Origin: Nitrospirales bacterium
GTDB taxonomy: Bacteria; Nitrospirota; Nitrospiria; Nitrospirales; UBA8639
DNA: 64,000 nt
NCBI GenBank assembly: GCA_022828225.1
Contig: JAJEJG010000024.1
Location: 1 to 64,000 of the forward strand
Reading direction: 5' to 3'
Numbering within the stretch: the first letter of the stretch is position 1; each line of letters starts with the position of its first letter. Shown here one piece after another: positions 1 through 64,000 of this stretch. The position numbers and the translations under genes were made by a program. Below the pieces are notes generated by a model, which saw nothing but the letters and a program-made list of their open reading frames with translations, had not been told where the DNA came from and did no database searches.

Positions 1-10
1 CCCTCACCCT

Positions 11-33
11 AGCCCTCTCCCAGGGGGAGAGGG
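11..33. repeat. Palindromic dispersed repeat, copy 1
   Basis: Perfect 9-bp inverted repeat (ccctctccc / gggagaggg) around a 3-bp loop, preceded by ccctcaccct. A near copy with the same preceding sequence lies at 31819-31851. It looks like a REP-type element, and the left part runs to the window edge. Confidence 0.6.
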
Positions 34-92
34 AACGATACTGAAATAGTAACGGGCGAAAATGGGCGAACGCAAGAACGCGCACAAAGCAA

Positions 93-126
93 AAAGGGCG
101 GCAACGATCAACCGTTGCCGCCCTTT
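93..126 (-). terminator. Rho-independent terminator of the 155-943 gene
   Basis: A perfect 14-bp GC-rich inverted repeat (93-106 with 113-126, loop of 6) lies 29 bases past the stop of the minus-strand gene. On the minus strand the stem runs into a short T tract. This is a classic intrinsic terminator. Confidence 0.85.
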
Positions 127-154
127 CCCCTTCTACAAAAACAAAAGAAGGCGC

Positions 155-943
155 TTACATTTTGAACTTGTTCTTCTTCTTGATGTCGAAGTTGGCTTCC
201 ACGGTCGCACCGTCCTTGACTTCCACTTCCGCAGTCACGTTGCCGGCCACCGGGTGCCAAGCCAGGACTTTGTGTTTGCCCGCGGGAACGTCCTTGATCT
301 CAAAGGACCCGTCGCCACCGGACACGCCGAAATGCCCGTTGCTCACGGGCAGAAACCAGGCTTGCATGAATTCGTGCTGGTCACATTGCAACCGGAGAAC
401 GGAACCTTTCCTGGCCATCCGCATCTTGATTTTCTTGTCCAGCTTGTCGCCCTTCTTGGCCAACCCGATGTTGAACAGGGTCGAGGATTTGGCGCCGAGC
501 ACGTCAAAGCTGTGGGGGTTGTGCAAAACCCCTTCTTTGGACTTGGGATCATTGGGATCGGCATCCGTATTTTCCACGATGAAGTTCCCTTTGTTGACCA
601 ACACACCGGTAAAGGGCAGGAACTCACACAACTTGGCAATCACGGTCGGCGTCGTCTTGAAGCCTTTGTCCTTGATGCCGCGAACCGACACGATCGCATT
701 CTTGAGCCCTTTGTTTCCATCCACTTCGACTTCCTTCAACAAACGCGTATCATCCCCTTTTTTGCTGGGATTTTGTTTACAAAAAGCCGGATTGGGAAAC
801 TTGGAAAAGGCAAACTCTTTTGCCGCTACGGGTTTGCCGGAATACATGACTTTCCCCTTGATGGTTCCACCGGCTTGAGCAATCAGTGGCATTGCAACAA
901 GCAACCCACCAAGGCACAAAGTAAGCAACTGACGAGTCCTCAT
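155..943 (-). CDS. Secreted cupredoxin-like protein with C-terminal carboxypeptidase-regulatory-like domain
   Basis: 262 residues with a signal peptide (about 1-24), so periplasmic or exported. A beta-rich N-terminal part is followed by a histidine in NPHSFD and then C187-x2-H190-x2-M193, the ligand order of type 1 copper or the C-terminal half of CuA. The last 60 residues (GDGSFEIKDVPAG, then AWHP) resemble the CarboxypepD_reg beta-sandwich fold. The paralogues at 5207-6118 and 6131-7042 share the same landmarks: an x-C-x-F-x-P-F motif, LFN, QC-x2-H-x2-M, DG-x-F and WHP. It has its own promoter and terminator, so it is probably monocistronic. Copper binding is inferred; no enzymatic activity can be assigned. 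Confidence 0.8.
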   Translation of the reverse strand: MRTRQLLTLCLGGLLVAMPLIAQAGGTIKGKVMYSGKPVAAKEFAFSKFPNPAFCKQNPSKKGDDTRLLKEVEVDGNKGLKNAIVSVRGIKDKGFKTTPTVIAKLCEFLPFTGVLVNKGNFIVENTDADPNDPKSKEGVLHNPHSFDVLGAKSSTLFNIGLAKKGDKLDKKIKMRMARKGSVLRLQCDQHEFMQAWFLPVSNGHFGVSGGDGSFEIKDVPAGKHKVLAWHPVAGNVTAEVEVKDGATVEANFDIKKKNKFKM

Positions 944-1078
944 AGATATTCCTCCTGGTTGAGAATAAGTGATGTCCGAGTCGGGGGGAAAAACCTGACG
1001 GATTTCAACTCCCGGTCCGCCTCAAATTCATACAGCAGGCGAGAAATTCCTCGAATCTTCCTCCACGCACAATTTTTT

Positions 1079-1107
1079 CTTATAACAACCTGAAATGGGG
1101 GTGTCAA
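1079..1107 (-). promoter_or_regulatory. Sigma70-type promoter of the 155-943 gene
   Basis: Minus strand: TTGACA (1107-1102), 17-base spacer, TATAAG (1084-1079). This is nearly consensus. The predicted transcription start near 1072 gives a leader of about 130 bases before the ATG at 943. Confidence 0.7.
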
Positions 1108-1157
1108 GTCAACCACTCTCACCAGCCTCTGCGGGGTATATTTTGTCCAACAGTGGA

Positions 1158-3101
1158 TTAACGGGCATTCGAAACCGACGGGCCATCCCTTATCGAAAAG
1201 GGTGCCCGCGCCTCTGCGAGCATCGTGAGCATTTCCCGGAAACGCTCCGGCAATTCATCGGCTTGCGCAATAGGGCTGGAACACAATCGGTCGGTGCACA
1301 CATAGGCGAATGGACCTGCAACCTTCGGGAAGGTGACCTCGCCGATGGAAAGGGAATCGACGCGGGGATCCAAGAACCGGACCAGTTTCCCCGGCGCGTA
1401 CATGGCCAGGCTGCGGTCAAAGAGGCGCCGGGCCTCAGCCTGATTTTTTTCGCCCACCACCACGATATGAACGGGATAATAGAGGAAACGGTGGAGGGCA
1501 CGACCCGTGTGCGCAACCGGCAGATTGCCGGCCTCCACGATCATTTGCAGAATTGTTTCGGCCCTTTCCCTGTACCGAAGGTCCTGGGTCAGATAAAACA
1601 AGTCGGAAAAGACCAGTGAGAGCGCGGCATTGACCTGCAGATCCTTATGGGGGAATTTCAACAGTCCCAGGGAAGAAGCGGACGGCGTCCGGTCGAAATA
1701 ACCTCCCCCTTGGCTGTCCTCAAACAACCGGACGGAATCCTCGATGATCGTTTCAGCCTGCTTCAGGTAAGAAGACGAGCCGGTCGTCAAAAAAGCCGCG
1801 ATCAAGGCGTCCGCGAAAAGGACCTGATCGGCAAGCAACCCGAACTCCTTGGGATGACCGTCGTGAATTAGATGTGCCAAACCCCGGCCGGGTTGATAGC
1901 GTTCCTTGTATAACTGTCCGAGCGTGTTGAGGGCAAACTCGCGAGCCTCCGCATCTCCCAGGACCTGCGAAACCCTGAGAGCCGTCTTGATCATCAAGGC
2001 GTTCCAGTCGGTCAGCTTCGTCCGGTCCACAAAGGGAATGCCGATGGACAGACGTTGCGATTCCTCCAGGGCAAAAAATTTCTCACCGGACATGTTGGCG
2101 CCAGGGCGGTTCGGGTTCCGGACGTCGGCGTCCTGACTGGCATAAAAACCCACACGTTCCCGGTCGGCAAGAAACCGCATGACGTATCCCATGGTCCGCT
2201 CGACCACCTCGCGGTACCGTGTCAGGCCGGTGACTTGATACGCCTCCAAATAATTGAGCAGATTGGTCGCCTGGGTGGAAAGCAGCTTTTCATAATGCGG
2301 GTGTAACCAATCCGCCTGCTCGGCATAGCGAAAGAAACCGCCCCAGACCGGATCATGGAGTTTCATTTGTTGATCCAGGGTCAACAACGCCATGTGCCGC
2401 CACTCCGCATCCCGGGACCAAAAATGGTGGGAAAAGGCCAACGTGACGGCCTCGGGTTCGAAAAATTTCGGCGCGTCCCGAAACCCGCCGGATACGGGGT
2501 CGAAGGACTGCTTCATCACTTCGAGGATTTGAGCCAGCATCGCCGGATGAAGGCGCCCATGAGACTGCCGGCTTGCCCGCTGTGCCGATTCCACCTGTTC
2601 CCAGATCCGGGCAACCCGTTCGGCCATGTCCTGCTTGTTTTCCCGGTAAAACGCATCCGACGTGCGCAACACTTCGAGCATGGCCTCGGGCGCCAACGCA
2701 TTCGCCTGGAAAAGAATCTCCCCTGAAGGCAGCAGGACACTGGTGGTCGGCCAGCCGCCGTGCCTATACCGGGCCGCAATATCCGGATGTTGATCGGTTT
2801 CGACCCGGACCGGGATGAATCCGGCATTCAGCAACGTGACCACCTCGGGGTCGACGTACGTCGTCTCATCCATCACGTGACAGGCATGGCACCACACGGC
2901 CGTAAGATCCAGCAGGATCAGCTTGTCTTCCGCGTGCGCACGTTCGAACGCCTCGGCTCCCCATGCGGCCCAGTGGACGGCCGGCGCAGAAGTCGCTCGT
3001 TGATCGCTCGCCAGCCCGGTCGCTGGAAACCAGACGATCACATACAGGAAAAAATAGATGAACCGGGGAGATAGGAAAAAACCGATGCCGGAATACCTCA
3101 T
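1158..3101 (-). CDS. DUF255 (YyaL-type) thioredoxin-like protein, exported
   Basis: 647 residues from the ATG at 3101; an in-frame TTG at 3137 is also possible. After a hydrophobic export segment (about 10-32) comes the DUF255 thioredoxin-fold domain with WCHACHVMD in place of the usual CxxC active site. A long alpha-helical part follows, typical of the six-hairpin glycosidase or N-acylglucosamine-epimerase-like half of YyaL proteins. The family is usually cytosolic and around 690 residues or more, so the export segment and shorter C-terminus are unusual. It is the last gene of the minus-strand run starting at 7042. The biochemical role of the family is not established; a periplasmic redox or folding job is inferred only from the location and the CxxC motif. 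Confidence 0.8.
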   Translation of the reverse strand: MRYSGIGFFLSPRFIYFFLYVIVWFPATGLASDQRATSAPAVHWAAWGAEAFERAHAEDKLILLDLTAVWCHACHVMDETTYVDPEVVTLLNAGFIPVRVETDQHPDIAARYRHGGWPTTSVLLPSGEILFQANALAPEAMLEVLRTSDAFYRENKQDMAERVARIWEQVESAQRASRQSHGRLHPAMLAQILEVMKQSFDPVSGGFRDAPKFFEPEAVTLAFSHHFWSRDAEWRHMALLTLDQQMKLHDPVWGGFFRYAEQADWLHPHYEKLLSTQATNLLNYLEAYQVTGLTRYREVVERTMGYVMRFLADRERVGFYASQDADVRNPNRPGANMSGEKFFALEESQRLSIGIPFVDRTKLTDWNALMIKTALRVSQVLGDAEAREFALNTLGQLYKERYQPGRGLAHLIHDGHPKEFGLLADQVLFADALIAAFLTTGSSSYLKQAETIIEDSVRLFEDSQGGGYFDRTPSASSLGLLKFPHKDLQVNAALSLVFSDLFYLTQDLRYRERAETILQMIVEAGNLPVAHTGRALHRFLYYPVHIVVVGEKNQAEARRLFDRSLAMYAPGKLVRFLDPRVDSLSIGEVTFPKVAGPFAYVCTDRLCSSPIAQADELPERFREMLTMLAEARAPFSIRDGPSVSNAR

Positions 3102-3169
3102 GGCCGTTATTCTAGAGAAAGGTCGTCGCCTACTCAATGGAACGCCGGGCCGTCAAGGCGGCTGGGGCG

Positions 3170-4528
3170 TCAGGCCTCGGGCGAGGCCGAGAGGAGACGC
3201 GCAATGGCTCCCGCTGCGGTGGCGCGAACGGCTTCGTTCTGATCTTTCATGAGCGGTTTGAGGCGGGGAATCAGCTCTCGTCCACCGACCCGGCCCAGCG
3301 ATCTGGTCGCTGAAATTTTGGGTTTCGGTACAGGATCGTTGAGCAGGAGCAGCAAAGGTCCCACCACGTCGCGGGCGCGGCCATGCCCCAATGCCTTCGC
3401 CACGGAAGAACGCAGGCCCGGATTCTGTTGCCCCATCAAATCCCGCACGGTTCCGGCCACGACACTGAACGGGCTGCTCAATTGCAGTAAACCCGCGATG
3501 GCCGCAGCCCGCACACCCATATTGTGATCCTGCAAAGCCCGGGTCAAAGGAAAGACCGCCGTTTCGGCTTTGAGCTTCCCCAACGTCACCGCCGCCACGC
3601 TGCGGACGGCCGGCACGGGATCGGCCAGTGCCTTAATCAGGAAAGGGACGCCTTCGGCCGAACCGAGTTTCCCCAGCGAGGCCGCCGCGGCCGCGCGAAT
3701 CGACGGCTGTTTGTCGCGAAGCCCCAGTTCGAGCAGCGGCAACCCCTTGGGATCCCCGATTTCGCCGACCATGCGCAGGGCCCCTCCTCGTTCATAGCCT
3801 TCCGGCACGTTGGTCGCCTGCGCCACGGTCTGCCAGTGTTCCTTTTGCCCGAGTCGATACAGGGCCGCGGCCGCGGCAACCTGCACGACCCGGTGCTCAT
3901 CCTTCAACAACGGGACGATCAGGGAAATGGACCCGGGATCGCCCCATCGCCCCAAAGCTTTCAAGACCGTGACCCTGACCAGGCCCGCCTTGTCCTTGAG
4001 CGCGTTGTGAAAGCTCTTCGCTTGTCGCCCGGACGGCAACTTGCCCATACCCTCGGCAACCAAGACGCGAATCATGCCCGACCCGTCACTGAGCCCATCC
4101 TGAAAATACGGAACCACCTCATCGGACGGAATCTCCTTCAACGCCGAATAGGCCGCCCCTCGCACTTGCTCGCGCATATCCGACCGGAACGGGAGAATGC
4201 TCTGGACGGCGAGTTCCCGCAGCAGCCCTTCGTCCTTTCCGTTCGCCTTGACGAATGCCTCATACGCATCGATGCCCTCCGCGGTTTTGCCGAGCCGTAC
4301 CAAACCCAGCATCTTGAGCCGCGATGACGCCCGCTGCCATTCCGCGTCACCGAGAAGAGGCTCGACGAGTTCCAAAGCCTTCTGAAAATCACCTTGCTCG
4401 AAGGCCCGCTCGGCCAGACCCAACTGCTCGTCGGAAGACGTTTGTCCCGTCACGGACCCCGCCGCCAACAGAACACCGCAGACAACGCCCATAAACACCG
4501 TGGTCCATTGCCGAACCGTCATAGCCAT
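3170..4528 (-). CDS. Secreted HEAT-repeat protein
   Basis: 452 residues with a signal peptide (about 1-29), a short TPR-like helical segment (about 34-110), then some eight HEAT/PBS-lyase-type repeats with recurring motifs such as R-x-x-A-A-x-A-L-G-x-L. Such arrays are protein-protein scaffolds. It starts 12 bases after the 4541-5203 gene, and its GAAGGA ribosome site lies inside a small tandem duplication at that junction. As part of the 7042-1158 operon it may organise the periplasmic copper-like proteins, but no partner can be identified from the sequence. Confidence 0.8.
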   Translation of the reverse strand: MAMTVRQWTTVFMGVVCGVLLAAGSVTGQTSSDEQLGLAERAFEQGDFQKALELVEPLLGDAEWQRASSRLKMLGLVRLGKTAEGIDAYEAFVKANGKDEGLLRELAVQSILPFRSDMREQVRGAAYSALKEIPSDEVVPYFQDGLSDGSGMIRVLVAEGMGKLPSGRQAKSFHNALKDKAGLVRVTVLKALGRWGDPGSISLIVPLLKDEHRVVQVAAAAALYRLGQKEHWQTVAQATNVPEGYERGGALRMVGEIGDPKGLPLLELGLRDKQPSIRAAAAASLGKLGSAEGVPFLIKALADPVPAVRSVAAVTLGKLKAETAVFPLTRALQDHNMGVRAAAIAGLLQLSSPFSVVAGTVRDLMGQQNPGLRSSVAKALGHGRARDVVGPLLLLLNDPVPKPKISATRSLGRVGGRELIPRLKPLMKDQNEAVRATAAGAIARLLSASPEA

Positions 4529-4540
4529 TTATCCTTCATC

Positions 4541-5203
4541 CTATCCTTCATCCGCCTGTTTTTCGGTAGCCTGAAACATTCGATACCCCAACGGCGTTTC
4601 AAAAAAATACTCAGGCTGTTTCGAGAGCACAACGCGGCCATATTCCACGGACCAATCCCGATCCAGACTTACGAGCTTCAACAACAACTGCCGCGCTTCA
4701 TCGACCCATTGATAATACGCCTCCCGGTGGTCGTGGCGTTCCACCGCCACTTCGTACAACGTGGCCTGCTGCTCGCCGACCATGGCATCGCCGATCCGGG
4801 ACCGGGAGACTTCCCCGTCCAACGTCACCGCCAGGGGAAGCATATAATCCAGCGTCAACGGAACCGCCATGACCAAACGACGCTGGGACAGAATGTACCA
4901 CACCTGCTGTTTGTCCAGCCGGACGATGGTGACCGTGGCATAGCCCATATCCGTTTTGACCCCTCCCCGGTGTTCGATCCGGTAGCGATCCCCCTTCACG
5001 AACAACTGGGCATGTGAGGTCTTTCCATTGGTGCGCCACGTCAGACGAGCTGAAAATTCCAGCTCATCCCCATTGCGTGATGCTGGAACGCCGGCACCGA
5101 AAGCGAAAACCCCGGAAATGAGCATCAGCAGAAAAGAGAGCAGGAAAACGGGAAGGAGCCGATACCACCACGGCCGGGTGGGACGGAAGGGAATGACAGC
5201 CAT
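4541..5203 (-). CDS. Exported protein of unknown function, LolA/DUF4412-like
   Basis: 220 residues. A short basic N-terminus leads to one hydrophobic segment (about 13-36), either an uncleaved anchor or a signal peptide. The remainder alternates short hydrophobic and charged beta strands (for example RYRIEHRGG and QVWYILSQRR), as seen in LolA-like or DUF4412-like beta half-barrels that bind hydrophobic ligands. It begins 3 bases after the stop of the 5207-6118 gene, so the two are probably translationally coupled. I do not recognise a specific family. A lipid-binding or outer-membrane-targeting role is only a suggestion from the fold pattern. Confidence 0.6.
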   Translation of the reverse strand: MAVIPFRPTRPWWYRLLPVFLLSFLLMLISGVFAFGAGVPASRNGDELEFSARLTWRTNGKTSHAQLFVKGDRYRIEHRGGVKTDMGYATVTIVRLDKQQVWYILSQRRLVMAVPLTLDYMLPLAVTLDGEVSRSRIGDAMVGEQQATLYEVAVERHDHREAYYQWVDEARQLLLKLVSLDRDWSVEYGRVVLSKQPEYFFETPLGYRMFQATEKQADEG

Positions 5204-5206
5204 GAG

Positions 5207-6118
5207 TTACTGGCGCTCGAGAAGAGGTTCGATCGTGAATTCCCGGCCCAACGCCGCGGGAGTGAACCGGGGAGGCGTCCGAACGGTGAGCGCGGTTTTG
5301 CGCCGTCCCGGCGAAGGCAATTGAAAGTCGATCGTCAGGTTCGCGCCAGGCTCGATGGTCACCGGCTTTTTCATCACCTGCTTGACGCCGGGATGCCACG
5401 CCCGAATGTCATACGTGCCGGGCGGCACGCCTTCGAGGGAAAACCGTCCGTTCTCATCGGTCAGCACGTAGTAGGGATTGTCCACCGCAATGGCCCAGCT
5501 CTCCATATACGCGTGAAACCCGCATTGCATCACGAACGTCCGGCGTTTCTTGCTCAACTGGAATTGCCGGACCAACGACTCCCCTGGCCTATGGTCATGG
5601 GTCGCATGCAGATCGCCTCGTTGATGCCGGCGATTGAAGGGCAGCGGTGAATTGAACAACACCCGGGTCCCCATGGCGGTCGAGGTCTCGTAGGCCTGAA
5701 TATCATGCATCACGGGGTCCATGTTCACCACTTCGATACCATGCCCGCTTCGCACGACCGTCGTAAAGGGCGAAAACCGGCAATCCCGCGCTTCGACCCT
5801 CGGAACGGAAAGGGAGAACGGTTTGCCTTCCGTGACGCCTTCCAACAACACGACGACGTTCAGGACCTGGCCTTGCTCATTCACCAGAAAATCACGAAGG
5901 AGCCGCCATCCGTTCCCGTTGGAGATCCGTCCGCAATATTCGGGGTCCGGGAAAATGACCAGGTTGTACGCCTTGGGGTCCGGCACCGGTCCCGAAAGGG
6001 TGACCGTCCCCTGGACCGTTCCGCCGCCGGCAATCTCTTTGACTTCATATCCCCACAGAGAAGAAGCCGGGATCGAGAGAATCAGACACAAGCCCGTGAT
6101 CAGAAACGCCTTCATCAA
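5207..6118 (-). CDS. Secreted cupredoxin-like / CarboxypepD_reg protein, paralogue 2
   Basis: 303 residues, signal peptide about 1-23, good ribosome site (GGAGGG) before the ATG. The central domain shows MHDIQ (probable His ligand), a His-rich loop (HQRGDLHATHDH) and C199-x2-H202-x2-M205. A CarboxypepD_reg-like domain follows from about 212 (NPYYVLTDENGRF, then AWHPG). The protein is closely similar to the neighbour at 6131-7042 (both QCGFHxYM and NPYYxxT), which suggests a tandem duplication. It belongs to the 7042-1158 operon. An electron-transfer or copper-binding role in the periplasm is inferred from the ligand pattern. Confidence 0.8.
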   Translation of the reverse strand: MMKAFLITGLCLILSIPASSLWGYEVKEIAGGGTVQGTVTLSGPVPDPKAYNLVIFPDPEYCGRISNGNGWRLLRDFLVNEQGQVLNVVVLLEGVTEGKPFSLSVPRVEARDCRFSPFTTVVRSGHGIEVVNMDPVMHDIQAYETSTAMGTRVLFNSPLPFNRRHQRGDLHATHDHRPGESLVRQFQLSKKRRTFVMQCGFHAYMESWAIAVDNPYYVLTDENGRFSLEGVPPGTYDIRAWHPGVKQVMKKPVTIEPGANLTIDFQLPSPGRRKTALTVRTPPRFTPAALGREFTIEPLLERQ

Positions 6119-6130
6119 CCCTCCGAACCG

Positions 6131-7042
6131 TCAGGGCTTCTGTAACCTGACCGACGGAATGATTTCCACACCCTCCCCGAGTAACTCCAAGCCGAAGTGG
6201 GGATTTTCCTGCATTTCATGCACGCTTCTTCGTCCCTTCACGGCTTCATATTGGAAATCCTGCGTGACCGTGCCGTTGGCCGGGACGGTAATGTTCCGGT
6301 CCAGGTATTTTTTCATACCGGCGTGCCAGACCGTCAACGTATACTCGCCCGGGGGCACGTCCGTAAGTTCGAACCGTCCATCTTCCTTGGTAATCGCATA
6401 GTAGGGATTTTTGACCACGACGCCCCAGGAAAACATGTACGGATGGAAACCGCATTGCATGACAAAAATGTTGCGGCCTTTCCTGAGGTGCACTTTTTGA
6501 ATCATGGGCTTGCCCGGCAAATGCTTATGACTGTGCAACATGCCCAGCACCTTGTGAAACGCGTTCATGGGTAACGGTCGATTGAACAAGACTCTCGCGC
6601 CCCGCACCCGAGCGGTTTCGTATCCCTGGATATCGTGTTCAACGGGATCCATGTTGATCACCGTGATTTCGTCCTGATCGCGCAACACGTTCACGAATGG
6701 CAGGAAATCGCAGTCCATGGCTTCGATCAACACCTTGGGCACCTCGAACCGCTTCCCTTTTTCCACCCCGTTGAGTATGACGACCGCGTCCTTGAGGCTG
6801 CCGTCCTCCCCGATGATGAAATCCTCCACGATCCGCCAACCCGTGCCGGTGGAAATGCGACCGCAATACACCGCGTCCGGGATCGTCACCAGATTGAAAG
6901 CCATGGGTCGCGGGGTGTTACCGGTAATCGCCACGTGACCTGTGATGGTCCCCCCATCTGTGACCGATATCTCCTCATAGGCCCATCCTGGAGACACGAA
7001 CAACCCCAAGACCAAGCACAACGTCCACGTCCGCACTGCCAT
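6131..7042 (-). CDS. Secreted cupredoxin-like / CarboxypepD_reg protein, paralogue 3
   Basis: 303 residues from the ATG at 7042, chosen because GGGAGGT sits at ideal spacing and a signal peptide (about 1-22) follows at once; the upstream extension to 7111 has neither. Landmarks: EHDIQGYE (His ligand candidate), a His-rich loop (LHSHKHLPG), C197-x2-H200-x2-M203, then NPYYAITKEDGRF and VWHAG of the C-terminal beta sandwich. It is the first gene of a six-gene operon and lies directly downstream of the multicopper oxidase terminator, with its own promoter. The proposed copper site is inferred. Confidence 0.8.
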   Translation of the reverse strand: MAVRTWTLCLVLGLFVSPGWAYEEISVTDGGTITGHVAITGNTPRPMAFNLVTIPDAVYCGRISTGTGWRIVEDFIIGEDGSLKDAVVILNGVEKGKRFEVPKVLIEAMDCDFLPFVNVLRDQDEITVINMDPVEHDIQGYETARVRGARVLFNRPLPMNAFHKVLGMLHSHKHLPGKPMIQKVHLRKGRNIFVMQCGFHPYMFSWGVVVKNPYYAITKEDGRFELTDVPPGEYTLTVWHAGMKKYLDRNITVPANGTVTQDFQYEAVKGRRSVHEMQENPHFGLELLGEGVEIIPSVRLQKP

Positions 7043-7074
7043 GAATACCTCCCTCTGCCCTCGATCAATACCCT

Positions 7075-7104
7075 GGTATACGGAAAACTTATGCGAGAGA
7101 TCAA
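7075..7104 (-). promoter_or_regulatory. Probable promoter of the 7042-1158 operon
   Basis: Minus strand: TTGATC (7104-7099), 18-base spacer, TATACC (7080-7075), upstream of the ATG at 7042 and just after the multicopper oxidase terminator. It would start the operon independently of that gene. Confidence 0.5.
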
Positions 7105-7113
7105 TGCTCACGG

Positions 7114-7147
7114 AAAAAAAACGGGGAAGCCGATACCGGCTTCCCCG
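7114..7147 (-). terminator. Rho-independent terminator of the multicopper oxidase gene
   Basis: A 10-bp stem (7122-7131 with 7138-7147, loop of 6), GC-rich and perfect, is followed on the minus strand by eight T residues. It lies 34 bases past the stop at 7181. Confidence 0.9.
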
Positions 7148-7180
7148 CCCTTTCCATCTGCCTTCGCACCCAACCCCGTG

Positions 7181-10100
7181 TTATGGCTTGAACGAGATCG
7201 GTCGAACGCTACCTTCTTCAGATTGACCCTCTTTGGCTTCCTTGACTCCCGGGGAAGCCCCGCTAAGCGGGAGGATTCTCTGGTCGTTCTTGGACAGCAC
7301 GCGGAAATAGCCCCATTGCCCGGACTGGGAATACGGCAAGCGTGCATTGCTGTACACGTAATCGCCAGGCATGGAATACGGGCCGCCGGCCGAAGAAATA
7401 AACGCGTCGATCCCTTCGGACCCGGAGAATTCCACGACGCTGATGCGATCGGCTCCTTCCATGAACGGCTCGATGGGCCATTCATGTTTTTCCAGCGTGA
7501 ACATACCGTTTTGCTCATTGCTGGCGCCGAACACGTGAATCCGGACCGGGTCACCCGCATGAGCCTCGATAATCGGCGTGGCCGGTTCATTCGGTTCATC
7601 GACGTTACAGGGTTGGAACATCCGTCCCAACGAGCACCCCTGTTCTTCACGATACAGATAGGGCTCGTTTCTGTAATTGACGCCGACCAATCCGGCCACG
7701 TTTTGCACGTACGGCATGAAGCTGGTGCCGATGATATTGTCTTCATCCTGGAAGAACAGGGCCACGTCACGATAGTTGGCCCGGTGCTCATTTCCGGGAA
7801 CCGTCCGGTCGACAATTACGTCGGCGGTCCAACTGTTCTTCTCGGAAATGTCGGCTCCGGTCTTCGGATCGCGATACTGGGAGCCCTTGGGACCGATCAC
7901 GATCCCGCCGAACAACCCGTTCCGCGGGTTCATGGCCACGTTGCCCCAATCCCACACCAGGGATTGCGTTTCCCCGACGGCCGGATCGGCATAATAGGTA
8001 TAGGTCCGGCTTTCTCCGGGAGCCACGGTTTGATCACCGGGATTGTTACCCAGGTTCACCCCTTGAGAATCCTTGGGATCGAACGCCAGGGAGAACGCCG
8101 AGAATGAAGCCCGGCCTTCTTTCATCTTGTTGGTCAGTTTCACCTTGAGACAATCACCCACGTTGGCCCGCAAGGTCAGCGGCATGGGCTGGAATTCTCC
8201 GGAAACCTTGGCCACCTCCTCTTCCAGGACGTAGATCTTGGCATCCGGGTTCTTCACTTCGATCGTCCGTTCAAAGTCCACTTCGATGGCTTCTTCCACG
8301 TTGGGATTGAACGCCATCTGAGGATAATCAATGGCCACGACGTTGAAATTCTTCACCGGGGCATCGGCCGGACACACCGGCAACGGCTTCTTGATGCCGG
8401 GTCCGCCGTATGCCGCATTCGGCAACGGTTTCAAGTCCGGCACTTCTTCATCCAAGACCCGGATCAACCCCCACGAGCCTTCGGACAGCTTCGAACTCCG
8501 GCCGTTGAAATACATGTAATCGCCGGACTGGAGTCTCGTCCCACCGGCCTGCGGCACCACCAGGTCGTACCGTTCCGCAATGCCGATGTGAATGGAATTC
8601 TTCCGGTTGGCGTCACCGGCGTAGCGTTCGGTCAGGAAGTTATGACCGGACACGGTAAAGACGTTACTCTCGTTCATCGTCACGTCGATCAGCCGGAAGA
8701 CGATGGCATCGCCCAGATACGCCCGCAACGTGACCGTACTCGGATCCCCGTGCGTGCCGCTGCTGAATATTTGCGAGGTCTCCGGATTATTGGCCAACCG
8801 CTGCGCAAAGGGTTCGGCCCGGAAATTCAAGGCCCCGCCCGTCGTATGCGTGCCGCCGTTGAGGAACGGCATCGGCGTCATCTTGATCAGGTCGTTCGGC
8901 GGCATTTGGAAGGACACGGTCCGCCCGGCTTCCAACGCCACTTCCACGGGTTGGCCCGGAGGATTCCCGGCCGTCACCACGTTGACCGTATGAGGCACCG
9001 TATCCATGATTTGAACCATCAATTCACGGAAACTGCCGCTCACCCCATACCCCACGGGTTCCACCGTGTGGATATCCATCACCGGACCGGTCCGTTTGGC
9101 TTCACCGGTCGCCGGATCATGCCACGTCGACCCGAACGGCTCGATCAGGAACGAACACACCGCGCCGTGAGGCCACGTGGTCCCGCCGAACGCGTGGTCA
9201 TGACAGAACACGGACCCGACGTCGGCATCCGCCCAAAACCGCTGCCGCACGAACTCCACGGTCACGATGTCCCCGACCGGGTGATCGTGCTCCAACGGAG
9301 TCTTGAAGGTCAGGGTCTGCGCCCCATCACTCGGCGCCGCGGCTTCACCACCGCCGCCCCCACCGGGCACTTGCAGTTGCTGTCCGACGCTCAGCATATT
9401 GGCGTCCGCCAGACCGTTCATGCTCACCAGCGTCGCCACGTCGGTGCCGTGCCGCATCGCGATCCCCCCAAGGGTATCCCCGGGGTTCACCGTATACATG
9501 CCGCCGCCCGCGCCACTTGCCGACGCGGTTTCGCCTGAACTCCCGATGGCGACGATACGCTTCACTTCCGAACCCGGCACGTTATCCGCGCCGACGAGAA
9601 TGACCGTGCCGACGTGGTACTGCTGGGCGTTCGTCACGTGAATGGTCCGGTCACCCTTGCCGGCCGCCTTGGTGAACTTGGCATTCATGGGCACCGGCAA
9701 CCCCTTGTCCGACTTCTTCTCGAATTGGGTAAAGGGCCGCATGGACTGTTCATACGAAAATCCTGAAATCACCCCGTCGGACGCCTGGTTGTCGAATTGC
9801 ACGAAATGGAAGTGCGTATTGATCTTGGACGACTGGAAATTCGTAAAGTCGTCGTCCAGCCATTCGCTGGTCAACATCCAATCCATGCAATCATAGATAT
9901 TGGCGCGGAAGACCAACGGCACCTTCAAATCATTGTTGTTCCGAATGGCTTCCTCTTCGTCGTGCACCACGTACAACAACCCGTTCGGATCGACCACGGC
10001 CGGCTGATCGCCCTGGGCCGCGGACAACTCGATCGGAAGCTTGATGAAGTGGACATTGTACTCCTGGGAACCCGCACGGTCCGGACACAGGCTCCAGCGC

Positions 10101-12325
10101 CCGTTTTCGCCCGGCTTCGCCGGCTTCACGGACGGCTGGCCGTCTTCATCCAGATGGATCATTTCCAGCCACGGGGCCGGGTTCCGGTCAGGGGAGAACG
10201 GTACGCGTTTGCCGAAGTGAGGCGTCAACCACGGCCACGCGACTTTCCCCGTCGTCGGCTCGAACCAGATGGGCCGGCGTTTCCCGGCTTCATAGCCCTG
10301 CCATTCCGGATGATATTTGGGATTCTCGGTCGTGCTTTCTTTTTCACTCATCGCACGTTCGCCGTCCCAGGTCCAATCGATCACGGTCGCGTCATACGAC
10401 TTCAACTGGCCGATCTCGTCTTCCGTGTGGCCGGGAAGTCCGCGGGTCGGCAACTGCATTTCAACCCAATCGTAAATCCGAACCACGGCCGGCTCGGCGT
10501 TCCAATCGGTTTTTTGGCTGTTATCGACCAGGTTGAACTTCGTCCCGAACCAATTCACGGTTGTGCCGACCAATTGGTCTGAGGTGACCGGCTTGGCAAT
10601 GCGCCCGACACGATCCGGCAACTCACGGAGCGGAGCCATCACGTCGTTCTGGATGCCGGGCACTTGCAGGGTATTGTAAACCCGCCAGTACCCCCACATC
10701 CCGGCCACATAGTGGTGTGCCACGTGACAATGGAACAGGAAGTCACCGGCTAGATATTGACACAGCCCCGATCCGCACTCGGTCTCCAGGTCCAGCGCTT
10801 CGGACGGCCCGATCACTTCTACGTCCACGCGATCCGTCTTCGCACGAATAAGCGGATACTTCACGGGTCCGTTCTGTCCCTTGTGCCACATCGGCATCTG
10901 ATCCACTGCCCGCGGGCTCCGGGTCCACCGGATGGCGCCGCCGTGCGGATGGTGGGAATGGAACACTTCCGAGCCGCCGTGAACCAGCCGGTACTTCGCG
11001 GGATCACCCAAGTAACTCCGGGGGATCGTAGGGCCGGTATCGCCGAAGGTGTAGGAACTGTAGGCCATGGATTCGTCTTCAAAACCGAAGTACTCATGTT
11101 GAACGTGCATATTGTTGATACCGAACGGTTCGCTCCGGTAGTTCAGAGCCCGGGCTCCCGGCCGGTAGGCATCGGTCAACGGATCACGTTGCGGCAGGAA
11201 GTCGCCGTGCTTGTTCACCGGCCTGAACGCTTCGTCACCCACTTCGTGATAAATCAACACGAATTCCCGGAAATCCGGTCCCATGCCGTTCTGAATCATG
11301 GCTTGCCAGCCGCTCGGCATATCCGTAGCCGGGCCCGTACCCAGGGGATCCAGATACTTCGAACCGGCCGGTTCGACCACGAACACTCCGAACAGTCCCA
11401 TCACGGTCAACTCACGATCATTACTGTAACTGTGGAACTGGCGCCCCCCTTCCTGGGTATCGGGATGAATGTACCACTCCATTTCCACGGGCGTGGTTTC
11501 ACAATTCTCTTCGCATTCTTCATCGGGGCCATAGGCAATGGCATCAGGATTCGTCGTCGTCGCCGGTTGACCGGTTTTGCTGACCACCATGCTCGACCCG
11601 TTGATGTGAAGACTCACGTCCTCGCCGAATTCCAACGAATTCCGGAGCGTGACTTTCACGCAATCACCCTGGTTGCCGCGAATCACCAGGGGTTGGATGT
11701 ATTGCCCCTGGATCCCGTTCTTGACGCCGCCGGGATTATGATGTCCTTCTTCCTCGCGCGCTTCCGCGTTCTTGGCTTCCTCTTCCCGGACGTTCTCGAT
11801 GTTTTCCGTCAGCGCGTACATGTAGCCGGGATAGTAATCCAGCCATTGATTCAACGTGATTTCCACGTTGATCGCGGAAATATCGTAATGCTTCACCGGA
11901 GCCGTGGCCGGACACTTGCCGCCGCCCGTCATCGCCACCGGTTCAATGTCACTGTCGGAAGACAACAGGTAGTTGCCCTTGCCGGCGCCATATTGATGCA
12001 TCATGGACATCGTGTTGTAGCCGCCCGTGTTGGATTCGGACATTTCTTCCTGCATTTGCTGCATCAACCGCTCATGCTGCTTTTCAACAAGTGCGGCGCG
12101 CTCGGCTCTCCCCTCCTGGGCATTCTCAATGATAGTCTGCCCTTTGAGGCGTTCGGCCCAAGCGGGGGATTCGTGATTCATCCCCGAGGTTTGGATCACT
12201 GCGGCTGAATCGGAAACGTCGGATTCAGCGTTGGCAAGAGGAAGCACAAAGCACACCAAGGCCAACAGGCTTGCCCCTCCCAGAAAAGCAAATCGCTTGA
12301 TGGATACAGGATTAAAATGAAACAT
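7181..12325 (-). CDS. Giant multi-domain multicopper oxidase with embedded LysM domain
   Basis: 1714 residues with signal peptide (about 1-33) and a strong ribosome site (GAAGGAGG). Several cupredoxin domains can be traced. The first pair carries HSHHPHGG (about 457-464) and HCHVAHHYVAGM (532-543, with C533, H538 and M543), which supply type 1 and type 2/3 copper ligands as in laccases. A LysM peptidoglycan-binding domain (about 942-986) is inserted in a beta-rich linker. A further cupredoxin has VFCHDHAFGGTTWPHG (about 1038-1053). The C-terminal third keeps the fold rhythm (YFNGRSSKLSEGSWGLIRV) but has few ligands. Size and layout recall giant oxidases such as MofA and MnxG (Mn(II) oxidation), although ordinary copper or organic oxidation is equally possible. 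It is exported and, through LysM, may be held at the cell wall. Confidence 0.85.
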   Translation of the reverse strand: MFHFNPVSIKRFAFLGGASLLALVCFVLPLANAESDVSDSAAVIQTSGMNHESPAWAERLKGQTIIENAQEGRAERAALVEKQHERLMQQMQEEMSESNTGGYNTMSMMHQYGAGKGNYLLSSDSDIEPVAMTGGGKCPATAPVKHYDISAINVEITLNQWLDYYPGYMYALTENIENVREEEAKNAEAREEEGHHNPGGVKNGIQGQYIQPLVIRGNQGDCVKVTLRNSLEFGEDVSLHINGSSMVVSKTGQPATTTNPDAIAYGPDEECEENCETTPVEMEWYIHPDTQEGGRQFHSYSNDRELTVMGLFGVFVVEPAGSKYLDPLGTGPATDMPSGWQAMIQNGMGPDFREFVLIYHEVGDEAFRPVNKHGDFLPQRDPLTDAYRPGARALNYRSEPFGINNMHVQHEYFGFEDESMAYSSYTFGDTGPTIPRSYLGDPAKYRLVHGGSEVFHSHHPHGGAIRWTRSPRAVDQMPMWHKGQNGPVKYPLIRAKTDRVDVEVIGPSEALDLETECGSGLCQYLAGDFLFHCHVAHHYVAGMWGYWRVYNTLQVPGIQNDVMAPLRELPDRVGRIAKPVTSDQLVGTTVNWFGTKFNLVDNSQKTDWNAEPAVVRIYDWVEMQLPTRGLPGHTEDEIGQLKSYDATVIDWTWDGERAMSEKESTTENPKYHPEWQGYEAGKRRPIWFEPTTGKVAWPWLTPHFGKRVPFSPDRNPAPWLEMIHLDEDGQPSVKPAKPGENGRWSLCPDRAGSQEYNVHFIKLPIELSAAQGDQPAVVDPNGLLYVVHDEEEAIRNNNDLKVPLVFRANIYDCMDWMLTSEWLDDDFTNFQSSKINTHFHFVQFDNQASDGVISGFSYEQSMRPFTQFEKKSDKGLPVPMNAKFTKAAGKGDRTIHVTNAQQYHVGTVILVGADNVPGSEVKRIVAIGSSGETASASGAGGGMYTVNPGDTLGGIAMRHGTDVATLVSMNGLADANMLSVGQQLQVPGGGGGGEAAAPSDGAQTLTFKTPLEHDHPVGDIVTVEFVRQRFWADADVGSVFCHDHAFGGTTWPHGAVCSFLIEPFGSTWHDPATGEAKRTGPVMDIHTVEPVGYGVSGSFRELMVQIMDTVPHTVNVVTAGNPPGQPVEVALEAGRTVSFQMPPNDLIKMTPMPFLNGGTHTTGGALNFRAEPFAQRLANNPETSQIFSSGTHGDPSTVTLRAYLGDAIVFRLIDVTMNESNVFTVSGHNFLTERYAGDANRKNSIHIGIAERYDLVVPQAGGTRLQSGDYMYFNGRSSKLSEGSWGLIRVLDEEVPDLKPLPNAAYGGPGIKKPLPVCPADAPVKNFNVVAIDYPQMAFNPNVEEAIEVDFERTIEVKNPDAKIYVLEEEVAKVSGEFQPMPLTLRANVGDCLKVKLTNKMKEGRASFSAFSLAFDPKDSQGVNLGNNPGDQTVAPGESRTYTYYADPAVGETQSLVWDWGNVAMNPRNGLFGGIVIGPKGSQYRDPKTGADISEKNSWTADVIVDRTVPGNEHRANYRDVALFFQDEDNIIGTSFMPYVQNVAGLVGVNYRNEPYLYREEQGCSLGRMFQPCNVDEPNEPATPIIEAHAGDPVRIHVFGASNEQNGMFTLEKHEWPIEPFMEGADRISVVEFSGSEGIDAFISSAGGPYSMPGDYVYSNARLPYSQSGQWGYFRVLSKNDQRILPLSGASPGVKEAKEGQSEEGSVRPISFKP

Positions 12326-12411
12326 GGAACCGCCTCCTTCAGATAGTAAACTCCGTCTCCCGGCAAGGAAATTATGCTTGAGTCCTAGTCTGCTTACAAA
12401 TGGAAAGAAAA

Positions 12412-12441
12412 AAATTACTGAAAACGAGATAGAGGTGTCAA
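12412..12441 (-). promoter_or_regulatory. Candidate promoter of the multicopper oxidase gene
   Basis: Minus strand: TTGACA (12441-12436), 18-base spacer, TAATTT (12417-12412). The -35 box is perfect and the -10 box weak. The leader to the ATG at 12325 would be about 80 bases. Confidence 0.45.
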
Positions 12442-12490
12442 GGGCGACTCGTCTTGAAAAAAATGATGGAAAAACAGCGGGTCCGGCCTC

Positions 12491-13348
12491 TTACCCCCGG
12501 CCGGTTTCGGACAGAATGCAGCGCTGAAAAGCCGTGCTCACCGCTTGAGTCACCGGGCCCGGGATGCGATCCCCAACCCGTACACCGTTCAGCGTGGAAA
12601 CGGGCAACACCTCGATGGTCGTCCCGATCAGAAACAGCTCATCGGCACTGGTCAATTCCTCCTCGGGAACCTCCCGTTCTTCAACGATGATCCCGGCTTT
12701 TCTCGCCAACTCCAACACCACGGCCCGGGTGACGCCGGCCAACAACTGGTCGCTCAGCGGGGCCGTGATGATGGTCCCGTCCCTGACCAGGCACACGTTG
12801 CTGGAGCAACCTTCCGTGACCAACCCGTCCTTCACCAGAATCGCTTCCATGGCCCCGGCATCGCAGGCTTCCTGTTTGGCCAGGACATTGGCCAGCAAGT
12901 TCAAGCTCTTGACCGAGCACCGGCCCCACCGGAGATCGGGCAAGGTGACGGCTGACACGCCCTCCCGTAAAAGCACGCCGTCGGTCCCGGCAATTCCTCG
13001 AAACGTCATCACGACGGTGGGCTTTGCCGGACTCGGAAAGAGGTGGGCCCGAGGAGCCACGCCACGGGTCAACTGGATGTACGCCAGACACTCGGCATAC
13101 TGACTCCGTTTCACACCCTCCCGGATCAGCGACTCCCATTCCGCTGCGAAGAGCGGAAGCGGTATGGAAACGGCCCGGGCGCTCGATTGCAATCGCAACA
13201 GGTGATCATGCAGCCGGAACGGAACGCCCCCATACGTGCGGACCACTTCGTACACGCCGTCGCCGAATTGAAACCCGCGATCTTCAATCGAGATGGTCGC
13301 CTGTTCAAGAGGAGAAAACTGTCCGTTGACGTATGCGATATCAGGCAT
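12491..13348 (-). CDS. dat: Class IV (PLP) aminotransferase, D-amino-acid transaminase type
   Basis: 285 residues covering the whole class IV fold: YVNGQF start, EDRGFQFGDGVYEV, the arginine cluster RLHDHLLRL, the PLP lysine in VKSLNLLANVLAKQEA, and TEGCSSNVCLV. These fit D-alanine (D-amino acid) transaminase, which makes D-Ala and D-Glu for cell wall or catabolism. Branched-chain transaminase or aminodeoxychorismate lyase are alternatives in the same family. It starts 14 bases after the chagasin-like gene and probably shares its transcript. Confidence 0.8.
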   Translation of the reverse strand: MPDIAYVNGQFSPLEQATISIEDRGFQFGDGVYEVVRTYGGVPFRLHDHLLRLQSSARAVSIPLPLFAAEWESLIREGVKRSQYAECLAYIQLTRGVAPRAHLFPSPAKPTVVMTFRGIAGTDGVLLREGVSAVTLPDLRWGRCSVKSLNLLANVLAKQEACDAGAMEAILVKDGLVTEGCSSNVCLVRDGTIITAPLSDQLLAGVTRAVVLELARKAGIIVEEREVPEEELTSADELFLIGTTIEVLPVSTLNGVRVGDRIPGPVTQAVSTAFQRCILSETGRG

Positions 13349-13362
13349 GAGATTGACAAACG

Positions 13363-13695
13363 TTATGAACCCGGTTCCTGCACGTGGACCAGGAACACGC
13401 GGCGGGCTTCGGTCGTAAATTTCCAGGCCATCCGTTTCTGAAATTCCAAGCGGTGCGTCCCGACTTGGAGCGGCTCGAATTCGAACTGACGCTTGCCCGA
13501 ATCCACCGCATTATTGCTGGTGGTCCGGAAAAACTCATCCGCGGTCAATACAAGCTGGGTCGGATCATACGCAGGCACCCACTGCTCGCCCCGCGTGCGA
13601 TCCTCCCACAGATTGACGGTCAACGGGACACCGACCGTCCCATACAGAGGCTTGCTATCAGATTCTTGTGTATCCATCAGGCTGTCCATCCCCAT
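13363..13695 (-). CDS. Chagasin-like (I42) peptidase-inhibitor domain protein
   Basis: Up to 110 residues; the ATG at 13677 (MDTQESDSK) is an equally good start. The sequence follows the inhibitor I42/chagasin plan: a first strand GTVGVPLTVNLWED, a middle FEFEPLQVGTHRLEF, then RMAWKF in place of the usual RPWE and a final strand VFLVHVQ. The family inhibits papain-like cysteine peptidases. No signal peptide is visible, but the 5' end abuts a MITE-like element 3 bases upstream, so an original N-terminus or promoter may have been displaced. Confidence 0.6.
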   Translation of the reverse strand: MGMDSLMDTQESDSKPLYGTVGVPLTVNLWEDRTRGEQWVPAYDPTQLVLTADEFFRTTSNNAVDSGKRQFEFEPLQVGTHRLEFQKRMAWKFTTEARRVFLVHVQEPGS

Positions 13696-13698
13696 TAG

Positions 13699-13841
13699 GG
13701 AACCTCTGATTTATTGCACTATCGGGCACATGGCGGCGTTGTGTCCTCGCTCAACCCTCACCTATCTAGTTTGATAAGCCTCGGGTTTCGCTGCGGGACG
13801 CCTTGCCCTGCATCCCGCTATCACCATAAATCAGAGGTTCC
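13699..13841. mobile_element. MITE-like element, 143 bp
   Basis: Perfect 15-bp terminal inverted repeats (ggaacctctgattta / taaatcagaggttcc) enclose a sequence with no coding potential. A possible TTA target duplication lies at 13695-13697 and 13842-13844, with one unmatched base on the left. It sits between the Rieske stop and the start of the chagasin-like gene. The ends resemble those of small DDE-type insertion sequences; no transposase is present. Confidence 0.75.
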
Positions 13842-13853
13842 TTAAAATTCACC

Positions 13854-14189
13854 TCAAAATTCCCGGCACGCGGAACTGACGAAAATCTCCCCATTCCGGA
13901 CCTGCACGTCATAGGTCGCGAGGCATTGCCCGCCGCCGTCCGTCCCGAACCCGTTCCGCACGTCAAATTGGAGATCATGCCAGGGACATCCTATCACGTA
14001 TCCTTTCAACTTGCCCTTGTGGAGCGGCCCCCCCTTATGCGGACAGACGTTGTTGATCGCAAAAAGCGTCCCGGACACGTTGAAGAGCGCAATGGTCTTG
14101 CCGTTGACCTTGAAGGCTTTCGAGGCGCCCGGCGGCACGTCCTCCGCCTTGCCGATCCGCACGAAGTTGTCCGGTGATAGAGAGTCCAT
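13854..14189 (-). CDS. Rieske [2Fe-2S] ferredoxin
   Basis: 111 residues from the ATG at 14189; a TTG at 14234 would add 15. It contains a complete Rieske site: CPHKGGPL (about residue 69) and CPWHDLQFD (about 88), so two Cys and two His for the cluster. There is no transmembrane anchor, so it resembles NirD/BphF-type soluble Rieske proteins that pass electrons to oxygenases or reductases. No oxygenase lies nearby. It follows the DUF192 gene and precedes the MITE; the original operon probably continued into the chagasin-like and aminotransferase genes. Confidence 0.85.
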   Translation of the reverse strand: MDSLSPDNFVRIGKAEDVPPGASKAFKVNGKTIALFNVSGTLFAINNVCPHKGGPLHKGKLKGYVIGCPWHDLQFDVRNGFGTDGGGQCLATYDVQVRNGEIFVSSACREF

Positions 14190-14248
14190 GATGTGTCCAA
14201 GCTTTTCCGGCAACAAATGCGCCAGGCCCGTCAATCCTCTCAGAAGCT

Positions 14249-14758
14249 TTACATCCGCAAGGCAAAGACGAGTTCCTGCCCCAAGGCCACCTGGGCGCGC
14301 TCCGCAAATCCGCTATTCGCCTCGATCAGATACCGTGCCCGTTCCGGCGGCGGCCCATGCCACTCACAAGGATCGCTTGCACAGGGAGGCACGGATTCGA
14401 CGATATGAACCACGTGCTTGCTTTCATTGACCCAGATCAAATCCACGTTGAACTGGTACTGTTTCGTCCAGACTTTATGCAGGCCGGACTCTTCGAACAG
14501 CATGATTATCCCGTGATCGTCCGGCAGCGTTTCTCGAAACGCCAACCCGAATAATAATTTTTCCGGGGTCTCGGCCACCTCCGCCTGAAGGTTGGCTCCG
14601 CCGGGGAACCGGACTTCGATGATCTCCGTCCCCTTGGGTGCATTAAACATCAATGCCCCGGAGACCAACAACAACGCCATCAGCACCAGAAACACGATGC
14701 GCTTCCTGTTCGGGGTCAACGGAGCGTTTGGTTTCGCACGAGACTTTGATGAACTCAT
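14249..14758 (-). CDS. DUF192 family membrane-anchored protein
   Basis: 169 residues from the ATG at 14758. Upstream in-frame sequence is repeat-derived and was not used. One N-terminal transmembrane segment (about 20-38), then the DUF192 domain: EVAETPEKLLFGLAFRETLP, GIIMLFEE and WVNESKHVVHI, then PCASDPC (a Cys pair) and YLIEANSGFAERAQVALGQEL. Family function is unknown. It is usually exported and small, and its neighbour here is a Rieske protein. Confidence 0.8.
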   Translation of the reverse strand: MSSSKSRAKPNAPLTPNRKRIVFLVLMALLLVSGALMFNAPKGTEIIEVRFPGGANLQAEVAETPEKLLFGLAFRETLPDDHGIIMLFEESGLHKVWTKQYQFNVDLIWVNESKHVVHIVESVPPCASDPCEWHGPPPERARYLIEANSGFAERAQVALGQELVFALRM

Positions 14759-14793
14759 GTGGTCCTGGTATTCGTTGTTCCTGTTTTGTCCTC

Positions 14794-14821
14794 TGTCATT
14801 CCTGCGAAAGCAGGAATCCGG
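14794..14821. repeat. Family C palindromic repeat (half-site)
   Basis: The inverted repeat gtcattcctgc / gcaggaat belongs to the dispersed family with ends gtcattcccg...cgggaatccag, also found at 26973, 28193, 37431, 38218 and 60379. It lies in the leader of the DUF192 gene. Confidence 0.6.
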
Positions 14822-14959
14822 GGTCTTTATTATGGCATGTGTCACCGGTCCATTCCATTGTATCACCCACCCATTTACCAATCGGCCTATATAATTTATA
14901 GTGTCTGATACAGACTTCTCAAACCGCCGCCCCTCACCTTCGATCAGGAGGATGTTGCC

Positions 14960-15307
14960 ATGAAGCAAAAAACGCTTAGAGTCTTCTTCATTGCAGGCGT
15001 GGCGCTGTCCCTCTCGTTCTCAATTTCAACGGGTACGTCGTCCGCGGTCATGCCCATCACGATCGACCATTTTGTGGCCAACCTCTTCCCCCAGGCCAGT
15101 CACTATCATTGGGTGGTGAACAACACCAAAAGGGAAACACAACGGGAAACCATCGTCGACATCAACACCTTCATCACAAAAAAGGATGGAGCGACGCCCA
15201 CGGAAAACCGGTTTCTACTGCTATTTCTTGATGGCCGGATTCTTGGCGCTCAAAATATTCCCCTCAATGCGATCGTCGACTGCGGTCCGGACGAAGAAGA
15301 AGTGTAA
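14960..15307 (+). CDS. Small secreted protein of unknown function
   Basis: 115 residues with a clear signal peptide (about 1-29), preceded by a GATCAGGAGG ribosome site. The mature part is about 86 residues, starts MPITIDHFVANLFPQ, is mixed alpha/beta and ends in a single Cys followed by an acidic tail (CGPDEEEV). I do not recognise a family. It is transcribed away from the DUF192 gene and ends at a strong terminator shared with the converging cupredoxin-like gene. Confidence 0.7.
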   Translation: MKQKTLRVFFIAGVALSLSFSISTGTSSAVMPITIDHFVANLFPQASHYHWVVNNTKRETQRETIVDINTFITKKDGATPTENRFLLLFLDGRILGAQNIPLNAIVDCGPDEEEV

Positions 15308-15326
15308 GAACGGGAAGGCAACCAAC

Positions 15327-15366
15327 AAAAAAGCCCCGTTCCCTGAAATGGGAACGGGGCTTTTTT
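15327..15366. terminator. Bidirectional intrinsic terminator
   Basis: Eleven-bp GC-rich perfect stem (15333-15343 with 15350-15360) flanked by A6 on the left and T6 on the right. It can terminate both the plus-strand gene ending at 15307 and the minus-strand gene ending at 15392. Confidence 0.9.
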
Positions 15367-15391
15367 ATACACAAACCGACGCTTTTCGCTT

Positions 15392-15886
15392 TTACTTCAA
15401 GACCACAAGATTGGAACCGAGGTGCGCAGCATGAAGCTGGCATTTCACCTTCAAGTTCCCGGAAGCGGTCACGTACGTCAAGTCGCTCATGGGAACACCG
15501 ATGTACTTCGTTTCCCCGGCCTTCAACACAATTTTGACCTGCAACGAGGTGGGACCGGCAAAAGCCGAATCAGCCGACAGGCTGAACCCATGGTCTCCAT
15601 CCAGGGCATTGGTGACTTTGATCAGGACGGGTTGACCTCTCCGACCGCCTGTGCCCTGATTTCTCAGATCGAGAATCGCGGTTCCGGGATACCAGGCTTT
15701 TTTCCCGCCGATCATCAAGGCAGTGTATTCCAGATCGACGTCGAGACTTGTAAAAGGTTGACCAACGATGGACCCGGTTGCAAGGTCGCCTACCATCGCG
15801 CCACCGGACTGCAAGGCCAGGGCGACTGAAGAACCGGCTGCCACCAGAATGAGACTTAAAAGGACGGATAGAAGCACCTTGTGCAT
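15392..15886 (-). CDS. Small periplasmic cupredoxin-like protein
   Basis: 164 residues, signal peptide about 1-25, excellent GAGGAGG ribosome site. The mature part is a beta-sandwich-like domain with DGDHGFSL (His ligand candidate) and C149-x2-H152-x2-H155 near the end (VKCQLHAAHLG). Compared with type 1 copper sites, the axial Met position is His. A single-domain soluble electron carrier is the simplest reading. The same Cys-His spacing as in the three CarboxypepD_reg fusions of this region makes functional overlap likely, though this is inferred. Confidence 0.75.
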   Translation of the reverse strand: MHKVLLSVLLSLILVAAGSSVALALQSGGAMVGDLATGSIVGQPFTSLDVDLEYTALMIGGKKAWYPGTAILDLRNQGTGGRRGQPVLIKVTNALDGDHGFSLSADSAFAGPTSLQVKIVLKAGETKYIGVPMSDLTYVTASGNLKVKCQLHAAHLGSNLVVLK

Positions 15887-16209
15887 TGCCTACCTCCTCA
15901 CAATAAAAATGACGTTAATAAAAAGTGCCGCGCTAAAACCTCAAGGCCACTCACGTTTTCCAAAAAACCCACTTGTCTACACCATTTTTCTGCACGGTGA
16001 ATGCGACTTATAGCATATGCCGCCATAGGACGCAAGGCTGTTTTTAGGGTGCACGTTGAGCGGAATATACCAGAATAATAAGGACAAAGAAATAGGCAGG
16101 CAATAGTCCAGTTCCCGCTCTCCCCCCGACTTTTTCCTTGCATCGTGATCTTTTTCAACGGTAGAGTGGAAACCTACCTGGTCGACAGTCGTCCGTGAGA
16201 CCGCGAGCC
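15887..16209. promoter_or_regulatory. Intergenic region with divergent promoters
   Basis: No convincing gene. For the minus-strand cupredoxin-like gene there is a weak TTGAGG, 17 bases, TTATTA pair close to its start. The rest is AT-richer than the surroundings, and no repeat family was recognised. Confidence 0.35.
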
Positions 16210-17223
16210 ATGACCTTCCTCTTCTTCGTCGCCCTGAGCCTGCTTTTCTCCTTTGCCCTGCCTGTTGCGGACATCATACCGGAGGCCGGAGCGTTTTCCA
16301 TCGTCCAACCCAAGAACGGCAGCAGCCACCCGTCCAATCAAGACGTGTCCGTCGTCATCGACGTGGGGACGGTCACGGGCGTCACGAAAGTCCGGTTCTA
16401 TTGGTACGAGGAAGGGGAAGACATGCTCAAGGCGTTCGTGGATGAAAAGTTGGCGGGCGTCGTGACCGACCCGCCGTTCGGAGCGAACCTGCGACCGCCG
16501 CAAGCGGCCACGGGGCGCTTGCGCCTGCTGGCCGTGGCCGATCAGGAAAACCGGCAGGCTGACGACGAGGATTGGGCGGTCTTCGACGAGGTGCTCCTCC
16601 TTATCCAACCCCATGGCTCATTGGAAGAAATCGATTTTGAAACGGACAAACCCTTGAAATTCGGGCGAGCGAGCGCCGTTAAAGTCTATGATCAACTGGA
16701 TTTTCTGGGAAAGTACATCGACCTGCCCGTCGTGGGCCGGTATTCGGACGGCGCAACGCGGTCGATTCGTAGCGCCGCCTCGGGGACAACCTATCACGTG
16801 GACGACGAGTCCGTGATCACCATCAACAAGGACGGCCGGCTACGGCTGGTCGGGAACGGCGCGACGACCGTAACCGTCAGGAATGGCGGGGTGGGGAAAA
16901 AGCTCGACGTCCTCGTGGAAGTCAATACCGACCCGAACCAGCCCCCCCTGGCCGACCCGGGTCCGACCCAGACCGTGTATTCGGGCGAACGGGTCATGCT
17001 CAACGGTCTCAAGAGCTATGATCCGGAAGGCGGCTCCCTGAAATATTCCTGGGCGCAAGTTCAAGGCAGCCGGATCGCCCTGCTCGATCCCGATTCGGAA
17101 AAAGCCCGGTTTTTCGCGCCGTTCGTCGTCGAACCCCGGCTTTTTCGTTTCACCCTCAGGGTCACGGACATCCAAGGAGCCGACAGCGACCCTGCCGTGG
17201 TCGATATCATGGTGGAGCCGTAA
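16210..17223 (+). CDS. Secreted Ig-like/PKD-domain protein
   Basis: 337 residues from the ATG at 16210; a GTG at 16195 is the alternative start. After a signal peptide (about 1-29) come an Ig-like domain with FSIVQPKNGSSHPS, a central bacterial Ig (Big_2-like) domain whose motif is VDDESVITINKDGRLRLVGNGATTVTV, and a C-terminal PKD domain (ADPGPTQTVYSGERVML, SYDPEGGSLKYSW). Such proteins are extracellular or periplasmic binding or structural modules; the ligand is unknown. Its stop lies 2 bases from the stop of the converging DUF151 gene, with no terminator between. Confidence 0.75.
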   Translation: MTFLFFVALSLLFSFALPVADIIPEAGAFSIVQPKNGSSHPSNQDVSVVIDVGTVTGVTKVRFYWYEEGEDMLKAFVDEKLAGVVTDPPFGANLRPPQAATGRLRLLAVADQENRQADDEDWAVFDEVLLLIQPHGSLEEIDFETDKPLKFGRASAVKVYDQLDFLGKYIDLPVVGRYSDGATRSIRSAASGTTYHVDDESVITINKDGRLRLVGNGATTVTVRNGGVGKKLDVLVEVNTDPNQPPLADPGPTQTVYSGERVMLNGLKSYDPEGGSLKYSWAQVQGSRIALLDPDSEKARFFAPFVVEPRLFRFTLRVTDIQGADSDPAVVDIMVEP

Positions 17224-17225
17224 GG

Positions 17226-17726
17226 TTACAGTTCGATTTGCGAATCCTTCGGCGATTGCCCCTTCCGGCCTTGTTCCAACAACGCTGCTTCGACGAAGAT
17301 GGGCGTGCCGAAATGAATCGCCAGGGCGATCCCGTCCGACGAACGGCAATCGAAGACCTTGGTTTGGCCGCCGGCGGCCATCGTCAACTCCCCGTAATAG
17401 ACCTGCCCTTTCAGGCTGATCCCGACCTGTACGACCGTCATGTCGTAGGCCTGTAAAATGGTGTGCATGAGATCATGAGACAACGGGCGCGGCGTTTTTT
17501 TCCCGGTCAGCGCCCCATGAATGGACCCCGCCACCGTCGGGTCCACGAAAATGGGGACCACGGCGTCCCGCGCCGTCAACAACACCACGGGCCCCACGTC
17601 CGACCATACGACTTTCACGTCATCCACTTTGACTTGCCCCGAAGGAGACGGGGGTTGCGCCAGAACCTGGACGGCACCAGCCGCCAAACATCCGGCGATC
17701 ACCAACAAGAGTTTGAGATGTCGCAT
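17226..17726 (-). CDS. DUF151 bifunctional-nuclease family protein with signal peptide
   Basis: 166 residues. Residues about 33-155 match the BFN/DUF151 domain: LLTARDAVVPIFVDPTVAG, RPLSHDLMHTILQAYDM, VYYGELTM, and DCRSSDGIALAIHFGTPIF. That last segment is the most conserved family signature. Plant and Thermotoga members have nuclease activity or link to DNA. Here a clear signal peptide (about 1-23, LAAGAVQVLA) predicts export, which is unusual. The gene runs in the same direction as the MBL-fold hydrolase 18 bases upstream. Confidence 0.8.
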   Translation of the reverse strand: MRHLKLLLVIAGCLAAGAVQVLAQPPSPSGQVKVDDVKVVWSDVGPVVLLTARDAVVPIFVDPTVAGSIHGALTGKKTPRPLSHDLMHTILQAYDMTVVQVGISLKGQVYYGELTMAAGGQTKVFDCRSSDGIALAIHFGTPIFVEAALLEQGRKGQSPKDSQIEL

Positions 17727-17744
17727 GACTGACTCCTTTGGCTT

Positions 17745-18383
17745 TTATCGGCCCACAAACGGGTTGGATTCCCGTTCGAGTCCGATCTGCGTCGCCGGTC
17801 CGTGGCCCGGAACGACGCGCGTGTCGGGATCCAAGGAAAACAGCCGCTCCCGAATCGAAGACTGGATGGCGCGCGCGTCGCCTCCCCACAAATCCGTTCG
17901 CCCGATCCCTCCGCGAAACAGGGTATCGCCAGACAGAAGCAACTGCTGACCGGCAAAATAGAAACTGAGGGACCCCGGGGTGTGCCCGGGAGTATGCAAC
18001 GCCTGTCCGGAGACGCTCCCGAACGACAGCGCCTCCCCATCCTGAATCCAACAATCCGGATCCGGCACGGGGAGATACGGGACCCCAAACGCCTGACACT
18101 GCACGTCGAGCATCTTCCACAACCTTTCATCGTCGGGGTGCAGACAGAGCGGCGCCTGCGTGGCTTGCTGAATATCCCCGGACGCCAGGAAATGATCGAA
18201 ATGCGCGTGGGTGTGGAGGATACGCACGACCGTCAGGCCAAGACGCCGGACTTCATCCAGCAGTTGCTCGGGATTCCCGCCCGGATCGACAATGACCGCC
18301 TCGCGGGTTTCCATGTCGCCCAGAATGGAGCAATTACACCCCAGGGGAGGAACCGCAAACGTTTTCTGAATGATAGGCTGCAC
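17745..18383 (-). CDS. MBL-fold metallo-hydrolase (glyoxalase II-like)
   Basis: 212 residues, whole MBL fold of the short glyoxalase II type. Metal ligands are visible: THAHFDH (about 57-63), HTPGHTPG, SGDTLF and VPGHGP. The family hydrolyses thioesters such as S-lactoylglutathione, and single-domain members often have other thioester or persulfide substrates. No rhodanese or ETHE1-specific motif was seen. It is cytosolic and probably cotranscribed with the DUF151 gene. Confidence 0.85.
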   Translation of the reverse strand: MQPIIQKTFAVPPLGCNCSILGDMETREAVIVDPGGNPEQLLDEVRRLGLTVVRILHTHAHFDHFLASGDIQQATQAPLCLHPDDERLWKMLDVQCQAFGVPYLPVPDPDCWIQDGEALSFGSVSGQALHTPGHTPGSLSFYFAGQQLLLSGDTLFRGGIGRTDLWGGDARAIQSSIRERLFSLDPDTRVVPGHGPATQIGLERESNPFVGR

Positions 18384-18481
18384 GAGCCGCCTGCCCTCTC
18401 TTCAGCCCGGCCAACGCCCCGTGGGGTGAAGACCGGGACGCAATCCGACGATGCCGCAGCCTGCCAGACCTGAGCTTGGAT

Positions 18482-18510
18482 TTGCATTCATTCTTGAAGA
18501 GACCTACAAT
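18482..18510 (+). promoter_or_regulatory. Promoter of the coiled-coil lipoprotein gene
   Basis: TTGCAT (18482-18487), 17-base spacer, TACAAT (18505-18510). The predicted leader to the ATG at 18589 is about 70 bases. Confidence 0.6.
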
Positions 18511-18588
18511 TCAAAAAGCGAGGCCGAGTTTCGCAGTGAAGTGTAACACGTTCTCTTTGGAGAAAGCGCCTACGAGGACCCCTTTGTG

Positions 18589-19566
18589 ATGCTCGAGCAA
18601 CCAGTCATTCCAATACGACGCCACCATCTGATCCGGCTCTCTCTTATCAGCTTCTTCCTGTTGACCGGATGCCCGCCCGATAACACGCCGCTGATCGAGG
18701 AAAACGACCAACTCAAAGAACGAATCGTCAAACAGGAAAGCATGATGACGACCCTTCAGGAAGGGAACCGTGTCCTGCAGGAACAGATCGACCGGCTCAA
18801 TCAGGAACTTCGAGCCAACGAGGACGAATTCGGGAAACGACTCGAACTGGCGCAACAAACCGGGCAAGGCCTCTCCACTGAAAAACAAAACCTGCTTCAG
18901 CAAGTCACGGCCGTCACCAACAAGAACCGGAAGCTGCAAGCGGAGACAAAGAAACTCCGCAAACAACTCGAACTCACGCAACAAACCGAGCAGGGCCTCT
19001 CCGGTGAAAAAAAGAACCTCATCCAGCAGATCACAGCCTTGACCCAGGAAAATCAAAAATTGCACGCGGACGGTCAGAAATTCAAAAATGACGCCCAATG
19101 GCTGCGCACGCTACGGGATCGTTTTCGGCAGTCCCTGCAAGTCAACAACCAGACGGTGAAGGCGCAGACGCTGTTCCACAATCTGCCGGACGTGACCAAA
19201 GCCGCGTTGCAGGCCTTGGCGAATAACGGCTACACGGTGATGGCCAAAATGGAGACCGATCAAAAATCGGTGTTCATCACTGAACGCAAAACCTCACCTT
19301 CGCCCTCGATCGAGTTGCCCGGTTACCGGAACCAGTACCTGATGGAATTGGAGGCCCAACCCGACAACCAGACGGCTCTCAAGGTCAAAGCGCAGTATGA
19401 AGAGATGACCCCGGGAGGGACCATCATCGGGGTGGACGCAGACGAAGTCGCGGTCATCGAACGTCGATTGATTCAAGCCATCCGGCAAATCCTCGATCAT
19501 CCGGAACAAAAGACACCGGGCAAGGAGATTCACGCGCCACCGGAAGAGGACTCCGAAATTTCCTGA
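18589..19566 (+). CDS. Coiled-coil lipoprotein
   Basis: 325 residues from the ATG at 18589. A lipobox (LLTGC, Cys about 28) predicts a lipid-anchored protein. Residues about 35-175 form a long coiled coil with internal duplication (LELAQQTGQGLS and LELTQQTEQGLS, each followed by EK-x-N-L-x-Q-Q). A globular C-terminal domain (about 195-300) follows, with NNGYTVMAKMETDQKSVFITERK. The C-terminal domain is a beta-alpha unit not recognised with certainty. The design resembles outer-membrane lipoproteins that span towards the cell wall, which is inference. Confidence 0.8.
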   Translation: MLEQPVIPIRRHHLIRLSLISFFLLTGCPPDNTPLIEENDQLKERIVKQESMMTTLQEGNRVLQEQIDRLNQELRANEDEFGKRLELAQQTGQGLSTEKQNLLQQVTAVTNKNRKLQAETKKLRKQLELTQQTEQGLSGEKKNLIQQITALTQENQKLHADGQKFKNDAQWLRTLRDRFRQSLQVNNQTVKAQTLFHNLPDVTKAALQALANNGYTVMAKMETDQKSVFITERKTSPSPSIELPGYRNQYLMELEAQPDNQTALKVKAQYEEMTPGGTIIGVDADEVAVIERRLIQAIRQILDHPEQKTPGKEIHAPPEEDSEIS

Positions 19567-19624
19567 CCTGAATTTCTATGTGATGTCGTTGGGGTGAAAA
19601 TCCCTTACGCCGCCGGAGAGAGAA

Positions 19625-21070
19625 TCACGCACGCGAGCGGGAGGCAGCCGACAGGCTGTTCCCCGCCCTGAGGTAGGCATCGATCCCGGTCGCGGCCTTC
19701 CGGCCTTCTGCAATGGCCCAGACAATGAGCGAGGCGCCGCGTTTCGTATCCCCGGCGGCGAAGATCCCTTCCTTGCTGCTCATGAAATTCCCGTCTACCG
19801 CCACGTTTCCACGCGTGTCGTACTCGACGCCCAGGCTGTCGAGCAGGCCGTTCTTGACGGGTCCGGTAAAGCCCATGGCCAGGAGAACCAAATCGACTTC
19901 CATCTCGAATTCCGTGCCGGGGACCGGGATGAATTTTCCACCTTCGAACGAGACGCGATGAGCGTGTAGTTTGCCGACGCGGCCGTTGTCGCCCGAGAAC
20001 TTCGTGGTGGAGACGCTCCATTGACGGTCGCAACCTTCTTCATGAGCATGGGAGGAACGTAGCTGCATGGGCCACAGAGGCCACGGCGTGGAGTCCGCAC
20101 GCTGGGGAGGCGGTTCCGGCAGCAACTCGAACTGATGCACGGACTGACAGCCTTGGCGATGCGCCGTGCCCAAACAGTCGGAGCCGGTGTCGCCACCGCC
20201 GATAATCACCACCTGTTTGTCTTTGGCCGTGATCTTTTCGACCGGCAGGCTGTCGCCGGCGTTCACCTGGTTCTGTTGGATGAGATATTCCATGGCAAAG
20301 TGGACCCCATCCAGGTTACGACCGGGAACCGGCAAATCACGCGGCTGTTCGGCCCCCAAGGCCAAGCAGACGGCATCGAACCGGCCGGCGAGGTCGTCGG
20401 CCGTAACGTCCACGCCGACGTTCACGTTGGTTTCGAACTTCACGCCTTCCGCAATCATCTGGTCCAGCCTCCGGTCGATGACCCATTTTTCCATCTTGAA
20501 GTCCGGAATGCCGTAGCGCAACAGCCCGCCGATGCGGTCGGCTTTTTCATACACGGTGACACTGTGTCCGGCCCGGGCCAACTGTTGAGCCGCGGCCAAC
20601 CCTGCCGGGCCCGACCCGACGACCGCGACGGTTTTGCCGGTTTTGGCCACCGGCAGGACCGGCTCGATCCAGTTTTCATCGAACCCGCGATCAATGATGT
20701 TCCATTCGATGACGCGGATGGAGACGGGGTCGGCATTGATCCCCAATACACACGCGGACTCGCAGGGCGCCGGACACAACCGCCCGGTGAACTCGGGAAA
20801 ATTGTTCGTCGAATGGAGCGCCTTGAGAGCATCCTTCCATCGGCCGCGATGCACCATGTCGTTCCATTCCGGGATCAGGTTGATAACCGGACATCCGGTG
20901 TTGCTCTGGCAAAACGGCACGCCGCAATCCATGCACCGTCCGCCCTGGTTACGCAGCTTGTCCTCGGGGAACGGTTCATACATTTCCTGCCAATCCAATA
21001 CCCGCAGTTCGACCGCGCGCCGGGTCGGCGTTTCTCTCGCAAAGTTCATGAACCCCCGGGGATCAGCCAT
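19625..21070 (-). CDS. gltD: Glutamate synthase (NADPH) small subunit
   Basis: 481 residues. The N-terminal 4Fe-4S motif region is present (CMDCGVPFC, GCP, CPAPCESAC), followed by FAD binding (VAVVGSGPAGLAAAQQLARAG), the NADPH site (VVIIGGGDTGSDCLG) and the C-terminal FAD motif (GIFAAGDTKRGASLIVWAI). It supplies electrons from NADPH to GltB in ammonium assimilation. The start overlaps the end of gltB by 8 bases, so translation is coupled. Confidence 0.95.
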   Translation of the reverse strand: MADPRGFMNFARETPTRRAVELRVLDWQEMYEPFPEDKLRNQGGRCMDCGVPFCQSNTGCPVINLIPEWNDMVHRGRWKDALKALHSTNNFPEFTGRLCPAPCESACVLGINADPVSIRVIEWNIIDRGFDENWIEPVLPVAKTGKTVAVVGSGPAGLAAAQQLARAGHSVTVYEKADRIGGLLRYGIPDFKMEKWVIDRRLDQMIAEGVKFETNVNVGVDVTADDLAGRFDAVCLALGAEQPRDLPVPGRNLDGVHFAMEYLIQQNQVNAGDSLPVEKITAKDKQVVIIGGGDTGSDCLGTAHRQGCQSVHQFELLPEPPPQRADSTPWPLWPMQLRSSHAHEEGCDRQWSVSTTKFSGDNGRVGKLHAHRVSFEGGKFIPVPGTEFEMEVDLVLLAMGFTGPVKNGLLDSLGVEYDTRGNVAVDGNFMSSKEGIFAAGDTKRGASLIVWAIAEGRKAATGIDAYLRAGNSLSAASRSRA

Positions 21071-24000
21071 GCGCCACCGCCTCCTGGGTGCTTTTTTTCA
21101 GCGCCGCCTTGCGTTCCGCCAAGACCCGCTTGTAATCCAGCGGCATGACCTTGACGAAGTGGCGAAGCATCATCGGCCAGGAATCCAAAATCGTCCGGCC
21201 CTTGCGACTGCCCGTATAGCGCACGTGATTTTCAATCATGGTCTTCAGGGTTTGCACGTCTTCCGGCTCCACGACCCGTTCCAATTCCACCATCCCGAGA
21301 TTGCACCGGGATTCGAATTTCCCGTCTTCATTCCAGACGTAGGCTTCCCCGCCCGACATGCCCGCGGCGAAGTTGCGCCCTGTGCTTCCGAGCACCACGA
21401 CCACCCCCCCGGTCATATACTCACACCCGTGATCCCCGGTGCCCTCGATCACCGTGCGGACGCCGCTGTTTCTTACCGCAAACCGTTCGCCGGCCGTCCC
21501 GTAGAAATAACACTCTCCGCGCGTGGCCCCATAGAGTGACGTGTTGCCGATCAGAATCGTACGCTCGGGTTCGAACGTGACGCCCCGGGGCGGGGTCACG
21601 ATGATCTTGCCGCCGGAGAGCCCTTTGCCCAGGTAATCGTTGGATTCGCCTTCGAGATTGAGCGTGATGCCCTTGCTCAAGAACGCGCCGAAGGATTGGC
21701 CGGCCGATCCCTTGAAATTGATGGTAACGGTATCCGCGGGCAACCCTTCTTCTCCGTATTTTCGTGCGATGCGACTGGACAGAATCGTGCCGGTCGTCCG
21801 GTCAGTGTTCCGGATCGGCAGATCCAGCGTGACCGTTTCCTGCCGCTCGATGGCCGGTTCACACAGTTGCACCAACTTCACGTCCATAACCTTGTCCAAG
21901 CCGTGGTCCTGCGGCTGGACGTTGTACCTGGCCACCTCGGACCCGACGTCCGGCCGCCACAGCAAGGCAGAGAGATCCAGCCCGCTCGCCTTCCAATGGT
22001 CGATGGCTTTTTGCACTTTCAATTTGTCGGTCCGGCCGATCATCTCCGGGAACGTGCGAAACCCGAGTTGCGCCATGAACCGTCGCACCTCTTCCGCCAC
22101 GAAAAAGAAGAAATTCACCACGTGGTCCGGTTGGCCGGCAAACCGTTTGCGAAGTTCGGGGTCCTGGGTCGCGATGCCCACCGGGCAGGTGTTGAGATGA
22201 CACTTCCGCATCATGATGCAGCCCTCGACGATCAACGGCGCGGTGGAAAAGCCGAATTCCTCGGCCCCGAGCAGCGCGGCCACCACGACGTCGCGGCCGG
22301 TTTTCATCTGCCCGTCGGTTTCGACTTTGATGCGGCCCCGCAGGTCGTTCAGCACGAGGGTTTGATGTGTCTCCGCCAAGCCGAGTTCCCAGGGGATCCC
22401 CGCGGATTTGATGGATGAGAGGGGCGACGCTCCCGTGCCGCCGGAATCACCACTGATCAACACCTTGTCGGAATGCGCTTTAGACACCCCGGCAGCAACC
22501 GTGCCCACGCCGACTTCCGAGACCAGTTTCACGGACACGTCCGCGTCGGGATTCGAGTTTTTCAAATCGAAGATCAACTGCGCCAAGTCTTCGATCGAAT
22601 AAATGTCATGGTGCGGCGGCGGCGAAATGAGGCCCACGCCGGGCGTGGAAAACCGCATGTTCGCGATGACTTCGTCCACCTTATGCCCGGGCAATTGGCC
22701 GCCTTCCCCGGGTTTGGCCCCTTGCGCCATCTTGATTTGCAGTTCCTTCGCGTTGACCAGGTAATTGGCCGTGACCCCGAACCGCCCGGAGGCCACCTGC
22801 TTGATGTACGAATTCTTGGAATCGCCGTTGGACAACGGGATAAAGCGTTCCGCGTCTTCCCCGCCCTCGCCCGTGTTGCTCTTGGCGCCGATCCGGTTCA
22901 TGGCGATGGCCAGCGTCTCATGGGATTCCTTGCTGATGGCTCCATACGACATCGCGCCGGTGGTAAACCGTTTCACGATTTCACTCGCAGGCTCCACTTC
23001 CTCCAACGGCAAGGGCTCCGGCAGGCACTTGAAGTCGAACAGCCCCCGCAGATTCGACCGGCGCCGGGTTTCGTCGTTCACCAGTTGGGCATAGGTTTCG
23101 TAGGTCTTGGCGTCGTTGGTCCGGGTCGCGTGCTGCAACGAATAGATGGTTTCCGGGTTCCAATTGTGGTGTTCGCCCTGGATGCGGTAATGGATTTCGC
23201 TGCCGAAGTCCAACTGCCGAACGGGAACCGGTTCATACGCCACCTGGTGACGCCGCAGGGCTTCTTCGGCAATCTCCCGCATACCCATGCCCTGAATGCG
23301 TGAAGGCGTGCCCGTGAAATACCGTTTCACGAGTTCCTCGTTCAGCCCGATGGCTTCGAAAATCTGCGCGCCGCAATAAGACTGCACCGTGGAAATGCCC
23401 ATTTTGGAAAAGATTTTGAGCAGGCCCTTGTTGATGGCCTTGATGAATTTGCCCGACGCGGTTTCCGCGTCGATGCCTTCCGGCAAATAGCCTTCGCGCT
23501 CCAGATCCTTGTAGGTTTCAAACACCAGGTACGGATTCACCAGGCCGGCGCCGTATCCGATCAGACAGGCAAAGTGATGCGTATCCCGCGGTTCACCCGT
23601 CTCCAGGATCAGGCCGACTTCCGTGCGCGTGGCCTCGCGCACCAGGTGATGGTGGACCGCGGAGATCCCCAACAGGCTGGGAATCGCCGCCCATTCCTCG
23701 TTTACCCCGCGATCACTCAGGATCAAGAACTTGAAGCCCTCTTTGATGGCCTTGGACGCCTCACGGCAGAGTTGATCCACGGCCGTGCCCAACCCGTCGG
23801 GCCCGTCGGCCACGCGGAACAACAGGGGCAACGTCTTGCTGACGAAATGGGGATCTGCGATTTCCCGGATTTTCTGCAACTGCGCGTTCGTGACGATCGG
23901 CTGTTGGACCTTGATCCTCCGGCAGGCCTCCGGGGTCTCGGCCGTCAGGTTGGGTTTCGGCCCGATGTTCGTGACCAGCGACATGACCAACTGTTCCCGG

Positions 24001-25613
24001 ATGGGATCGATCGGGGGATTCGTGACCTGGGCGAAGAGTTGCTTGAAGTATTTGGGCAACAGTTGCGGCCGGTTGGACAGCACCGCCAAGGGCGTGTCCG
24101 TACCCATGGACGATATGGGCTCTTCGCCGTTGATACCCATCGGCGACAAGATCATCTTGAGTTCCTCGACGGTATAGCCGAACACCTGCTGCCGCTGGCG
24201 AAGGGTCGGGTGATCCGGTTGCGGCACGCTCAACGGCTCCGGCAATTCATCCAACGACACCCGGTGCTGGGTGACCCAGGAGCGATAGGGCTGTTGTCCG
24301 ACCATTTCCGCCTTGATTTCTTCGTCGTCGATGATGCGGCCTTGCACCGTATCCACCAGGAACATGCGACCGGGTTGCAGCCGCCCTTTTTCACGAATGT
24401 TCTTCGCGTCGGCCGGCAGGACCCCGGCTTCGGACGCCAGGACGACCAGATCGTCCGTGGTCACCTGATACCGGCAAGGCCGCAGCCCGTTCCGGTCCAA
24501 CGTCGCGCCGATCAGTTTACCGTCCGTAAACGCCACGGCCGCGGGGCCGTCCCAGGGTTCCATCATCGCGGCGTGATATTCATAGAAGCCCCGCCGGTTC
24601 AAATCCATGTGCGGGTTGCCGACCCACGGTTCGGGAATCAGCATCATCATGGCATGCGGCAGGGACCGGCCGGCCATCACGAGAAATTCCACCGCGTTAT
24701 CCAGGCACGCCGAATCGCTCTGTTCCTCGTACACGATGGGATAGAGTTTTTCGAGGTCGTCACCGAACAGGTCGGACGCCAAGCGCCCCTGCCGCGCTCG
24801 CATCCAATTGACGTTCCCGCGCAACGTATTGATTTCGCCGTTGTGCACGACGTACCGGTACGGGTGCGCCAGCGACCACGTGGGGAAGGTATTCGTGCTG
24901 AAGCGGGAATGCACGAGCCCCAGGGCCGAAACCATGCTGGAATCAGTCAGGTCCGGGAAGAACGCGCCGAGTTGCTCCGGCAACAACATGCCCTTGTAGA
25001 CGATGGTATTGGCGGACAGGCTGCACATATACACGCGCCCGCGTTCCACCAACGCGGACTCGCGAATCGCCCGGGCAATCCGTTTCCGGACGACGTACAA
25101 TTTCCGCTCGAACTGGGCTTCGTTCAGGATGTCGCGGGCGATGAAAAATTGCCGGATGTGGGGCAGGGTCTGCTGCGCCAGCGCGCCGACGTGTTCCAGC
25201 TTCACCGGCACGTCGCGCCATCCCAGGAAGCGCAGCCCTTCTTCGCGGACGATGGATTCAAAGAGGCCTTCACATTGACGGCGTAGCGGTTCATCCTGCG
25301 GCAGGAACACCATACCCACCCCATAGCCGCCCGACTCGGGCAACTGCAGGCCGACGTCTTGACACGCCCGCCGGAAGAATTCATGGGAGATTTGCAGGAG
25401 AATGCCCGCGCCGTCGCCGGTACAGGGATCGCACCCCTGTGCCCCGCGATGGTACAGATTCTTCAAGACGTCCAGTGATTGTTCGATGATGTTGTGGGAC
25501 CGGTGTCCTTTGATGTTGACGACAAAGCCGATGCCGCACCCGTCCTTCTCGAACCGCGGGTCATAGAGCCCCTGTTTGGGGGGCAGTCCATATGGGGATC
25601 GTTGATCGCTCAT
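21063..25613 (-). CDS. gltB: Glutamate synthase large subunit
   Basis: 1516 residues from the ATG at 25613. A short propeptide ends at the nucleophile in EKDGCGIGF (class II amidotransferase Cys). The central and FMN domains are intact (SGDSGGTGASPLSS), as are the iron-sulfur cysteines in CHLNTCPVGIAT and the C-terminal beta-helix domain (GGVVVVLGSTGRNFAAGMSGG). It makes glutamate from glutamine and 2-oxoglutarate with GltD. Length is normal for the family. Confidence 0.95.
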   Translation of the reverse strand: MSDQRSPYGLPPKQGLYDPRFEKDGCGIGFVVNIKGHRSHNIIEQSLDVLKNLYHRGAQGCDPCTGDGAGILLQISHEFFRRACQDVGLQLPESGGYGVGMVFLPQDEPLRRQCEGLFESIVREEGLRFLGWRDVPVKLEHVGALAQQTLPHIRQFFIARDILNEAQFERKLYVVRKRIARAIRESALVERGRVYMCSLSANTIVYKGMLLPEQLGAFFPDLTDSSMVSALGLVHSRFSTNTFPTWSLAHPYRYVVHNGEINTLRGNVNWMRARQGRLASDLFGDDLEKLYPIVYEEQSDSACLDNAVEFLVMAGRSLPHAMMMLIPEPWVGNPHMDLNRRGFYEYHAAMMEPWDGPAAVAFTDGKLIGATLDRNGLRPCRYQVTTDDLVVLASEAGVLPADAKNIREKGRLQPGRMFLVDTVQGRIIDDEEIKAEMVGQQPYRSWVTQHRVSLDELPEPLSVPQPDHPTLRQRQQVFGYTVEELKMILSPMGINGEEPISSMGTDTPLAVLSNRPQLLPKYFKQLFAQVTNPPIDPIREQLVMSLVTNIGPKPNLTAETPEACRRIKVQQPIVTNAQLQKIREIADPHFVSKTLPLLFRVADGPDGLGTAVDQLCREASKAIKEGFKFLILSDRGVNEEWAAIPSLLGISAVHHHLVREATRTEVGLILETGEPRDTHHFACLIGYGAGLVNPYLVFETYKDLEREGYLPEGIDAETASGKFIKAINKGLLKIFSKMGISTVQSYCGAQIFEAIGLNEELVKRYFTGTPSRIQGMGMREIAEEALRRHQVAYEPVPVRQLDFGSEIHYRIQGEHHNWNPETIYSLQHATRTNDAKTYETYAQLVNDETRRRSNLRGLFDFKCLPEPLPLEEVEPASEIVKRFTTGAMSYGAISKESHETLAIAMNRIGAKSNTGEGGEDAERFIPLSNGDSKNSYIKQVASGRFGVTANYLVNAKELQIKMAQGAKPGEGGQLPGHKVDEVIANMRFSTPGVGLISPPPHHDIYSIEDLAQLIFDLKNSNPDADVSVKLVSEVGVGTVAAGVSKAHSDKVLISGDSGGTGASPLSSIKSAGIPWELGLAETHQTLVLNDLRGRIKVETDGQMKTGRDVVVAALLGAEEFGFSTAPLIVEGCIMMRKCHLNTCPVGIATQDPELRKRFAGQPDHVVNFFFFVAEEVRRFMAQLGFRTFPEMIGRTDKLKVQKAIDHWKASGLDLSALLWRPDVGSEVARYNVQPQDHGLDKVMDVKLVQLCEPAIERQETVTLDLPIRNTDRTTGTILSSRIARKYGEEGLPADTVTINFKGSAGQSFGAFLSKGITLNLEGESNDYLGKGLSGGKIIVTPPRGVTFEPERTILIGNTSLYGATRGECYFYGTAGERFAVRNSGVRTVIEGTGDHGCEYMTGGVVVVLGSTGRNFAAGMSGGEAYVWNEDGKFESRCNLGMVELERVVEPEDVQTLKTMIENHVRYTGSRKGRTILDSWPMMLRHFVKVMPLDYKRVLAERKAALKKSTQEAVAHG

Positions 25614-25732
25614 CAGAGACATTCCTCGCATCCTTCGACAGGCTTCCTTCGCTTCGCTCAGGACAAGCCGGTCGATTCGCTTGGCTCATGACAAGAAAAA
25701 TGACATCAGAGAAGAAACGGAGACAAGAGAGG

Positions 25733-25762
25733 AATCTACTGGATACGGAAAAAAAGTGTCAA
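25733..25762 (-). promoter_or_regulatory. Promoter of gltBD
   Basis: Minus strand: TTGACA (25762-25757), 18-base spacer, TAGATT (25738-25733). The leader of about 115 bases includes a repeat-like stretch with cttcgacaggc and caggacaagcc (25637-25671). Confidence 0.55.
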
Positions 25763-25842
25763 GGCAAACCAAGTAAAACCGCGCGTCCGTTCGGACCATT
25801 TCTCGTTTAAATATTAATGCGGCGGACACCGCCCCTACAATC

Positions 25843-25871
25843 TTGACAAAGACCGGACCCTCCCATAGGAT
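25843..25871 (+). promoter_or_regulatory. Promoter of the polyprenyl synthase gene, predicted leaderless
   Basis: TTGACA (25843-25848), 17-base spacer, TAGGAT (25866-25871). The ATG at 25879 is only 7 bases after the -10 box, where transcription should begin. No ribosome site exists between them. Confidence 0.65.
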
Positions 25872-25878
25872 CGCTGAA

Positions 25879-26886
25879 ATGGGCGGTGCGCAACCAGTCG
25901 TTCAAAGTTCCCTGACGATGGACGAAGTCTGGGAGCTGTATCGCCCGGACATCGAAGAAATCGAATCGCACATTCGCCGGAACCTCAATTCCGAAGCTCC
26001 GCTCATCAACGAAATTGCCGCCCACATTCTGGACGGAGGCGGCAAACGCATTCGCCCGCTCCTGTTGAGTCTCTGCTCCCGGCTTTCGGGCTATACCCCC
26101 AAAGACGACCTGGTTCTCGGCAGCCTCATCGAATTTATCCATACGGCAACCCTGCTCCATGACGACGTGCTGGATGAAGCGGCGCTTCGGCGGGGGCGCC
26201 CCACGGCTCGCCGCATTTGGGGCAACCAGGCCAGCATTTTGGCGGGAGATTACCTCTACTCGCGGGCCATGCACCACATCGCCGCGTTCAAGAACCATGA
26301 GGTCAATGACGCCATGGCCCTGGCCTGCAAGCGTTTGGCGGAAGGAGAAATCCTGCAACTGTGCGCCAACCGGCAACCGCTGTTGTCCGAAGCGGAGTAT
26401 CTGCGAATTGTTGAATACAAAACCGGCGCTTTATTGGCGGCCGCGTGCAAGGTGGGGGGCCTGATGGGCGGCGTCTCGTCCCTGCAAGCGGAAGAGCTGT
26501 ATCGCTTCGGCTTGAACGTGGGCATTGCCTTTCAATTGGCCGACGACTGGCTCGATTACACGGCCGATGAACAAAACCTCGGGAAGACCCTCGGACAGGA
26601 CTTGATGCAAGGGATGGTCACCCTCCCCCTGATCCACGTGTTACCGTGTCTGGCGGCAGACGACCGGCAGAGCATCGTCGCCAAGATTGAACGGAACACC
26701 ATAGAGGAAGGCGATCTGCTCCGGCTTACCGCGTCCATGCACGAACATGGCTCCCTGGGTTACACCAGAGCGCGTTCCCGGGAATATGTCGACGCCGCGC
26801 TCTTGAATCTCACCACCTTCGACGATTCCACTGCCAAGCGCGCCCTCATCGTCGTGGCCGATTATATGGTCAACCGGGATAGCTGA
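25879..26886 (+). CDS. ispB: Polyprenyl diphosphate synthase (IspB type)
   Basis: 335 residues from the ATG at 25879; the upstream in-frame TTG is part of the -35 box. Family motifs: GGGKRIRPLL, first aspartate-rich motif LLHDDVLDEAALRRGRPT, GNQASILAGDYLYSRA, and second aspartate-rich motif FQLADDWLDY. It condenses isopentenyl diphosphate to a long all-trans chain for the quinone tail; chain length cannot be read reliably. The gene stands alone, with repeats downstream. Confidence 0.9.
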   Translation: MGGAQPVVQSSLTMDEVWELYRPDIEEIESHIRRNLNSEAPLINEIAAHILDGGGKRIRPLLLSLCSRLSGYTPKDDLVLGSLIEFIHTATLLHDDVLDEAALRRGRPTARRIWGNQASILAGDYLYSRAMHHIAAFKNHEVNDAMALACKRLAEGEILQLCANRQPLLSEAEYLRIVEYKTGALLAAACKVGGLMGGVSSLQAEELYRFGLNVGIAFQLADDWLDYTADEQNLGKTLGQDLMQGMVTLPLIHVLPCLAADDRQSIVAKIERNTIEEGDLLRLTASMHEHGSLGYTRARSREYVDAALLNLTTFDDSTAKRALIVVADYMVNRDS

Positions 26887-27201
26887 CGCCGTTGCCTCCA
26901 TTCAGGCAAGCCATTCTGTCAGCGAATGACTGAACCCATATAGGCATGACAGAAAAAACAAATGCAAAACCAAAGACACTGGATGCCCGATCGAGCCGGG
27001 CATGACGGAGGGGGAGTCACGGATTACAGCGGTCTGAATTGGAACAAGACTCAAGGGATACTTCAAGAGATCATCGAATCCGACCTCGCCACCAAACGCG
27101 ACCTGAAAGAGCTTGAACTTCGCTTGATCATCAAACTCGGATCCATCGTGGTAGTAGTGATCGGGCTGCTGGTGGCCCTTTCAAAGCTCAACGTCTTTTA
27201 G
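26887..27201 (+). pseudogene. Repeat-rich spacer with remnant of a DUF1640/CCDC90-like small membrane protein
   Basis: The last 60 codons before the stop at 27201 encode KTQGILQEIIE and then LATKRDLKELELRL, followed by a single transmembrane segment (KLGSIVVVVIGLLVAL). This is the C-terminal pattern of the small coiled-coil DUF1640-like proteins common in environmental bacteria. Upstream in-frame codons come from a family C palindrome (26973-27006), and no plausible start with a ribosome site was found. It is probably a 5'-truncated remnant. The stop overlaps the stop of the converging flippase-like gene by 4 bases. Confidence 0.45.
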
Positions 27202-28169
27202 GTCGCAGCTTTGTCTCGCAGCACGGCCAGACAGAGAAGGCCGACCAGAATCCAGAGGATTTCACGAATCCGGCGGATTACGGCAAAGGTGATGCCCGTT
27301 ACCTCGCCGTACCCCAAGGCCATCAGGAAAACAAGATACCCGCCTTCCTGCACTCCAATCCCGCCGGGGACGAAGGACACGCTTCCCTTGATCAGCGCCG
27401 TCATCGCCGCGATCGACAAAGCCGACAACCAGCCGACCTCCGCTCCCAGGAAATAGAGAATCGCATACACTTCAAACAACTCCGTCAACCACGCGGTCAA
27501 GTGGACCCCCATCGACGCAACAAACGTCCGGCGGCGTTGTCCGTAAAAAGTGCGGATCGTCCGGTCCAACTCCAACAACCACGGTCGATAGTCCTCCAGG
27601 CGTTGCGACCGGATCCGGCACGCGTCGACCACCGTCAACACCCCCCTTCCGATCCCGTAGCGTTGAACCATGAGAAACAGGAAAACGCCGAACCCCAGCA
27701 GACCCACGCTGACGAACGCCACCAGGACGTTGTATTCGGTTCCACCGACGAGCCGGAGCGTCGCACTCAACCCCAAAACCATATAGAGGATCTGAGCGAG
27801 GGTCATGATCGTCTTGGCCGTCACCACGGAGGCCAACCCTTCGACCATGGGGACTTCGTATCGCGTCAGCAGGTACGCCTTCATGGGCTCTCCGCCCAAC
27901 ATGGCCGTCGGGGTCGTCGCGTTAACGGATTCACCCGCCATCCGCACCATGAACAACCGGACAAACCCCACCCGCTTCGCCCACGGCCCCAGGGTCAGGG
28001 ACCATCCATACGTATCGAGCAGATACACCACCAGGAACGGGGCAAGAATCATGCAGAACGCAACAGGCCCGACACGTTCCACCGTCTCCCAGATCCGAAA
28101 CGGGCCGATATGCCAAAGCAGCCCTCCCAGGACGACAGCACCCGCTGCAAGAAATACCAACCGAATCAT
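27198..28169 (-). CDS. UPF0104 / LPG-synthase-TM family membrane protein (flippase-like)
   Basis: 323 residues, about seven to eight transmembrane helices, matching the AglD/MprF-N-terminal (lysylphosphatidylglycerol_TM) family. Typical motifs include NATTPTAMLGGEPMKAYLL (about 80-98) and SFVPGGIGVQEGGYL (about 270-284), where the family keeps P-G-G-x-G-x-x-E. Members move or handle lipid-linked substrates in the inner membrane. It lies 178 bases downstream of the CDP-alcohol transferase gene, same strand, separated by a family C repeat. A role in translocating the lipid made by the neighbouring genes is inferred. Confidence 0.75.
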   Translation of the reverse strand: MIRLVFLAAGAVVLGGLLWHIGPFRIWETVERVGPVAFCMILAPFLVVYLLDTYGWSLTLGPWAKRVGFVRLFMVRMAGESVNATTPTAMLGGEPMKAYLLTRYEVPMVEGLASVVTAKTIMTLAQILYMVLGLSATLRLVGGTEYNVLVAFVSVGLLGFGVFLFLMVQRYGIGRGVLTVVDACRIRSQRLEDYRPWLLELDRTIRTFYGQRRRTFVASMGVHLTAWLTELFEVYAILYFLGAEVGWLSALSIAAMTALIKGSVSFVPGGIGVQEGGYLVFLMALGYGEVTGITFAVIRRIREILWILVGLLCLAVLRDKAAT

Positions 28170-28192
28170 GGGATGGCCTCAATTTCCCCTTC

Positions 28193-28292
28193 TGTCATTC
28201 CCGCGCACGCGGGAATCCAGCGTCGTTGCCGTTACAAACGAAAAAGAAAGAAAAGACACTGGATTCCCGATTAAAAATGTCGGGAATGACAG
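28193..28292. repeat. Family C palindromic repeat (two half-sites)
   Basis: Two hairpins, gtcattcccgc...gcgggaatccag (28194-28219) and ctggattcccga...tcgggaatgacag (28259-28292), face each other as an inverted pair. It separates the flippase-like gene from the CDP-alcohol transferase gene and could act as a terminator. Confidence 0.65.
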
Positions 28293-28347
28293 AAATAAGG
28301 GGTCGAGGATGACGGAAAAACACGAGAAAGTCTTTCCTGCCAACCGG

Positions 28348-29814
28348 TCAGGCGCGCTGAAAGGCAAACGCCCGATACAGGCTCCATGCCATCATGACCG
28401 CAAACACACTGGTCCCGGCCGCCACGAGCCACAAGAACCAGGGCAGGACGCCCAAACAGGCGCACGCCAGCACGACGATGGAAAAATCCCTATTGGCCAC
28501 ATGTCCCAGGATAAAATCGAAACGGGTACGATCGGCTTGACGCATCCGTCGCCAAAGCACCGGGTTGCCTTTCAGGGACTTGACGCGGCTTACACCCCAC
28601 AAAGACACCCCGGTGGAGAGAACGGCAATGCCTCCCAGGAGCAACGGCAGGTAGCCGGAAGACACGACATTCTCCTGGTACGCCCCCCAGGCAATCCCCA
28701 CAAACACGGCCACGTGAACGATATTGTCGGAGACAAGATCCAACGCCTGTCCCAACGGGGATTCCGCGAAAGTAAGCCGCGCCACCTCCCCGTCGCAACA
28801 ATCGAGAATCACCGCGAGTTGAAACAGGAGCGCCCCCACAATTCCCGCCCGATACGAGCCGGCGGCAAAACACACCGCCCCCGTGAGACCGATCACCAGC
28901 GACAATACGGTAATGACGTTGGGAGAGCAGCCCAGCTTCATGAACAGCCGGCTCAACGGCCTGGAGATCCTCCGATTCACGTGGCGATCAATGACGCCGT
29001 CCATGGTGCCTTCCACGCGTTGCAGTGAACGGAACAGGGTGTGTTCCGCCTTATGGAGTCCACCGGGCCCTCGAACGTCCTGATAGCCATGGGACGACGC
29101 GGACAGGGTCTGGACGACTCCTTCCGCAGCCGCCTGCTCCAGTGCCAATCTGATCGGACTCGTCTCCGGGGTTCTCCAGGAACCGGATATCCCTAACAGC
29201 CGAGCCGGCAGGGCTACCAGGTCCGCGACCCGGGCAAGCCCCTGACCTTCGTCAAACTCCGCGGGCCGGTCGCTTTGCCTGTCCCAAAAAACGACTCGAG
29301 GGACGTGCCCGCCCGTATGAGGGTCGGCCCGCATCACCACGCCCGGATTCCCGCTCCACCCGGATTCACCAGGCCGGCCAACCGCCACCACGGCCCGTCC
29401 CTCTCTCCCTTCATCCCTCAACGATTGGATCAATGACGGCGCAAACACCATGTGACAACCGAGGATGAGACACGATCCCTTCACTTCGTTCGCCAGGGTT
29501 TCCCACGTCTGCGGATCCAACGGCGGAAACTCCCGAATCGGCAGCCAGCGAATCACGGCACGCAGACGAGCATCGCCGTCAATCAGTAAACGAAGCGGTT
29601 GTTCTTCCCGACCCACCAAAGTCAGAATCTGTGAAATCCCGGCGTGCTGAAGGGTGAAAATGGTCCGTTGAAAGAGCGTCATCCCGCCGACGCGGGCCAA
29701 CGCACCGACAGCGGAATGATCGTCATGCTCCCCAAAATCAAACACGCCCGACGAGGCCAGGACGATGGCCGTGTCGACGGTGCCGGTCTCAGCTTTGTGG
29801 AGTGTTTTGTCCAT
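28348..29814 (-). CDS. CDP-alcohol phosphatidyltransferase with N-terminal nucleotidyltransferase-like domain
   Basis: 488 residues from the ATG at 29814; upstream in-frame codons are repeat-derived. Residues about 10-230 follow the nucleotidyltransferase fold (AIVLASSG, TLFQRTIFTLQHAGI, GCHMVFAPSLI) but lack the usual G-x-G-x-R and P-K motifs, so catalysis there is doubtful. The C-terminal half has five to six membrane helices and the exact CDP-alcohol motif D-C-C-D-G-E-V-A-R, then G-Q-A-L-D and SDN. The architecture resembles bifunctional inositol-phosphate cytidylyltransferase/DIPP synthase. Context (PhnW and a separate cytidylyltransferase) suggests transfer of CMP-aminoethylphosphonate to a lipid alcohol. 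CDP-inositol chemistry is the main alternative. Confidence 0.75.
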   Translation of the reverse strand: MDKTLHKAETGTVDTAIVLASSGVFDFGEHDDHSAVGALARVGGMTLFQRTIFTLQHAGISQILTLVGREEQPLRLLIDGDARLRAVIRWLPIREFPPLDPQTWETLANEVKGSCLILGCHMVFAPSLIQSLRDEGREGRAVVAVGRPGESGWSGNPGVVMRADPHTGGHVPRVVFWDRQSDRPAEFDEGQGLARVADLVALPARLLGISGSWRTPETSPIRLALEQAAAEGVVQTLSASSHGYQDVRGPGGLHKAEHTLFRSLQRVEGTMDGVIDRHVNRRISRPLSRLFMKLGCSPNVITVLSLVIGLTGAVCFAAGSYRAGIVGALLFQLAVILDCCDGEVARLTFAESPLGQALDLVSDNIVHVAVFVGIAWGAYQENVVSSGYLPLLLGGIAVLSTGVSLWGVSRVKSLKGNPVLWRRMRQADRTRFDFILGHVANRDFSIVVLACACLGVLPWFLWLVAAGTSVFAVMMAWSLYRAFAFQRA

Positions 29815-29880
29815 GGCTGTGCTCAGTGCTTCCCTTCGATTACGCTCAGGACAGGCGTTGATAATTTCCAAAGCTTCGTT

Positions 29881-29980
29881 TTGTGCCCCACTGCCCCGCC
29901 TTTGAAAGACAACCCCCTCGATCCCCCTTATCAGGGGGACGGCAGAGCTCTTGCCCCCCTGACAAGGGGGGAAGGGGGGG
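29881..29980. repeat. Family B palindromic repeat, copy 1
   Basis: Sequence ctgccccgccttt-gaaagac, then aaccccctcgatcccccttatcaggggg, then the inverted match cccccctgacaaggggggaaggggggg. Copy 2 (33024-33175) has the same left flank and orientation; a partial copy is at 60251-60288. It abuts the stop of the cytidylyltransferase gene. Confidence 0.75.
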
Positions 29981-30706
29981 TTACAACTTCAACCTTGGCA
30001 GGATTTCCTGTTCCGCGCGTTCCAGATCCTCGGGGAAGTCGATCTCGATCCACGGCAGGCCGCCGATTTTTTCCGCCCCGACCGGGACTTCGCGAAAAAA
30101 ATCCGTCAACGCGTCTTCGTATTCCATGTCCAGCAGGCCTTGCTTCACGCATGTTTCCACCGATCGCAACAAGTGCGGCACGGCAGTTTGTCCCACGCGC
30201 AAAAATCCGACGCCCTCACCCACCAGGTCATACGCGTCCGGCACCTGTTTGGACAAAGCCGTCACCCGTCCCTGCCGCACCGCAACCATACATTCTTCAG
30301 TGTGTTGCGTCACGGTTTCATCCATCAACAGGGCGTTCGCATGCGACGAGATGAGCAATCGTTCAAGCACGGTGGGATGGAACAGCACGTCGGCATCCAT
30401 GATCACCACGTCATCATCCATGGCTCCTCGGGCCGTCCACAACGAGCCGATGCTGCCGCGTTCGAAATCGGGATTGACGAGGAACGTCACCTCCACGCGG
30501 GAGGGATAGGACGCCACCGCCTCGCGAATGTGTTCCTGTCTGTACCCGACCACCATGCAGATGCGGGTCACGCCCAGATGCGCCAGGGCATCGAAATAGC
30601 GGTACAGGAGAGGCTTCCCGCCGACGTCGATCAAACACTTGGGACGATGCATGGTTACGCCGCCCAGCCGCCGCCCGCGGCCGGCCGCCAGGATGACCGC
30701 TTTCAT
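29981..30706 (-). CDS. Cytidylyltransferase, LicC/PntC-like
   Basis: 241 residues, single-domain nucleotidyltransferase: VILAAGRGRRLGGVTMHRPK (4-23) is the nucleotide-binding signature with the catalytic P-K. VVIMDADVLF carries the metal aspartate, and WIEIDFPEDLERAE closes the domain. These features match phosphocholine and 2-aminoethylphosphonate cytidylyltransferases, which make CDP-choline or CMP-AEP. The ATG overlaps the phnW stop by 4 bases (ATGA), so both are made together, supporting AEP as substrate. Sugar-1-phosphate nucleotidyl transfer is less likely but not excluded. Confidence 0.8.
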   Translation of the reverse strand: MKAVILAAGRGRRLGGVTMHRPKCLIDVGGKPLLYRYFDALAHLGVTRICMVVGYRQEHIREAVASYPSRVEVTFLVNPDFERGSIGSLWTARGAMDDDVVIMDADVLFHPTVLERLLISSHANALLMDETVTQHTEECMVAVRQGRVTALSKQVPDAYDLVGEGVGFLRVGQTAVPHLLRSVETCVKQGLLDMEYEDALTDFFREVPVGAEKIGGLPWIEIDFPEDLERAEQEILPRLKL

Positions 30707-31797
30707 GTCCCCCGGTTCGCGTGCGTCACCACCTCTTCAAACGCACCCAGGAACCCTTCAACGTCGGTGTCCTGCAAGGCCCCCATGTTGGCGACGCGGA
30801 AGATCTCCGATTCCAGGTGTCCCTGGCCGGCGTAGATCACGAAGCCGCGCTCCTTCAGGCCGTCGTGCAGCGCGTCATAGGTCAGTCCCTCCGGCAAATG
30901 AAAGGCCGTCAACGAATTCGACTGATGCTCGGGGGGAAGCACGGCTCGTATCCCGAGGGCTGCCAGGCGTTCACGGATCAGGGCAGCCGTCCGCCCGTAT
31001 CGTTGAATGCGAGCGGCCACGCCTTCTTCCAGGAGTTCCGACAAGGCTTCGTTGAACGCGGCATACACCTGGACGGCCGGCGTAAAGGGGACCGTGCCGT
31101 TTTCCTGCGCCGTGTAATAATTGGCCAGGTTCAAATACCACGTGCGTTTGGGGTACTTCAGCACGTTTTCCATGAAGCCCTTGCGGACCAGGACAAACGA
31201 GACCCCCGGAAAGCCCTGGATACATTTACCCGCGGTCCCGGCGACCATGTACATGTGCCGCCCGGCAATATCCAACGTCTCTCCGCCCAACCCGCTCACG
31301 GCATCCACGATAAAAACGCCTCCGCGGCTGTCCACCAGGTCGGCCACTTCGTGCACCGGGTTGAGCAGCCCCAGCGTGGTTTCATGGTGCACCATGACCA
31401 CCCCATGCGCCGACGGCTCTTGCTTCAGGGATCTCAGAATCTTTTCCGGGTCGGGCGGGGTATCCCACTTGCACTTGATTTCGACGATCCCGAGGCGTTG
31501 CGTCGCGATGATGGAGGAAATCCGCTCCCCATACACCCCGTTGTTGACGTGAATCAGCCGCCTCCCCGGAGGCAGACAGGACATGATGGACGCTTCCACC
31601 GCGGCGGTGCCGGAGCCGGTGAGCAAAATTGCGGTGTAATCCGATTCCGCGCCCGGGACAAAGGCTTCCAGCAACTTGCGACGAATGTCGCCGATCAATT
31701 CCGCGCATTCGGATTCCCGATGACAGATGTCCGGCCCCATCAAGGCGTTTCTGACGCGATCCGACACGTTTACCGGACCCGGATTGAGCAGTATCAT
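30703..31797 (-). CDS. phnW: 2-Aminoethylphosphonate-pyruvate aminotransferase
   Basis: 364 residues, class V PLP fold. Matches to PhnW include LLNPGPVNVSDRVRNAL, VHHETTLGLLNPVHEVADL, FIVDAVSGLGG, the PLP lysine in TAGKCIQGFPGVSFV, and FVIYAGQGHLESEIFRVANMG. The enzyme interconverts phosphonoacetaldehyde plus alanine and AEP plus pyruvate. With a phosphonopyruvate decarboxylase upstream, the direction here is probably biosynthetic, because no phosphonatase (phnX) or PhnY/A is seen. A related class V aminotransferase acting on another aldehyde is the alternative. Confidence 0.85.
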   Translation of the reverse strand: MILLNPGPVNVSDRVRNALMGPDICHRESECAELIGDIRRKLLEAFVPGAESDYTAILLTGSGTAAVEASIMSCLPPGRRLIHVNNGVYGERISSIIATQRLGIVEIKCKWDTPPDPEKILRSLKQEPSAHGVVMVHHETTLGLLNPVHEVADLVDSRGGVFIVDAVSGLGGETLDIAGRHMYMVAGTAGKCIQGFPGVSFVLVRKGFMENVLKYPKRTWYLNLANYYTAQENGTVPFTPAVQVYAAFNEALSELLEEGVAARIQRYGRTAALIRERLAALGIRAVLPPEHQSNSLTAFHLPEGLTYDALHDGLKERGFVIYAGQGHLESEIFRVANMGALQDTDVEGFLGAFEEVVTHANRGT

Positions 31798-31818
31798 GAG
31801 TGTACCATCATTCTTTGT

Positions 31819-31851
31819 TCCCTCACCCTGCCCTCTCCCGGACGGAGAGGG
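31819..31851. repeat. Palindromic dispersed repeat, copy 2
   Basis: The sequence cctcaccctgccctctcc / ggagaggg is a near copy of the element at 11-33. It sits between the decarboxylase beta and phnW genes. Confidence 0.55.
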
Positions 31852-31858
31852 TTCTGTC

Positions 31859-32443
31859 TTAGGTTTGTTCCACGGCCGCGCGAAATCGTTTGGTCAGATC
31901 CGCCGGATCCAGCGCGACCCGGTCCGCGTCTTCTATCTGCTCGTTGACTTTGATCAGCAGGAAATGCGGGCCGTCGTTGGCGAGCATGTGTTTGAATTCA
32001 TAGATGATGTCTTCCCGTTCCCAGACCCGTTCGACCGTGGCGTACCCGGCCGCCTTGGCGACCTGGTCCAGCCGTACGACGCGCGAATAGGACGGCTGGT
32101 TGCCGGTTGTCCCGTAGACCTCGTTATCGAACACGACGTGCGTCAGGTTCTTGGGACGCAGGGCGCCGACCGTGGCCAACGTGCCCATACCCATGAGCAC
32201 GTTCCCGTCGCCGTCGAATACCACGACCTGACGGTCCGGTTGAGCCAGGGCCAGCCCCAACCCGATGGACGCGGCCACGCCCATCGACCCGATCATGTAA
32301 AAGTTGCCGTCCCGGTCCTTGATCTTCTGGGCTTCCCGCGAAGGAAAGCCGTTACAAACGATGACCGGCTGATCGCCGACGATGTCAAACAGCGCTTGCA
32401 TCGCCTGGGCCCTGCTCTGCATCACTCCTTCTTCAGGTCGCAT
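31859..32443 (-). CDS. Phosphonopyruvate/sulfopyruvate decarboxylase, beta (TPP-binding) subunit
   Basis: 194 residues from the ATG at 32443, 23 bases after the alpha stop, with GGAAGG upstream. It is the C-terminal half of a thiamine-diphosphate decarboxylase: MIGSMGVAASIGLGLALAQPD, the TPP/Mg motif VFDGDGNVLMGMG, and FDNEVYGTTGNQPSY. It pairs with the alpha gene, as in ComD/ComE sulfopyruvate decarboxylase; the fused form is Ppd. Next to phnW and the cytidylyltransferase, phosphonopyruvate to phosphonoacetaldehyde is the favoured reaction. Sulfopyruvate to sulfoacetaldehyde cannot be excluded by sequence. Confidence 0.8.
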   Translation of the reverse strand: MRPEEGVMQSRAQAMQALFDIVGDQPVIVCNGFPSREAQKIKDRDGNFYMIGSMGVAASIGLGLALAQPDRQVVVFDGDGNVLMGMGTLATVGALRPKNLTHVVFDNEVYGTTGNQPSYSRVVRLDQVAKAAGYATVERVWEREDIIYEFKHMLANDGPHFLLIKVNEQIEDADRVALDPADLTKRFRAAVEQT

Positions 32444-32466
32444 ACTCCCGGGCCTTCCATTAACTC

Positions 32467-32970
32467 TTACGGTTGGATCGCTTTCACCACGCCCTTTTTC
32501 AAGAACAACGCCACGGGGATACGTTGATCCATGAAGGTCTGCGCGGTCCATCGCAGATCCTCGACCAGAGTTTCCGCGGCCAACGTTCGATGCGGAATCC
32601 GGATCGTGTCCATCAATTGCGGCATGGTTTGCCCCATCACCAGGTGTTCCGGCGCATCTTTCCCTTCAAAGCCTCTCCAGGAAATGATGAGCAGGCACGG
32701 AATCCGGTAGATCAGATGGAGCGACATCAACACGTTCAAGGCATTCCCCAACCCCGAATTCTGCATGAGCACGACGGGGATTTTCCCACCCAAAAACGCC
32801 CCGGCGGCCATGGCCACCGCCTCGTCTTCCCGCACCGACGGCGTATACAGCCGGCGATCGCTCAACACTTCGATGATCCCGCCCAGGATCGTGTCGGGCA
32901 CGCCGGTAAAGAAATCAAACCCCATATCCTGGAGCGCCTTCACAAAATCATCGCTGTCGATCACGGCCAT
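32467..32970 (-). CDS. Phosphonopyruvate/sulfopyruvate decarboxylase, alpha subunit
   Basis: 167 residues, the PYR-type N-terminal half of the decarboxylase: DMGFDFFTGVPDTILGG, the catalytic-type glutamate in VREDEAVAMAAGAFLGG, LMQNSGLGNALNVLMSLH and LLIISWRG. Length and layout match the ComD/Ppd N-terminal domain exactly. It is the first gene of the predicted AEP operon. PEP mutase, which would supply phosphonopyruvate, is not upstream: the next gene on that side is queF, on the opposite strand. Confidence 0.8.
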   Translation of the reverse strand: MAVIDSDDFVKALQDMGFDFFTGVPDTILGGIIEVLSDRRLYTPSVREDEAVAMAAGAFLGGKIPVVLMQNSGLGNALNVLMSLHLIYRIPCLLIISWRGFEGKDAPEHLVMGQTMPQLMDTIRIPHRTLAAETLVEDLRWTAQTFMDQRIPVALFLKKGVVKAIQP

Positions 32971-33023
32971 AACGTCGTTCCCTGATGCATTCGCTCATTC
33001 GTCGGCAATTTCCCCGCTTCCTC

Positions 33024-33175
33024 TTGTACCCCAGTGCCCCGCCCTTGGAAGACAACCCCCTCACTCCCCAACCCCCTCGATCCCCCTTATCAGGGGGACA
33101 AGACAGAATCCTCTCGTCCCTGAGCAGAGAGCCGGCAACAAGCCTCTCCCCCCTGATAAGGGGGGCAGGGGGGTT
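33024..33175. repeat. Family B palindromic repeat, copy 2
   Basis: Same left flank as copy 1 (ccccgccctt-ggaagac). Then aaccccctcgatcccccttatcaggggg, a 50-base insert, and the inverted match cccccctgataaggggggcaggggggtt. It lies upstream of the decarboxylase alpha gene, in direct orientation to copy 1. The remainder of the 32971-33364 spacer shows no gene. Confidence 0.75.
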
Positions 33176-33364
33176 CAGTGGAGGCGGACCTGAATGAGTG
33201 AACATTCACAATTCTGAGAAAATACCAGACGCCTCCCCCGCTTCTCAACACGTCGGCGGCTTGTGGAAACGCCACCCACGATTGCAGAACGTCGGCAGGG
33301 CAAGGTACACTTTTCGGACGCGGTTGCCTTCCATGAACAACCCAACACGAGGAGCGTGGAGTCC

Positions 33365-33775
33365 ATGAAACGGGGACAGGAAAAGCGATATACCAAACGG
33401 CACGCCGAAAGCGGGATTGCGGCGCCACTCCCCCCTTTGGAAACCTGGCCCAACCAATATCCCGGCTATGAGATCACGATCGAGATCCCGGAATACACCG
33501 CCATCTGTCCCAAAACCGGACTCCCGGACTTCGGTACGATCGCCATTCACTACATGCCGCACAAGGCCTGCGTCGAACTCAAGTCGCTGAAACTCTACAT
33601 CCACGCGTATCGCAACGTCGGCATCTTCTACGAAAACGCGGTCAACCGGATCCTTCAGGATTTCGTGAAAGCCTGCAAACCGGAATGGGCCGTCGTAACC
33701 GGCACCTTTACCGCACGCGGCGGGCTCAGCAGCACCATTCGCGCAACGTACCCGCCGGCAAAACCCGGGGCATGA
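33365..33775 (+). CDS. queF: NADPH-dependent 7-cyano-7-deazaguanine reductase
   Basis: 136 residues from the ATG at 33365 (GAGGAG upstream; the longer GTG start at 33263 reads into the spacer). Short, YkvM-type QueF: EYTAICPKTGLPDFGTI carries the catalytic Cys and Asp, and ELKSLKLYIHAYRNVGIFYENAVNRI is the QueF signature and the substrate Glu. It reduces preQ0 to preQ1 for queuosine in tRNA. No preQ1 riboswitch was recognised upstream. Confidence 0.93.
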   Translation: MKRGQEKRYTKRHAESGIAAPLPPLETWPNQYPGYEITIEIPEYTAICPKTGLPDFGTIAIHYMPHKACVELKSLKLYIHAYRNVGIFYENAVNRILQDFVKACKPEWAVVTGTFTARGGLSSTIRATYPPAKPGA

Positions 33776-33837
33776 TCGGATGACCACGATCCGGCGCGAA
33801 CTCCGGCCCCTTCCCATGATTCTCGGGTAAGACGGCT

Positions 33838-34965
33838 TTAACGGCTGTTGTAGAACTCGCTGATCCGCGTCACCACCGTTTCCATCTGGGCGTCGGTGAG
33901 TTCGGGATACACCGGCAGGGACACCACTTCCTGCGCCAGTTGCTCGGACACCGGAAGATCGCCCTTGGCATAGCCCAACGGTTGGTAACATTCCTGCAGG
34001 TGCAGAGGGACGGGGTAATAGACTTTATGGCCGATCTCGTGATCCTTTAAATAGGCCATCAATTCATCGCGGTTGTGTGCCCGCAGGGTATATTGGTTGA
34101 AGACGTGTACGTTGCGCGGGTCCGTGGCCGGCAACGTCAGGTGCTCCAGTAACCCGGCCCGGGTGAACAGGTCATTGTAGTTCACCGCATTGCGCGCGCG
34201 TTTGGCATTCCATTCGTCCAGGTGTTGCAGCTTGACACGCAACACCGCCGCTTCCAAGGCATCGAGCCGGCTGTTGAGTCCGATGTGGTCGTGATGGTAA
34301 TCCGAGCGGCTTCCATGCACCCGCAACGCGAGAAGCAGTTCGCAGAGGTCCCCGTCATCCGTCACGATCAACCCGCCGTCACCCACGCCTCCGAGGTTCT
34401 TGGACGGGAAAAAGCTGAAGCACCCCGAATATCCGAAGGTTCCGGCTTTGCGACCGTGCCGGCCGGCGCCGATGGACTGGCAGGCGTCTTCAATGACCTT
34501 GAGGCCTCGACGATCGGCCACCTCCATGATGGCCTCCATATCGGCGCATTGCCCGAAAAGATGCACGGGAATGATGGCCTTTGTGCGAGGCGTGATCTTT
34601 TGCTCAAGCTGTTCCGGATCCATCGTAAAGGTATCGGGAAGGACGTCCACGAACACCGGCACCGCGTGCAAACGCGAGATGCCGCCCGCCGTGGAAAAGA
34701 AGGTGAACGGCACGGTAATGACTTCATCACCGGGATTCACACCCGCCGCCATCAGGGACAGCAGCAAGGCGTCGCTGCCCGAGGCCACCCCGACGGCGTG
34801 ACGGCACTCGAGATACCCGGCGATGGCCGTCTCGAAAGCCTCGACCCGCGGTCCCAGCACGAAGCCCTGGGCCTCGCAGACCTCTTCGATCGCCGACAGG
34901 ACGTCGCCACGGATCTGCCGGAATTGGGCCTGTAAATCCAACAAAGGAACCTTCACGAACGGCAT
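33838..34965 (-). CDS. DegT/DnrJ/EryC1 family sugar aminotransferase
   Basis: 375 residues from the ATG at 34965. PLP fold of sugar aminotransferases: GVASGSDALLLSLMAAGV, VPFTFFSTAGGI, EDACQSIGAGRHGRKAGTFG, the PLP lysine in FFPSKNLGGVGDGG, and HKVYYPVPLHLQECYQPLGY. Typical members transaminate nucleotide-bound ketosugars for surface polysaccharides or antibiotics. No sugar oxidase or acyltransferase partner is adjacent, so the substrate is unknown. The 5' ends of this gene and the divergent Nudix gene are 77 bases apart. Confidence 0.88.
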   Translation of the reverse strand: MPFVKVPLLDLQAQFRQIRGDVLSAIEEVCEAQGFVLGPRVEAFETAIAGYLECRHAVGVASGSDALLLSLMAAGVNPGDEVITVPFTFFSTAGGISRLHAVPVFVDVLPDTFTMDPEQLEQKITPRTKAIIPVHLFGQCADMEAIMEVADRRGLKVIEDACQSIGAGRHGRKAGTFGYSGCFSFFPSKNLGGVGDGGLIVTDDGDLCELLLALRVHGSRSDYHHDHIGLNSRLDALEAAVLRVKLQHLDEWNAKRARNAVNYNDLFTRAGLLEHLTLPATDPRNVHVFNQYTLRAHNRDELMAYLKDHEIGHKVYYPVPLHLQECYQPLGYAKGDLPVSEQLAQEVVSLPVYPELTDAQMETVVTRISEFYNSR

Positions 34966-35041
34966 CGCTCCTGTTATCATGGGTCGATTGCGGACTGCGT
35001 ATTCAAACATACCCGATGGGAACGAGCAAGTCGGAAACATC

Positions 35042-35578
35042 ATGAACTATTGCAGCGCCTGCGGAGCCTCCCTGATCTTGAAAATCCCCGATGGGGACAC
35101 GCTGCTCCGGTTCGTCTGCGAGCGCTGCCACGCCGTGCATTACGAAAATCCCAAAATCGTGGTGGGCTGCCTTCCCGAATGGGAGGATCGCATCCTGCTA
35201 TGCAAACGCGCCATCGAGCCGCGCGCCGGGCTCTGGACGTTTCCCGCGGGATTCATGGAAAAGGACGAGACCCTGGAACAAGCCGCTGCCCGTGAGACCC
35301 TGGAAGAAGCCGAGGCCGAGGTGGAGATCTCTCAACTCTACGCCGTGTTCAGCATTCCGCACGTGAGCCAGGTGTACGTCGTGTTTCGCGGGACCATGAA
35401 GCGAGCTGCGTTCGGCGCGGGAACGGAAAGCCTGGAAGTCGAACTGTTCAAACGGGAAGATATTCCGTGGACGAAACTGGCGTTCCGGGTGATTCACGAA
35501 ATCCTGGAGCGCTATTGCCGGGATGGGACGCACGCACCGGTTCACGTGGGCACCATCCTGCCGTCTCCCCAACCCTGA
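35042..35578 (+). CDS. Nudix hydrolase with N-terminal zinc ribbon
   Basis: 178 residues from the ATG at 35042. Two Cys pairs (CSAC and CERC) form a zinc ribbon (about 4-26). The Nudix box GFMEKDETLEQAAARETLEE follows at about 77-96. This layout matches the NudC/ADP-ribose pyrophosphatase-like Nudix subfamily with a zinc ribbon. It probably hydrolyses ADP-ribose, NADH or another nucleoside diphosphate derivative; the exact substrate cannot be read. A longer in-frame start at 34823 overlaps the divergent gene and was not used. Confidence 0.85.
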   Translation: MNYCSACGASLILKIPDGDTLLRFVCERCHAVHYENPKIVVGCLPEWEDRILLCKRAIEPRAGLWTFPAGFMEKDETLEQAAARETLEEAEAEVEISQLYAVFSIPHVSQVYVVFRGTMKRAAFGAGTESLEVELFKREDIPWTKLAFRVIHEILERYCRDGTHAPVHVGTILPSPQP

Positions 35579-35661
35579 CCCGTTGCACGACCCGCATGGC
35601 ACGCGAGAGGCATTCCGGGTTGTATGTGTTCGGTCATTCGTTGATAATTTCTGCTCTTCTT

Positions 35662-35776
35662 TCCCCTCCTTTGTAAGGAGGGGCGAGGGGAGGTAGAGCC
35701 GGTGACTATCATAGCGAAATCTGCTCCAGGCACGGTTCGCTCTACCCCTCCTATCCTCCCCTTACAAAGGGGAGGA
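35662..35776. mobile_element. Family A MITE-like element, copy 1
   Basis: Terminal inverted repeats of about 36 bases (left starts tcccctcctttgtaagg, right ends ccttacaaaggggagga) surround a 43-base core unlike the other copies. Copies 2 and 3 are at 46886-47002 and 48047-48163. No coding sequence. It fills most of the spacer between the Nudix and DedA-like genes. Confidence 0.8.
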
Positions 35777-35852
35777 AAAGAATACGATCGCTCCTGTTCA
35801 GGCTAACCATTCTGTCAACGAATTACTGAGCAGTTCCGCTGCCGAACACGGC

Positions 35853-36278
35853 TCACGAAGCCGCATACACGATGACGGCGTATCGCGCGGCTTTGCCGAT
35901 GGCGATCCAGACCAACGCCGCGAACCACGGCACGCGGAGCCACCCGCCGACCAGACACAACGCATCGCCCACGACGGGCATCCAGGATAGCAACAGGGCC
36001 GGGCTCCCCCATTGCCGCAGCCACCGGAGCGGCCGGTCATATTTGGGTTGAGTGAATCGCGAAGCCGGATACCGCCACCCGAAAAACCGTCCGACGGCCC
36101 ACGTGCTCATCCCGCCCAACGTATTCCCCGCGGTAGCCACGACCAGCAGGAGCCACGGATCATAGTCATCCCGCACGGCCAATATAGCCAACACGGCCTC
36201 AGACCCGCCGGGGAGCAGCGTGGCGGCAAGGAACGCGGTCACGAACAAGGCCCAAAGGCCCGGCGCTTCAACGGTCAT
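35853..36278 (-). CDS. YqaA/DedA-like inner-membrane protein
   Basis: 141 residues with about four transmembrane segments. Sequence features of the SNARE-associated/VTT (YqaA) family: LFVTAFLAATLLPGGSEAVL, ATAGNTLGGMSTWAVGR and SWMPVVGDALCLVGGWLRV. The VTT family is implicated in lipid scrambling or transport across membranes. It lies 13 bases downstream of the MOSC gene on the same strand and is probably cotranscribed. Confidence 0.8.
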   Translation of the reverse strand: MTVEAPGLWALFVTAFLAATLLPGGSEAVLAILAVRDDYDPWLLLVVATAGNTLGGMSTWAVGRFFGWRYPASRFTQPKYDRPLRWLRQWGSPALLLSWMPVVGDALCLVGGWLRVPWFAALVWIAIGKAARYAVIVYAAS

Positions 36279-36291
36279 GATGCCGGCTCAT

Positions 36292-36753
36292 TTACTCGTC
36301 CTCCCAGCGCACGGGATCCCCGACCAGAATCTCGCCATCGTCCAGGACCTCACCAAACGCGCCACCGGTCCAGGCACGGGACATGGCGGCTTGCAGGCCG
36401 GGCCAGGCTTCTTCCATGCGTTCACACGGCCGGGTTTCGCCCAGTATGCGGATGCGACACGAACCGATGCGCAGGATACGTTTCGTCGACCGGCTCAGGC
36501 TGAGCCCGTCGATCAACAGGTTCGCCCGGCGCGCGGACGGCGGCAACGTACCGTTGACTTCGGTCATCAACTCCGCCCAATTTTCCCGTTCGAGAATGGT
36601 GACCTGTCGCCTGCCGCCCTGATTCGCATTACCGACGAGCCCCTCTCCCATTTGCATAACCGCCTGCTCCACGGAATCCATGGGCCCGCGTTTCATGCGC
36701 TTGATCCATATGGCTTCCAGCCTGCCCGTAGCGGCGCGCGTTTTCTTCGACAC
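36292..36753 (-). CDS. MOSC-domain protein
   Basis: 153 residues, a minimal MOSC beta-barrel without accessory domains: RRQVTILERENWAELM, LPPSARRANLLIDGLSL, RIGSCRIRILGETRPCERMEEAWPGLQ, and EVLDDGEILVGDPV at the end. The Cys in ETRPCERM is the conserved MOSC cysteine. MOSC domains bind sulfur carriers or molybdenum cofactor and include N-hydroxylated-base reductases. No molybdenum cofactor gene is adjacent. Confidence 0.85.
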   Translation of the reverse strand: MSKKTRAATGRLEAIWIKRMKRGPMDSVEQAVMQMGEGLVGNANQGGRRQVTILERENWAELMTEVNGTLPPSARRANLLIDGLSLSRSTKRILRIGSCRIRILGETRPCERMEEAWPGLQAAMSRAWTGGAFGEVLDDGEILVGDPVRWEDE

Positions 36754-36784
36754 GATCCTGCCCCCGATCCCGCCGGATTTGGTT

Positions 36785-36813
36785 TTGACTCTCCGATGCC
36801 GACGTTTTATAGT
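36785..36813 (+). promoter_or_regulatory. Promoter of the DUF1579-like gene, predicted leaderless
   Basis: TTGACT (36785-36790), 17-base spacer, TATAGT (36808-36813). The ATG at 36819 begins 5 bases after the -10 box, so transcription should start at or within the start codon. Confidence 0.65.
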
Positions 36814-36818
36814 AAATT

Positions 36819-37391
36819 ATGGCGCGACAGGATAGCCCACCCCAACCCGAAATCCAAACCACCGGAACGAAGGGCGTGCGACCGCACGTGATACTGCTCG
36901 TGCTGGGAAGCCTGTGTGGACTTTGGTCCGGACAGGCTTTGGCCGAACATCCTTCCCAGCTTCCGATGCCGTTTGAACTGGTCAAAACATTGGTGGGGAC
37001 CTGGCAGGCCAGCAAACAGGTTCTCGACGGCCAGGAAACCATCACCGTCGATTATGCCTTAACGGCGAAAGGCACGGCGGTGGTCGAACGCATCTTCCCG
37101 GACACCCCCAAGGAAATGGTCTCGATCTATACGCAGGACGGGCACGAAATGGTCATGACGCATTACTGCGCATTGGGCAACCAGCCGCGCATGAAAACGA
37201 GCAGCCCGGTCAGCGGCAATTCCATTACCATGTCCTATATCGACGGCACGGGCATGCAGTCCGTGCAGGACAAGCACATGCACGAACTCACTCTCACCAT
37301 CATCGACGACCGCCATATCAACCATGAATGGACGGTCTTCGAACACGGCCAAAAACAAGTCACCCACACATTCGTCTTCGCCCGGCAATAA
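36819..37391 (+). CDS. Exported DUF1579-like protein
   Basis: 190 residues. A 20-residue polar leader precedes a hydrophobic segment ending LWSGQALA, so export is likely. The remaining 145 residues resemble DUF1579 and related lipocalin-like small beta-barrels: LVGTWQASKQVLDGQETI, KGTAVVERIF, HYCALGNQPRM and LTIIDDRHINHEWTVFEHG. The function of the family is unknown. The long leader is odd for a signal peptide, but the promoter directly before the ATG supports this start. Confidence 0.75.
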   Translation: MARQDSPPQPEIQTTGTKGVRPHVILLVLGSLCGLWSGQALAEHPSQLPMPFELVKTLVGTWQASKQVLDGQETITVDYALTAKGTAVVERIFPDTPKEMVSIYTQDGHEMVMTHYCALGNQPRMKTSSPVSGNSITMSYIDGTGMQSVQDKHMHELTLTIIDDRHINHEWTVFEHGQKQVTHTFVFARQ

Positions 37392-37430
37392 GCCCGCGTT
37401 TACTTTCTCTGCAATCATTCGCGCTGTCTT

Positions 37431-37600
37431 TGCTGTCATCCCCGACCTGATCGGGGATCCAGTGTCTAGATGAATCCTTTGCCTTTGCCTTTGCTGTCAT
37501 CCCCGACTTGATCGGGGATCCAGCGTCTTGGCTGTTAGCCTTTCGTTTGTGAGGGCGAAAGACACTGGATTCCCGATTAAGGATGTCGGGAATGACAGCA
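37431..37600. repeat. Family C palindromic repeats, three half-sites
   Basis: Three related hairpins in a row: gtcatccccgac...gatcggggatccag (37434-37464 and again 37496-37524) and ctggattcccga...tcgggaatgacag (37565-37600). They fill the 237-base spacer between converging genes and may act as terminators. Confidence 0.7.
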
Positions 37601-37628
37601 GGAGGAAGCAGACGGACAGGCGCCACAT

Positions 37629-38135
37629 TCAAATTTCCAATGTCTCCACGACCTGCCAGTCCTGCGGGTTCGTGGAACCGGCGCGAACGAGTTGGAGGCG
37701 CGAGAAGGGCAGGGTCCCCGGCAGGTCCGAGGGTAAGACCGTGATGATCTCCTGTTTCACGCGTTCAGGAAACAGCCCGTACAACAGACTGACGTGGGGT
37801 TCAAACGCACTCGTCGGTTGCGCGTCGAAGATCTGCGTGGCCCGTCGGTGAGCCTCCAGTAGCGGTGGAGACGGCTCTGCCGGCAAGTAGAGGCATCGGA
37901 AGTAGAGGGGTTCATAGCTTGGCGCCTCGAGTCGAACCTCGAAAGACTGAAGCGCGCGCGCCAGTTGGTGCGTACGGTCAACCAGAACCCCCTCCTCGCC
38001 TTCGAGTCTGCCGAGCAGGGTGAGATGGGGATCGAACGCCGGGCCTCCATACCGGGTGCTCAGATCGGCGATCACACCGGCGAGCCGGTCGTGAACTGCA
38101 CCCGTGGGTACTAACCACAAATGAAATGTGCTCAT
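37629..38135 (-). CDS. 2H phosphoesterase (cyclic phosphodiesterase/2'-5' RNA ligase-like)
   Basis: 168 residues from the ATG at 38135. Two HxTx-type motifs mark the 2H fold: PHLTLLG (about 37-43) and PHVSLLYG (about 130-137), where the second has Ser for Thr. The bounds and linker (FEVRLEAPSYEPLYFRCLYL) resemble plant-type cyclic phosphodiesterase, which opens ADP-ribose 1'',2''-cyclic phosphate. A tRNA-processing or nucleotide role is possible; the substrate is not determinable. Confidence 0.75.
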   Translation of the reverse strand: MSTFHLWLVPTGAVHDRLAGVIADLSTRYGGPAFDPHLTLLGRLEGEEGVLVDRTHQLARALQSFEVRLEAPSYEPLYFRCLYLPAEPSPPLLEAHRRATQIFDAQPTSAFEPHVSLLYGLFPERVKQEIITVLPSDLPGTLPFSRLQLVRAGSTNPQDWQVVETLEI

Positions 38136-38217
38136 GCACAAGACTATGAATGTTTGGCGATTCGTTGACAAATAACGGGCTCAGGACAATAGGAAGGGGC
38201 CTGTCAAAGGAAAAGGC

Positions 38218-38282
38218 AAAGACACTGGATCCCCGATCAGAGCCTGTCCTTGACGTTTTTAATCGAGGATCGGGGATGACAG
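38218..38282. repeat. Family C palindromic repeat
   Basis: Inverted repeat gacactggatccccgat...atcggggatgacag around a 34-base centre, between the 2H phosphoesterase and glmS genes. Confidence 0.65.
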
Positions 38283-38302
38283 GAGAGGAGAGGGGTGACG
38301 CC

Positions 38303-40132
38303 CTACTCCACGGTCACGCTTTTCGCGAGGTTGCGGGGGCGGTCCACGTCGATGTTGCGGAGGGTGGCGACGTGATACGCCAAGAGTTGCAGCGCGGCGG
38401 TGAAGGGGATCGGCGAGAGCAGGGCGTGGGTGTTGGGTATCCTGAAGACGCAATCGGCCAGGGCTTCCAGTTCCTCTTCTCCCTCACTTACGAACGCGAT
38501 GACAGGCGCGCTCCGCGCCTTGACTTCCATGAGGTTGCTCACGGTTTTGTCGTATAACCGGTCGCGCGGGGCCAGCACCACCACCGGCATGTCTTCGTCG
38601 ATCAGGGCGATGGGGCCGTGCTTCATTTCTCCGGCCGCGTAGCCTTCCGCGTGGATATAGGAAATTTCTTTCAGTTTGAGCGCACCTTCCAACGCGATCG
38701 GATAATTGATCCCGCGGCCGAGATAGAGGAAGTTCCGTTTTTCGTAGAACCGTTTCGCCATCGCCACAAATTCAGCTTCCCGTCGGATGACGCCCTCCAC
38801 GTGGCCGGGCAGGGCCATGAACTGATCCAGCCACCACTGCCCGTCTTCCACGCCCAGGACCTCACGCACTCGCCCGACGTGCAGGGCCAGAAGATACAGG
38901 GCCATGATCTGGCCGGTGAAGGCCTTGGTCGAGGCCACGCTGATTTCCGGGCCGCACCGGGTGTAGATCACGCCGTCGGATTCCCTCGCCAGCGTGCTGC
39001 CCACTACGTTGACGATCGAGAGGACGTGCGCGCCCAGGCGCTTGGCCTCCCTGGCCGCGGCCAGCGTGTCCGCGGTTTCCCCGGATTGCGACAGGGCGAT
39101 AAACACATCGCCCTCCTCGACCATCGGGTTGCGGTACCGGAATTCCGAGCCGATGTCCACCTGAACCGGTTTGTGCACGAGTTCCTCCAACAGGTATTTC
39201 CCCACCAAGCCGGCGTGCCAGGAGGTTCCGCATGCGACGATCCAGATCGACCGGGCGTTCTTGAGTTGTTCCGGCGTGATGGCCAGATCCGGCAGGTCGG
39301 CTTCGCCCGAGTCGTAGCTGTAGCGGCCCCGCAGCGTGTCCAGAATAGTCTGGGGTTGCTCGTGAATTTCCTTGAGCATGAAGTGCGGGTATCCGCCTTT
39401 TTCCGCGGCGTCCGCGTTCCAGTCGATGCGGACCTCGTCCCTTTGCACGGGTCGGCCGTCCGCGTCGGTCACCGTCATGCCCAGGGGGGTCAACGTCCCC
39501 ACGTCGCCGTCTTCCAGATACGTCACGTTACGGGTATGCGCGAGTAACGGCGTCACGTCGGAGGCCAGCAACGCGGCTTTGTCACTGTGTCCCAGCACCA
39601 GCGGACAGCCCGACTTGGTCACCACCAGGGTCTCGGGTTCACTCACGCACATACCGGCAATGGCGTAGCTCCCGTGGAGTTGGTTCACCGTGGCGCGAAA
39701 CGCCTGCTCCAGGGATTGGCCGCCCGTCATGTGAAACGCCAGCAAATGCGCGATCACTTCGGTATCCGTCTCGGATTCGAATTGATACCCCGCGTGTTCC
39801 AGCCGCCGTTTGTGGGCCAGGTAATTTTCGATGATGCCGTTGTGGACGATCACGACGTTGCCGGACCGGTGCGGATGGGCGTTTTGTTCCGACGGCTTGC
39901 CGTGCGTGGCCCATCGCGTGTGCCCGATGCCGACCGTGCCGGCCAGGTGTTCTTCCTTCAGCGCGTCTTCGAGGTGGAGCAGTTTGCCCACGCTTCGCCG
40001 GATCTCGATCCGGCCATGCTGCAACACGGCGATCCCCGCGGAGTCATAGCCCCGGTATTCCAGACGCCGCAGCCCCTGCATCAACACCCCCGCGGCATTG
40101 TCGTCCCCGATATATCCTATGATTCCACACAT
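38303..40132 (-). CDS. glmS: Glutamine-fructose-6-phosphate aminotransferase
   Basis: 609 residues, full length. N-terminal Cys nucleophile in MCGIIGYIG, glutaminase motifs GIGHTRWATHGKPSEQNAHP, then two SIS domains with SQSGETADTLAAAREAK and ending PRNLAKSVTVE. It makes glucosamine-6-phosphate, the entry to UDP-GlcNAc. It lies 82 bases downstream of glmU on the same strand. No glmS ribozyme was recognised in that gap. Confidence 0.96.
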   Translation of the reverse strand: MCGIIGYIGDDNAAGVLMQGLRRLEYRGYDSAGIAVLQHGRIEIRRSVGKLLHLEDALKEEHLAGTVGIGHTRWATHGKPSEQNAHPHRSGNVVIVHNGIIENYLAHKRRLEHAGYQFESETDTEVIAHLLAFHMTGGQSLEQAFRATVNQLHGSYAIAGMCVSEPETLVVTKSGCPLVLGHSDKAALLASDVTPLLAHTRNVTYLEDGDVGTLTPLGMTVTDADGRPVQRDEVRIDWNADAAEKGGYPHFMLKEIHEQPQTILDTLRGRYSYDSGEADLPDLAITPEQLKNARSIWIVACGTSWHAGLVGKYLLEELVHKPVQVDIGSEFRYRNPMVEEGDVFIALSQSGETADTLAAAREAKRLGAHVLSIVNVVGSTLARESDGVIYTRCGPEISVASTKAFTGQIMALYLLALHVGRVREVLGVEDGQWWLDQFMALPGHVEGVIRREAEFVAMAKRFYEKRNFLYLGRGINYPIALEGALKLKEISYIHAEGYAAGEMKHGPIALIDEDMPVVVLAPRDRLYDKTVSNLMEVKARSAPVIAFVSEGEEELEALADCVFRIPNTHALLSPIPFTAALQLLAYHVATLRNIDVDRPRNLAKSVTVE

Positions 40133-40214
40133 ATGCCGTTTGTCACCAAAAATATGCTATTCAGCACCTGAATGGCGCTATTTTATCTCCTTTTTGCATC
40201 CTTTTGGATTCATT

Positions 40215-41684
40215 TCAGCTCTTTTTGGCACCTTTTTTCTTTCCTCGTGAAGATTTCTGGGCGGGCGAGGACTTTTTTGAATTTTTGGCTCGGCGCTTGG
40301 CGGCCCAGTCTTCTTTGGTGACTTGCGGGCTTCGGGATAACACCAGCGCATCAGCGGGAACGTCTTCCGTGATGGTGGAGCCTGAGCCCACGACGGCGCC
40401 CTTGCCTACGTTCACGGGTGCGATCAGTTGCGTGTCGCTGCCGATAAACGCCTCATCCTCAATGGTCGTCCGGTCCTTCTTGTACCCGTCGTAATTGCAC
40501 GTGATGGTGCCTGCACCGATATTGACCCGTTTGCCCACGGTCGTGTCGCCCAGATACGACAGATGATTCGCCTTGGACCCGGCACCGAGTTCCGTGTTTT
40601 TCACTTCGACGAAATTGCCGACCTTGGCTTGTTTCCTCAGCACCGCGCCGGGACGAATGTGCGCAAACGGCCCGATTGTGGCATAGTCTTCGATGACCGC
40701 CTGTTCCACGACTGAACTGTCCTGAATGGTGACGGCCTTCCCGACCACGCTGTTCACGATCCGGGAAGCGGAGCGAATGACGCAGCCGGACCCAAGTTGC
40801 GTTTGCCCTTCCAAGGTCACGCCCGGATAGAGCACGGTGTCCATGCCGATCGTGACCGTATCGTCGATGAACGTGGTCCGGGGATCGAGCATGGTCACAC
40901 CCACGTTCAACCATCGCGCCCGAATGCGGTGGCGCATCGCCTCTTCGACTACGGCGAGATGTTCACGGGTATTGACCCCGAGACATTCCCGGGCGTCGGG
41001 GATCTTCAGCCCCGCCACCTTGCGACCCTCGGCCACGGCCAGGCCCACGATGTCGGTCAGGTAATACTCGCCTTGCGCATTCTGCGCACGCACCCGGGCT
41101 AGGGCCTTGAACAGGAACGCCGTGTCGACGACGTAGATGCCGGCGTTCACTTCATGAATGGCGCGCTCCGCCCTGGTCGCATCCGCTTCCTCCACCACCT
41201 TGACCACCTGCCCTTTTTCGCCTCGTACCACGCGGCCATAGCCACGGGGTTCGGACAACTCCGTGCTCAAGAGGGTGAGAGCGGCTTTTTCTTTTTCATG
41301 ACGGGCCAACAAGCGCTGTACGGTGGCTCGACTCAGCAATGGCGTATCCGCGTTCACGATGAGGCAATGCTTGCTCGCGGCTTTCCCCTTGGGCATCAGG
41401 ACGGCCCGGGCCTGTCGCACCGCGTGACCCGTGCCCAACTGGTCGGGTTGCAGGGCCACGTCGAACGGCTCGAAGTCCGCTTGGGATTGGTCCAGAAACG
41501 CGCGAACCCGGTCGGCCTGGTGTCCGATGACCGCCACCACGCGCGCGTCCGCGACCCGCCTGGCCAACGTAAGCATGTACCAGAGCATGGGTCGCCCGGC
41601 CACGGGATGCAACGCCTTGGTCGTCTTGGACCGCATGCGTTTTCCCCGGCCCGCTGCGATGACAATCGCGGAAAACTTTTTCAT
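40215..41684 (-). CDS. glmU: Bifunctional UDP-GlcNAc pyrophosphorylase / GlcN-1-P acetyltransferase
   Basis: 489 residues. N-terminal pyrophosphorylase motif VIAAGRGKRMRSKTTKALHP, then the left-handed beta-helix acetyltransferase with the active-site region SYLGDTTVGKRVNIGAGTI and NYDGYKK. The enzyme finishes UDP-GlcNAc from the GlmS product via GlcN-1-P. Odd feature: after KEDWAAKRRAK the protein continues as an extra Lys/Ser/Arg-rich tail (about 25 residues, such as SRGKKKGAKKS) absent from typical GlmU. Confidence 0.95.
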   Translation of the reverse strand: MKKFSAIVIAAGRGKRMRSKTTKALHPVAGRPMLWYMLTLARRVADARVVAVIGHQADRVRAFLDQSQADFEPFDVALQPDQLGTGHAVRQARAVLMPKGKAASKHCLIVNADTPLLSRATVQRLLARHEKEKAALTLLSTELSEPRGYGRVVRGEKGQVVKVVEEADATRAERAIHEVNAGIYVVDTAFLFKALARVRAQNAQGEYYLTDIVGLAVAEGRKVAGLKIPDARECLGVNTREHLAVVEEAMRHRIRARWLNVGVTMLDPRTTFIDDTVTIGMDTVLYPGVTLEGQTQLGSGCVIRSASRIVNSVVGKAVTIQDSSVVEQAVIEDYATIGPFAHIRPGAVLRKQAKVGNFVEVKNTELGAGSKANHLSYLGDTTVGKRVNIGAGTITCNYDGYKKDRTTIEDEAFIGSDTQLIAPVNVGKGAVVGSGSTITEDVPADALVLSRSPQVTKEDWAAKRRAKNSKKSSPAQKSSRGKKKGAKKS

Positions 41685-41725
41685 GGATGATGCCTCATGG
41701 TGAGGCGTGGCGAAGGACGCGGAGG

Positions 41726-42400
41726 CTATCCCGTCCTGACTTCGACCTTTTGCTCAGGAAAGGCGGAGGACTCGCGTGCCGGATCGAAGGTCGGCACGTT
41801 CATGGGTTTTCCGGAAGAATAGAGCCCGCCCGAAACGATTAATTTCATGGCCTCTTCGACGCTCATGTCCACGGACACCACTTCCCGCTCCGGAACCAAC
41901 AAAAAGTATCCGGACGTGGGGTTCGGCGACGTCGGGACGTACACGTGGACCAGGGGTTCCGGCGCCAGAGTTTGCACTTCCTCCCTGGTTTCCCCGGTCA
42001 CGAAGGCCAAACAATAGTTCCCGTCCTTGGGGAATTGAATCATCACTACCTTGTTATACTTCTTCCGCTGTTTGAACGACAGGATATCCATCATCGACTT
42101 CAAGGTCGCGTAAATCCCCCGGACCACGGGCACCCGTTCCAGCGACTCTTCCCACCGTTTCACCAACCGGCCCCCGATGTAGTTCGTCCCCATGAACCCC
42201 GCAAAGAGGATCAGAAACAGCAGCGTCAGGATCCCCAGCCCGGGCACGTAGTAGTCCTCAGTCACCACCTCGGCCAGCATGTTCCCCAGAATGCTGTCTA
42301 CGGTGACGAACAGGGTCTTGAGGACAAGGACCGTCCCCCAGATCGGCGTGACCACCAACAGGCCCGTCAGAAAATATCGCTTGAAGACCGTACTGGACAT
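41726..42400 (-). CDS. DUF502 family membrane protein
   Basis: 224 residues from the ATG at 42400 (ATG at 42412 also possible). Two transmembrane segments (about 8-28 and 49-68) and the DUF502 core: FLTGLLVVTPIWGTVLVL, GTNYIGGRLVKRWEESLERVPVVRGIYATLK, VTGETREEVQTL, and VYVPTSPNPTSGYFLLVPE, the most conserved family motif. Function unknown. It precedes glmU on the same strand and is divergent from tmk. Confidence 0.88.
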   Translation of the reverse strand: MSSTVFKRYFLTGLLVVTPIWGTVLVLKTLFVTVDSILGNMLAEVVTEDYYVPGLGILTLLFLILFAGFMGTNYIGGRLVKRWEESLERVPVVRGIYATLKSMMDILSFKQRKKYNKVVMIQFPKDGNYCLAFVTGETREEVQTLAPEPLVHVYVPTSPNPTSGYFLLVPEREVVSVDMSVEEAMKLIVSGGLYSSGKPMNVPTFDPARESSAFPEQKVEVRTG

Positions 42401-42482
42401 AGTGACTGGCATGTTACAAAGCCGGGGGCCGTCCTGCAACCCCTTTTCTTGCGAATATCAACGGGTTAGATTACGATGCGCC

Positions 42483-43208
42483 GTGGCAAACAGGCGATCG
42501 CAAGGAACCCCGTCCGCGCCGAAACGTCCCCGTCGAACAGGTCTTTTCATCACGTTCGAAGGGATCGAAGGGAGCGGCAAATCCACCCAGGCCCAAGCCC
42601 TCGCCCAACATCTCCGGGAACAAGGCTTCGAGGTGGTTGAAACGCGTGAACCCGGCGGCACCCCCGTGGCCGAACACATCCGGGAGGTGTTTCTCCGGCC
42701 CGCGCGCGAACTGCGCACTGTGGATCCGCTGGTCCCGGAATGCGAAGTCGCCCTGATCCTGGCGGCACGCAGTCAACACGTCGCCGACCGGCTCCTGCCG
42801 GCCCTGGAGCATGGTGCCGTGGTCATCTGTGACCGCTTTTCCGACTCGACGCTGGCGTACCAGGGGTACGGCCGGGGACTCCCGTTACCCGAACTGCGCT
42901 CGCTCACGCGGTGGGCCGCCAAGGGCTTGACTCCCGATGCGACCTTTCTGTTTGATCTGCCCGTGTCCCAAGGATTGCGACGGCGACTGAACAGCACCGA
43001 CGTGAATCGCCTGGATCATGAAACCGCGGCCTTTCATCAACGCGTGCGAAAAGGGTTTCTGAGCTTGGCCCAACAAGCGCCACGACGGATTCACAAGATC
43101 AACGCCGGTCGACCGGCCCAGACGATCGCCAAGCAACTGATCAGGTTGATCGCCCCGCTGCTCGAACAGGGGCTGAAGAAACAACGACTCACGGTCAAGC
43201 GTTCGTAA
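42483..43208 (+). CDS. tmk: Thymidylate kinase
   Basis: 241 residues using the GTG at 42483, the only reasonable start before the P-loop; no ATG lies in frame there. P-loop FEGIEGSGKSTQ, EPGGTPVAEHIR, the DR-x-x-D-S motif in CDRFSDSTLAYQGYGRG, and a lid region. It phosphorylates dTMP to dTDP. holB follows 6 bases downstream, a common pairing. The first 25 residues (RRSQGTPSAPKRPRR) are a basic extension. Confidence 0.92.
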   Translation: MANRRSQGTPSAPKRPRRTGLFITFEGIEGSGKSTQAQALAQHLREQGFEVVETREPGGTPVAEHIREVFLRPARELRTVDPLVPECEVALILAARSQHVADRLLPALEHGAVVICDRFSDSTLAYQGYGRGLPLPELRSLTRWAAKGLTPDATFLFDLPVSQGLRRRLNSTDVNRLDHETAAFHQRVRKGFLSLAQQAPRRIHKINAGRPAQTIAKQLIRLIAPLLEQGLKKQRLTVKRS

Positions 43209-43214
43209 CTCCCT

Positions 43215-44036
43215 ATGCCCTTTGCCGACGTCATCGGTCAGGACGGACCGAAAAAGAAAATCCGGACGGCGCTGGCCCAACAGGCCATCGGCCATGCCTA
43301 CCTCTTTTCAGGGGACGACGGCATCGGCAAGCGCCTCATGGCCCTGCGGTTCGCGCAGGCTTTGTCCTGCGAAACCCCGCCCGCCTCGTCGCAACCGGAC
43401 TCCTGCGGCCACTGTCGCGCGTGTGAGCAAATCGACTCCGGCATCTATCCCGATCTGTTGGTCATCGAACCGGAACAGGACAAAGCCAACCCGCAAATCA
43501 AAATCGACCGGGTCCGCGAGATCGAACGACACGTGATCTACCGGCCGCTGTTGAGCGCGCGAAAGATCTGCATCATCGACGACGCCGACCGTCTGAACGC
43601 CAATGCCGCGAACGCGTTTTTGAAAACGCTCGAAGACCCGCCCGAACACAGCCTGTTTATCCTGGTAACCAGCCGGCCCTTGCGCCTGTTGGCCACCGTG
43701 CGGTCCCGGTGCTTGACGCTCAGGTTCTCGCCCGCGACGCCCGCGCAATTCGAAGGGGCCCTGGCCCTGAAACAGGCCATGGCGATTGAGGATGCCCGGT
43801 TTCTTTCCCGCGTGTGCGGGAACCGTATCGGCGCGGCCCTGCGTACGGATCTGCCGGAACTGCGCAGCCGCCACGACCGGTTCTTTGATCTATGCCGGTC
43901 CGAGACCCTGGTCCATACCACGGCCGTGCTTCAACAAGCCGAGGAACTCTCGAAAGCTCAACCCTTCCCTGACGTGATCGACTGGCTTTCGCACGGGCTG
44001 CGCGACGTGCTGCTGATGACCCTCGGAACCCGGTAG
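43215..44036 (+). CDS. holB: DNA polymerase III delta' subunit, interrupted by an in-frame amber codon
   Basis: 273 residues to the first stop. DIIGQ-type start, a P-loop-like GDDGIGKRLMALRFAQAL, a zinc cluster region (CGHCRACEQIDSGIYPD), DDADRLNANAANAFLKTLEDPPEHSLF and the sensor SRC motif (VRSRCLTLRF). It ends LLMTLGTR then TAG at 44034. The same frame continues for 65 further codons with DLLLHQAQVPLL and other C-terminal delta' helices to the stop at 44231. Full length would be about 338 residues, normal for delta'. Either the last part is lost, TAG is read through, or there is a mutation or sequencing error (CAG to TAG would explain it). Confidence 0.85.
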   Translation: MPFADVIGQDGPKKKIRTALAQQAIGHAYLFSGDDGIGKRLMALRFAQALSCETPPASSQPDSCGHCRACEQIDSGIYPDLLVIEPEQDKANPQIKIDRVREIERHVIYRPLLSARKICIIDDADRLNANAANAFLKTLEDPPEHSLFILVTSRPLRLLATVRSRCLTLRFSPATPAQFEGALALKQAMAIEDARFLSRVCGNRIGAALRTDLPELRSRHDRFFDLCRSETLVHTTAVLQQAEELSKAQPFPDVIDWLSHGLRDVLLMTLGTR

Positions 44037-44231
44037 GACCTCCTGTTGCACCAAGCGCAGGTCCCGTTGCTTGAACACATCGCCGCATCCCTGACCCCGG
44101 CGGACGTCGTGGAACTCATGGACCTCCTGCAAACCCTGGAACAGGCCCCCACGCAGAATTTGAATCTCCAACTCTGCCTGGAAAATTTCCTGTTCCGCTT
44201 TCACCAAACCATGCACCGTGACGCCGCGTGA
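44037..44231 (+). pseudogene. Detached C-terminal segment of holB
   Basis: Directly in frame with holB after its TAG: 64 codons encoding DLLLHQAQVPLLEHIAASL, a two-helix segment (VELMDLLQTLEQ, LCLENFLFRF) as in the delta' collar domain. An internal TTG at 44046 could start a separate 61-residue product, but no ribosome site is visible. Confidence 0.6.
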
Positions 44232-44289
44232 CGAACGCAGCCGCCACGCCCGACCGATGCACCGGCAAGTTTCTGTTGGCGCAGGCTTC

Positions 44290-44326
44290 TGGACAACCCC
44301 GTGCTATTGTCATACAATATATGACA
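44290..44326 (+). promoter_or_regulatory. Promoter and palindromic operator of the toxin-antitoxin pair
   Basis: TGGACA (44290-44295), 17-base spacer, TACAAT (44313-44318). The -10 box sits inside the palindrome tgtcata-caata-tatgaca (44308-44326), and a further half-site (tgacata) is at 44336. This layout is typical of autorepression by a ribbon-helix-helix antitoxin. Confidence 0.65.
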
Positions 44327-44345
44327 CCCGCCGACTGACATATTG

Positions 44346-44645
44346 ATGGGGATTTCCAGCGTGACAACCGAACGACTGAGCTTGCGAATCGACGCGGATC
44401 TCAAGCGGAGCCTTGAACAAGAGGCAAGGCGCGAGGAGCGTTCGACATCCTATCTTGCCGCCAAGGCAATCGAGGCGATGCTACGCGACCGGACCGAAAA
44501 GCGAGCGGCCATCCACGCGGCCATCGCGGAAGCCGACGAGGGGATCTTCATCTCGCAGGATGCGATGGATGCCTGGATTTCCTCTTGGGAGACGGACCGT
44601 GAACTTCCACCGCCTCAACCCGACATTCAATCCGGTCCGACGTGA
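44346..44645 (+). CDS. Ribbon-helix-helix (CopG-type) antitoxin
   Basis: 99 residues from the ATG at 44346 (a GTG at 44361 is possible). The N-terminal 45 residues are a ribbon-helix-helix DNA-binding domain (ERLSLRIDADLKRSLEQEA, then RSTSYLAAKAIEAML). The C-terminal part (RAAIHAAIAEADEGIFISQD, MDAWISSW) is the toxin-binding tail. It should bind the operator just upstream and neutralise the ParE/RelE-like toxin, whose gene starts 3 bases after its stop. Confidence 0.85.
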   Translation: MGISSVTTERLSLRIDADLKRSLEQEARREERSTSYLAAKAIEAMLRDRTEKRAAIHAAIAEADEGIFISQDAMDAWISSWETDRELPPPQPDIQSGPT

Positions 44646-44648
44646 CCG

Positions 44649-44942
44649 GTGAAGCTCGTCTTCCTACCGTCCACACGTTCGGATCTGCTGTGGATGCGCA
44701 CCTACTACGCTCACGTCTTCCCGGATGGCGCGAAGCGTGCCGCCAGGCAATATGGCAAAGTTTGTGGCATCATCCGAAATACTCCGTTGGTAGGCCACCC
44801 GGTTGAGGAAATAGAGGACGTACGAGAATTCTCGATCCCACACACGCCGTTCTCCTTCATCTACCGAGTGATTGATGACCGAATCGAAGTATTGCGCGTC
44901 TGGGACCAGCGCAATGATCGTTCAAGATTGAAGAGTGAATAA
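44649..44942 (+). CDS. ParE/RelE-superfamily toxin
   Basis: 97 residues with GTG start at 44649. ParE/RelE fold: VFLPSTRSDLLWMRTYYAHVFP, GHPVEEIEDVREFSIPHTPFSFIYRV and IEVLRVWDQRND, where the C-terminal basic/aromatic segment is typical. RelE-type mRNA cleavage or ParE-type gyrase poisoning cannot be separated by sequence. Its TAA stop overlaps the ATG of metG by one base (TAATG), so toxin and MetRS translation may be coupled. Confidence 0.85.
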   Translation: MKLVFLPSTRSDLLWMRTYYAHVFPDGAKRAARQYGKVCGIIRNTPLVGHPVEEIEDVREFSIPHTPFSFIYRVIDDRIEVLRVWDQRNDRSRLKSE

Positions 44943-46879
44943 TGCCTGAACCCTTCTATATCACCACGCCGATTTACTACGTGAACGACGTGCCGCATAT
45001 CGGGCACGCGTATACCACCATCGCGGCGGACGTGCTGGCGCGCTGGCATCGACTCCGTGGGGAAGAGGTCTTTTTTCTGACGGGCCTGGACGAACACGGG
45101 CAAAAGGTCCAGCAGGCCGCGGCGAAAACCGGTATTTCCCCGCAGGAACATTGCGACCGGCTGACCCCGCAATTTCAAACCCTGTGGCAAAAGCTCGATG
45201 TCTCCAACGACGGATTCATTCGCACGACCGATGCCCGGCATCAAGCCGTGGTCCAACGATTCCTGCAGGACCTGCATGACAAACAACTCATCTACCGCGC
45301 GGAATATACCGGTTGGTATTGCACGTTCGACGAACGCTTCTGGACGGAAAAAGACGTGGACGACGGGCGCTGTCCCGACTGTCAACGGCCGGTTGAACAA
45401 CTCAGCGAAAGCAATTACTTCTTCCGCATGAGCCAATTCCAGCAACGGCTCCTCGACCATCTCGACGCCAACCCGGCGTTCATCCGCCCGGAGTCCCGCC
45501 GCAACGAAGTGTTGGGGTTTCTGCAAAAGCCTCTGGAAGACCTCTCGATCTCGCGTCCCAAGGCCCGCTTGTCCTGGGGTATTGAACTGCCCTTCGACGC
45601 CGATTACGTCACGTACGTGTGGTTCGACGCACTGGTGAATTACGTGTCGGCGCTGGAATACCTGCCGCCCCAGCCTTCGGTTGACCGCCTGTGGCCGGCG
45701 ACCGTGCACCTGGTCGGGAAAGACATTCTGACGACGCATGCCGTGTACTGGTCCACGATGCTCATGGCCCTGGAGATCCCCCTGCCCCGCACGATCTTTG
45801 CGCATGGCTGGTGGACGGTGGATGGCGAGAAGATGTCCAAGAGCCGGGGCAACGTGGTCGACCCGTACGCAGTGGTCGACCAATTCGGCGCGGACGCGTT
45901 TCGCTATTTTCTGCTTCGCGAGATTCCCTTCGGACAGGACGGAGATTTTTCGCACGAGTCCTTTATCGGCCGCATCAACGCCGACCTGGCCAATGGACTG
46001 GGCAACCTGTTGAGCCGGACCGTCACGTTGATCCAACGGTGTTGTCAGGGCATGGTGCCGGCCCCGGCTCCTTCCGCCGTCACCGAACTCGACACCGACC
46101 TGCAAACCGCGGCCGAGGCTCTGATTCAAACAACCCTGCCGCAGCATCTCCAGCGAATGGAATTCAATCGCACGCTCGAAGCCATGTGGGGCCTGGTGCA
46201 GCTCGGCAATCAATACATCGACAAGACCGCACCTTGGGTGCTCGCCAAAGATCCTGCCGAGGCGCCTCGGCTCCAAACCGTGCTCTTTCATGCCGCGGAG
46301 ACCCTCCGGTTCCTCTGCCTGGCCGCGTATCCCTTCATGCCGCAGACCGCAGAGGAGATGGCCCGGCAACTCGGCCTCGGTCTTGATTTTTCACAAGCAC
46401 CCCTGAAATCTCCCATTGTCTGGGGCGGCGGGGGTCCCGGCGCCACCGTGGTCAAAGGGAAAGCCTTGTTCCCGAGAGTCGAGGCAGTCGCCACGCCATC
46501 CCCTGCCAAGCCCCAACCCGAGGCCGCCGCTGCTCCGACTAAAGATGAAGACAGCCGAATCGGCATCCAGGATTTTCAAAAAGTCGAGTTGAAAGTCGCC
46601 AAAATCCTCACGGCCGAACGTGTCCCCAAGTCAAACAAGCTCCTGAAACTCCAGGTGGACCTCGGGAGCGAACAGCGGCAGATCGTGGCGGGCATCGGAA
46701 AAAAATACGGGCCCGAAGACGTCGTCGGGAAAACGATTGTGGTGGTGGCGAACCTGAAACCGGCTAAACTGATGGGCGTGGAATCTCAGGGCATGGTCCT
46801 GGCCGCGGGAGATGCAGAAGTTCAGGGGTTGGTCACGTTCGAGGACCAGGAACTTCAGCCCGGCACGAAGGTCAAATAG
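44942..46879 (+). CDS. metG: Methionyl-tRNA synthetase
   Basis: 645 residues. HIGH motif PHIGHAYTTIAADVL, a zinc-knuckle-like CPDC in the connective peptide, KMSKSRGNVV, the anticodon-binding helical domain, and a C-terminal tRNA-binding (Trbp111/EMAP-II-like) domain from about 538 (IGIQDFQKVELKVAKI to ESQGMVLAA). A Pro/Ala-rich linker separates the last two. It charges tRNA-Met. The start overlaps the toxin stop. Confidence 0.96.
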   Translation: MPEPFYITTPIYYVNDVPHIGHAYTTIAADVLARWHRLRGEEVFFLTGLDEHGQKVQQAAAKTGISPQEHCDRLTPQFQTLWQKLDVSNDGFIRTTDARHQAVVQRFLQDLHDKQLIYRAEYTGWYCTFDERFWTEKDVDDGRCPDCQRPVEQLSESNYFFRMSQFQQRLLDHLDANPAFIRPESRRNEVLGFLQKPLEDLSISRPKARLSWGIELPFDADYVTYVWFDALVNYVSALEYLPPQPSVDRLWPATVHLVGKDILTTHAVYWSTMLMALEIPLPRTIFAHGWWTVDGEKMSKSRGNVVDPYAVVDQFGADAFRYFLLREIPFGQDGDFSHESFIGRINADLANGLGNLLSRTVTLIQRCCQGMVPAPAPSAVTELDTDLQTAAEALIQTTLPQHLQRMEFNRTLEAMWGLVQLGNQYIDKTAPWVLAKDPAEAPRLQTVLFHAAETLRFLCLAAYPFMPQTAEEMARQLGLGLDFSQAPLKSPIVWGGGGPGATVVKGKALFPRVEAVATPSPAKPQPEAAAAPTKDEDSRIGIQDFQKVELKVAKILTAERVPKSNKLLKLQVDLGSEQRQIVAGIGKKYGPEDVVGKTIVVVANLKPAKLMGVESQGMVLAAGDAEVQGLVTFEDQELQPGTKVK

Positions 46880-46885
46880 TCTGTT

Positions 46886-47002
46886 TCCTCCCCTTTGTAA
46901 GGGGAGGTCAGGTGGGGTAGAGTCAACCGACAGTAATGTAGGAGGTCGGCATTTTTGGTCATGGCCTCTACCTCCCCTCGCCCCTCCTTACAAAGGAGGG
47001 GA
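46886..47002. mobile_element. Family A MITE-like element, copy 2
   Basis: Same terminal inverted repeats as copies 1 and 3, in the opposite orientation (starts tcctcccctttgtaagg, ends ccttacaaaggaggggа without a coding sequence). The core is unrelated to the other copies. It lies between converging metG and kdsD and may help terminate both. Confidence 0.8.
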
Positions 47003-47032
47003 ACAGAATAGACGTTCGGAACCCCGCTCTCC

Positions 47033-48004
47033 CTACAACCCGCGAGTCACGAGGTCGTGGAGATGGATCATCCCGACGACTTCTTTCCGGCGATTCAGCA
47101 CCGGCAACACGGAAATGGGTTTCTCGCGTTTTTCCATTTTTTCCAGGGCCGCGTACGCGTTCTCGTCCTCGAACACGAATTCCGGGGTCGCGTTCATGAT
47201 ATCCTGAATCGTCAACGCGAACACGTCCTTTTCCGCTTCCAGCACGCGACGAACGTCATAGTCGGTCACCAGGCCCACCAATTGTTGCCGGTCATCGATG
47301 ATCGACACGGCTCCCGCCCGTTGCCGGGTCATTTCCGTCAACATGAACCGCACGTCTTTCGCCCCATGCACAACCGGGTTGTCTGCACCGGAGCGCATGA
47401 GATCACCGACCGTCAGGAGCAGTCGCTTCCCCAGTTGGCCCCCGGGATGATTGACGGCAAAATCACCGGGTTGGAAATTACGCAACTTCATGAGCGCCAC
47501 GGCCAGGGCGTCGCCGACCACCAATGCCGCGGTCGTGCTGCACGTCGGCGCCATGTTGAGCGGGCAGGCTTCTTCCTCTATCGGCGTGAGCAGGATCAGA
47601 TCGGAATACCTGGCCATGGTCGAATGGGGTTTGGCAGTGATCGCAATGACCTTTGCGCCGATTTTTCTGGCCACGGGGAGCATCGCGGTCATTTCATCGC
47701 TTTCACCCGATTTTCCGACGGCCAGCACGATATCCTCTTTCTTGATGATCCCGACGCCGCCATGCAGCCCGTCGGCGCTGTGCAGGAACAACGCCGGCGT
47801 GCCCGTGGAGACCATCGTCGCCGCGATTTTCTGCGCGATGATACCGGATTTTCCTACCCCCGTGACCACGACCTGTCCCCGACAGTCGAAAATCCATCGC
47901 ACGGCTTCTTCGTACTCCGGGCCGAGGGCCGGCTTGAGCGCATTGATCGCCCGCACCTCCAGATCAACCACTCGTTGCATTTCAGCCAGGATGTCCAAAG
48001 TCAA
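47033..48004 (-). CDS. kdsD: Arabinose-5-phosphate isomerase
   Basis: 323 residues from a TTG at 48004 (ATG at 47980 is the alternative). SIS domain: VVVTGVGKSGIIAQKIAATM, HSADGLHGGVGIIKKED, KSGESDEM and PLNMAPTCSTTAAL, a family signature. Two CBS domains follow from about 205. The enzyme makes arabinose-5-phosphate for Kdo, supporting a lipopolysaccharide-bearing cell. No other Kdo gene is adjacent. Confidence 0.93.
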   Translation of the reverse strand: MTLDILAEMQRVVDLEVRAINALKPALGPEYEEAVRWIFDCRGQVVVTGVGKSGIIAQKIAATMVSTGTPALFLHSADGLHGGVGIIKKEDIVLAVGKSGESDEMTAMLPVARKIGAKVIAITAKPHSTMARYSDLILLTPIEEEACPLNMAPTCSTTAALVVGDALAVALMKLRNFQPGDFAVNHPGGQLGKRLLLTVGDLMRSGADNPVVHGAKDVRFMLTEMTRQRAGAVSIIDDRQQLVGLVTDYDVRRVLEAEKDVFALTIQDIMNATPEFVFEDENAYAALEKMEKREKPISVLPVLNRRKEVVGMIHLHDLVTRGL

Positions 48005-48355
48005 CTCTTACAGGGACCTGTTATGCACACTTGCCGACGCGTCTATTCCCCTCCTTTGTAAGGAGGGGCGAGGGGAGGTAGACTCTGCGGCTAGGATGGC
48101 GATAGCTCGTGCTATTTGGGCGTTCAAGTCTACCCCACCTACCCTCCCCTTACAAAGGGGAGGGAAAAGAGAACGAGGCTCACGTCAAGTCTTTTTGTAT
48201 CAAAGACGCGTGAGATTGCCTTTTTCGCGCGTAACAAACAAAATACTTGATCATATTCCCTGAATGAGAGTCAACGTCACCTCGGATTTTCGACTTAAGT
48301 TTTTCTACGCTATGGCCGCTCCGGCTGATCGTGACTCCGAAAGAAGTTTCATCCC
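48005..48355. mobile_element. Family A MITE-like element, copy 3 (48047-48163), and AT-rich spacer
   Basis: Element with ends tcccctcctttgtaagg and ccttacaaaggggaggg. The rest of the spacer (48164-48355) is AT-richer and contains no gene; it must hold the promoter of the gene at 48356, but no strong -35/-10 pair was found. Confidence 0.75.
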
Positions 48356-49090
48356 ATGCCGACGAACCCGCGAAACGCCGACGAACCTTCCCTGCGACCC
48401 CGGACCAGGCAGGTAATACGGGAAGTCTTTGCCAAGCTGGACTACACCGTACTCGGCGACGTGTATTGCGAGGAAGGCGGCGAGGCCTTTTGGAAGGTCC
48501 ATAAGAAAAAATGCCGGACTATGGGCATCAGGATCGGTGAGGCCTTGAAACAACGCCTCCCACAAAAAGGAAAAAGCCTCTACGTGGGTGCCGGGGTGGC
48601 TGAACTTCCCATGCTGGTACTGGAAACCCTTGAATTAAACCGGACCATTCAGGCCCATAATCTTCGAGAACAGGAAGTGGACGTTTTGAACCAAGCGTGT
48701 GCCGGCCTGCCGTTTACCATTCATGCGACAGGGGCGCAAACGGCCCGTGGCACCGTTGATCATCTCTGGATAGCCAGCGTGTTCAATGACCCCGAATGTT
48801 TTCCGGAAACCTCGGCTTTGGCCTATGGCCGGGCCGATCCAGTACGATTCGATCCCGCGGCCTTTCAATGGGAACGAACCCAGATCCGGGAACTGTTGGA
48901 TGCGTGCCTGCCCAAACTTTCACGCCCCGGCATTCTTTCCACCACCGTCGAGGAAGTCACATGGATAACGGATTGGCTCACCCGCCATCGAGTACTGTTT
49001 CACGTGGAAGAGCAACTCTACCCGACCGCCCTCGTCGGCGACCCGTTGTGCTTTATCCGCCTTGAGGCGACTAAGAAACGGAAGAGATAA
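48356..49090 (+). CDS. Uncharacterised protein with methyltransferase-like core
   Basis: 244 residues, cytosolic. The segment KSLYVGAGVAELPMLVLETL (about 74-93) looks like the glycine-rich SAM-binding loop of a Rossmann methyltransferase, and LELNRTIQAHNLREQEVDVL could supply the next acidic residue and helix. Later there is IASVFNDPECFPET and LPKLSRPGILSTTVEEVTW. No catalytic motif is recognised and the family is unknown to me. Confidence 0.6.
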   Translation: MPTNPRNADEPSLRPRTRQVIREVFAKLDYTVLGDVYCEEGGEAFWKVHKKKCRTMGIRIGEALKQRLPQKGKSLYVGAGVAELPMLVLETLELNRTIQAHNLREQEVDVLNQACAGLPFTIHATGAQTARGTVDHLWIASVFNDPECFPETSALAYGRADPVRFDPAAFQWERTQIRELLDACLPKLSRPGILSTTVEEVTWITDWLTRHRVLFHVEEQLYPTALVGDPLCFIRLEATKKRKR

Positions 49091-49097
49091 GATACAC

Positions 49098-50651
49098 TTA
49101 GGGCGTGCCCTGTCTGGCACCCGGCATGGAGGCGCGTTGGACGGCGAATACGCTGTGCACCTGTTTCCCTTGTTCGAGCAGCTTTTCCCTCGCCCGCACA
49201 AACGCCTGCTCAACCAACGTCCAGTCGGCTGCGGTGACGTTATACTCGCGAAGCAACTCTTCCAAGCGCGGTTCATCGGTCATTGATCGCGGCGCGGTAT
49301 GATCAATCACCGCCTCAAGCGTCTCCGAGGTCCAACCCGTTACGGCGAACGCCCGACTCAACGACACGGCCTTCTTCGCGCCGAATTTATGGGACAAGGC
49401 GGAGACAAACGCGTCCCGCACAACGGGATTCCGATGGTTGAGAAACAGCGACTGCGATTGGATCAACGCATGGATGAGTCGGTCGGCTTCACGGCTGGAT
49501 TCCGGCGGCAATGCTCCGGCCTCGTGAAACGTGGCCAGCAGCGCCATGATCGATCCGATATGAGCCGCCGGCGTCCGTCCGGATCGCATCGGGCTGGATG
49601 GAGAGGGTGGAATGAAAATTTCATTGAGCCGGCTGTACGATCCTCCGGGTCGAGGACCGCCGGTCAACACGTAGATGTGTCCGGCAACCGCCGCGGCGCC
49701 CAATCCGTGGCGAGCCGTGGGCATGGGCGCCATCGTCTGCCAACGATCCAGGCGCGCGCTGTACCGTTCGTTGTGATGAAAGGTCCCCTCACCGGATTCT
49801 CCTCCGAAGACATAGGCCCATCCGTTCAACACGCCGGCGGCGATGCCACTCCTGGGCGTCGGCATACCGGCCTTGGGAATCCATTGATTCGACTCGGCCT
49901 GATACGCTTCCACCGTGGACAGGTTTTCCCGGTAGTCCAGCCGCACCCGGCCTCCAATCGCATAGAGGGTCTCGCCGATCGCGACCGCCGCCAGGTGATC
50001 GCGGGGCGTCGGCAACGGCGCGGCCGCGGTCCATTGGTCGCGGGCCGGATCATAGACTTCCACGGCCGCGGGATTCCTCTGACCGTCGTAGCCGCTGACG
50101 GCATACAATTTCCCCTGCAAGGTCGTCACGGCCAAGCCCCCGCGCGCCGTGGGCAGCGGAGCCTGTTCGCTCCATGTGTCATCAGCCGGATTGAACCGGA
50201 ACACCCGGTCGGAAGGATTCCACAGCGTGTCATCCGATACGGTAAACCCACCGACGACGTACAACGCTCCGTCGAGCACCGCGGCACCGGCGTGATGCAG
50301 CCCCATGGGAAGAGCCGGCCTTGAGGACCAGCGGTTGGTCGCCGGATCGTACACTTCGACTTTGGTGCTGACGGACGATTGCCAGATCTTCCACGAATTT
50401 GATCGTTCAAACCCTCCGACGACGTATATGAGTCCGTTCAATGCGGCCACGGCGACCTCGGTTCTTGCCGTCGGCGCCGGAGCCCCGGTCATCCAATGCC
50501 CTAATCCGGCTTCGCCGGCCTCATGAGCCCCATCCCGTGCTGACGCCCGAGATGCAACCCCACACAGCAAACAGAACATCACGAGCATGACGGCGTAAAA
50601 CCACACACCGCCGCCGAGCGTTCCAGGTTGAACATGTTTCCGGGACGTCAT
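49098..50651 (-). CDS. Secreted kelch-repeat protein
   Basis: 517 residues with an export segment (about 19-41). About six kelch repeats (for example AVAALNGLIYVVGGFER, AAVLDGALYVVGGFTV and AVAIGETLYAIGGRV) form a beta-propeller up to about 330. A helical C-terminal third follows (VEQAFVRAREKLLEQGK near the end). Propellers of this type mediate binding; no catalytic residues are evident. The gene converges on the 48356-49090 gene with a 7-base gap and no terminator. Confidence 0.82.
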   Translation of the reverse strand: MTSRKHVQPGTLGGGVWFYAVMLVMFCLLCGVASRASARDGAHEAGEAGLGHWMTGAPAPTARTEVAVAALNGLIYVVGGFERSNSWKIWQSSVSTKVEVYDPATNRWSSRPALPMGLHHAGAAVLDGALYVVGGFTVSDDTLWNPSDRVFRFNPADDTWSEQAPLPTARGGLAVTTLQGKLYAVSGYDGQRNPAAVEVYDPARDQWTAAAPLPTPRDHLAAVAIGETLYAIGGRVRLDYRENLSTVEAYQAESNQWIPKAGMPTPRSGIAAGVLNGWAYVFGGESGEGTFHHNERYSARLDRWQTMAPMPTARHGLGAAAVAGHIYVLTGGPRPGGSYSRLNEIFIPPSPSSPMRSGRTPAAHIGSIMALLATFHEAGALPPESSREADRLIHALIQSQSLFLNHRNPVVRDAFVSALSHKFGAKKAVSLSRAFAVTGWTSETLEAVIDHTAPRSMTDEPRLEELLREYNVTAADWTLVEQAFVRAREKLLEQGKQVHSVFAVQRASMPGARQGTP

Positions 50652-50688
50652 CGCGTATCCTTCAGGAACATTGATTTAGACCGTTACG

Positions 50689-50718
50689 TTGAAAATCCAC
50701 AAAGTCCACCACTATAAT
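50689..50718 (+). promoter_or_regulatory. Promoter of yifB
   Basis: TTGAAA (50689-50694), 18-base spacer, TATAAT (50713-50718), 44 bases upstream of the GTG start. Confidence 0.65.
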
Positions 50719-50762
50719 CGTCGCACGCTCCCCGTTTCGCTCACCCCTCACATGAGGCAGCC

Positions 50763-52289
50763 GTGCTTGCAAAAGTCTTCAGTGCCGGACTGCTCGGACT
50801 CGACGCCCATTTGATCGAGGTCGAAGTCGATATCGGCGGCGGCCTTCCTCAATTTTCCATCGTGGGGCTGCCCGACGCAACCGTCCGGGAAAGCCGGGAC
50901 CGTATCCGCGCGGCCCTGAAGAACACCGGATTCGCCCTCCCTCCGAAAAAGATCACGGTCAACCTGGCGCCCGCCGGCTTGAAAAAGGAAGGCGCGGGAC
51001 TTGAACTGAGTATGGCCGTCGGCATGCTGGTGGCCGAAGGCATCATCGACCAGGCCACGGCGCAGCGTTTCGTGCTGGTGGGTGAACTGTCTCTCGACGG
51101 TCGCATCAAGCCGATCAGGGGCGGCCTATCCATCGGCATGTTATGCCAGAACCGGCACCCGCTGATTCTCCCCGCGGAGAACGCTCGTGAGGCCGCGGTC
51201 ATCGACAACGTCGAGGTGTACGGCGTGCAGACACTTCCCGAAGTCGTGGAGTTCCTGACCGGAAAACAACGCGTCGCTCCTCTCGTCGTCGACCGGCAGG
51301 CGCTTTTCCAATCCGCCGATGTGCCGGAAGAAGATTTCGCCGAAGTCCGGGGCCAATTCCACGCGAAACGCGCCTTGGAGATCGCCGCGGCCGGCGGGCA
51401 CAACGTCCTGCTCATCGGACCACCGGGTTCGGGAAAAACCATGTTGGCCCAACGACTGCCCGGGGTTCTGCCTCGCCTCAGCATCCTGGAGGCCCTGGAT
51501 ACCACCAGGGTCCATAGCGTGGCCGGTACCTTGGTGACCAACCAAACGCTGATGACCACGAGACCTTTTCGCGCCCCGCATCACAACGTCTCGGACGCGG
51601 GCCTCATCGGAGGGGGGACCATTCCGAAGCCGGGAGAGGTCTCTTTGGCGCACAACGGCGTCCTCTTTCTGGATGAAGTGCTGGAGTTCAAGCGGTCGGT
51701 CCTTGATGGCTTGCGGCAACCGCTCGAAGAGGGGACCGTGACCGTCACGCGTGTGAATGCGTCGCTCCAGTATCCGGCGCGGTTCATGTTGGTCGTGGCG
51801 ATGAACCCCTGCCCGTGCGGGTACCACGGCGACCGGACCCGGGAATGTATCTGTAGCGCACACCAGATCCGGCGGTATCGGGGCCGTCTGTCCGGGCCGC
51901 TCCGGGACCGGCTCGACATTCACGTGGAGGTACCCGCGGTGCCCGTGTCCGACCTGACGCACGATCAACCGGCCGAACACTCGGACGCCATTCGGAAACG
52001 CGTGGCCGACGCCCGTCTTATCCAGGCGAACCGGTATGCCGCGGAGCATCTGTTTGCCAATGCCCAGCTCAAACCCCGGCACATGAAAACGCATTGCCGG
52101 CTCGACCAGACCGGCAAGCAACTCCTGGATCAGGCCGTGACACGCTTGGGGCTCTCCGCCCGCGCCTATGGGCGGATATTGCGTGTTGCACGAACGATTG
52201 CGGATTTGGCAGACTCAGAGGCTATCGAACCGTCGCATCTGGCCGAGGCCATCCAGTATCGGAACCTGGACCGAACGACCACATCTTAA
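50763..52289 (+). CDS. yifB: YifB/ComM family magnesium-chelatase-like ATPase
   Basis: 508 residues, GTG start. N-terminal Lon-like S16 domain (VEVDIGGGLPQFSIVGLPDATVRESRDR), the AAA P-loop LLIGPPGSGKTMLAQRLPG, Walker B in NGVLFLDEVLEF, zinc-like CPCGYHGD, and the C-terminal Mg-chelatase domain. ComM is a branch-migration helicase in natural transformation; in non-competent species the role is less clear. It is followed by a small unknown gene. Confidence 0.9.
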   Translation: MLAKVFSAGLLGLDAHLIEVEVDIGGGLPQFSIVGLPDATVRESRDRIRAALKNTGFALPPKKITVNLAPAGLKKEGAGLELSMAVGMLVAEGIIDQATAQRFVLVGELSLDGRIKPIRGGLSIGMLCQNRHPLILPAENAREAAVIDNVEVYGVQTLPEVVEFLTGKQRVAPLVVDRQALFQSADVPEEDFAEVRGQFHAKRALEIAAAGGHNVLLIGPPGSGKTMLAQRLPGVLPRLSILEALDTTRVHSVAGTLVTNQTLMTTRPFRAPHHNVSDAGLIGGGTIPKPGEVSLAHNGVLFLDEVLEFKRSVLDGLRQPLEEGTVTVTRVNASLQYPARFMLVVAMNPCPCGYHGDRTRECICSAHQIRRYRGRLSGPLRDRLDIHVEVPAVPVSDLTHDQPAEHSDAIRKRVADARLIQANRYAAEHLFANAQLKPRHMKTHCRLDQTGKQLLDQAVTRLGLSARAYGRILRVARTIADLADSEAIEPSHLAEAIQYRNLDRTTTS

Positions 52290-52301
52290 GCAAGGACTCG
52301 C

Positions 52302-52727
52302 ATGGACATTCAGATCGGACCTCATTTATACCGCAACAGTAACGGCACGATTGAAGTCGAAGGCGTGCCGCAGATCGATATCGAGCCGCGTCGCTCCGGC
52401 GGATTCCCGAAAGTGAATTTTGCCCTGTTTGAAACGGGAGGGAAAATGCCGGCCAAACTCACGGACAGCACGTTGGCGATCAATGAAGGTCAAGCCTACG
52501 CGCTCGAACGCAGCCCCACGAGTCTGGTGATGCGGCATCAGGACAGCGGGAAGGAAATCCTCAACATGACCCTTGAGGAGAACGGCCGCCTCGTGATCTC
52601 ACAGGGCGAGTTCTATACCTTGCGAGGCCACACTCTCACGATTACGCCCCTGGAATGGACCCTGGAAAAAACCACCGTCAAGGAAGGGGAAACCGACGTT
52701 CAGGGCAAAGCCGTTCCCTTGGAATAG
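52302..52727 (+). CDS. Conserved-looking protein of unknown function
   Basis: 141 residues, cytosolic, predicted mostly beta strand: VEVEGVPQIDIEPRRSGGFPK-like repeats of short strands, ALFETGGKMPAKLTDS, LERSPTSLVMRHQDSGKEIL. It starts 12 bases after yifB and is probably cotranscribed. I do not recognise a family; the even strand spacing suggests a small beta-sandwich or barrel. Confidence 0.6.
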   Translation: MDIQIGPHLYRNSNGTIEVEGVPQIDIEPRRSGGFPKVNFALFETGGKMPAKLTDSTLAINEGQAYALERSPTSLVMRHQDSGKEILNMTLEENGRLVISQGEFYTLRGHTLTITPLEWTLEKTTVKEGETDVQGKAVPLE

Positions 52728-52733
52728 TCCGGT

Positions 52734-52940
52734 TCATATCTCGGCAGCCGCGGCTTTCTTCGACCCGTCACAGTTCACGCACGTTTGAGTGTGAATCCCT
52801 TCGCTGGCCACAGCCGGCCCCAGAGCCATGTTCCGGTCCAAGGCGACCACGTCCGGGCCTTGATGCGTCCAGAGCCGCTCGCAACCGGGGCAAAAGAACC
52901 ATATCGTATACCCCGGCCAATCTCGATCACGTGTTGCCAT
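52734..52940 (-). CDS. Small zinc-ribbon protein
   Basis: 68 residues with two CxxC pairs (CPGC about 18-21 and CVNC about 54-57) that could hold one zinc. The middle is hydrophobic-polar mixed and the C-terminus is Ala/Lys rich. It lies 20 bases downstream of ltaE on the same strand. No family was recognised. Confidence 0.5.
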   Translation of the reverse strand: MATRDRDWPGYTIWFFCPGCERLWTHQGPDVVALDRNMALGPAVASEGIHTQTCVNCDGSKKAAAAEI

Positions 52941-52960
52941 AACGGAATATCGTTGCCGTC

Positions 52961-53992
52961 CTAGTCGCCTGCCAGCACCGTGCCGATTTTCTGCGTCGCC
53001 TGTTCCACGTCCGCATTCGATACGTCCAAATGGGTGACCGCACGAAACAGGTGATCGCCGATGGCATTCAACAAGACCCCGGCTTCCTTGAACGCTTGCA
53101 GGAGTTCCTGCGTCGAACGGTCGCTTCGCACGACCTCGAACACGACGATGTTCGTTTCGACGTGGTCGGGGTCCACGTACACCGTGGGAATCTGTTGCAG
53201 TTGCAGGGCAAAACTCTTGGCGTTCTCATGGTCCTCCTGAAGCCGGGTCACGTGGTGCTCCAGAGCATAGAGGCCCGCGGCCGCGAGAATACCTGCTTGC
53301 CGCATGCCGCCGCCGAACATTTTTCGCAAACGCCGGAGCTTGGCGATCCGGTCCTTGGTGGAGACAATCAATGAGCCGACCGGAGCCCCCAACCCCTTGG
53401 ACAGGCAGAACGACACGGTATCGAACGGCTGCGCAAACTCGGCAGCGGATACCTCCGTGGCCACCGCGGCATTGAATAACCGGGCGCCGTCCAAATGCAA
53501 CGCAAGCCCCTGGTCTCCCGCCAACTTCGTGATTTCCCGAATCGTGGATAGGGGATAGACCGATCCGCCTCCGAAATTGTGCGTTTGTTCCAGGCAGAGC
53601 AGCGTCGTCGGCGGATTGTGCACGTCTTTCGGCCGGATGGCCGCCAGCACGCTGTCCGCGGTCAACAGGCCACGGTTGCCGTCGATGCAGCATAATTGGA
53701 CCTGCGACAAGGCCGAAGCCGATCCCCCTTCATACCGGATGATATGGGCCGTGCCTTCCACGAGTACTTCATCGCCGGGACGGGTGTGGAGACGCAAGCA
53801 CAGTTGATTCGCCATCACTCCGGTAGGCACGAACAGGGCCGCGTCCTTGCCCAACACGCGGGCAGCCTTGGCCTCCAAGGCATTGACCGTCGGGTCTTCA
53901 CCATACACGTCGTCGCCCACCTCGGCCTGCGCCATGGCTTCTCGCATGCCTGGTGTCGGTTTGGTGACGGTATCACTGCGCAAATCAATCAT
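52961..53992 (-). CDS. ltaE: Low-specificity L-threonine aldolase
   Basis: 343 residues, complete PLP fold: [60 protein letters not shown], and the PLP lysine in [11 protein letters not shown]. It cleaves L-threonine/allo-threonine to glycine and acetaldehyde. The purD, tsaC and ltaE genes run in the same direction, but a repeat hairpin lies upstream of ltaE. Confidence 0.92.
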
Positions 53993-54020
53993 CGTTGGTC
54001 TTTCTTTATTCTAGGCAGAT

Positions 54021-54094
54021 CCCGATTGTCGGGTTAGCCGCAGGCGTAACCCGACAATCGGACAGGCAGTCGGACTACGCTCCGCTAATCCGAC
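54021..54094. repeat. Double hairpin repeat (family D)
   Basis: A 15-bp inverted repeat (ccgattgtcgggtta / taacccgacaatcgg) and then a second hairpin (gtcggactacgctccgctaatccgac). The second type is a widely dispersed bacterial motif. It lies in the 137-base spacer between tsaC and ltaE and may terminate transcription. Confidence 0.7.
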
Positions 54095-54129
54095 CTACCC
54101 GGCTCGCGCTCAACGTTCCTTCCTTTATT

Positions 54130-54789
54130 CTACGGCAGTCCCTTGACGGGGACAAGCAGCCCGAGTTTCGACAAGACCCGTTGAATCTCCTCACCGGACA
54201 CGGGCCCGGCCCGAAGGACAGCAGGTTCATCCACCACGCTCAACAGGGTGGACGGCGGGTTCCCCGGAGCCGGACCGGTATCCAGAATCAGATCGACGTC
54301 GTGACCCAGTGCGGCATCCACCTCCTGGGCGGTCAAGCACGGGGTTTGCCCGGATCGATTGGCGCTCGTCCCGGTCAACGGACCCGTGTGACGTAATAAG
54401 GCTCGCAGGAACGCCGGCGCGGGTTCTCGAATCCCGATGGTCCCGGTCCCTGCCGTCAACACGGGAGAGAGCCCGGGTTGCGCGGGAACGATGACGGTCA
54501 ACGGCCCGGGCCAGAATTCGTTGACCATCGCGTGGAACCAGGATGGAACGGACCCGGCCAGCGCATCGAGTTGACTCCGTTCTCCAATGAGCACGAGCAG
54601 GGGTTTCCCTGGAGGCCGTTCTTTCACATGGATCACGCGGTCCAGGGCCGTGGGACTGGACACCGATGCGGCCAAGGCATACGAGCTTTCCGTGCCGACG
54701 GCCAGCAGGCCGCCGCGATGAACGAGGTCCGCAATGGGAACAAAAAAGGAAGGCGGAGGATCTGAAGGAACCGGAAGGATTCTGGCCAC
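54130..54789 (-). CDS. tsaC: Threonylcarbamoyl-AMP synthase
   Basis: 219 residues of the TsaC/Sua5 YrdC domain: GGLLAVGTESSYALAASVSS, RPPGKPLLVLIGERSQL, WPGPLTVIVPA, GTIGIREPA and GTSANRSGQTPC. It makes threonylcarbamoyl-AMP from threonine, bicarbonate and ATP for t6A in tRNA. Length is that of TsaC without the extra Sua5 domain. It follows purD by 27 bases. Confidence 0.88.
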   Translation of the reverse strand: MARILPVPSDPPPSFFVPIADLVHRGGLLAVGTESSYALAASVSSPTALDRVIHVKERPPGKPLLVLIGERSQLDALAGSVPSWFHAMVNEFWPGPLTVIVPAQPGLSPVLTAGTGTIGIREPAPAFLRALLRHTGPLTGTSANRSGQTPCLTAQEVDAALGHDVDLILDTGPAPGNPPSTLLSVVDEPAVLRAGPVSGEEIQRVLSKLGLLVPVKGLP

Positions 54790-54816
54790 GAGCGTCTTAC
54801 CTGAATGGGAGATGGC

Positions 54817-56085
54817 TTACGTCAAGACTCGTGCGGCAATATCGGTGCGGAAATATTGCCCTTCAAACGAGATACGCCTCCCCGCTTCATAGGCCCGGTC
54901 ATGCGCCGCTTTGAGGGAGGGGCCCCGGGCCGTCACCCCCAACACCCGGCCTCCGGCCGTCACGACGTTCTGATCCTTCCAGGCCGTCCCGGCGTGGAAG
55001 ACTGCAACTTGGTCCTGGGAGGACGCCTCCGGGAGCCCGTCGATCGGCAGGCCGCTCGCGTACTTGCCGGGATACCCGCCCGACGCCATGACGACGCACA
55101 CCGACGATTCCTCTGACCAGTCGAGATGGATCTGATCCAACCGATGTTCCACGACCGCTTCGAGCACGTCGGCGAGGTCGGTTTCCAACAACGGCAACAC
55201 CACTTGAGTCTCGGGGTCGCCGAACCGCGCATTGAATTCCAGCACGTAGGGCGTCCCGTCCCTGACCATGAGTCCCGCGTACAGGACCCCGAAAAACGGA
55301 CTGCCCACGCGCGACAGGCCTTCGATCGCGGGGTGCAACACGTCTCGCATGATCGCATAGCGCAATGCCGGTGTGGCCAGCGGCGCCGGCGCATAGGCCC
55401 CCATGCCTCCGGTATTGGGCCCCGTATCGCCCTCCCCGACCCGCTTATGATCCTGCGCCGCCAGCATGGGGACGACGGTTTTCCCATCGGCAAAGGCCAT
55501 CAGGGTCAGTTCCTCCCCTTCGAGACATTCTTCGATGACCACCCGGTTGCCCGCGTCGCCGAAGGCTCGCTGTTCGAGCATGTTGACCACCGCGTCTTTG
55601 GCGTCCTGCAAGTTCCCGGCCACCACCACGCCTTTTCCCTGGGCCAAGCCGTCCGCCTTGACGACGATGGGCAATGCGCAGCGATCCAGGTAGTCCAGCG
55701 CGGGCCGGACACTCTCGAAGGTACTGGCCTCCGCGGTCGGAATCCGCTGGCGCAGCATCAGGTTCTTGGCAAACGATTTACTGGATTCGATCTTGGCGGC
55801 GTTTTTGGTCGGGCCGAAGACCTTGAGTTTGCTTTCTCGAAACAGGTCCGCAATGCCCAAGGCCAGTGGCGCTTCGGGGCCGACCACGGTGAGAGCGATG
55901 GAGTTCTCTTCGGCAAACGCTTTCAGGCCCGGCAAATCCGTGGACGGAATCGGCACGCACGTGGCCAATTGGCTGATTCCCGCGTTCCCCGGCGCGCAAT
56001 AGAGCTCACTCACCCGAGGGCTGGATGCAAGTTTCCAGACCAATGCATGCTCGCGCCCGCCACTGCCGATAACCAGGATCTTCAT
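54817..56085 (-). CDS. purD: Phosphoribosylamine-glycine ligase
   Basis: 422 residues from the ATG at 56085. ATP-grasp GARS: MKILVIGSGGREHALVWKL, YCAPGNAGIS, VKADGLAQGKGVVVAG, LTLMAFADGKTVVPM, ARFGDPETQVVLPLL. It catalyses the second step of purine synthesis. It is 25 bases downstream of purH, a common gene pair. Confidence 0.95.
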   Translation of the reverse strand: MKILVIGSGGREHALVWKLASSPRVSELYCAPGNAGISQLATCVPIPSTDLPGLKAFAEENSIALTVVGPEAPLALGIADLFRESKLKVFGPTKNAAKIESSKSFAKNLMLRQRIPTAEASTFESVRPALDYLDRCALPIVVKADGLAQGKGVVVAGNLQDAKDAVVNMLEQRAFGDAGNRVVIEECLEGEELTLMAFADGKTVVPMLAAQDHKRVGEGDTGPNTGGMGAYAPAPLATPALRYAIMRDVLHPAIEGLSRVGSPFFGVLYAGLMVRDGTPYVLEFNARFGDPETQVVLPLLETDLADVLEAVVEHRLDQIHLDWSEESSVCVVMASGGYPGKYASGLPIDGLPEASSQDQVAVFHAGTAWKDQNVVTAGGRVLGVTARGPSLKAAHDRAYEAGRRISFEGQYFRTDIAARVLT

Positions 56086-56110
56086 ACCGTTCAACGACCT
56101 TGCGTGCGAC

Positions 56111-57661
56111 TTAGTGACGAAAATGCCTCATTCCCGTGAGTATCATCGCCACGCCCTGTTCGTCCGCGGCCTTGACCACCTCTTCGTCACGGATACTGCC
56201 TCCGGGTTGAATGACCGCGGTCACGCCCGCTTGCACGGCCGCATCCAATCCGTCCCGGAAGGGGAAAAAAGCGTCCGAGGCCATGACGCAACCCTTGATC
56301 GGCAAATTGGCCTTCATCCCGGCCAATTTGACTGAATCGACACGACTCATCTGGCCCGCTCCGACGCCCACGGTCTGCGTGGCATTGGCAAACACAATGG
56401 CGTTGGACTTCACGTGCTTGCACACTTTCCATGCGAAGGCACAGGCCGCGTATTCGTCATCCGTGGGTTTCCGCTGGGTCGGCACCGCCAAGGTTGTCAC
56501 GTCCGCCAAGGCGCCCAGATCACGATCCTGGAGGATCAATCCTCCCACGAGTTTTTTCAAATCATAGCCGTCGCGTACTTGGCTTTCGAGGGACCCTACG
56601 GTCAACAACCGCAAGTCCTTTTTCCGTTGCAACTCGGCCAGGGCCTCGCCGGTGAACGCAGGCGCGATCAGGACTTCGACGAACGTCGACGTCACTTCTT
56701 TGGCCATGTCCAAATCCACGGGCCGGTTACAGGCAATCACCCCTCCGAAGGCGGAGACCGGATCGGTTTCCCTGGCCTTCCGGTAGGCCTCGACTGCAGT
56801 CGTCCCAAGAGCCACGCCACAGGGATTATTGTGTTTGATGATGACCACGGCCGTATCGCTGAATTCTTTCGCCAGTTCCAACGCCGAGTTGGCGTCCAGG
56901 TAATTGTTGTAGGACATGGCTTTACCGTGCAGTTGCCGGCCCAGGGAAATCGAGGGTTCGGTGCTGCCGGTCTCCCGGTAAAACGCGCCTTCCTGATGCG
57001 GGTTTTCGCCGTATCGCAGGATTTCGGCCCGTTCATACGTGAACGACAAGGACGCCGGAAATTTATCGGTTGTCTCACCCTGCCGGCCCAGATAGTTGGC
57101 AATCAGGCCGTCATACCGCGAGGTATGCTGAAACACCTTCCGGGCCAACTCCCGACGCAACGACGGGGGGACGGTCCCGTCCTGCAAAGCCTCCAGCACG
57201 CGACCGTAGTCGTCCGGATCCACCACCACCACCACGTCCGTGTGATTCTTGGCGGCCGACCGGAGCATCGACGGGCCGCCGATATCGATATTCTCGATGG
57301 CATCCTCGAAGGTACAATCCGGTTTGGCAATGGTCGACTCGAACGGATAGAGATTGACCACCACTACGTCGATGGGCTCAATCCCCTGCTCCTGCATTTG
57401 CTTAACGTCTTCGGCCCGCCCACGCCGGCCCAACAAACCTCCGTGAATCTTGGGATGCAGGGTCTTGACCCTGCCGTCCAGAATCTCAGGAGACCCGGTA
57501 TGTGAAGCGACTTCCGTCACCGGCACGCCGGCCGTGCGTATGGCGTTGGCTGTGCCGCCCGTGGAAAGAATGGTGGCCCCCAGTTCGACCAATCCCCTGG
57601 CAAACTCCACAACACCCGTCTTATCGGACACACTGATCAACGCATGGTTCAACTTGCCCAT
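56111..57661 (-). CDS. purH: Bifunctional AICAR formyltransferase / IMP cyclohydrolase
   Basis: 516 residues from the ATG at 57661. IMP cyclohydrolase N-terminus (ALISVSDKTGVVEFARGL, LSTGGTANAIR), then the formyltransferase with KHNNPCGVALG, ETDPVSAFGGVIACN and SDAFFPFRDGLDAA. It completes IMP synthesis. The transcript probably continues into purD and tsaC. Confidence 0.95.
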   Translation of the reverse strand: MGKLNHALISVSDKTGVVEFARGLVELGATILSTGGTANAIRTAGVPVTEVASHTGSPEILDGRVKTLHPKIHGGLLGRRGRAEDVKQMQEQGIEPIDVVVVNLYPFESTIAKPDCTFEDAIENIDIGGPSMLRSAAKNHTDVVVVVDPDDYGRVLEALQDGTVPPSLRRELARKVFQHTSRYDGLIANYLGRQGETTDKFPASLSFTYERAEILRYGENPHQEGAFYRETGSTEPSISLGRQLHGKAMSYNNYLDANSALELAKEFSDTAVVIIKHNNPCGVALGTTAVEAYRKARETDPVSAFGGVIACNRPVDLDMAKEVTSTFVEVLIAPAFTGEALAELQRKKDLRLLTVGSLESQVRDGYDLKKLVGGLILQDRDLGALADVTTLAVPTQRKPTDDEYAACAFAWKVCKHVKSNAIVFANATQTVGVGAGQMSRVDSVKLAGMKANLPIKGCVMASDAFFPFRDGLDAAVQAGVTAVIQPGGSIRDEEVVKAADEQGVAMILTGMRHFRH

Positions 57662-57894
57662 TGTTCGCCCCTCGATAGTCAATTCAATGGTGAATGAAAG
57701 AAAAAAGCGTGGAGATTGAGCTTACCAAAAGCATCTTATCAGCTTCAACGAACCTTCCGCGAACCTCCCGGCGGATCGTGTGAAACGGCCTCGGACCTCC
57801 TCAAAGTGAGGGCTTTCACCGCGGGGTGTACGTCAACGGCACGTTCGGTATATACTCAAGGGGAATGTTTCGTTACGCTCACGGGTGTTGACCA

Positions 57895-58191
57895 ATGCCC
57901 TTTTCACTAATCGCAACCCTCGTTATTGTCTTTCTCACCGTCGCTTTTTCCCTCCAGAACGACCAGACGGTTTCCATCCAATTTTTCGGCTGGACGTTCA
58001 AAGGGTCGCTCGTCCTGGTGTTGCTGTCCACCCTTTGCCTGGGCATCCTGATTCATATCCTGGCTTCCATGCCGGCCCGCATACGGAAATCAAAAGAAAT
58101 CGCGGAACTCAATAAACGGGTGACGGAATTGGAAGGAACGCCGCCAGCAGACGGCCGGCCACAGCAACCCCAGACCCCCTATCTCGACTGA
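57895..58191 (+). CDS. LapA-domain (DUF1049) membrane protein
   Basis: 98 residues. Two transmembrane segments (about 4-24 and 40-58) with the LapA signature FSLQNDQTVSIQFFGW, then a cytoplasmic coiled-coil tail (KEIAELNKRVTELEG) and a Pro/Gln-rich end. E. coli LapA takes part in lipopolysaccharide assembly. It is a single gene in the 57662-58301 region; the 230 bases upstream hold no clear promoter. Confidence 0.85.
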   Translation: MPFSLIATLVIVFLTVAFSLQNDQTVSIQFFGWTFKGSLVLVLLSTLCLGILIHILASMPARIRKSKEIAELNKRVTELEGTPPADGRPQQPQTPYLD

Positions 58192-58301
58192 ACGTCAATC
58201 CGGCCCGGATCCGGATTGGAGGCCTTGACACAATTCCGGGAGACTGACACCATATCAGCCAGCCATTCAACAAGGCCCACAGTTATCATGGAGCAGATAT
58301 T

Positions 58302-58556
58302 ATGACTTCTTTCACTTCAGGATCGATGAATCAGGGCGACCATCAACCATCGACAGAACATCACACCCTGGATGAAGCCTTGGGCTGGGAAGGACACGTC
58401 AATCTCCCTCCGTCTCCCATGATGACCAACCTGCTGCGCAATTGGTCGGAAGTACAGGCCGGTTTGGTTTTCGGTATGGTGTTTGTCGTCGGAGTCCTGG
58501 TGGGAGGCGTCGTGTTTTCCGCGCTGGGGTCCGGCAAGAAACACTCGAACACGTAA
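58302..58556 (+). CDS. Small membrane protein of unknown function
   Basis: 84 residues: a polar N-terminal half (PSTEHHTLDEALGWEGHV), then one transmembrane segment (AGLVFGMVFVVGVLVGGVVF) and a short basic C-terminus. No family recognised. The start has GGAGC 11 bases upstream. Confidence 0.55.
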   Translation: MTSFTSGSMNQGDHQPSTEHHTLDEALGWEGHVNLPPSPMMTNLLRNWSEVQAGLVFGMVFVVGVLVGGVVFSALGSGKKHSNT

Positions 58557-58652
58557 TCACCGCACGACGGCCCTCAATTTCCCGGCAACTCAATCAGCCG
58601 TGGTTTCTTCTTTGCGAAGAAGGAGGAACCTCACTCCGCGACGGCGTCGTTT

Positions 58653-58925
58653 TCAAAAGAACCGATCTTTGAAAAACACCCGTTGCCACAGTCCGGCTTT
58701 GCGCAGACGTGGGTCACGAGGTGACAAGGTGTGCCGTTTCCCGCGACGGGTTTCGACTTCGATGGTGTCATCCTCACACACACGGAGCACCTTCCAGAAT
58801 TTCTTGATCACATAGGAATAGGTATCGCCGTGGCGAGAGGGAAAAACGTGCTCGGCTCGCGGGCTGGGGTGGGTTGACGTTTTGATTTTCTCATACACGA
58901 CAAAATTGCCGGCTCTCAATTTCAC
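58653..58925 (-). CDS. Small basic protein of unknown function
   Basis: 90 residues rich in basic and aromatic residues, with a beta-strand pattern such as GNFVVYEKIK, VIKKFWKVLRV and TIEVETRRGKRHTL that suggests an SH3-like or KOW-like barrel. No family recognised. It converges on the 58302-58556 gene. Confidence 0.5.
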   Translation of the reverse strand: MKLRAGNFVVYEKIKTSTHPSPRAEHVFPSRHGDTYSYVIKKFWKVLRVCEDDTIEVETRRGKRHTLSPRDPRLRKAGLWQRVFFKDRFF

Positions 58926-59065
58926 CGAAACGTCCTCTTCATCCCGCGATGCTCAACGCGTGACCACCGTTAACACGGCGTGTCCGAGCACGCCATACTT
59001 TCGGATATTTTAATCGTTCTGCTTCGGCGAAGCAACGGGGGAGGATACGACACGTATGACGCGTA

Positions 59066-59140
59066 TGGAGCCGGCGAGTGGGATTGAACCACCGACCTGC
59101 TGATTACGAATCAGCTGCTCTACCACTGAGCTACGCCGGC
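59066..59140 (-). tRNA. tRNA-Thr (anticodon CGU)
   Basis: Cloverleaf on the minus strand: 7-bp acceptor stem (5' gccggcg), D arm gctc/gagc, anticodon stem gctga/tcagc with loop TTCGTAA, and T loop TTCAATC. The anticodon CGT reads ACG codons. The 3' CCA is encoded (59068-59066). Confidence 0.95.
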
Positions 59141-59269
59141 CTGAAGAAAACGCGTCAAAGATTTGGCGGGAGATGGCTGCTTCCAGTCCGCAGGCCATCT
59201 TATTTTCCGGAATGAATCGTGTCAACTCTTGTTCACTTCTTGCCCGAACAAAATACGGCACGGGCATGA

Positions 59270-59299
59270 TTGACACCATTTTTTCCGCTACGCTACCGT
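59270..59299 (+). promoter_or_regulatory. Promoter of ubiA-like gene, predicted leaderless
   Basis: TTGACA (59270-59275), 18-base spacer, TACCGT (59294-59299). The ATG at 59306 is 6 bases after the -10 box and has no ribosome site. Confidence 0.5.
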
Positions 59300-59305
59300 G
59301 AAACG

Positions 59306-60199
59306 ATGTCCTCTCCTGCTGGCAAATCCGCTTCGGCATCAATTCCCCGGTTCTCGTTTGCGCACCTGTGTTCTCTGATCAGACTCTCGAATCAGACGGG
59401 CACTCTCCTGCTCATGATTCCAACCTTGTGGGCGCTGGTCCTGGCGTCAAAAGGCCGTCCGTCCGGTCTGTTGATTGTCCTGTTCGTGGCGGGATCGTTC
59501 ATCATGCGAAGCGCCGGAGTCATCATGAACGATTTGGCCGATCGTTCATTCGACCGCCGAGTCACCCGCACCCAAACCCGGCCTCTCGCCAGCGGGGTCC
59601 TTCGCCCCTGGCACGCCTTCCTGTTCCTCGGCGCCCTCCTTGCCATAGCCGTGAGCCTCCTGTTGTTCCTGAATGCGCTGGCCATACGGCTCGGCCCGGC
59701 CGCCTTGGCATTGGCCGCGATCTATCCCTTTACGAAACGGTTCTTTCGCGTCCCGCAACTCTTTCTCGGGCTGGCGTTCGGATGGGGCGCCGTCATGGCC
59801 TGGGCCGCTGTTCGCAATCAGCTCGATCCTGCGACGTGGCTCCTCTTTTCCGCCACGATTTGCTGGGCTTTGGCCTACGATACCATTTATGCGCTTCAGG
59901 ACGTTGAAGACGACCTTCGTATCGGGGTGAACTCGTCGGCGATTCTCTTCGGTTCTCACGTATGGGTCGCCGTGGGCGTCATCGAGACGGCCATGCTGGG
60001 ACTCCTGGCAGTAGCGGGTTGGCTGGAAAATCTCAATCCGGTGTTTTATGGAGCACTGGCCGGCGTCGCAGGGTTCTTGAGCCAGCAAGTCCTTCGCCTG
60101 CGCGGCGAGGTCTCCCCCCCTGAGGCGTTTGCCATGTTCAAACAACACACGGTCATCGGCCTCGTTCTATTGGTCGGGATCTGGGTGGGGACGCTGTAG
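59306..60199 (+). CDS. ubiA: UbiA-family prenyltransferase
   Basis: 297 residues, eight to nine transmembrane helices. First aspartate motif NDLADRSFDRRVTRTQTRPL and second YDTIYALQDVEDD, as in 4-hydroxybenzoate octaprenyltransferase. It attaches the polyprenyl tail to an aromatic ring for quinone synthesis; the acceptor (4-hydroxybenzoate or 1,4-dihydroxynaphthoate-type) is not fixed by sequence. The polyprenyl synthase at 25879 would supply the tail. Confidence 0.85.
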   Translation: MSSPAGKSASASIPRFSFAHLCSLIRLSNQTGTLLLMIPTLWALVLASKGRPSGLLIVLFVAGSFIMRSAGVIMNDLADRSFDRRVTRTQTRPLASGVLRPWHAFLFLGALLAIAVSLLLFLNALAIRLGPAALALAAIYPFTKRFFRVPQLFLGLAFGWGAVMAWAAVRNQLDPATWLLFSATICWALAYDTIYALQDVEDDLRIGVNSSAILFGSHVWVAVGVIETAMLGLLAVAGWLENLNPVFYGALAGVAGFLSQQVLRLRGEVSPPEAFAMFKQHTVIGLVLLVGIWVGTL

Positions 60200-60677
60200 G
60201 CGTGCCTGCGGGCGTGGCCCCCCGCATGACAAGATTCCTCCCTCCCTTTAAGACAACCCCCTCAATCCCCCTTATCAGGGGGACTATAGAGCCCCTCACC
60301 CCCCATCGGCTCGCCGGCGGGCTGACGCCCTTGCCTTGCCGACTCCCCCTCAAGGGGGGAGTGATGGAGAGGGGTTGGCTGGATTCCCGCTGACGACCGG
60401 CGGGAATGACAGCCCAAGACAAGAAAGAAGCGCCATCTCATGGCGCCACATCCCGGCGCCTGCGGGCGGGGCTGCGCCCCGTTCCCGCCATGTCTAGCCA
60501 TGTCTATATGGGGCGAGGACTGTCTGAGCGAAGCGAGTTCCGCAGCCCACGCAACCGGGACTGGGGCAAAGGCACCCCCTGGGGCCACGCCCGGGCGCCA
60601 CTGGTTTTGGGTCCTTTTGCCGAAACAAAAGGACCTCGTCGTGCGGGGGCGACACCCCGCATTATACGCTGCCTTCG
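60200..60677. repeat. Gene-free region built of dispersed repeats
   Basis: Contains a partial family B element (60251-60288), a second palindrome (actccccctcaaggggggag, 60342-60361) and a family C half-site (60379-60412, gattcccgc/gcgggaat). The remainder (60413-60677) has no convincing start, coding bias or hairpin. Confidence 0.65.
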
Positions 60678-61760
60678 TTATTCAGGCGGGGGGATGGGTT
60701 TGTCCGGTTTTGGCGCACGCAGCGTTTCGAGATAGGCCGTGACGGCTCGGGCATCCTGGTCATCAAGCCCCAAGTTCGGCATGCGCGTGTGCTTCTTCAT
60801 GCCTTGCGGGTAACGGACCCAGCGATAGACCCAGGTGTCGTTGAGACGGAAACCCGCGCGGTCCAGGGCCGGTCCCACCAGACCACCGACGTCTCCGATG
60901 CTGTGACACCCGTTACAGCCGTATTTGTCGTAATACAGGCTCTTGCCTTTTTCTTCCAAGGCGACTCTTTCCGGCTCCGTCACAGTCAGGTCGGGACGCG
61001 CGATTTGAGTCATCTTCGGGCGCTTCGTGAAATTTTCCAAGGCGGACTTGGCGGCTTCGAATTGTTCCGCCACTTTTTCATAGGCCTCTTCTTCGGGAAG
61101 CACGATTTCCTCTTCGTCCTCGTCGTAGTCCTCCAGATCGTCCTCGTCGTCTTCCATATCCATGTCTTCGTCATCTTCTTCGGCTTCTTCTTCGGCCTCG
61201 GCCCTGGCGGCTTCTTCGGCTTCCTGTTTCGCCAAGGCGTCATCCATGGCCTGTTTGGCTTGATCATGTGCCGCCTCGACCGCCTTGAACTGGGATTCCA
61301 ATTCGGCTTTCCTTCCTTCAACGTCGAACGTCAACGACCCGCCGTGAAGCGTTCGCACGTAGCCGACGACGGCCCAGAGTTCCTCTTCGGACAGCGTATA
61401 TTTGAACGTCGGCATGGTCGAGACCGCGAAGTAGTTTTCATCGTCGAGCACTTCCTGCAACGTGGTATCACGCATATCCCGGGAAATCGTGTCAAAGATT
61501 TCCTTGTCGGAGAAGGTCGACATCGCTTCGGACTCCGACAGGTCACGCGGACGGGGGTCCGGCATGCGTCCCCAATTAAAGCCTTCCTGCTGTTGTCCGC
61601 TTTCGCCGTGACAGTGCATGCAGTAATGATTGTAGAGTTTTCGGCCTTTTGCCGTCCGTTCATCTTCAAGCAAGGCGCAGCCGCTCGTCACGGCAAACAC
61701 CGCGACGACCACGATGGCGACCTTGCTCAATACCCGCTGCATGCCTTGTTCTCCCTTCAT
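60678..61760 (-). CDS. Diheme cytochrome c lipoprotein with acidic linker
   Basis: 360 residues. Lipobox SGC at Cys 28 predicts a membrane-anchored periplasmic protein. Two class I haem sites: CMHCH (about 47-51) with axial Met candidate MPTF, and CNGCH (about 282-286) with MPNL. Between them runs a helical, extremely acidic stretch (about 183-225, nearly all E and D). The start overlaps the stop of the 61757 gene (ATGA). It is the last gene of the operon, and probably an electron carrier to a terminal oxidase or from a haem-b protein. Confidence 0.85.
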   Translation of the reverse strand: MKGEQGMQRVLSKVAIVVVAVFAVTSGCALLEDERTAKGRKLYNHYCMHCHGESGQQQEGFNWGRMPDPRPRDLSESEAMSTFSDKEIFDTISRDMRDTTLQEVLDDENYFAVSTMPTFKYTLSEEELWAVVGYVRTLHGGSLTFDVEGRKAELESQFKAVEAAHDQAKQAMDDALAKQEAEEAARAEAEEEAEEDDEDMDMEDDEDDLEDYDEDEEEIVLPEEEAYEKVAEQFEAAKSALENFTKRPKMTQIARPDLTVTEPERVALEEKGKSLYYDKYGCNGCHSIGDVGGLVGPALDRAGFRLNDTWVYRWVRYPQGMKKHTRMPNLGLDDQDARAVTAYLETLRAPKPDKPIPPPE

Positions 61761-62593
61761 GATTCGTTACCCCTCCGAATTTTTCTCACCAGGAAAAACT
61801 CAAAGCCGGCAGCAAGCACGATGCCCAACACGACGTATCCATAAATGGAATTGTCCGGCGGCGGCTCGGCTCGAAGGTACCACCATGACGAAACGGCTTT
61901 TTGCGACCCTTTTTCTTTCACGGCTCCATCCACGATTTCCCCGTCCCAAAACGCGAACGCCACGTTTCGCCATTCACCGGGCGTGACTTGTACGTCCAAC
62001 TCGTCAGCGGTTTGCAAGGGCCGGGAAAAGACGACGCGCCACGTTCCGTCCTGCCAGGCCCCCGTTGCCGAGACGTCCTGGTTTTCCTGCGGCCGAAGCG
62101 TTTTGAAGCCCTTGGCCGTCATATCGGTGGCTTTGCCGTGTTCTTTTTTCCAATACCAGATGTTGACGTCTCCTCCCTCGACCTGGAGCATTTCCTGTCC
62201 ATGGGCGAAGTGGGCCATTTTGTCGCCGACCATGAACTCGACTGCGGCGGCATCCGCGGCATCTTCAGACGGGTCGGCATACTCCAGCAGGATCGCCAGA
62301 TCCTGGCCGTTATGCATCCCGCGAACCTTCACGGATTTTACCGTGACTTCCTGAATACGGTCCGGCCAATGGACTTGTGGGGCCAACTTGAATTCCGCCG
62401 GCGCGATCGTATTCCACACGGCGGCGTTCGGATCATCCGCAGGGACGGCTCCCTCCGTTAAAACCAGACGAACGGCTACGCTTCCGGTTTCACCTTCCGG
62501 CGGCGGATCGCTCGCCAACACGCAGGAAGCCCAGACTCCCGTCACCATGAGGGTGAGCCCGAGGGCGACGTTGAAGATCTTCTTATATCCCAT
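61757..62593 (-). CDS. Ethylbenzene-dehydrogenase-related haem-b protein (NXR gamma-like)
   Basis: 278 residues. Signal peptide (about 1-27), a DOMON/EB_dh-type beta-sandwich with VAVRLVLTEGAVP, GQDLAILLEYADPS, MAHFAHGQEMLQVEGGDVNIWYWKKEHG and TWRVVFSRPLQ, and a C-terminal transmembrane anchor (about 252-270). Related proteins are the haem-b subunits of DMSO-reductase-type complexes, including candidate nitrite oxidoreductase gamma subunits. No NXR alpha or beta lies in this window, so it may serve the surrounding cytochrome complex instead. Confidence 0.8.
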   Translation of the reverse strand: MGYKKIFNVALGLTLMVTGVWASCVLASDPPPEGETGSVAVRLVLTEGAVPADDPNAAVWNTIAPAEFKLAPQVHWPDRIQEVTVKSVKVRGMHNGQDLAILLEYADPSEDAADAAAVEFMVGDKMAHFAHGQEMLQVEGGDVNIWYWKKEHGKATDMTAKGFKTLRPQENQDVSATGAWQDGTWRVVFSRPLQTADELDVQVTPGEWRNVAFAFWDGEIVDGAVKEKGSQKAVSSWWYLRAEPPPDNSIYGYVVLGIVLAAGFEFFLVRKIRRGNES

Positions 62594-62604
62594 TTTCCTG
62601 CTCC

Positions 62605-63330
62605 CTATTCCTCTTCCTCCCAGGTCCGTGGAGACTGGCCGGCACCGTCATATTCACCCATGATAATTTTCCAGATCCATTCGTCCGGCAATTCCACTTC
62701 CCACCGCGGCATGGCCGATTTCCAAGGCATGGCTTCAACCGGAAGCCCGACGCCGCCTTTTTTGATCCTCCAGAACAGATAGGATTCCTGTAATTGGGCG
62801 ATGGTTCCCGGATCACTGAAATTCGCCGGAGGCGGATTGAAACCCACCGCCGCCGGACCTTTCCCATCGAAATTGGCTCCGTGACAAGGCGAACAAAACG
62901 CCGCATAGAGGCCTTTCCCCATCATGATATTTTCCGGCGTCGTCGGATACGGGTTGGCCAGCCCGACAAACTCGCCGGGAGGCGCGGGATGAATGGTTCG
63001 ATTTTCCGCCGGCGGCATATCGCTGGGGGCCAGCCGGGTGTACGCCTGCCAACCCACCAACAAGGGAAACAACACGAACACCAGAATACGTGCGGTCCCG
63101 GCAATACCCGCCTGTCCCGAGCCGGTGAGGAATCGCCCGACCGGCCCCATGAATTCATCGAGGCCTCCTCCGCTCATGGTGTAGAAAATCATCGCGGAGG
63201 CAAAGGTCAGCGCCAGGTACAGGAAAATCAAACTGGCCGGGAGCGGTGCCGTAAACAACGGGAGTATGAATTTGAGAAACACATACATTCCCACCAACAG
63301 GATAGCCGTTTTCGCAAGAGGACCTTTCAT
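62605..63330 (-). CDS. Membrane-bound monohaem cytochrome c
   Basis: 241 residues. About three transmembrane segments (9-27, 32-52, 82-98), then a periplasmic class I cytochrome domain with CSPCH (about 146-150) and distal Met candidates in MPWKSAMPRW. It begins 15 bases after the upstream cytochrome gene and ends 11 bases before the next. Confidence 0.85.
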   Translation of the reverse strand: MKGPLAKTAILLVGMYVFLKFILPLFTAPLPASLIFLYLALTFASAMIFYTMSGGGLDEFMGPVGRFLTGSGQAGIAGTARILVFVLFPLLVGWQAYTRLAPSDMPPAENRTIHPAPPGEFVGLANPYPTTPENIMMGKGLYAAFCSPCHGANFDGKGPAAVGFNPPPANFSDPGTIAQLQESYLFWRIKKGGVGLPVEAMPWKSAMPRWEVELPDEWIWKIIMGEYDGAGQSPRTWEEEE

Positions 63331-63345
63331 AGTTTACCCTTTTGG

Positions 63346-63954
63346 TTAAGGTGCTCCATTGACGGTGAGGGAAGCGACCTCCACCTCGCTTTCCTTGCCG
63401 ATATTCATCACGTCTTCGATTTTGACGCTAATGGGTTCCCCGCTCATTTTCTGGAGAAAGGAAATGACCGAATAAATCTCTTGCTGCGACAAGGCAATCG
63501 GATTCTTGTGGATATAGGGCATCCGTGCCGGATACTCCTTGGGCAGGCCTTCATGCCTGAAATCCAGATAAATGTAAGCTTGGGGGTCCGTGAGACTTTC
63601 ATAAATGAATTCCGGCGCGAGTTTCGCCCCGATGCCTTTCAAATCCGGACACCTGGCCGATTCACTGGGGCCAATGGAATGGCACAAGGCGCATTGGCCT
63701 TTGCTGAAGAAAATCTTCTGGCCGATCGAAGCCAGGTCATCCGGCGTCTTGACTTCGGCAATGTCAAAGGTCTCGATCGCCGGAGGAAGGGAGGCCATCT
63801 GCGGCACCCCTAACGCAATCAGGGTAAACGTCCCCAATACGATCACCACGAAGCCGACCACTCTGAGAAATTTCGCCTTGATGAAGAGCAGGATGCAGAT
63901 GCCGATTCCTACGACCGTGAGACCGATCAATTGGAGTAATGCGACTTCACTCAT
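63346..63954 (-). CDS. Membrane-anchored cytochrome c
   Basis: 202 residues. Two N-terminal transmembrane segments (about 6-24 and 29-50), then one haem site CALCH (about 88-92) and a Met candidate in ARMPYIHK. Its ATG overlaps the stop of an upstream gene (ATGA). This is the first complete gene of the operon in the window. Confidence 0.85.
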   Translation of the reverse strand: MSEVALLQLIGLTVVGIGICILLFIKAKFLRVVGFVVIVLGTFTLIALGVPQMASLPPAIETFDIAEVKTPDDLASIGQKIFFSKGQCALCHSIGPSESARCPDLKGIGAKLAPEFIYESLTDPQAYIYLDFRHEGLPKEYPARMPYIHKNPIALSQQEIYSVISFLQKMSGEPISVKIEDVMNIGKESEVEVASLTVNGAP

Positions 63955-64000
63955 AGGTCTTCTCGCTCCGGTTTGGTAATGCCACCATCAAGAGGTTCTC
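63951..64000 (-). CDS. C-terminal end of an upstream gene (partial)
   Basis: On the minus strand one frame reads EPLDGGITKPEREDL and stops with a TGA overlapping the ATG of the cytochrome gene. The product is unknown because only 15 residues are visible. Another frame ending 2 bases further on is less likely. Confidence 0.35.
   Translation of the reverse strand, partial: EPLDGGITKPEREDL

Follow-up and report, generated by a model that had tools for sequence, protein, structure and literature searches.

A periplasmic multicopper oxidase resembling the manganese oxidase of strain SG-1 has been described in Nitrospina gracilis and Ca. Nitrospira defluvii. Its gene shares a cluster with NXR and a pair of cupredoxin-like proteins, and Mn(III)-based protection against reactive oxygen was proposed for it; no LysM domain is mentioned in that account (Luecker et al., 2013, PMC3578206). 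MnxG of Bacillus sp. PL-12 and SG-1 (PDB ID: 9bxa), a Mn(II)/Mn(III) oxidase consisting of a multi-cupredoxin chain, requires MnxE and MnxF (PMC5622069). LysM domains of the full consensus are carried by MltD-type transglycosylases and LytE-type endopeptidases, that is, by hydrolases of the cell wall, where they are placed terminally or as tandem copies. The oxidoreductase described here carries the same full consensus, and in contrast to these hydrolases its LysM domain is single and internal.

The window, namely the whole 64,000-nucleotide stretch of DNA analyzed in this study, belongs to a 2.36 Mb genome in 24 contigs (G000) of a marine nitrite-oxidizing bacterium of the Nitrospira group; its family, UBA8639, corresponds to lineage IV Nitrospira (PMC12342949). 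The UBA8639 MAG itself falls in this family, at locus L069, which has an 871-aa frame matching that of G280. The Nitrospirota-like origin that the initial annotation had proposed was upheld. The reading frame of interest starts with ATG and runs on the minus strand from 12325 to 7181, a strand that the annotation had not given, and its stated size of 1714 residues was confirmed.

7181..12325, minus strand: MnxG-like multicopper oxidase with an internal LysM domain, 1714 aa (reading frame, Pfam, PDB comparison)
12227..12325, minus strand: probable Sec signal peptide, residues 1-33, ending ...PLANA/ES (sequence, by eye)

Judging from this N-terminus, the oxidase is probably secreted into the periplasm. 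Comparison of the chain with itself revealed a degenerate triple repeat (about residues 131-572, 740-1312, and 1313-1714; E = 5e-13 for repeat 1 against 3 and 8e-22 for repeat 2 against 3), each unit of which is probably composed of two cupredoxin domains, giving about six in total.

Among solved structures, Bacillus MnxG 9bxa was the top relative by a wide score (E = 9.4e-73, 248 bits), and its alignment was colinear over most of the chain, while the second-ranked copper oxidase reached 22 bits (E of about 1e-4). Likewise, the NCBIfam MnxG model gave 113 bits against 12 for ascorbate oxidase. In both score and alignment, the protein was thus closer to MnxG than to laccases, CueO, or ascorbate oxidase, as expected from the initial suggestion of a very large multi-cupredoxin oxidase akin to MnxG. 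Assignment as an ordinary laccase was rejected on the score gap (248 vs 22 bits; 113 vs 12). Since 113 bits lies far under the cut-off of 3100 set for the MnxG equivalog NF041487, the protein is a relative of MnxG and no equivalog, and by sequence it is an MnxG-type large multicopper oxidase distant from MnxG itself. The two proteins share the HCH..M and HxH motifs and the ligand order, with L3/L4 ahead of L1/L2, whereas the beta-module between the HxH motifs and the LysM domain described below are both present in the window protein and both lacking in MnxG. Judged by description, lineage, and synteny, the enzyme described in N. gracilis and Ca. N. defluvii very probably belongs to the same family. 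Giant MnxG-like oxidases occur in one or more copies in nearly all Nitrospirales sampled. Outside the nitrite oxidizers, relatives were found in Actinomycetota and on Streptomyces, Priestia, and haloarchaeal plasmids. One actinobacterial relative (L068, 6443-13036; 2198 aa, 32% identity) has the beta-module together with a C-terminal chitobiase-like domain.

The copper ligands were assigned from the family alignment as follows.

10943..10960, minus strand: HSHHPH, residues 456-461, holding T1 His456 plus the trinuclear pair His459/His461; conservation 99-100% over 82 homologues
10697..10732, minus strand: HCHVAHHYVAGM, residues 532-543, with trinuclear His532/His534 and T1 Cys533/His538/Met543 (also from the MnxG alignment)
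9806..9814, minus strand: HFH, residues 838-840, first of two trinuclear HxH motifs, located in the leading cupredoxin of repeat 2
9194..9202, minus strand: HDH, residues 1042-1044, second trinuclear HxH motif

The copper motifs initially pointed out, including C533 and HSHHPH, were accordingly located at residues 532-543 (C533, H538, M543) and 456-461. A full T1 set of a blue multicopper oxidase (H456, C533, H538, M543) and a trinuclear set of eight His residues in four HxH-type motifs (H459, H461, H532, H534, H838, H840, H1042, H1044) were both present, and the ligand His and Cys residues were 99-100% conserved across the 82 homologues, including the actinobacterial protein at 32% identity. 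M543 was read off the sequence and is invariant in alignment A1, where it is numbered M413. The residue of 9bxa opposite H538 is Ala340, which we take to be the H340A T1 variant of MnxG and hence probably engineered. The segment HCHVAHHYVAGM of repeat 1 is matched by YFNGRSSKLSEGSWG in repeat 2 and YSNARLPYSQSGQWG in repeat 3, and since these counterparts lack the HCH..H..M motif, the protein has just one complete T1 plus trinuclear set. Repeat 1 supplies the H456-M543 group from its second half, and repeat 2 supplies H838, H840, H1042, and H1044 from its first half; by analogy with the multicopper oxidase family, these two halves would pair into one copper site.

The LysM domain lies between the two HxH motifs of repeat 2, within a larger insertion.

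9260..9709, minus strand: beta-module, about residues 873-1022, inserted between two HxH motifs; kept without LysM in homologues and absent in Bacillus MnxG (alignments)
9317..9541, minus strand: LysM with Gly/Ser-rich linkers, about residues 929-1003, in place of a three-residue turn (alignment)
9365..9496, minus strand: LysM domain, residues 944-987 (Pfam, genome search, and beta-alpha-alpha-beta order in low-confidence AlphaFold2 models)

A domain search, named in the initial annotation as a possible refutation, instead established the LysM identity well beyond chance: PF01476 matched residues 944-987 over its full profile (1-43/43), scoring 52.1 bits where the cut-off is 20.9 (E = 6.4e-14), and an independent six-frame search of the genome returned LysM at window positions 9365-9496 with 58.5 bits. 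AlphaFold2 models built with family alignments were of low confidence (mean pLDDT 51.3 for residues 131-1110 and 45.8 for 742-1714) and thus serve only for the local order of elements at LysM, which in both was beta-alpha-alpha-beta at a local pLDDT of about 60-80. The surrounding segment, initially viewed as a beta-rich linker (about residues 905-1010), is a separate beta-module (about 873-1022) that LysM-free homologues share. In the MnxG chain, the HIHFVKFD..DSAVLP segment is followed directly by GQTIRYEWY..FFFHDH, whereas in the present oxidase family a beta-module of ~80 residues intervenes at that point (GDRTIHVTNAQQYHVGTVILVG...EVKRIVAI...TLTFKTPLEHDHPVGDIV). Most LysM-free homologues have a hairpin turn of three residues in this module (GDK, DGN, or KGN), and LysM homologues have at the same turn 64-80 residues comprising a Gly/Ser linker, LysM, and a Gly/Ser/Ala linker, the splice point being fixed against 54 LysM-free alignment rows. 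The arrangement is, as read from the alignments, an insertion within an insertion, with LysM nested in the beta-module and the beta-module in the cupredoxin. Placed on flexible linkers at a hairpin tip, LysM should project without breaking the copper site. The consensus YtV.pGDtLG.IA..hGt.v..L...Ngl......VGQ.LqvP was kept in 28 copies, and mean pairwise dN/dS among ten close genes was 0.104 in LysM, compared with 0.041 over residues 137-870 and 0.019 over residues 1010-1110; LysM is under clear purifying selection. An assembly artefact as the source of the fusion was ruled out because the fusion recurs in the single-contig genomes G009 and G010, both of which contain the LysM form alone, with no LysM-free copy.

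The LysM form was found at one conserved locus in 31 of the 49 genomes of family UBA8639, representing all ten genera (11/14 genomes in the genus of the window, 6/21 in genus g9), and was absent among the matches listed for 221 other genomes of the class. The window genome also encodes a LysM-free paralogue (G000:C22:231297-236099) that is ~80% identical and has identical copper ligands. It differs in having the turn GDK at the site of the LysM insert and W and G in place of C1041 and C1057, and in lying at another locus without cupredoxin neighbours. Genes flanking this paralogue (L070) were named by eye: a histidine-kinase-like and an NtrC-type regulator gene lie together to one side of it, and a gene for a secreted protein lies to the opposite side. 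The C1041/C1057 pair was considered as a LysM-linked trait and ruled out, as it is present in LysM-free L060, L061, L063, L064, and L082 and absent in LysM-bearing L122.

In trees computed without the insert, the clade of LysM-free paralogues was nested among the LysM genes. Four state changes are needed, and constraining all LysM genes other than L122 to be monophyletic was rejected (AU p = 4.9e-5). An early gain followed by loss in the paralogue clade is therefore preferred. The change is polarized by the LysM-free genes that occupy the syntenic locus in another family, and by LysM-free L063. The simplest reading of these sequence trees suggests that LysM was gained in the family ancestor, lost in the paralogue, and lost again at the same locus in L060 and L061, with the gene of G025 (L122) as a mosaic; two gains, or conversion, may alternatively account for the pattern. 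L122 (G025:C50) lies at the syntenic locus and has LysM in a backbone resembling the LysM-free paralogue, and is probably the product of conversion between paralogues. At the syntenic locus of G021, a divergent LysM-free oxidase was observed (L084, G021:C6), with which the close copies L087 and L089 group; some of genus g9 has apparently undergone replacement of this locus.

The gene neighbourhood of the oxidase was as follows.

155..943, minus strand: third blue-copper-like protein, His-Cys-His-Met invariant
1158..3137, minus strand: DUF255/DsbH-type thioredoxin protein, cluster-conserved within the family
3170..4528, minus strand: HEAT-repeat protein, cluster-conserved
4541..5203, minus strand: secreted-type protein, 220 aa, conserved in the cluster, no family assigned
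5207..6118, minus strand: second blue-copper-like protein, architecture as at 6131..7111
6131..7111, minus strand: blue-copper-like protein with an invariant His-Cys-His-Met set and a carboxypeptidase-regulatory-like domain; next gene in most examined loci
12491..13348, minus strand: class IV aminotransferase on the upstream side, a neighbour by synteny only

The block common across the family comprises DUF192, Rieske, chagasin-like I42, the aminotransferase, the oxidase, two blue-copper proteins, the 220-aa protein, HEAT, DsbH/DUF255, and the third blue-copper protein, and a shorter block in another family, without LysM, comprises the oxidase, two blue-copper proteins, HEAT, and the third blue-copper protein. 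All three blue-copper-like proteins have an invariant His-Cys-His-Met set (about 126-129 homologues each, in overlapping sets) and are probably paralogues. Among the annotated neighbours of the oxidase gene, as far as annotation goes, no candidate for the MnxE/MnxF subunits was found.

These comparisons establish the family by sequence, the copper ligands, the nested insertion with its conservation and its restriction to one lineage, and the synteny; the periplasmic location, the substrate, and peptidoglycan binding are inferred. The Sec signal would export the protein, which would fold as a soluble periplasmic enzyme, and LysM would hold this enzyme on peptidoglycan; one-electron donors would reduce the T1 copper, and the trinuclear site would reduce O2. 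Mn(II) is the first candidate donor, followed by Cu(I) or Fe(II), or the neighbouring blue-copper proteins, a metal being favored because of the kinship with MnxG. We hold this overall picture, of a periplasmic MnxG-like oxidase with one T1 plus trinuclear centre that is LysM-tethered to peptidoglycan and passes electrons from a metal or blue-copper donor to O2, with moderate confidence. Since the host is Gram-negative, the target of LysM would be periplasmic peptidoglycan and no exposed cell wall, and the other LysM carriers of the genome, an MltD-like peptidoglycan transglycosylase with two LysM domains and a small lipoprotein-like protein, are consistent with the use of LysM for peptidoglycan. 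LysM-free copies with unchanged copper ligands are common, indicating that LysM is dispensable for the oxidase itself; its loss at the same locus in L060 and L061 and its lack in most of genus g9 count against the tether. More tentatively, and with considerable doubt, lineage IV Nitrospira might have evolved, through domains inserted one within another, a metal oxidase anchored to peptidoglycan, confining Mn(III) or metal oxidation to a fixed periplasmic layer beside nitrite oxidoreductase.

The same losses bear on the view that the LysM insertion is tolerated and almost neutral, with no tethering role, the protein functioning like the LysM-free oxidase in defence against oxidative stress, whether Mn(III)-based or otherwise. 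At least two losses on the preferred history, the absence of LysM from the paralogue, and a dN/dS 2.5 times the core value all fit this view, but a dN/dS of 0.10 means purifying selection, the consensus is kept throughout the 28 copies, and LysM is present in G025 in a backbone otherwise like the LysM-free paralogue; we regard near-neutrality as unlikely. Anchoring might instead be directed to a glycan outside the cell, such as chitin, GlcNAc-rich biofilm, or host sponge matrix, with the oxidase working outside. Chitin is also bound by LysM (PMC4004799), several close genomes are apparently sponge-associated from their record names, and the distant actinobacterial relative has a chitobiase C-terminal-like domain. 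However, the LysM form occurs in all ten genera, including those whose record names suggest no sponge, and no outer-membrane export signal was apparent on inspection of the sequence by eye; we consider external anchoring quite improbable. As for the reaction itself, the oxidase could serve as an electron-transfer partner of nitrite oxidation, in an O2-reducing or cupredoxin-linked respiratory branch, rather than as a metal oxidase. Such a role agrees with the two blue-copper proteins adjoining its gene and with the placement of the gene, in both N. defluvii and N. gracilis, in a cluster associated with NXR (Luecker et al., 2013, PMC3578206), whereas the nearest characterized relative is a Mn oxidase and relatives extend beyond nitrite oxidizers to the Actinomycetota and plasmids noted above. 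We consider a respiratory role improbable, and retain the tethered periplasmic oxidase as the preferred reading.

A literature search of partial coverage, and hence of weak evidential value, found no description of LysM in an MnxG-like or other multicopper oxidase. In the titles and abstracts of the top matches for LysM with multicopper oxidase, the two were apparently separate proteins; the single paper matching Nitrospira, multicopper, and LysM left LysM unmentioned in its main text, and the N. marina and Nitrospirales genome literature made no mention of the oxidase under the terms searched. What is new appears to be the LysM variant, the LysM-free oxidase and the enzyme family being already known. 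This conserved, lineage-restricted insertion, in a genome whose paralogue lacks LysM and is 80% identical, constitutes a natural experiment on the site and role of the enzyme, offers a testable link between nitrite oxidizers and metal or oxidative-stress chemistry, and is a clean example of a binding domain nested in a copper enzyme with all active-site ligands kept.

Elsewhere in the window, at 60678-63330, an EB_dh (NxrC-like) gene was observed between two cytochrome c genes, as expected in a nitrite oxidizer. Also in the genome, a 1173-aa frame (G000:C18:19812-20846; L130, L131), perhaps NxrA or some other large molybdoenzyme, gave a weak narG match of 60.9 bits, below the cut-off.
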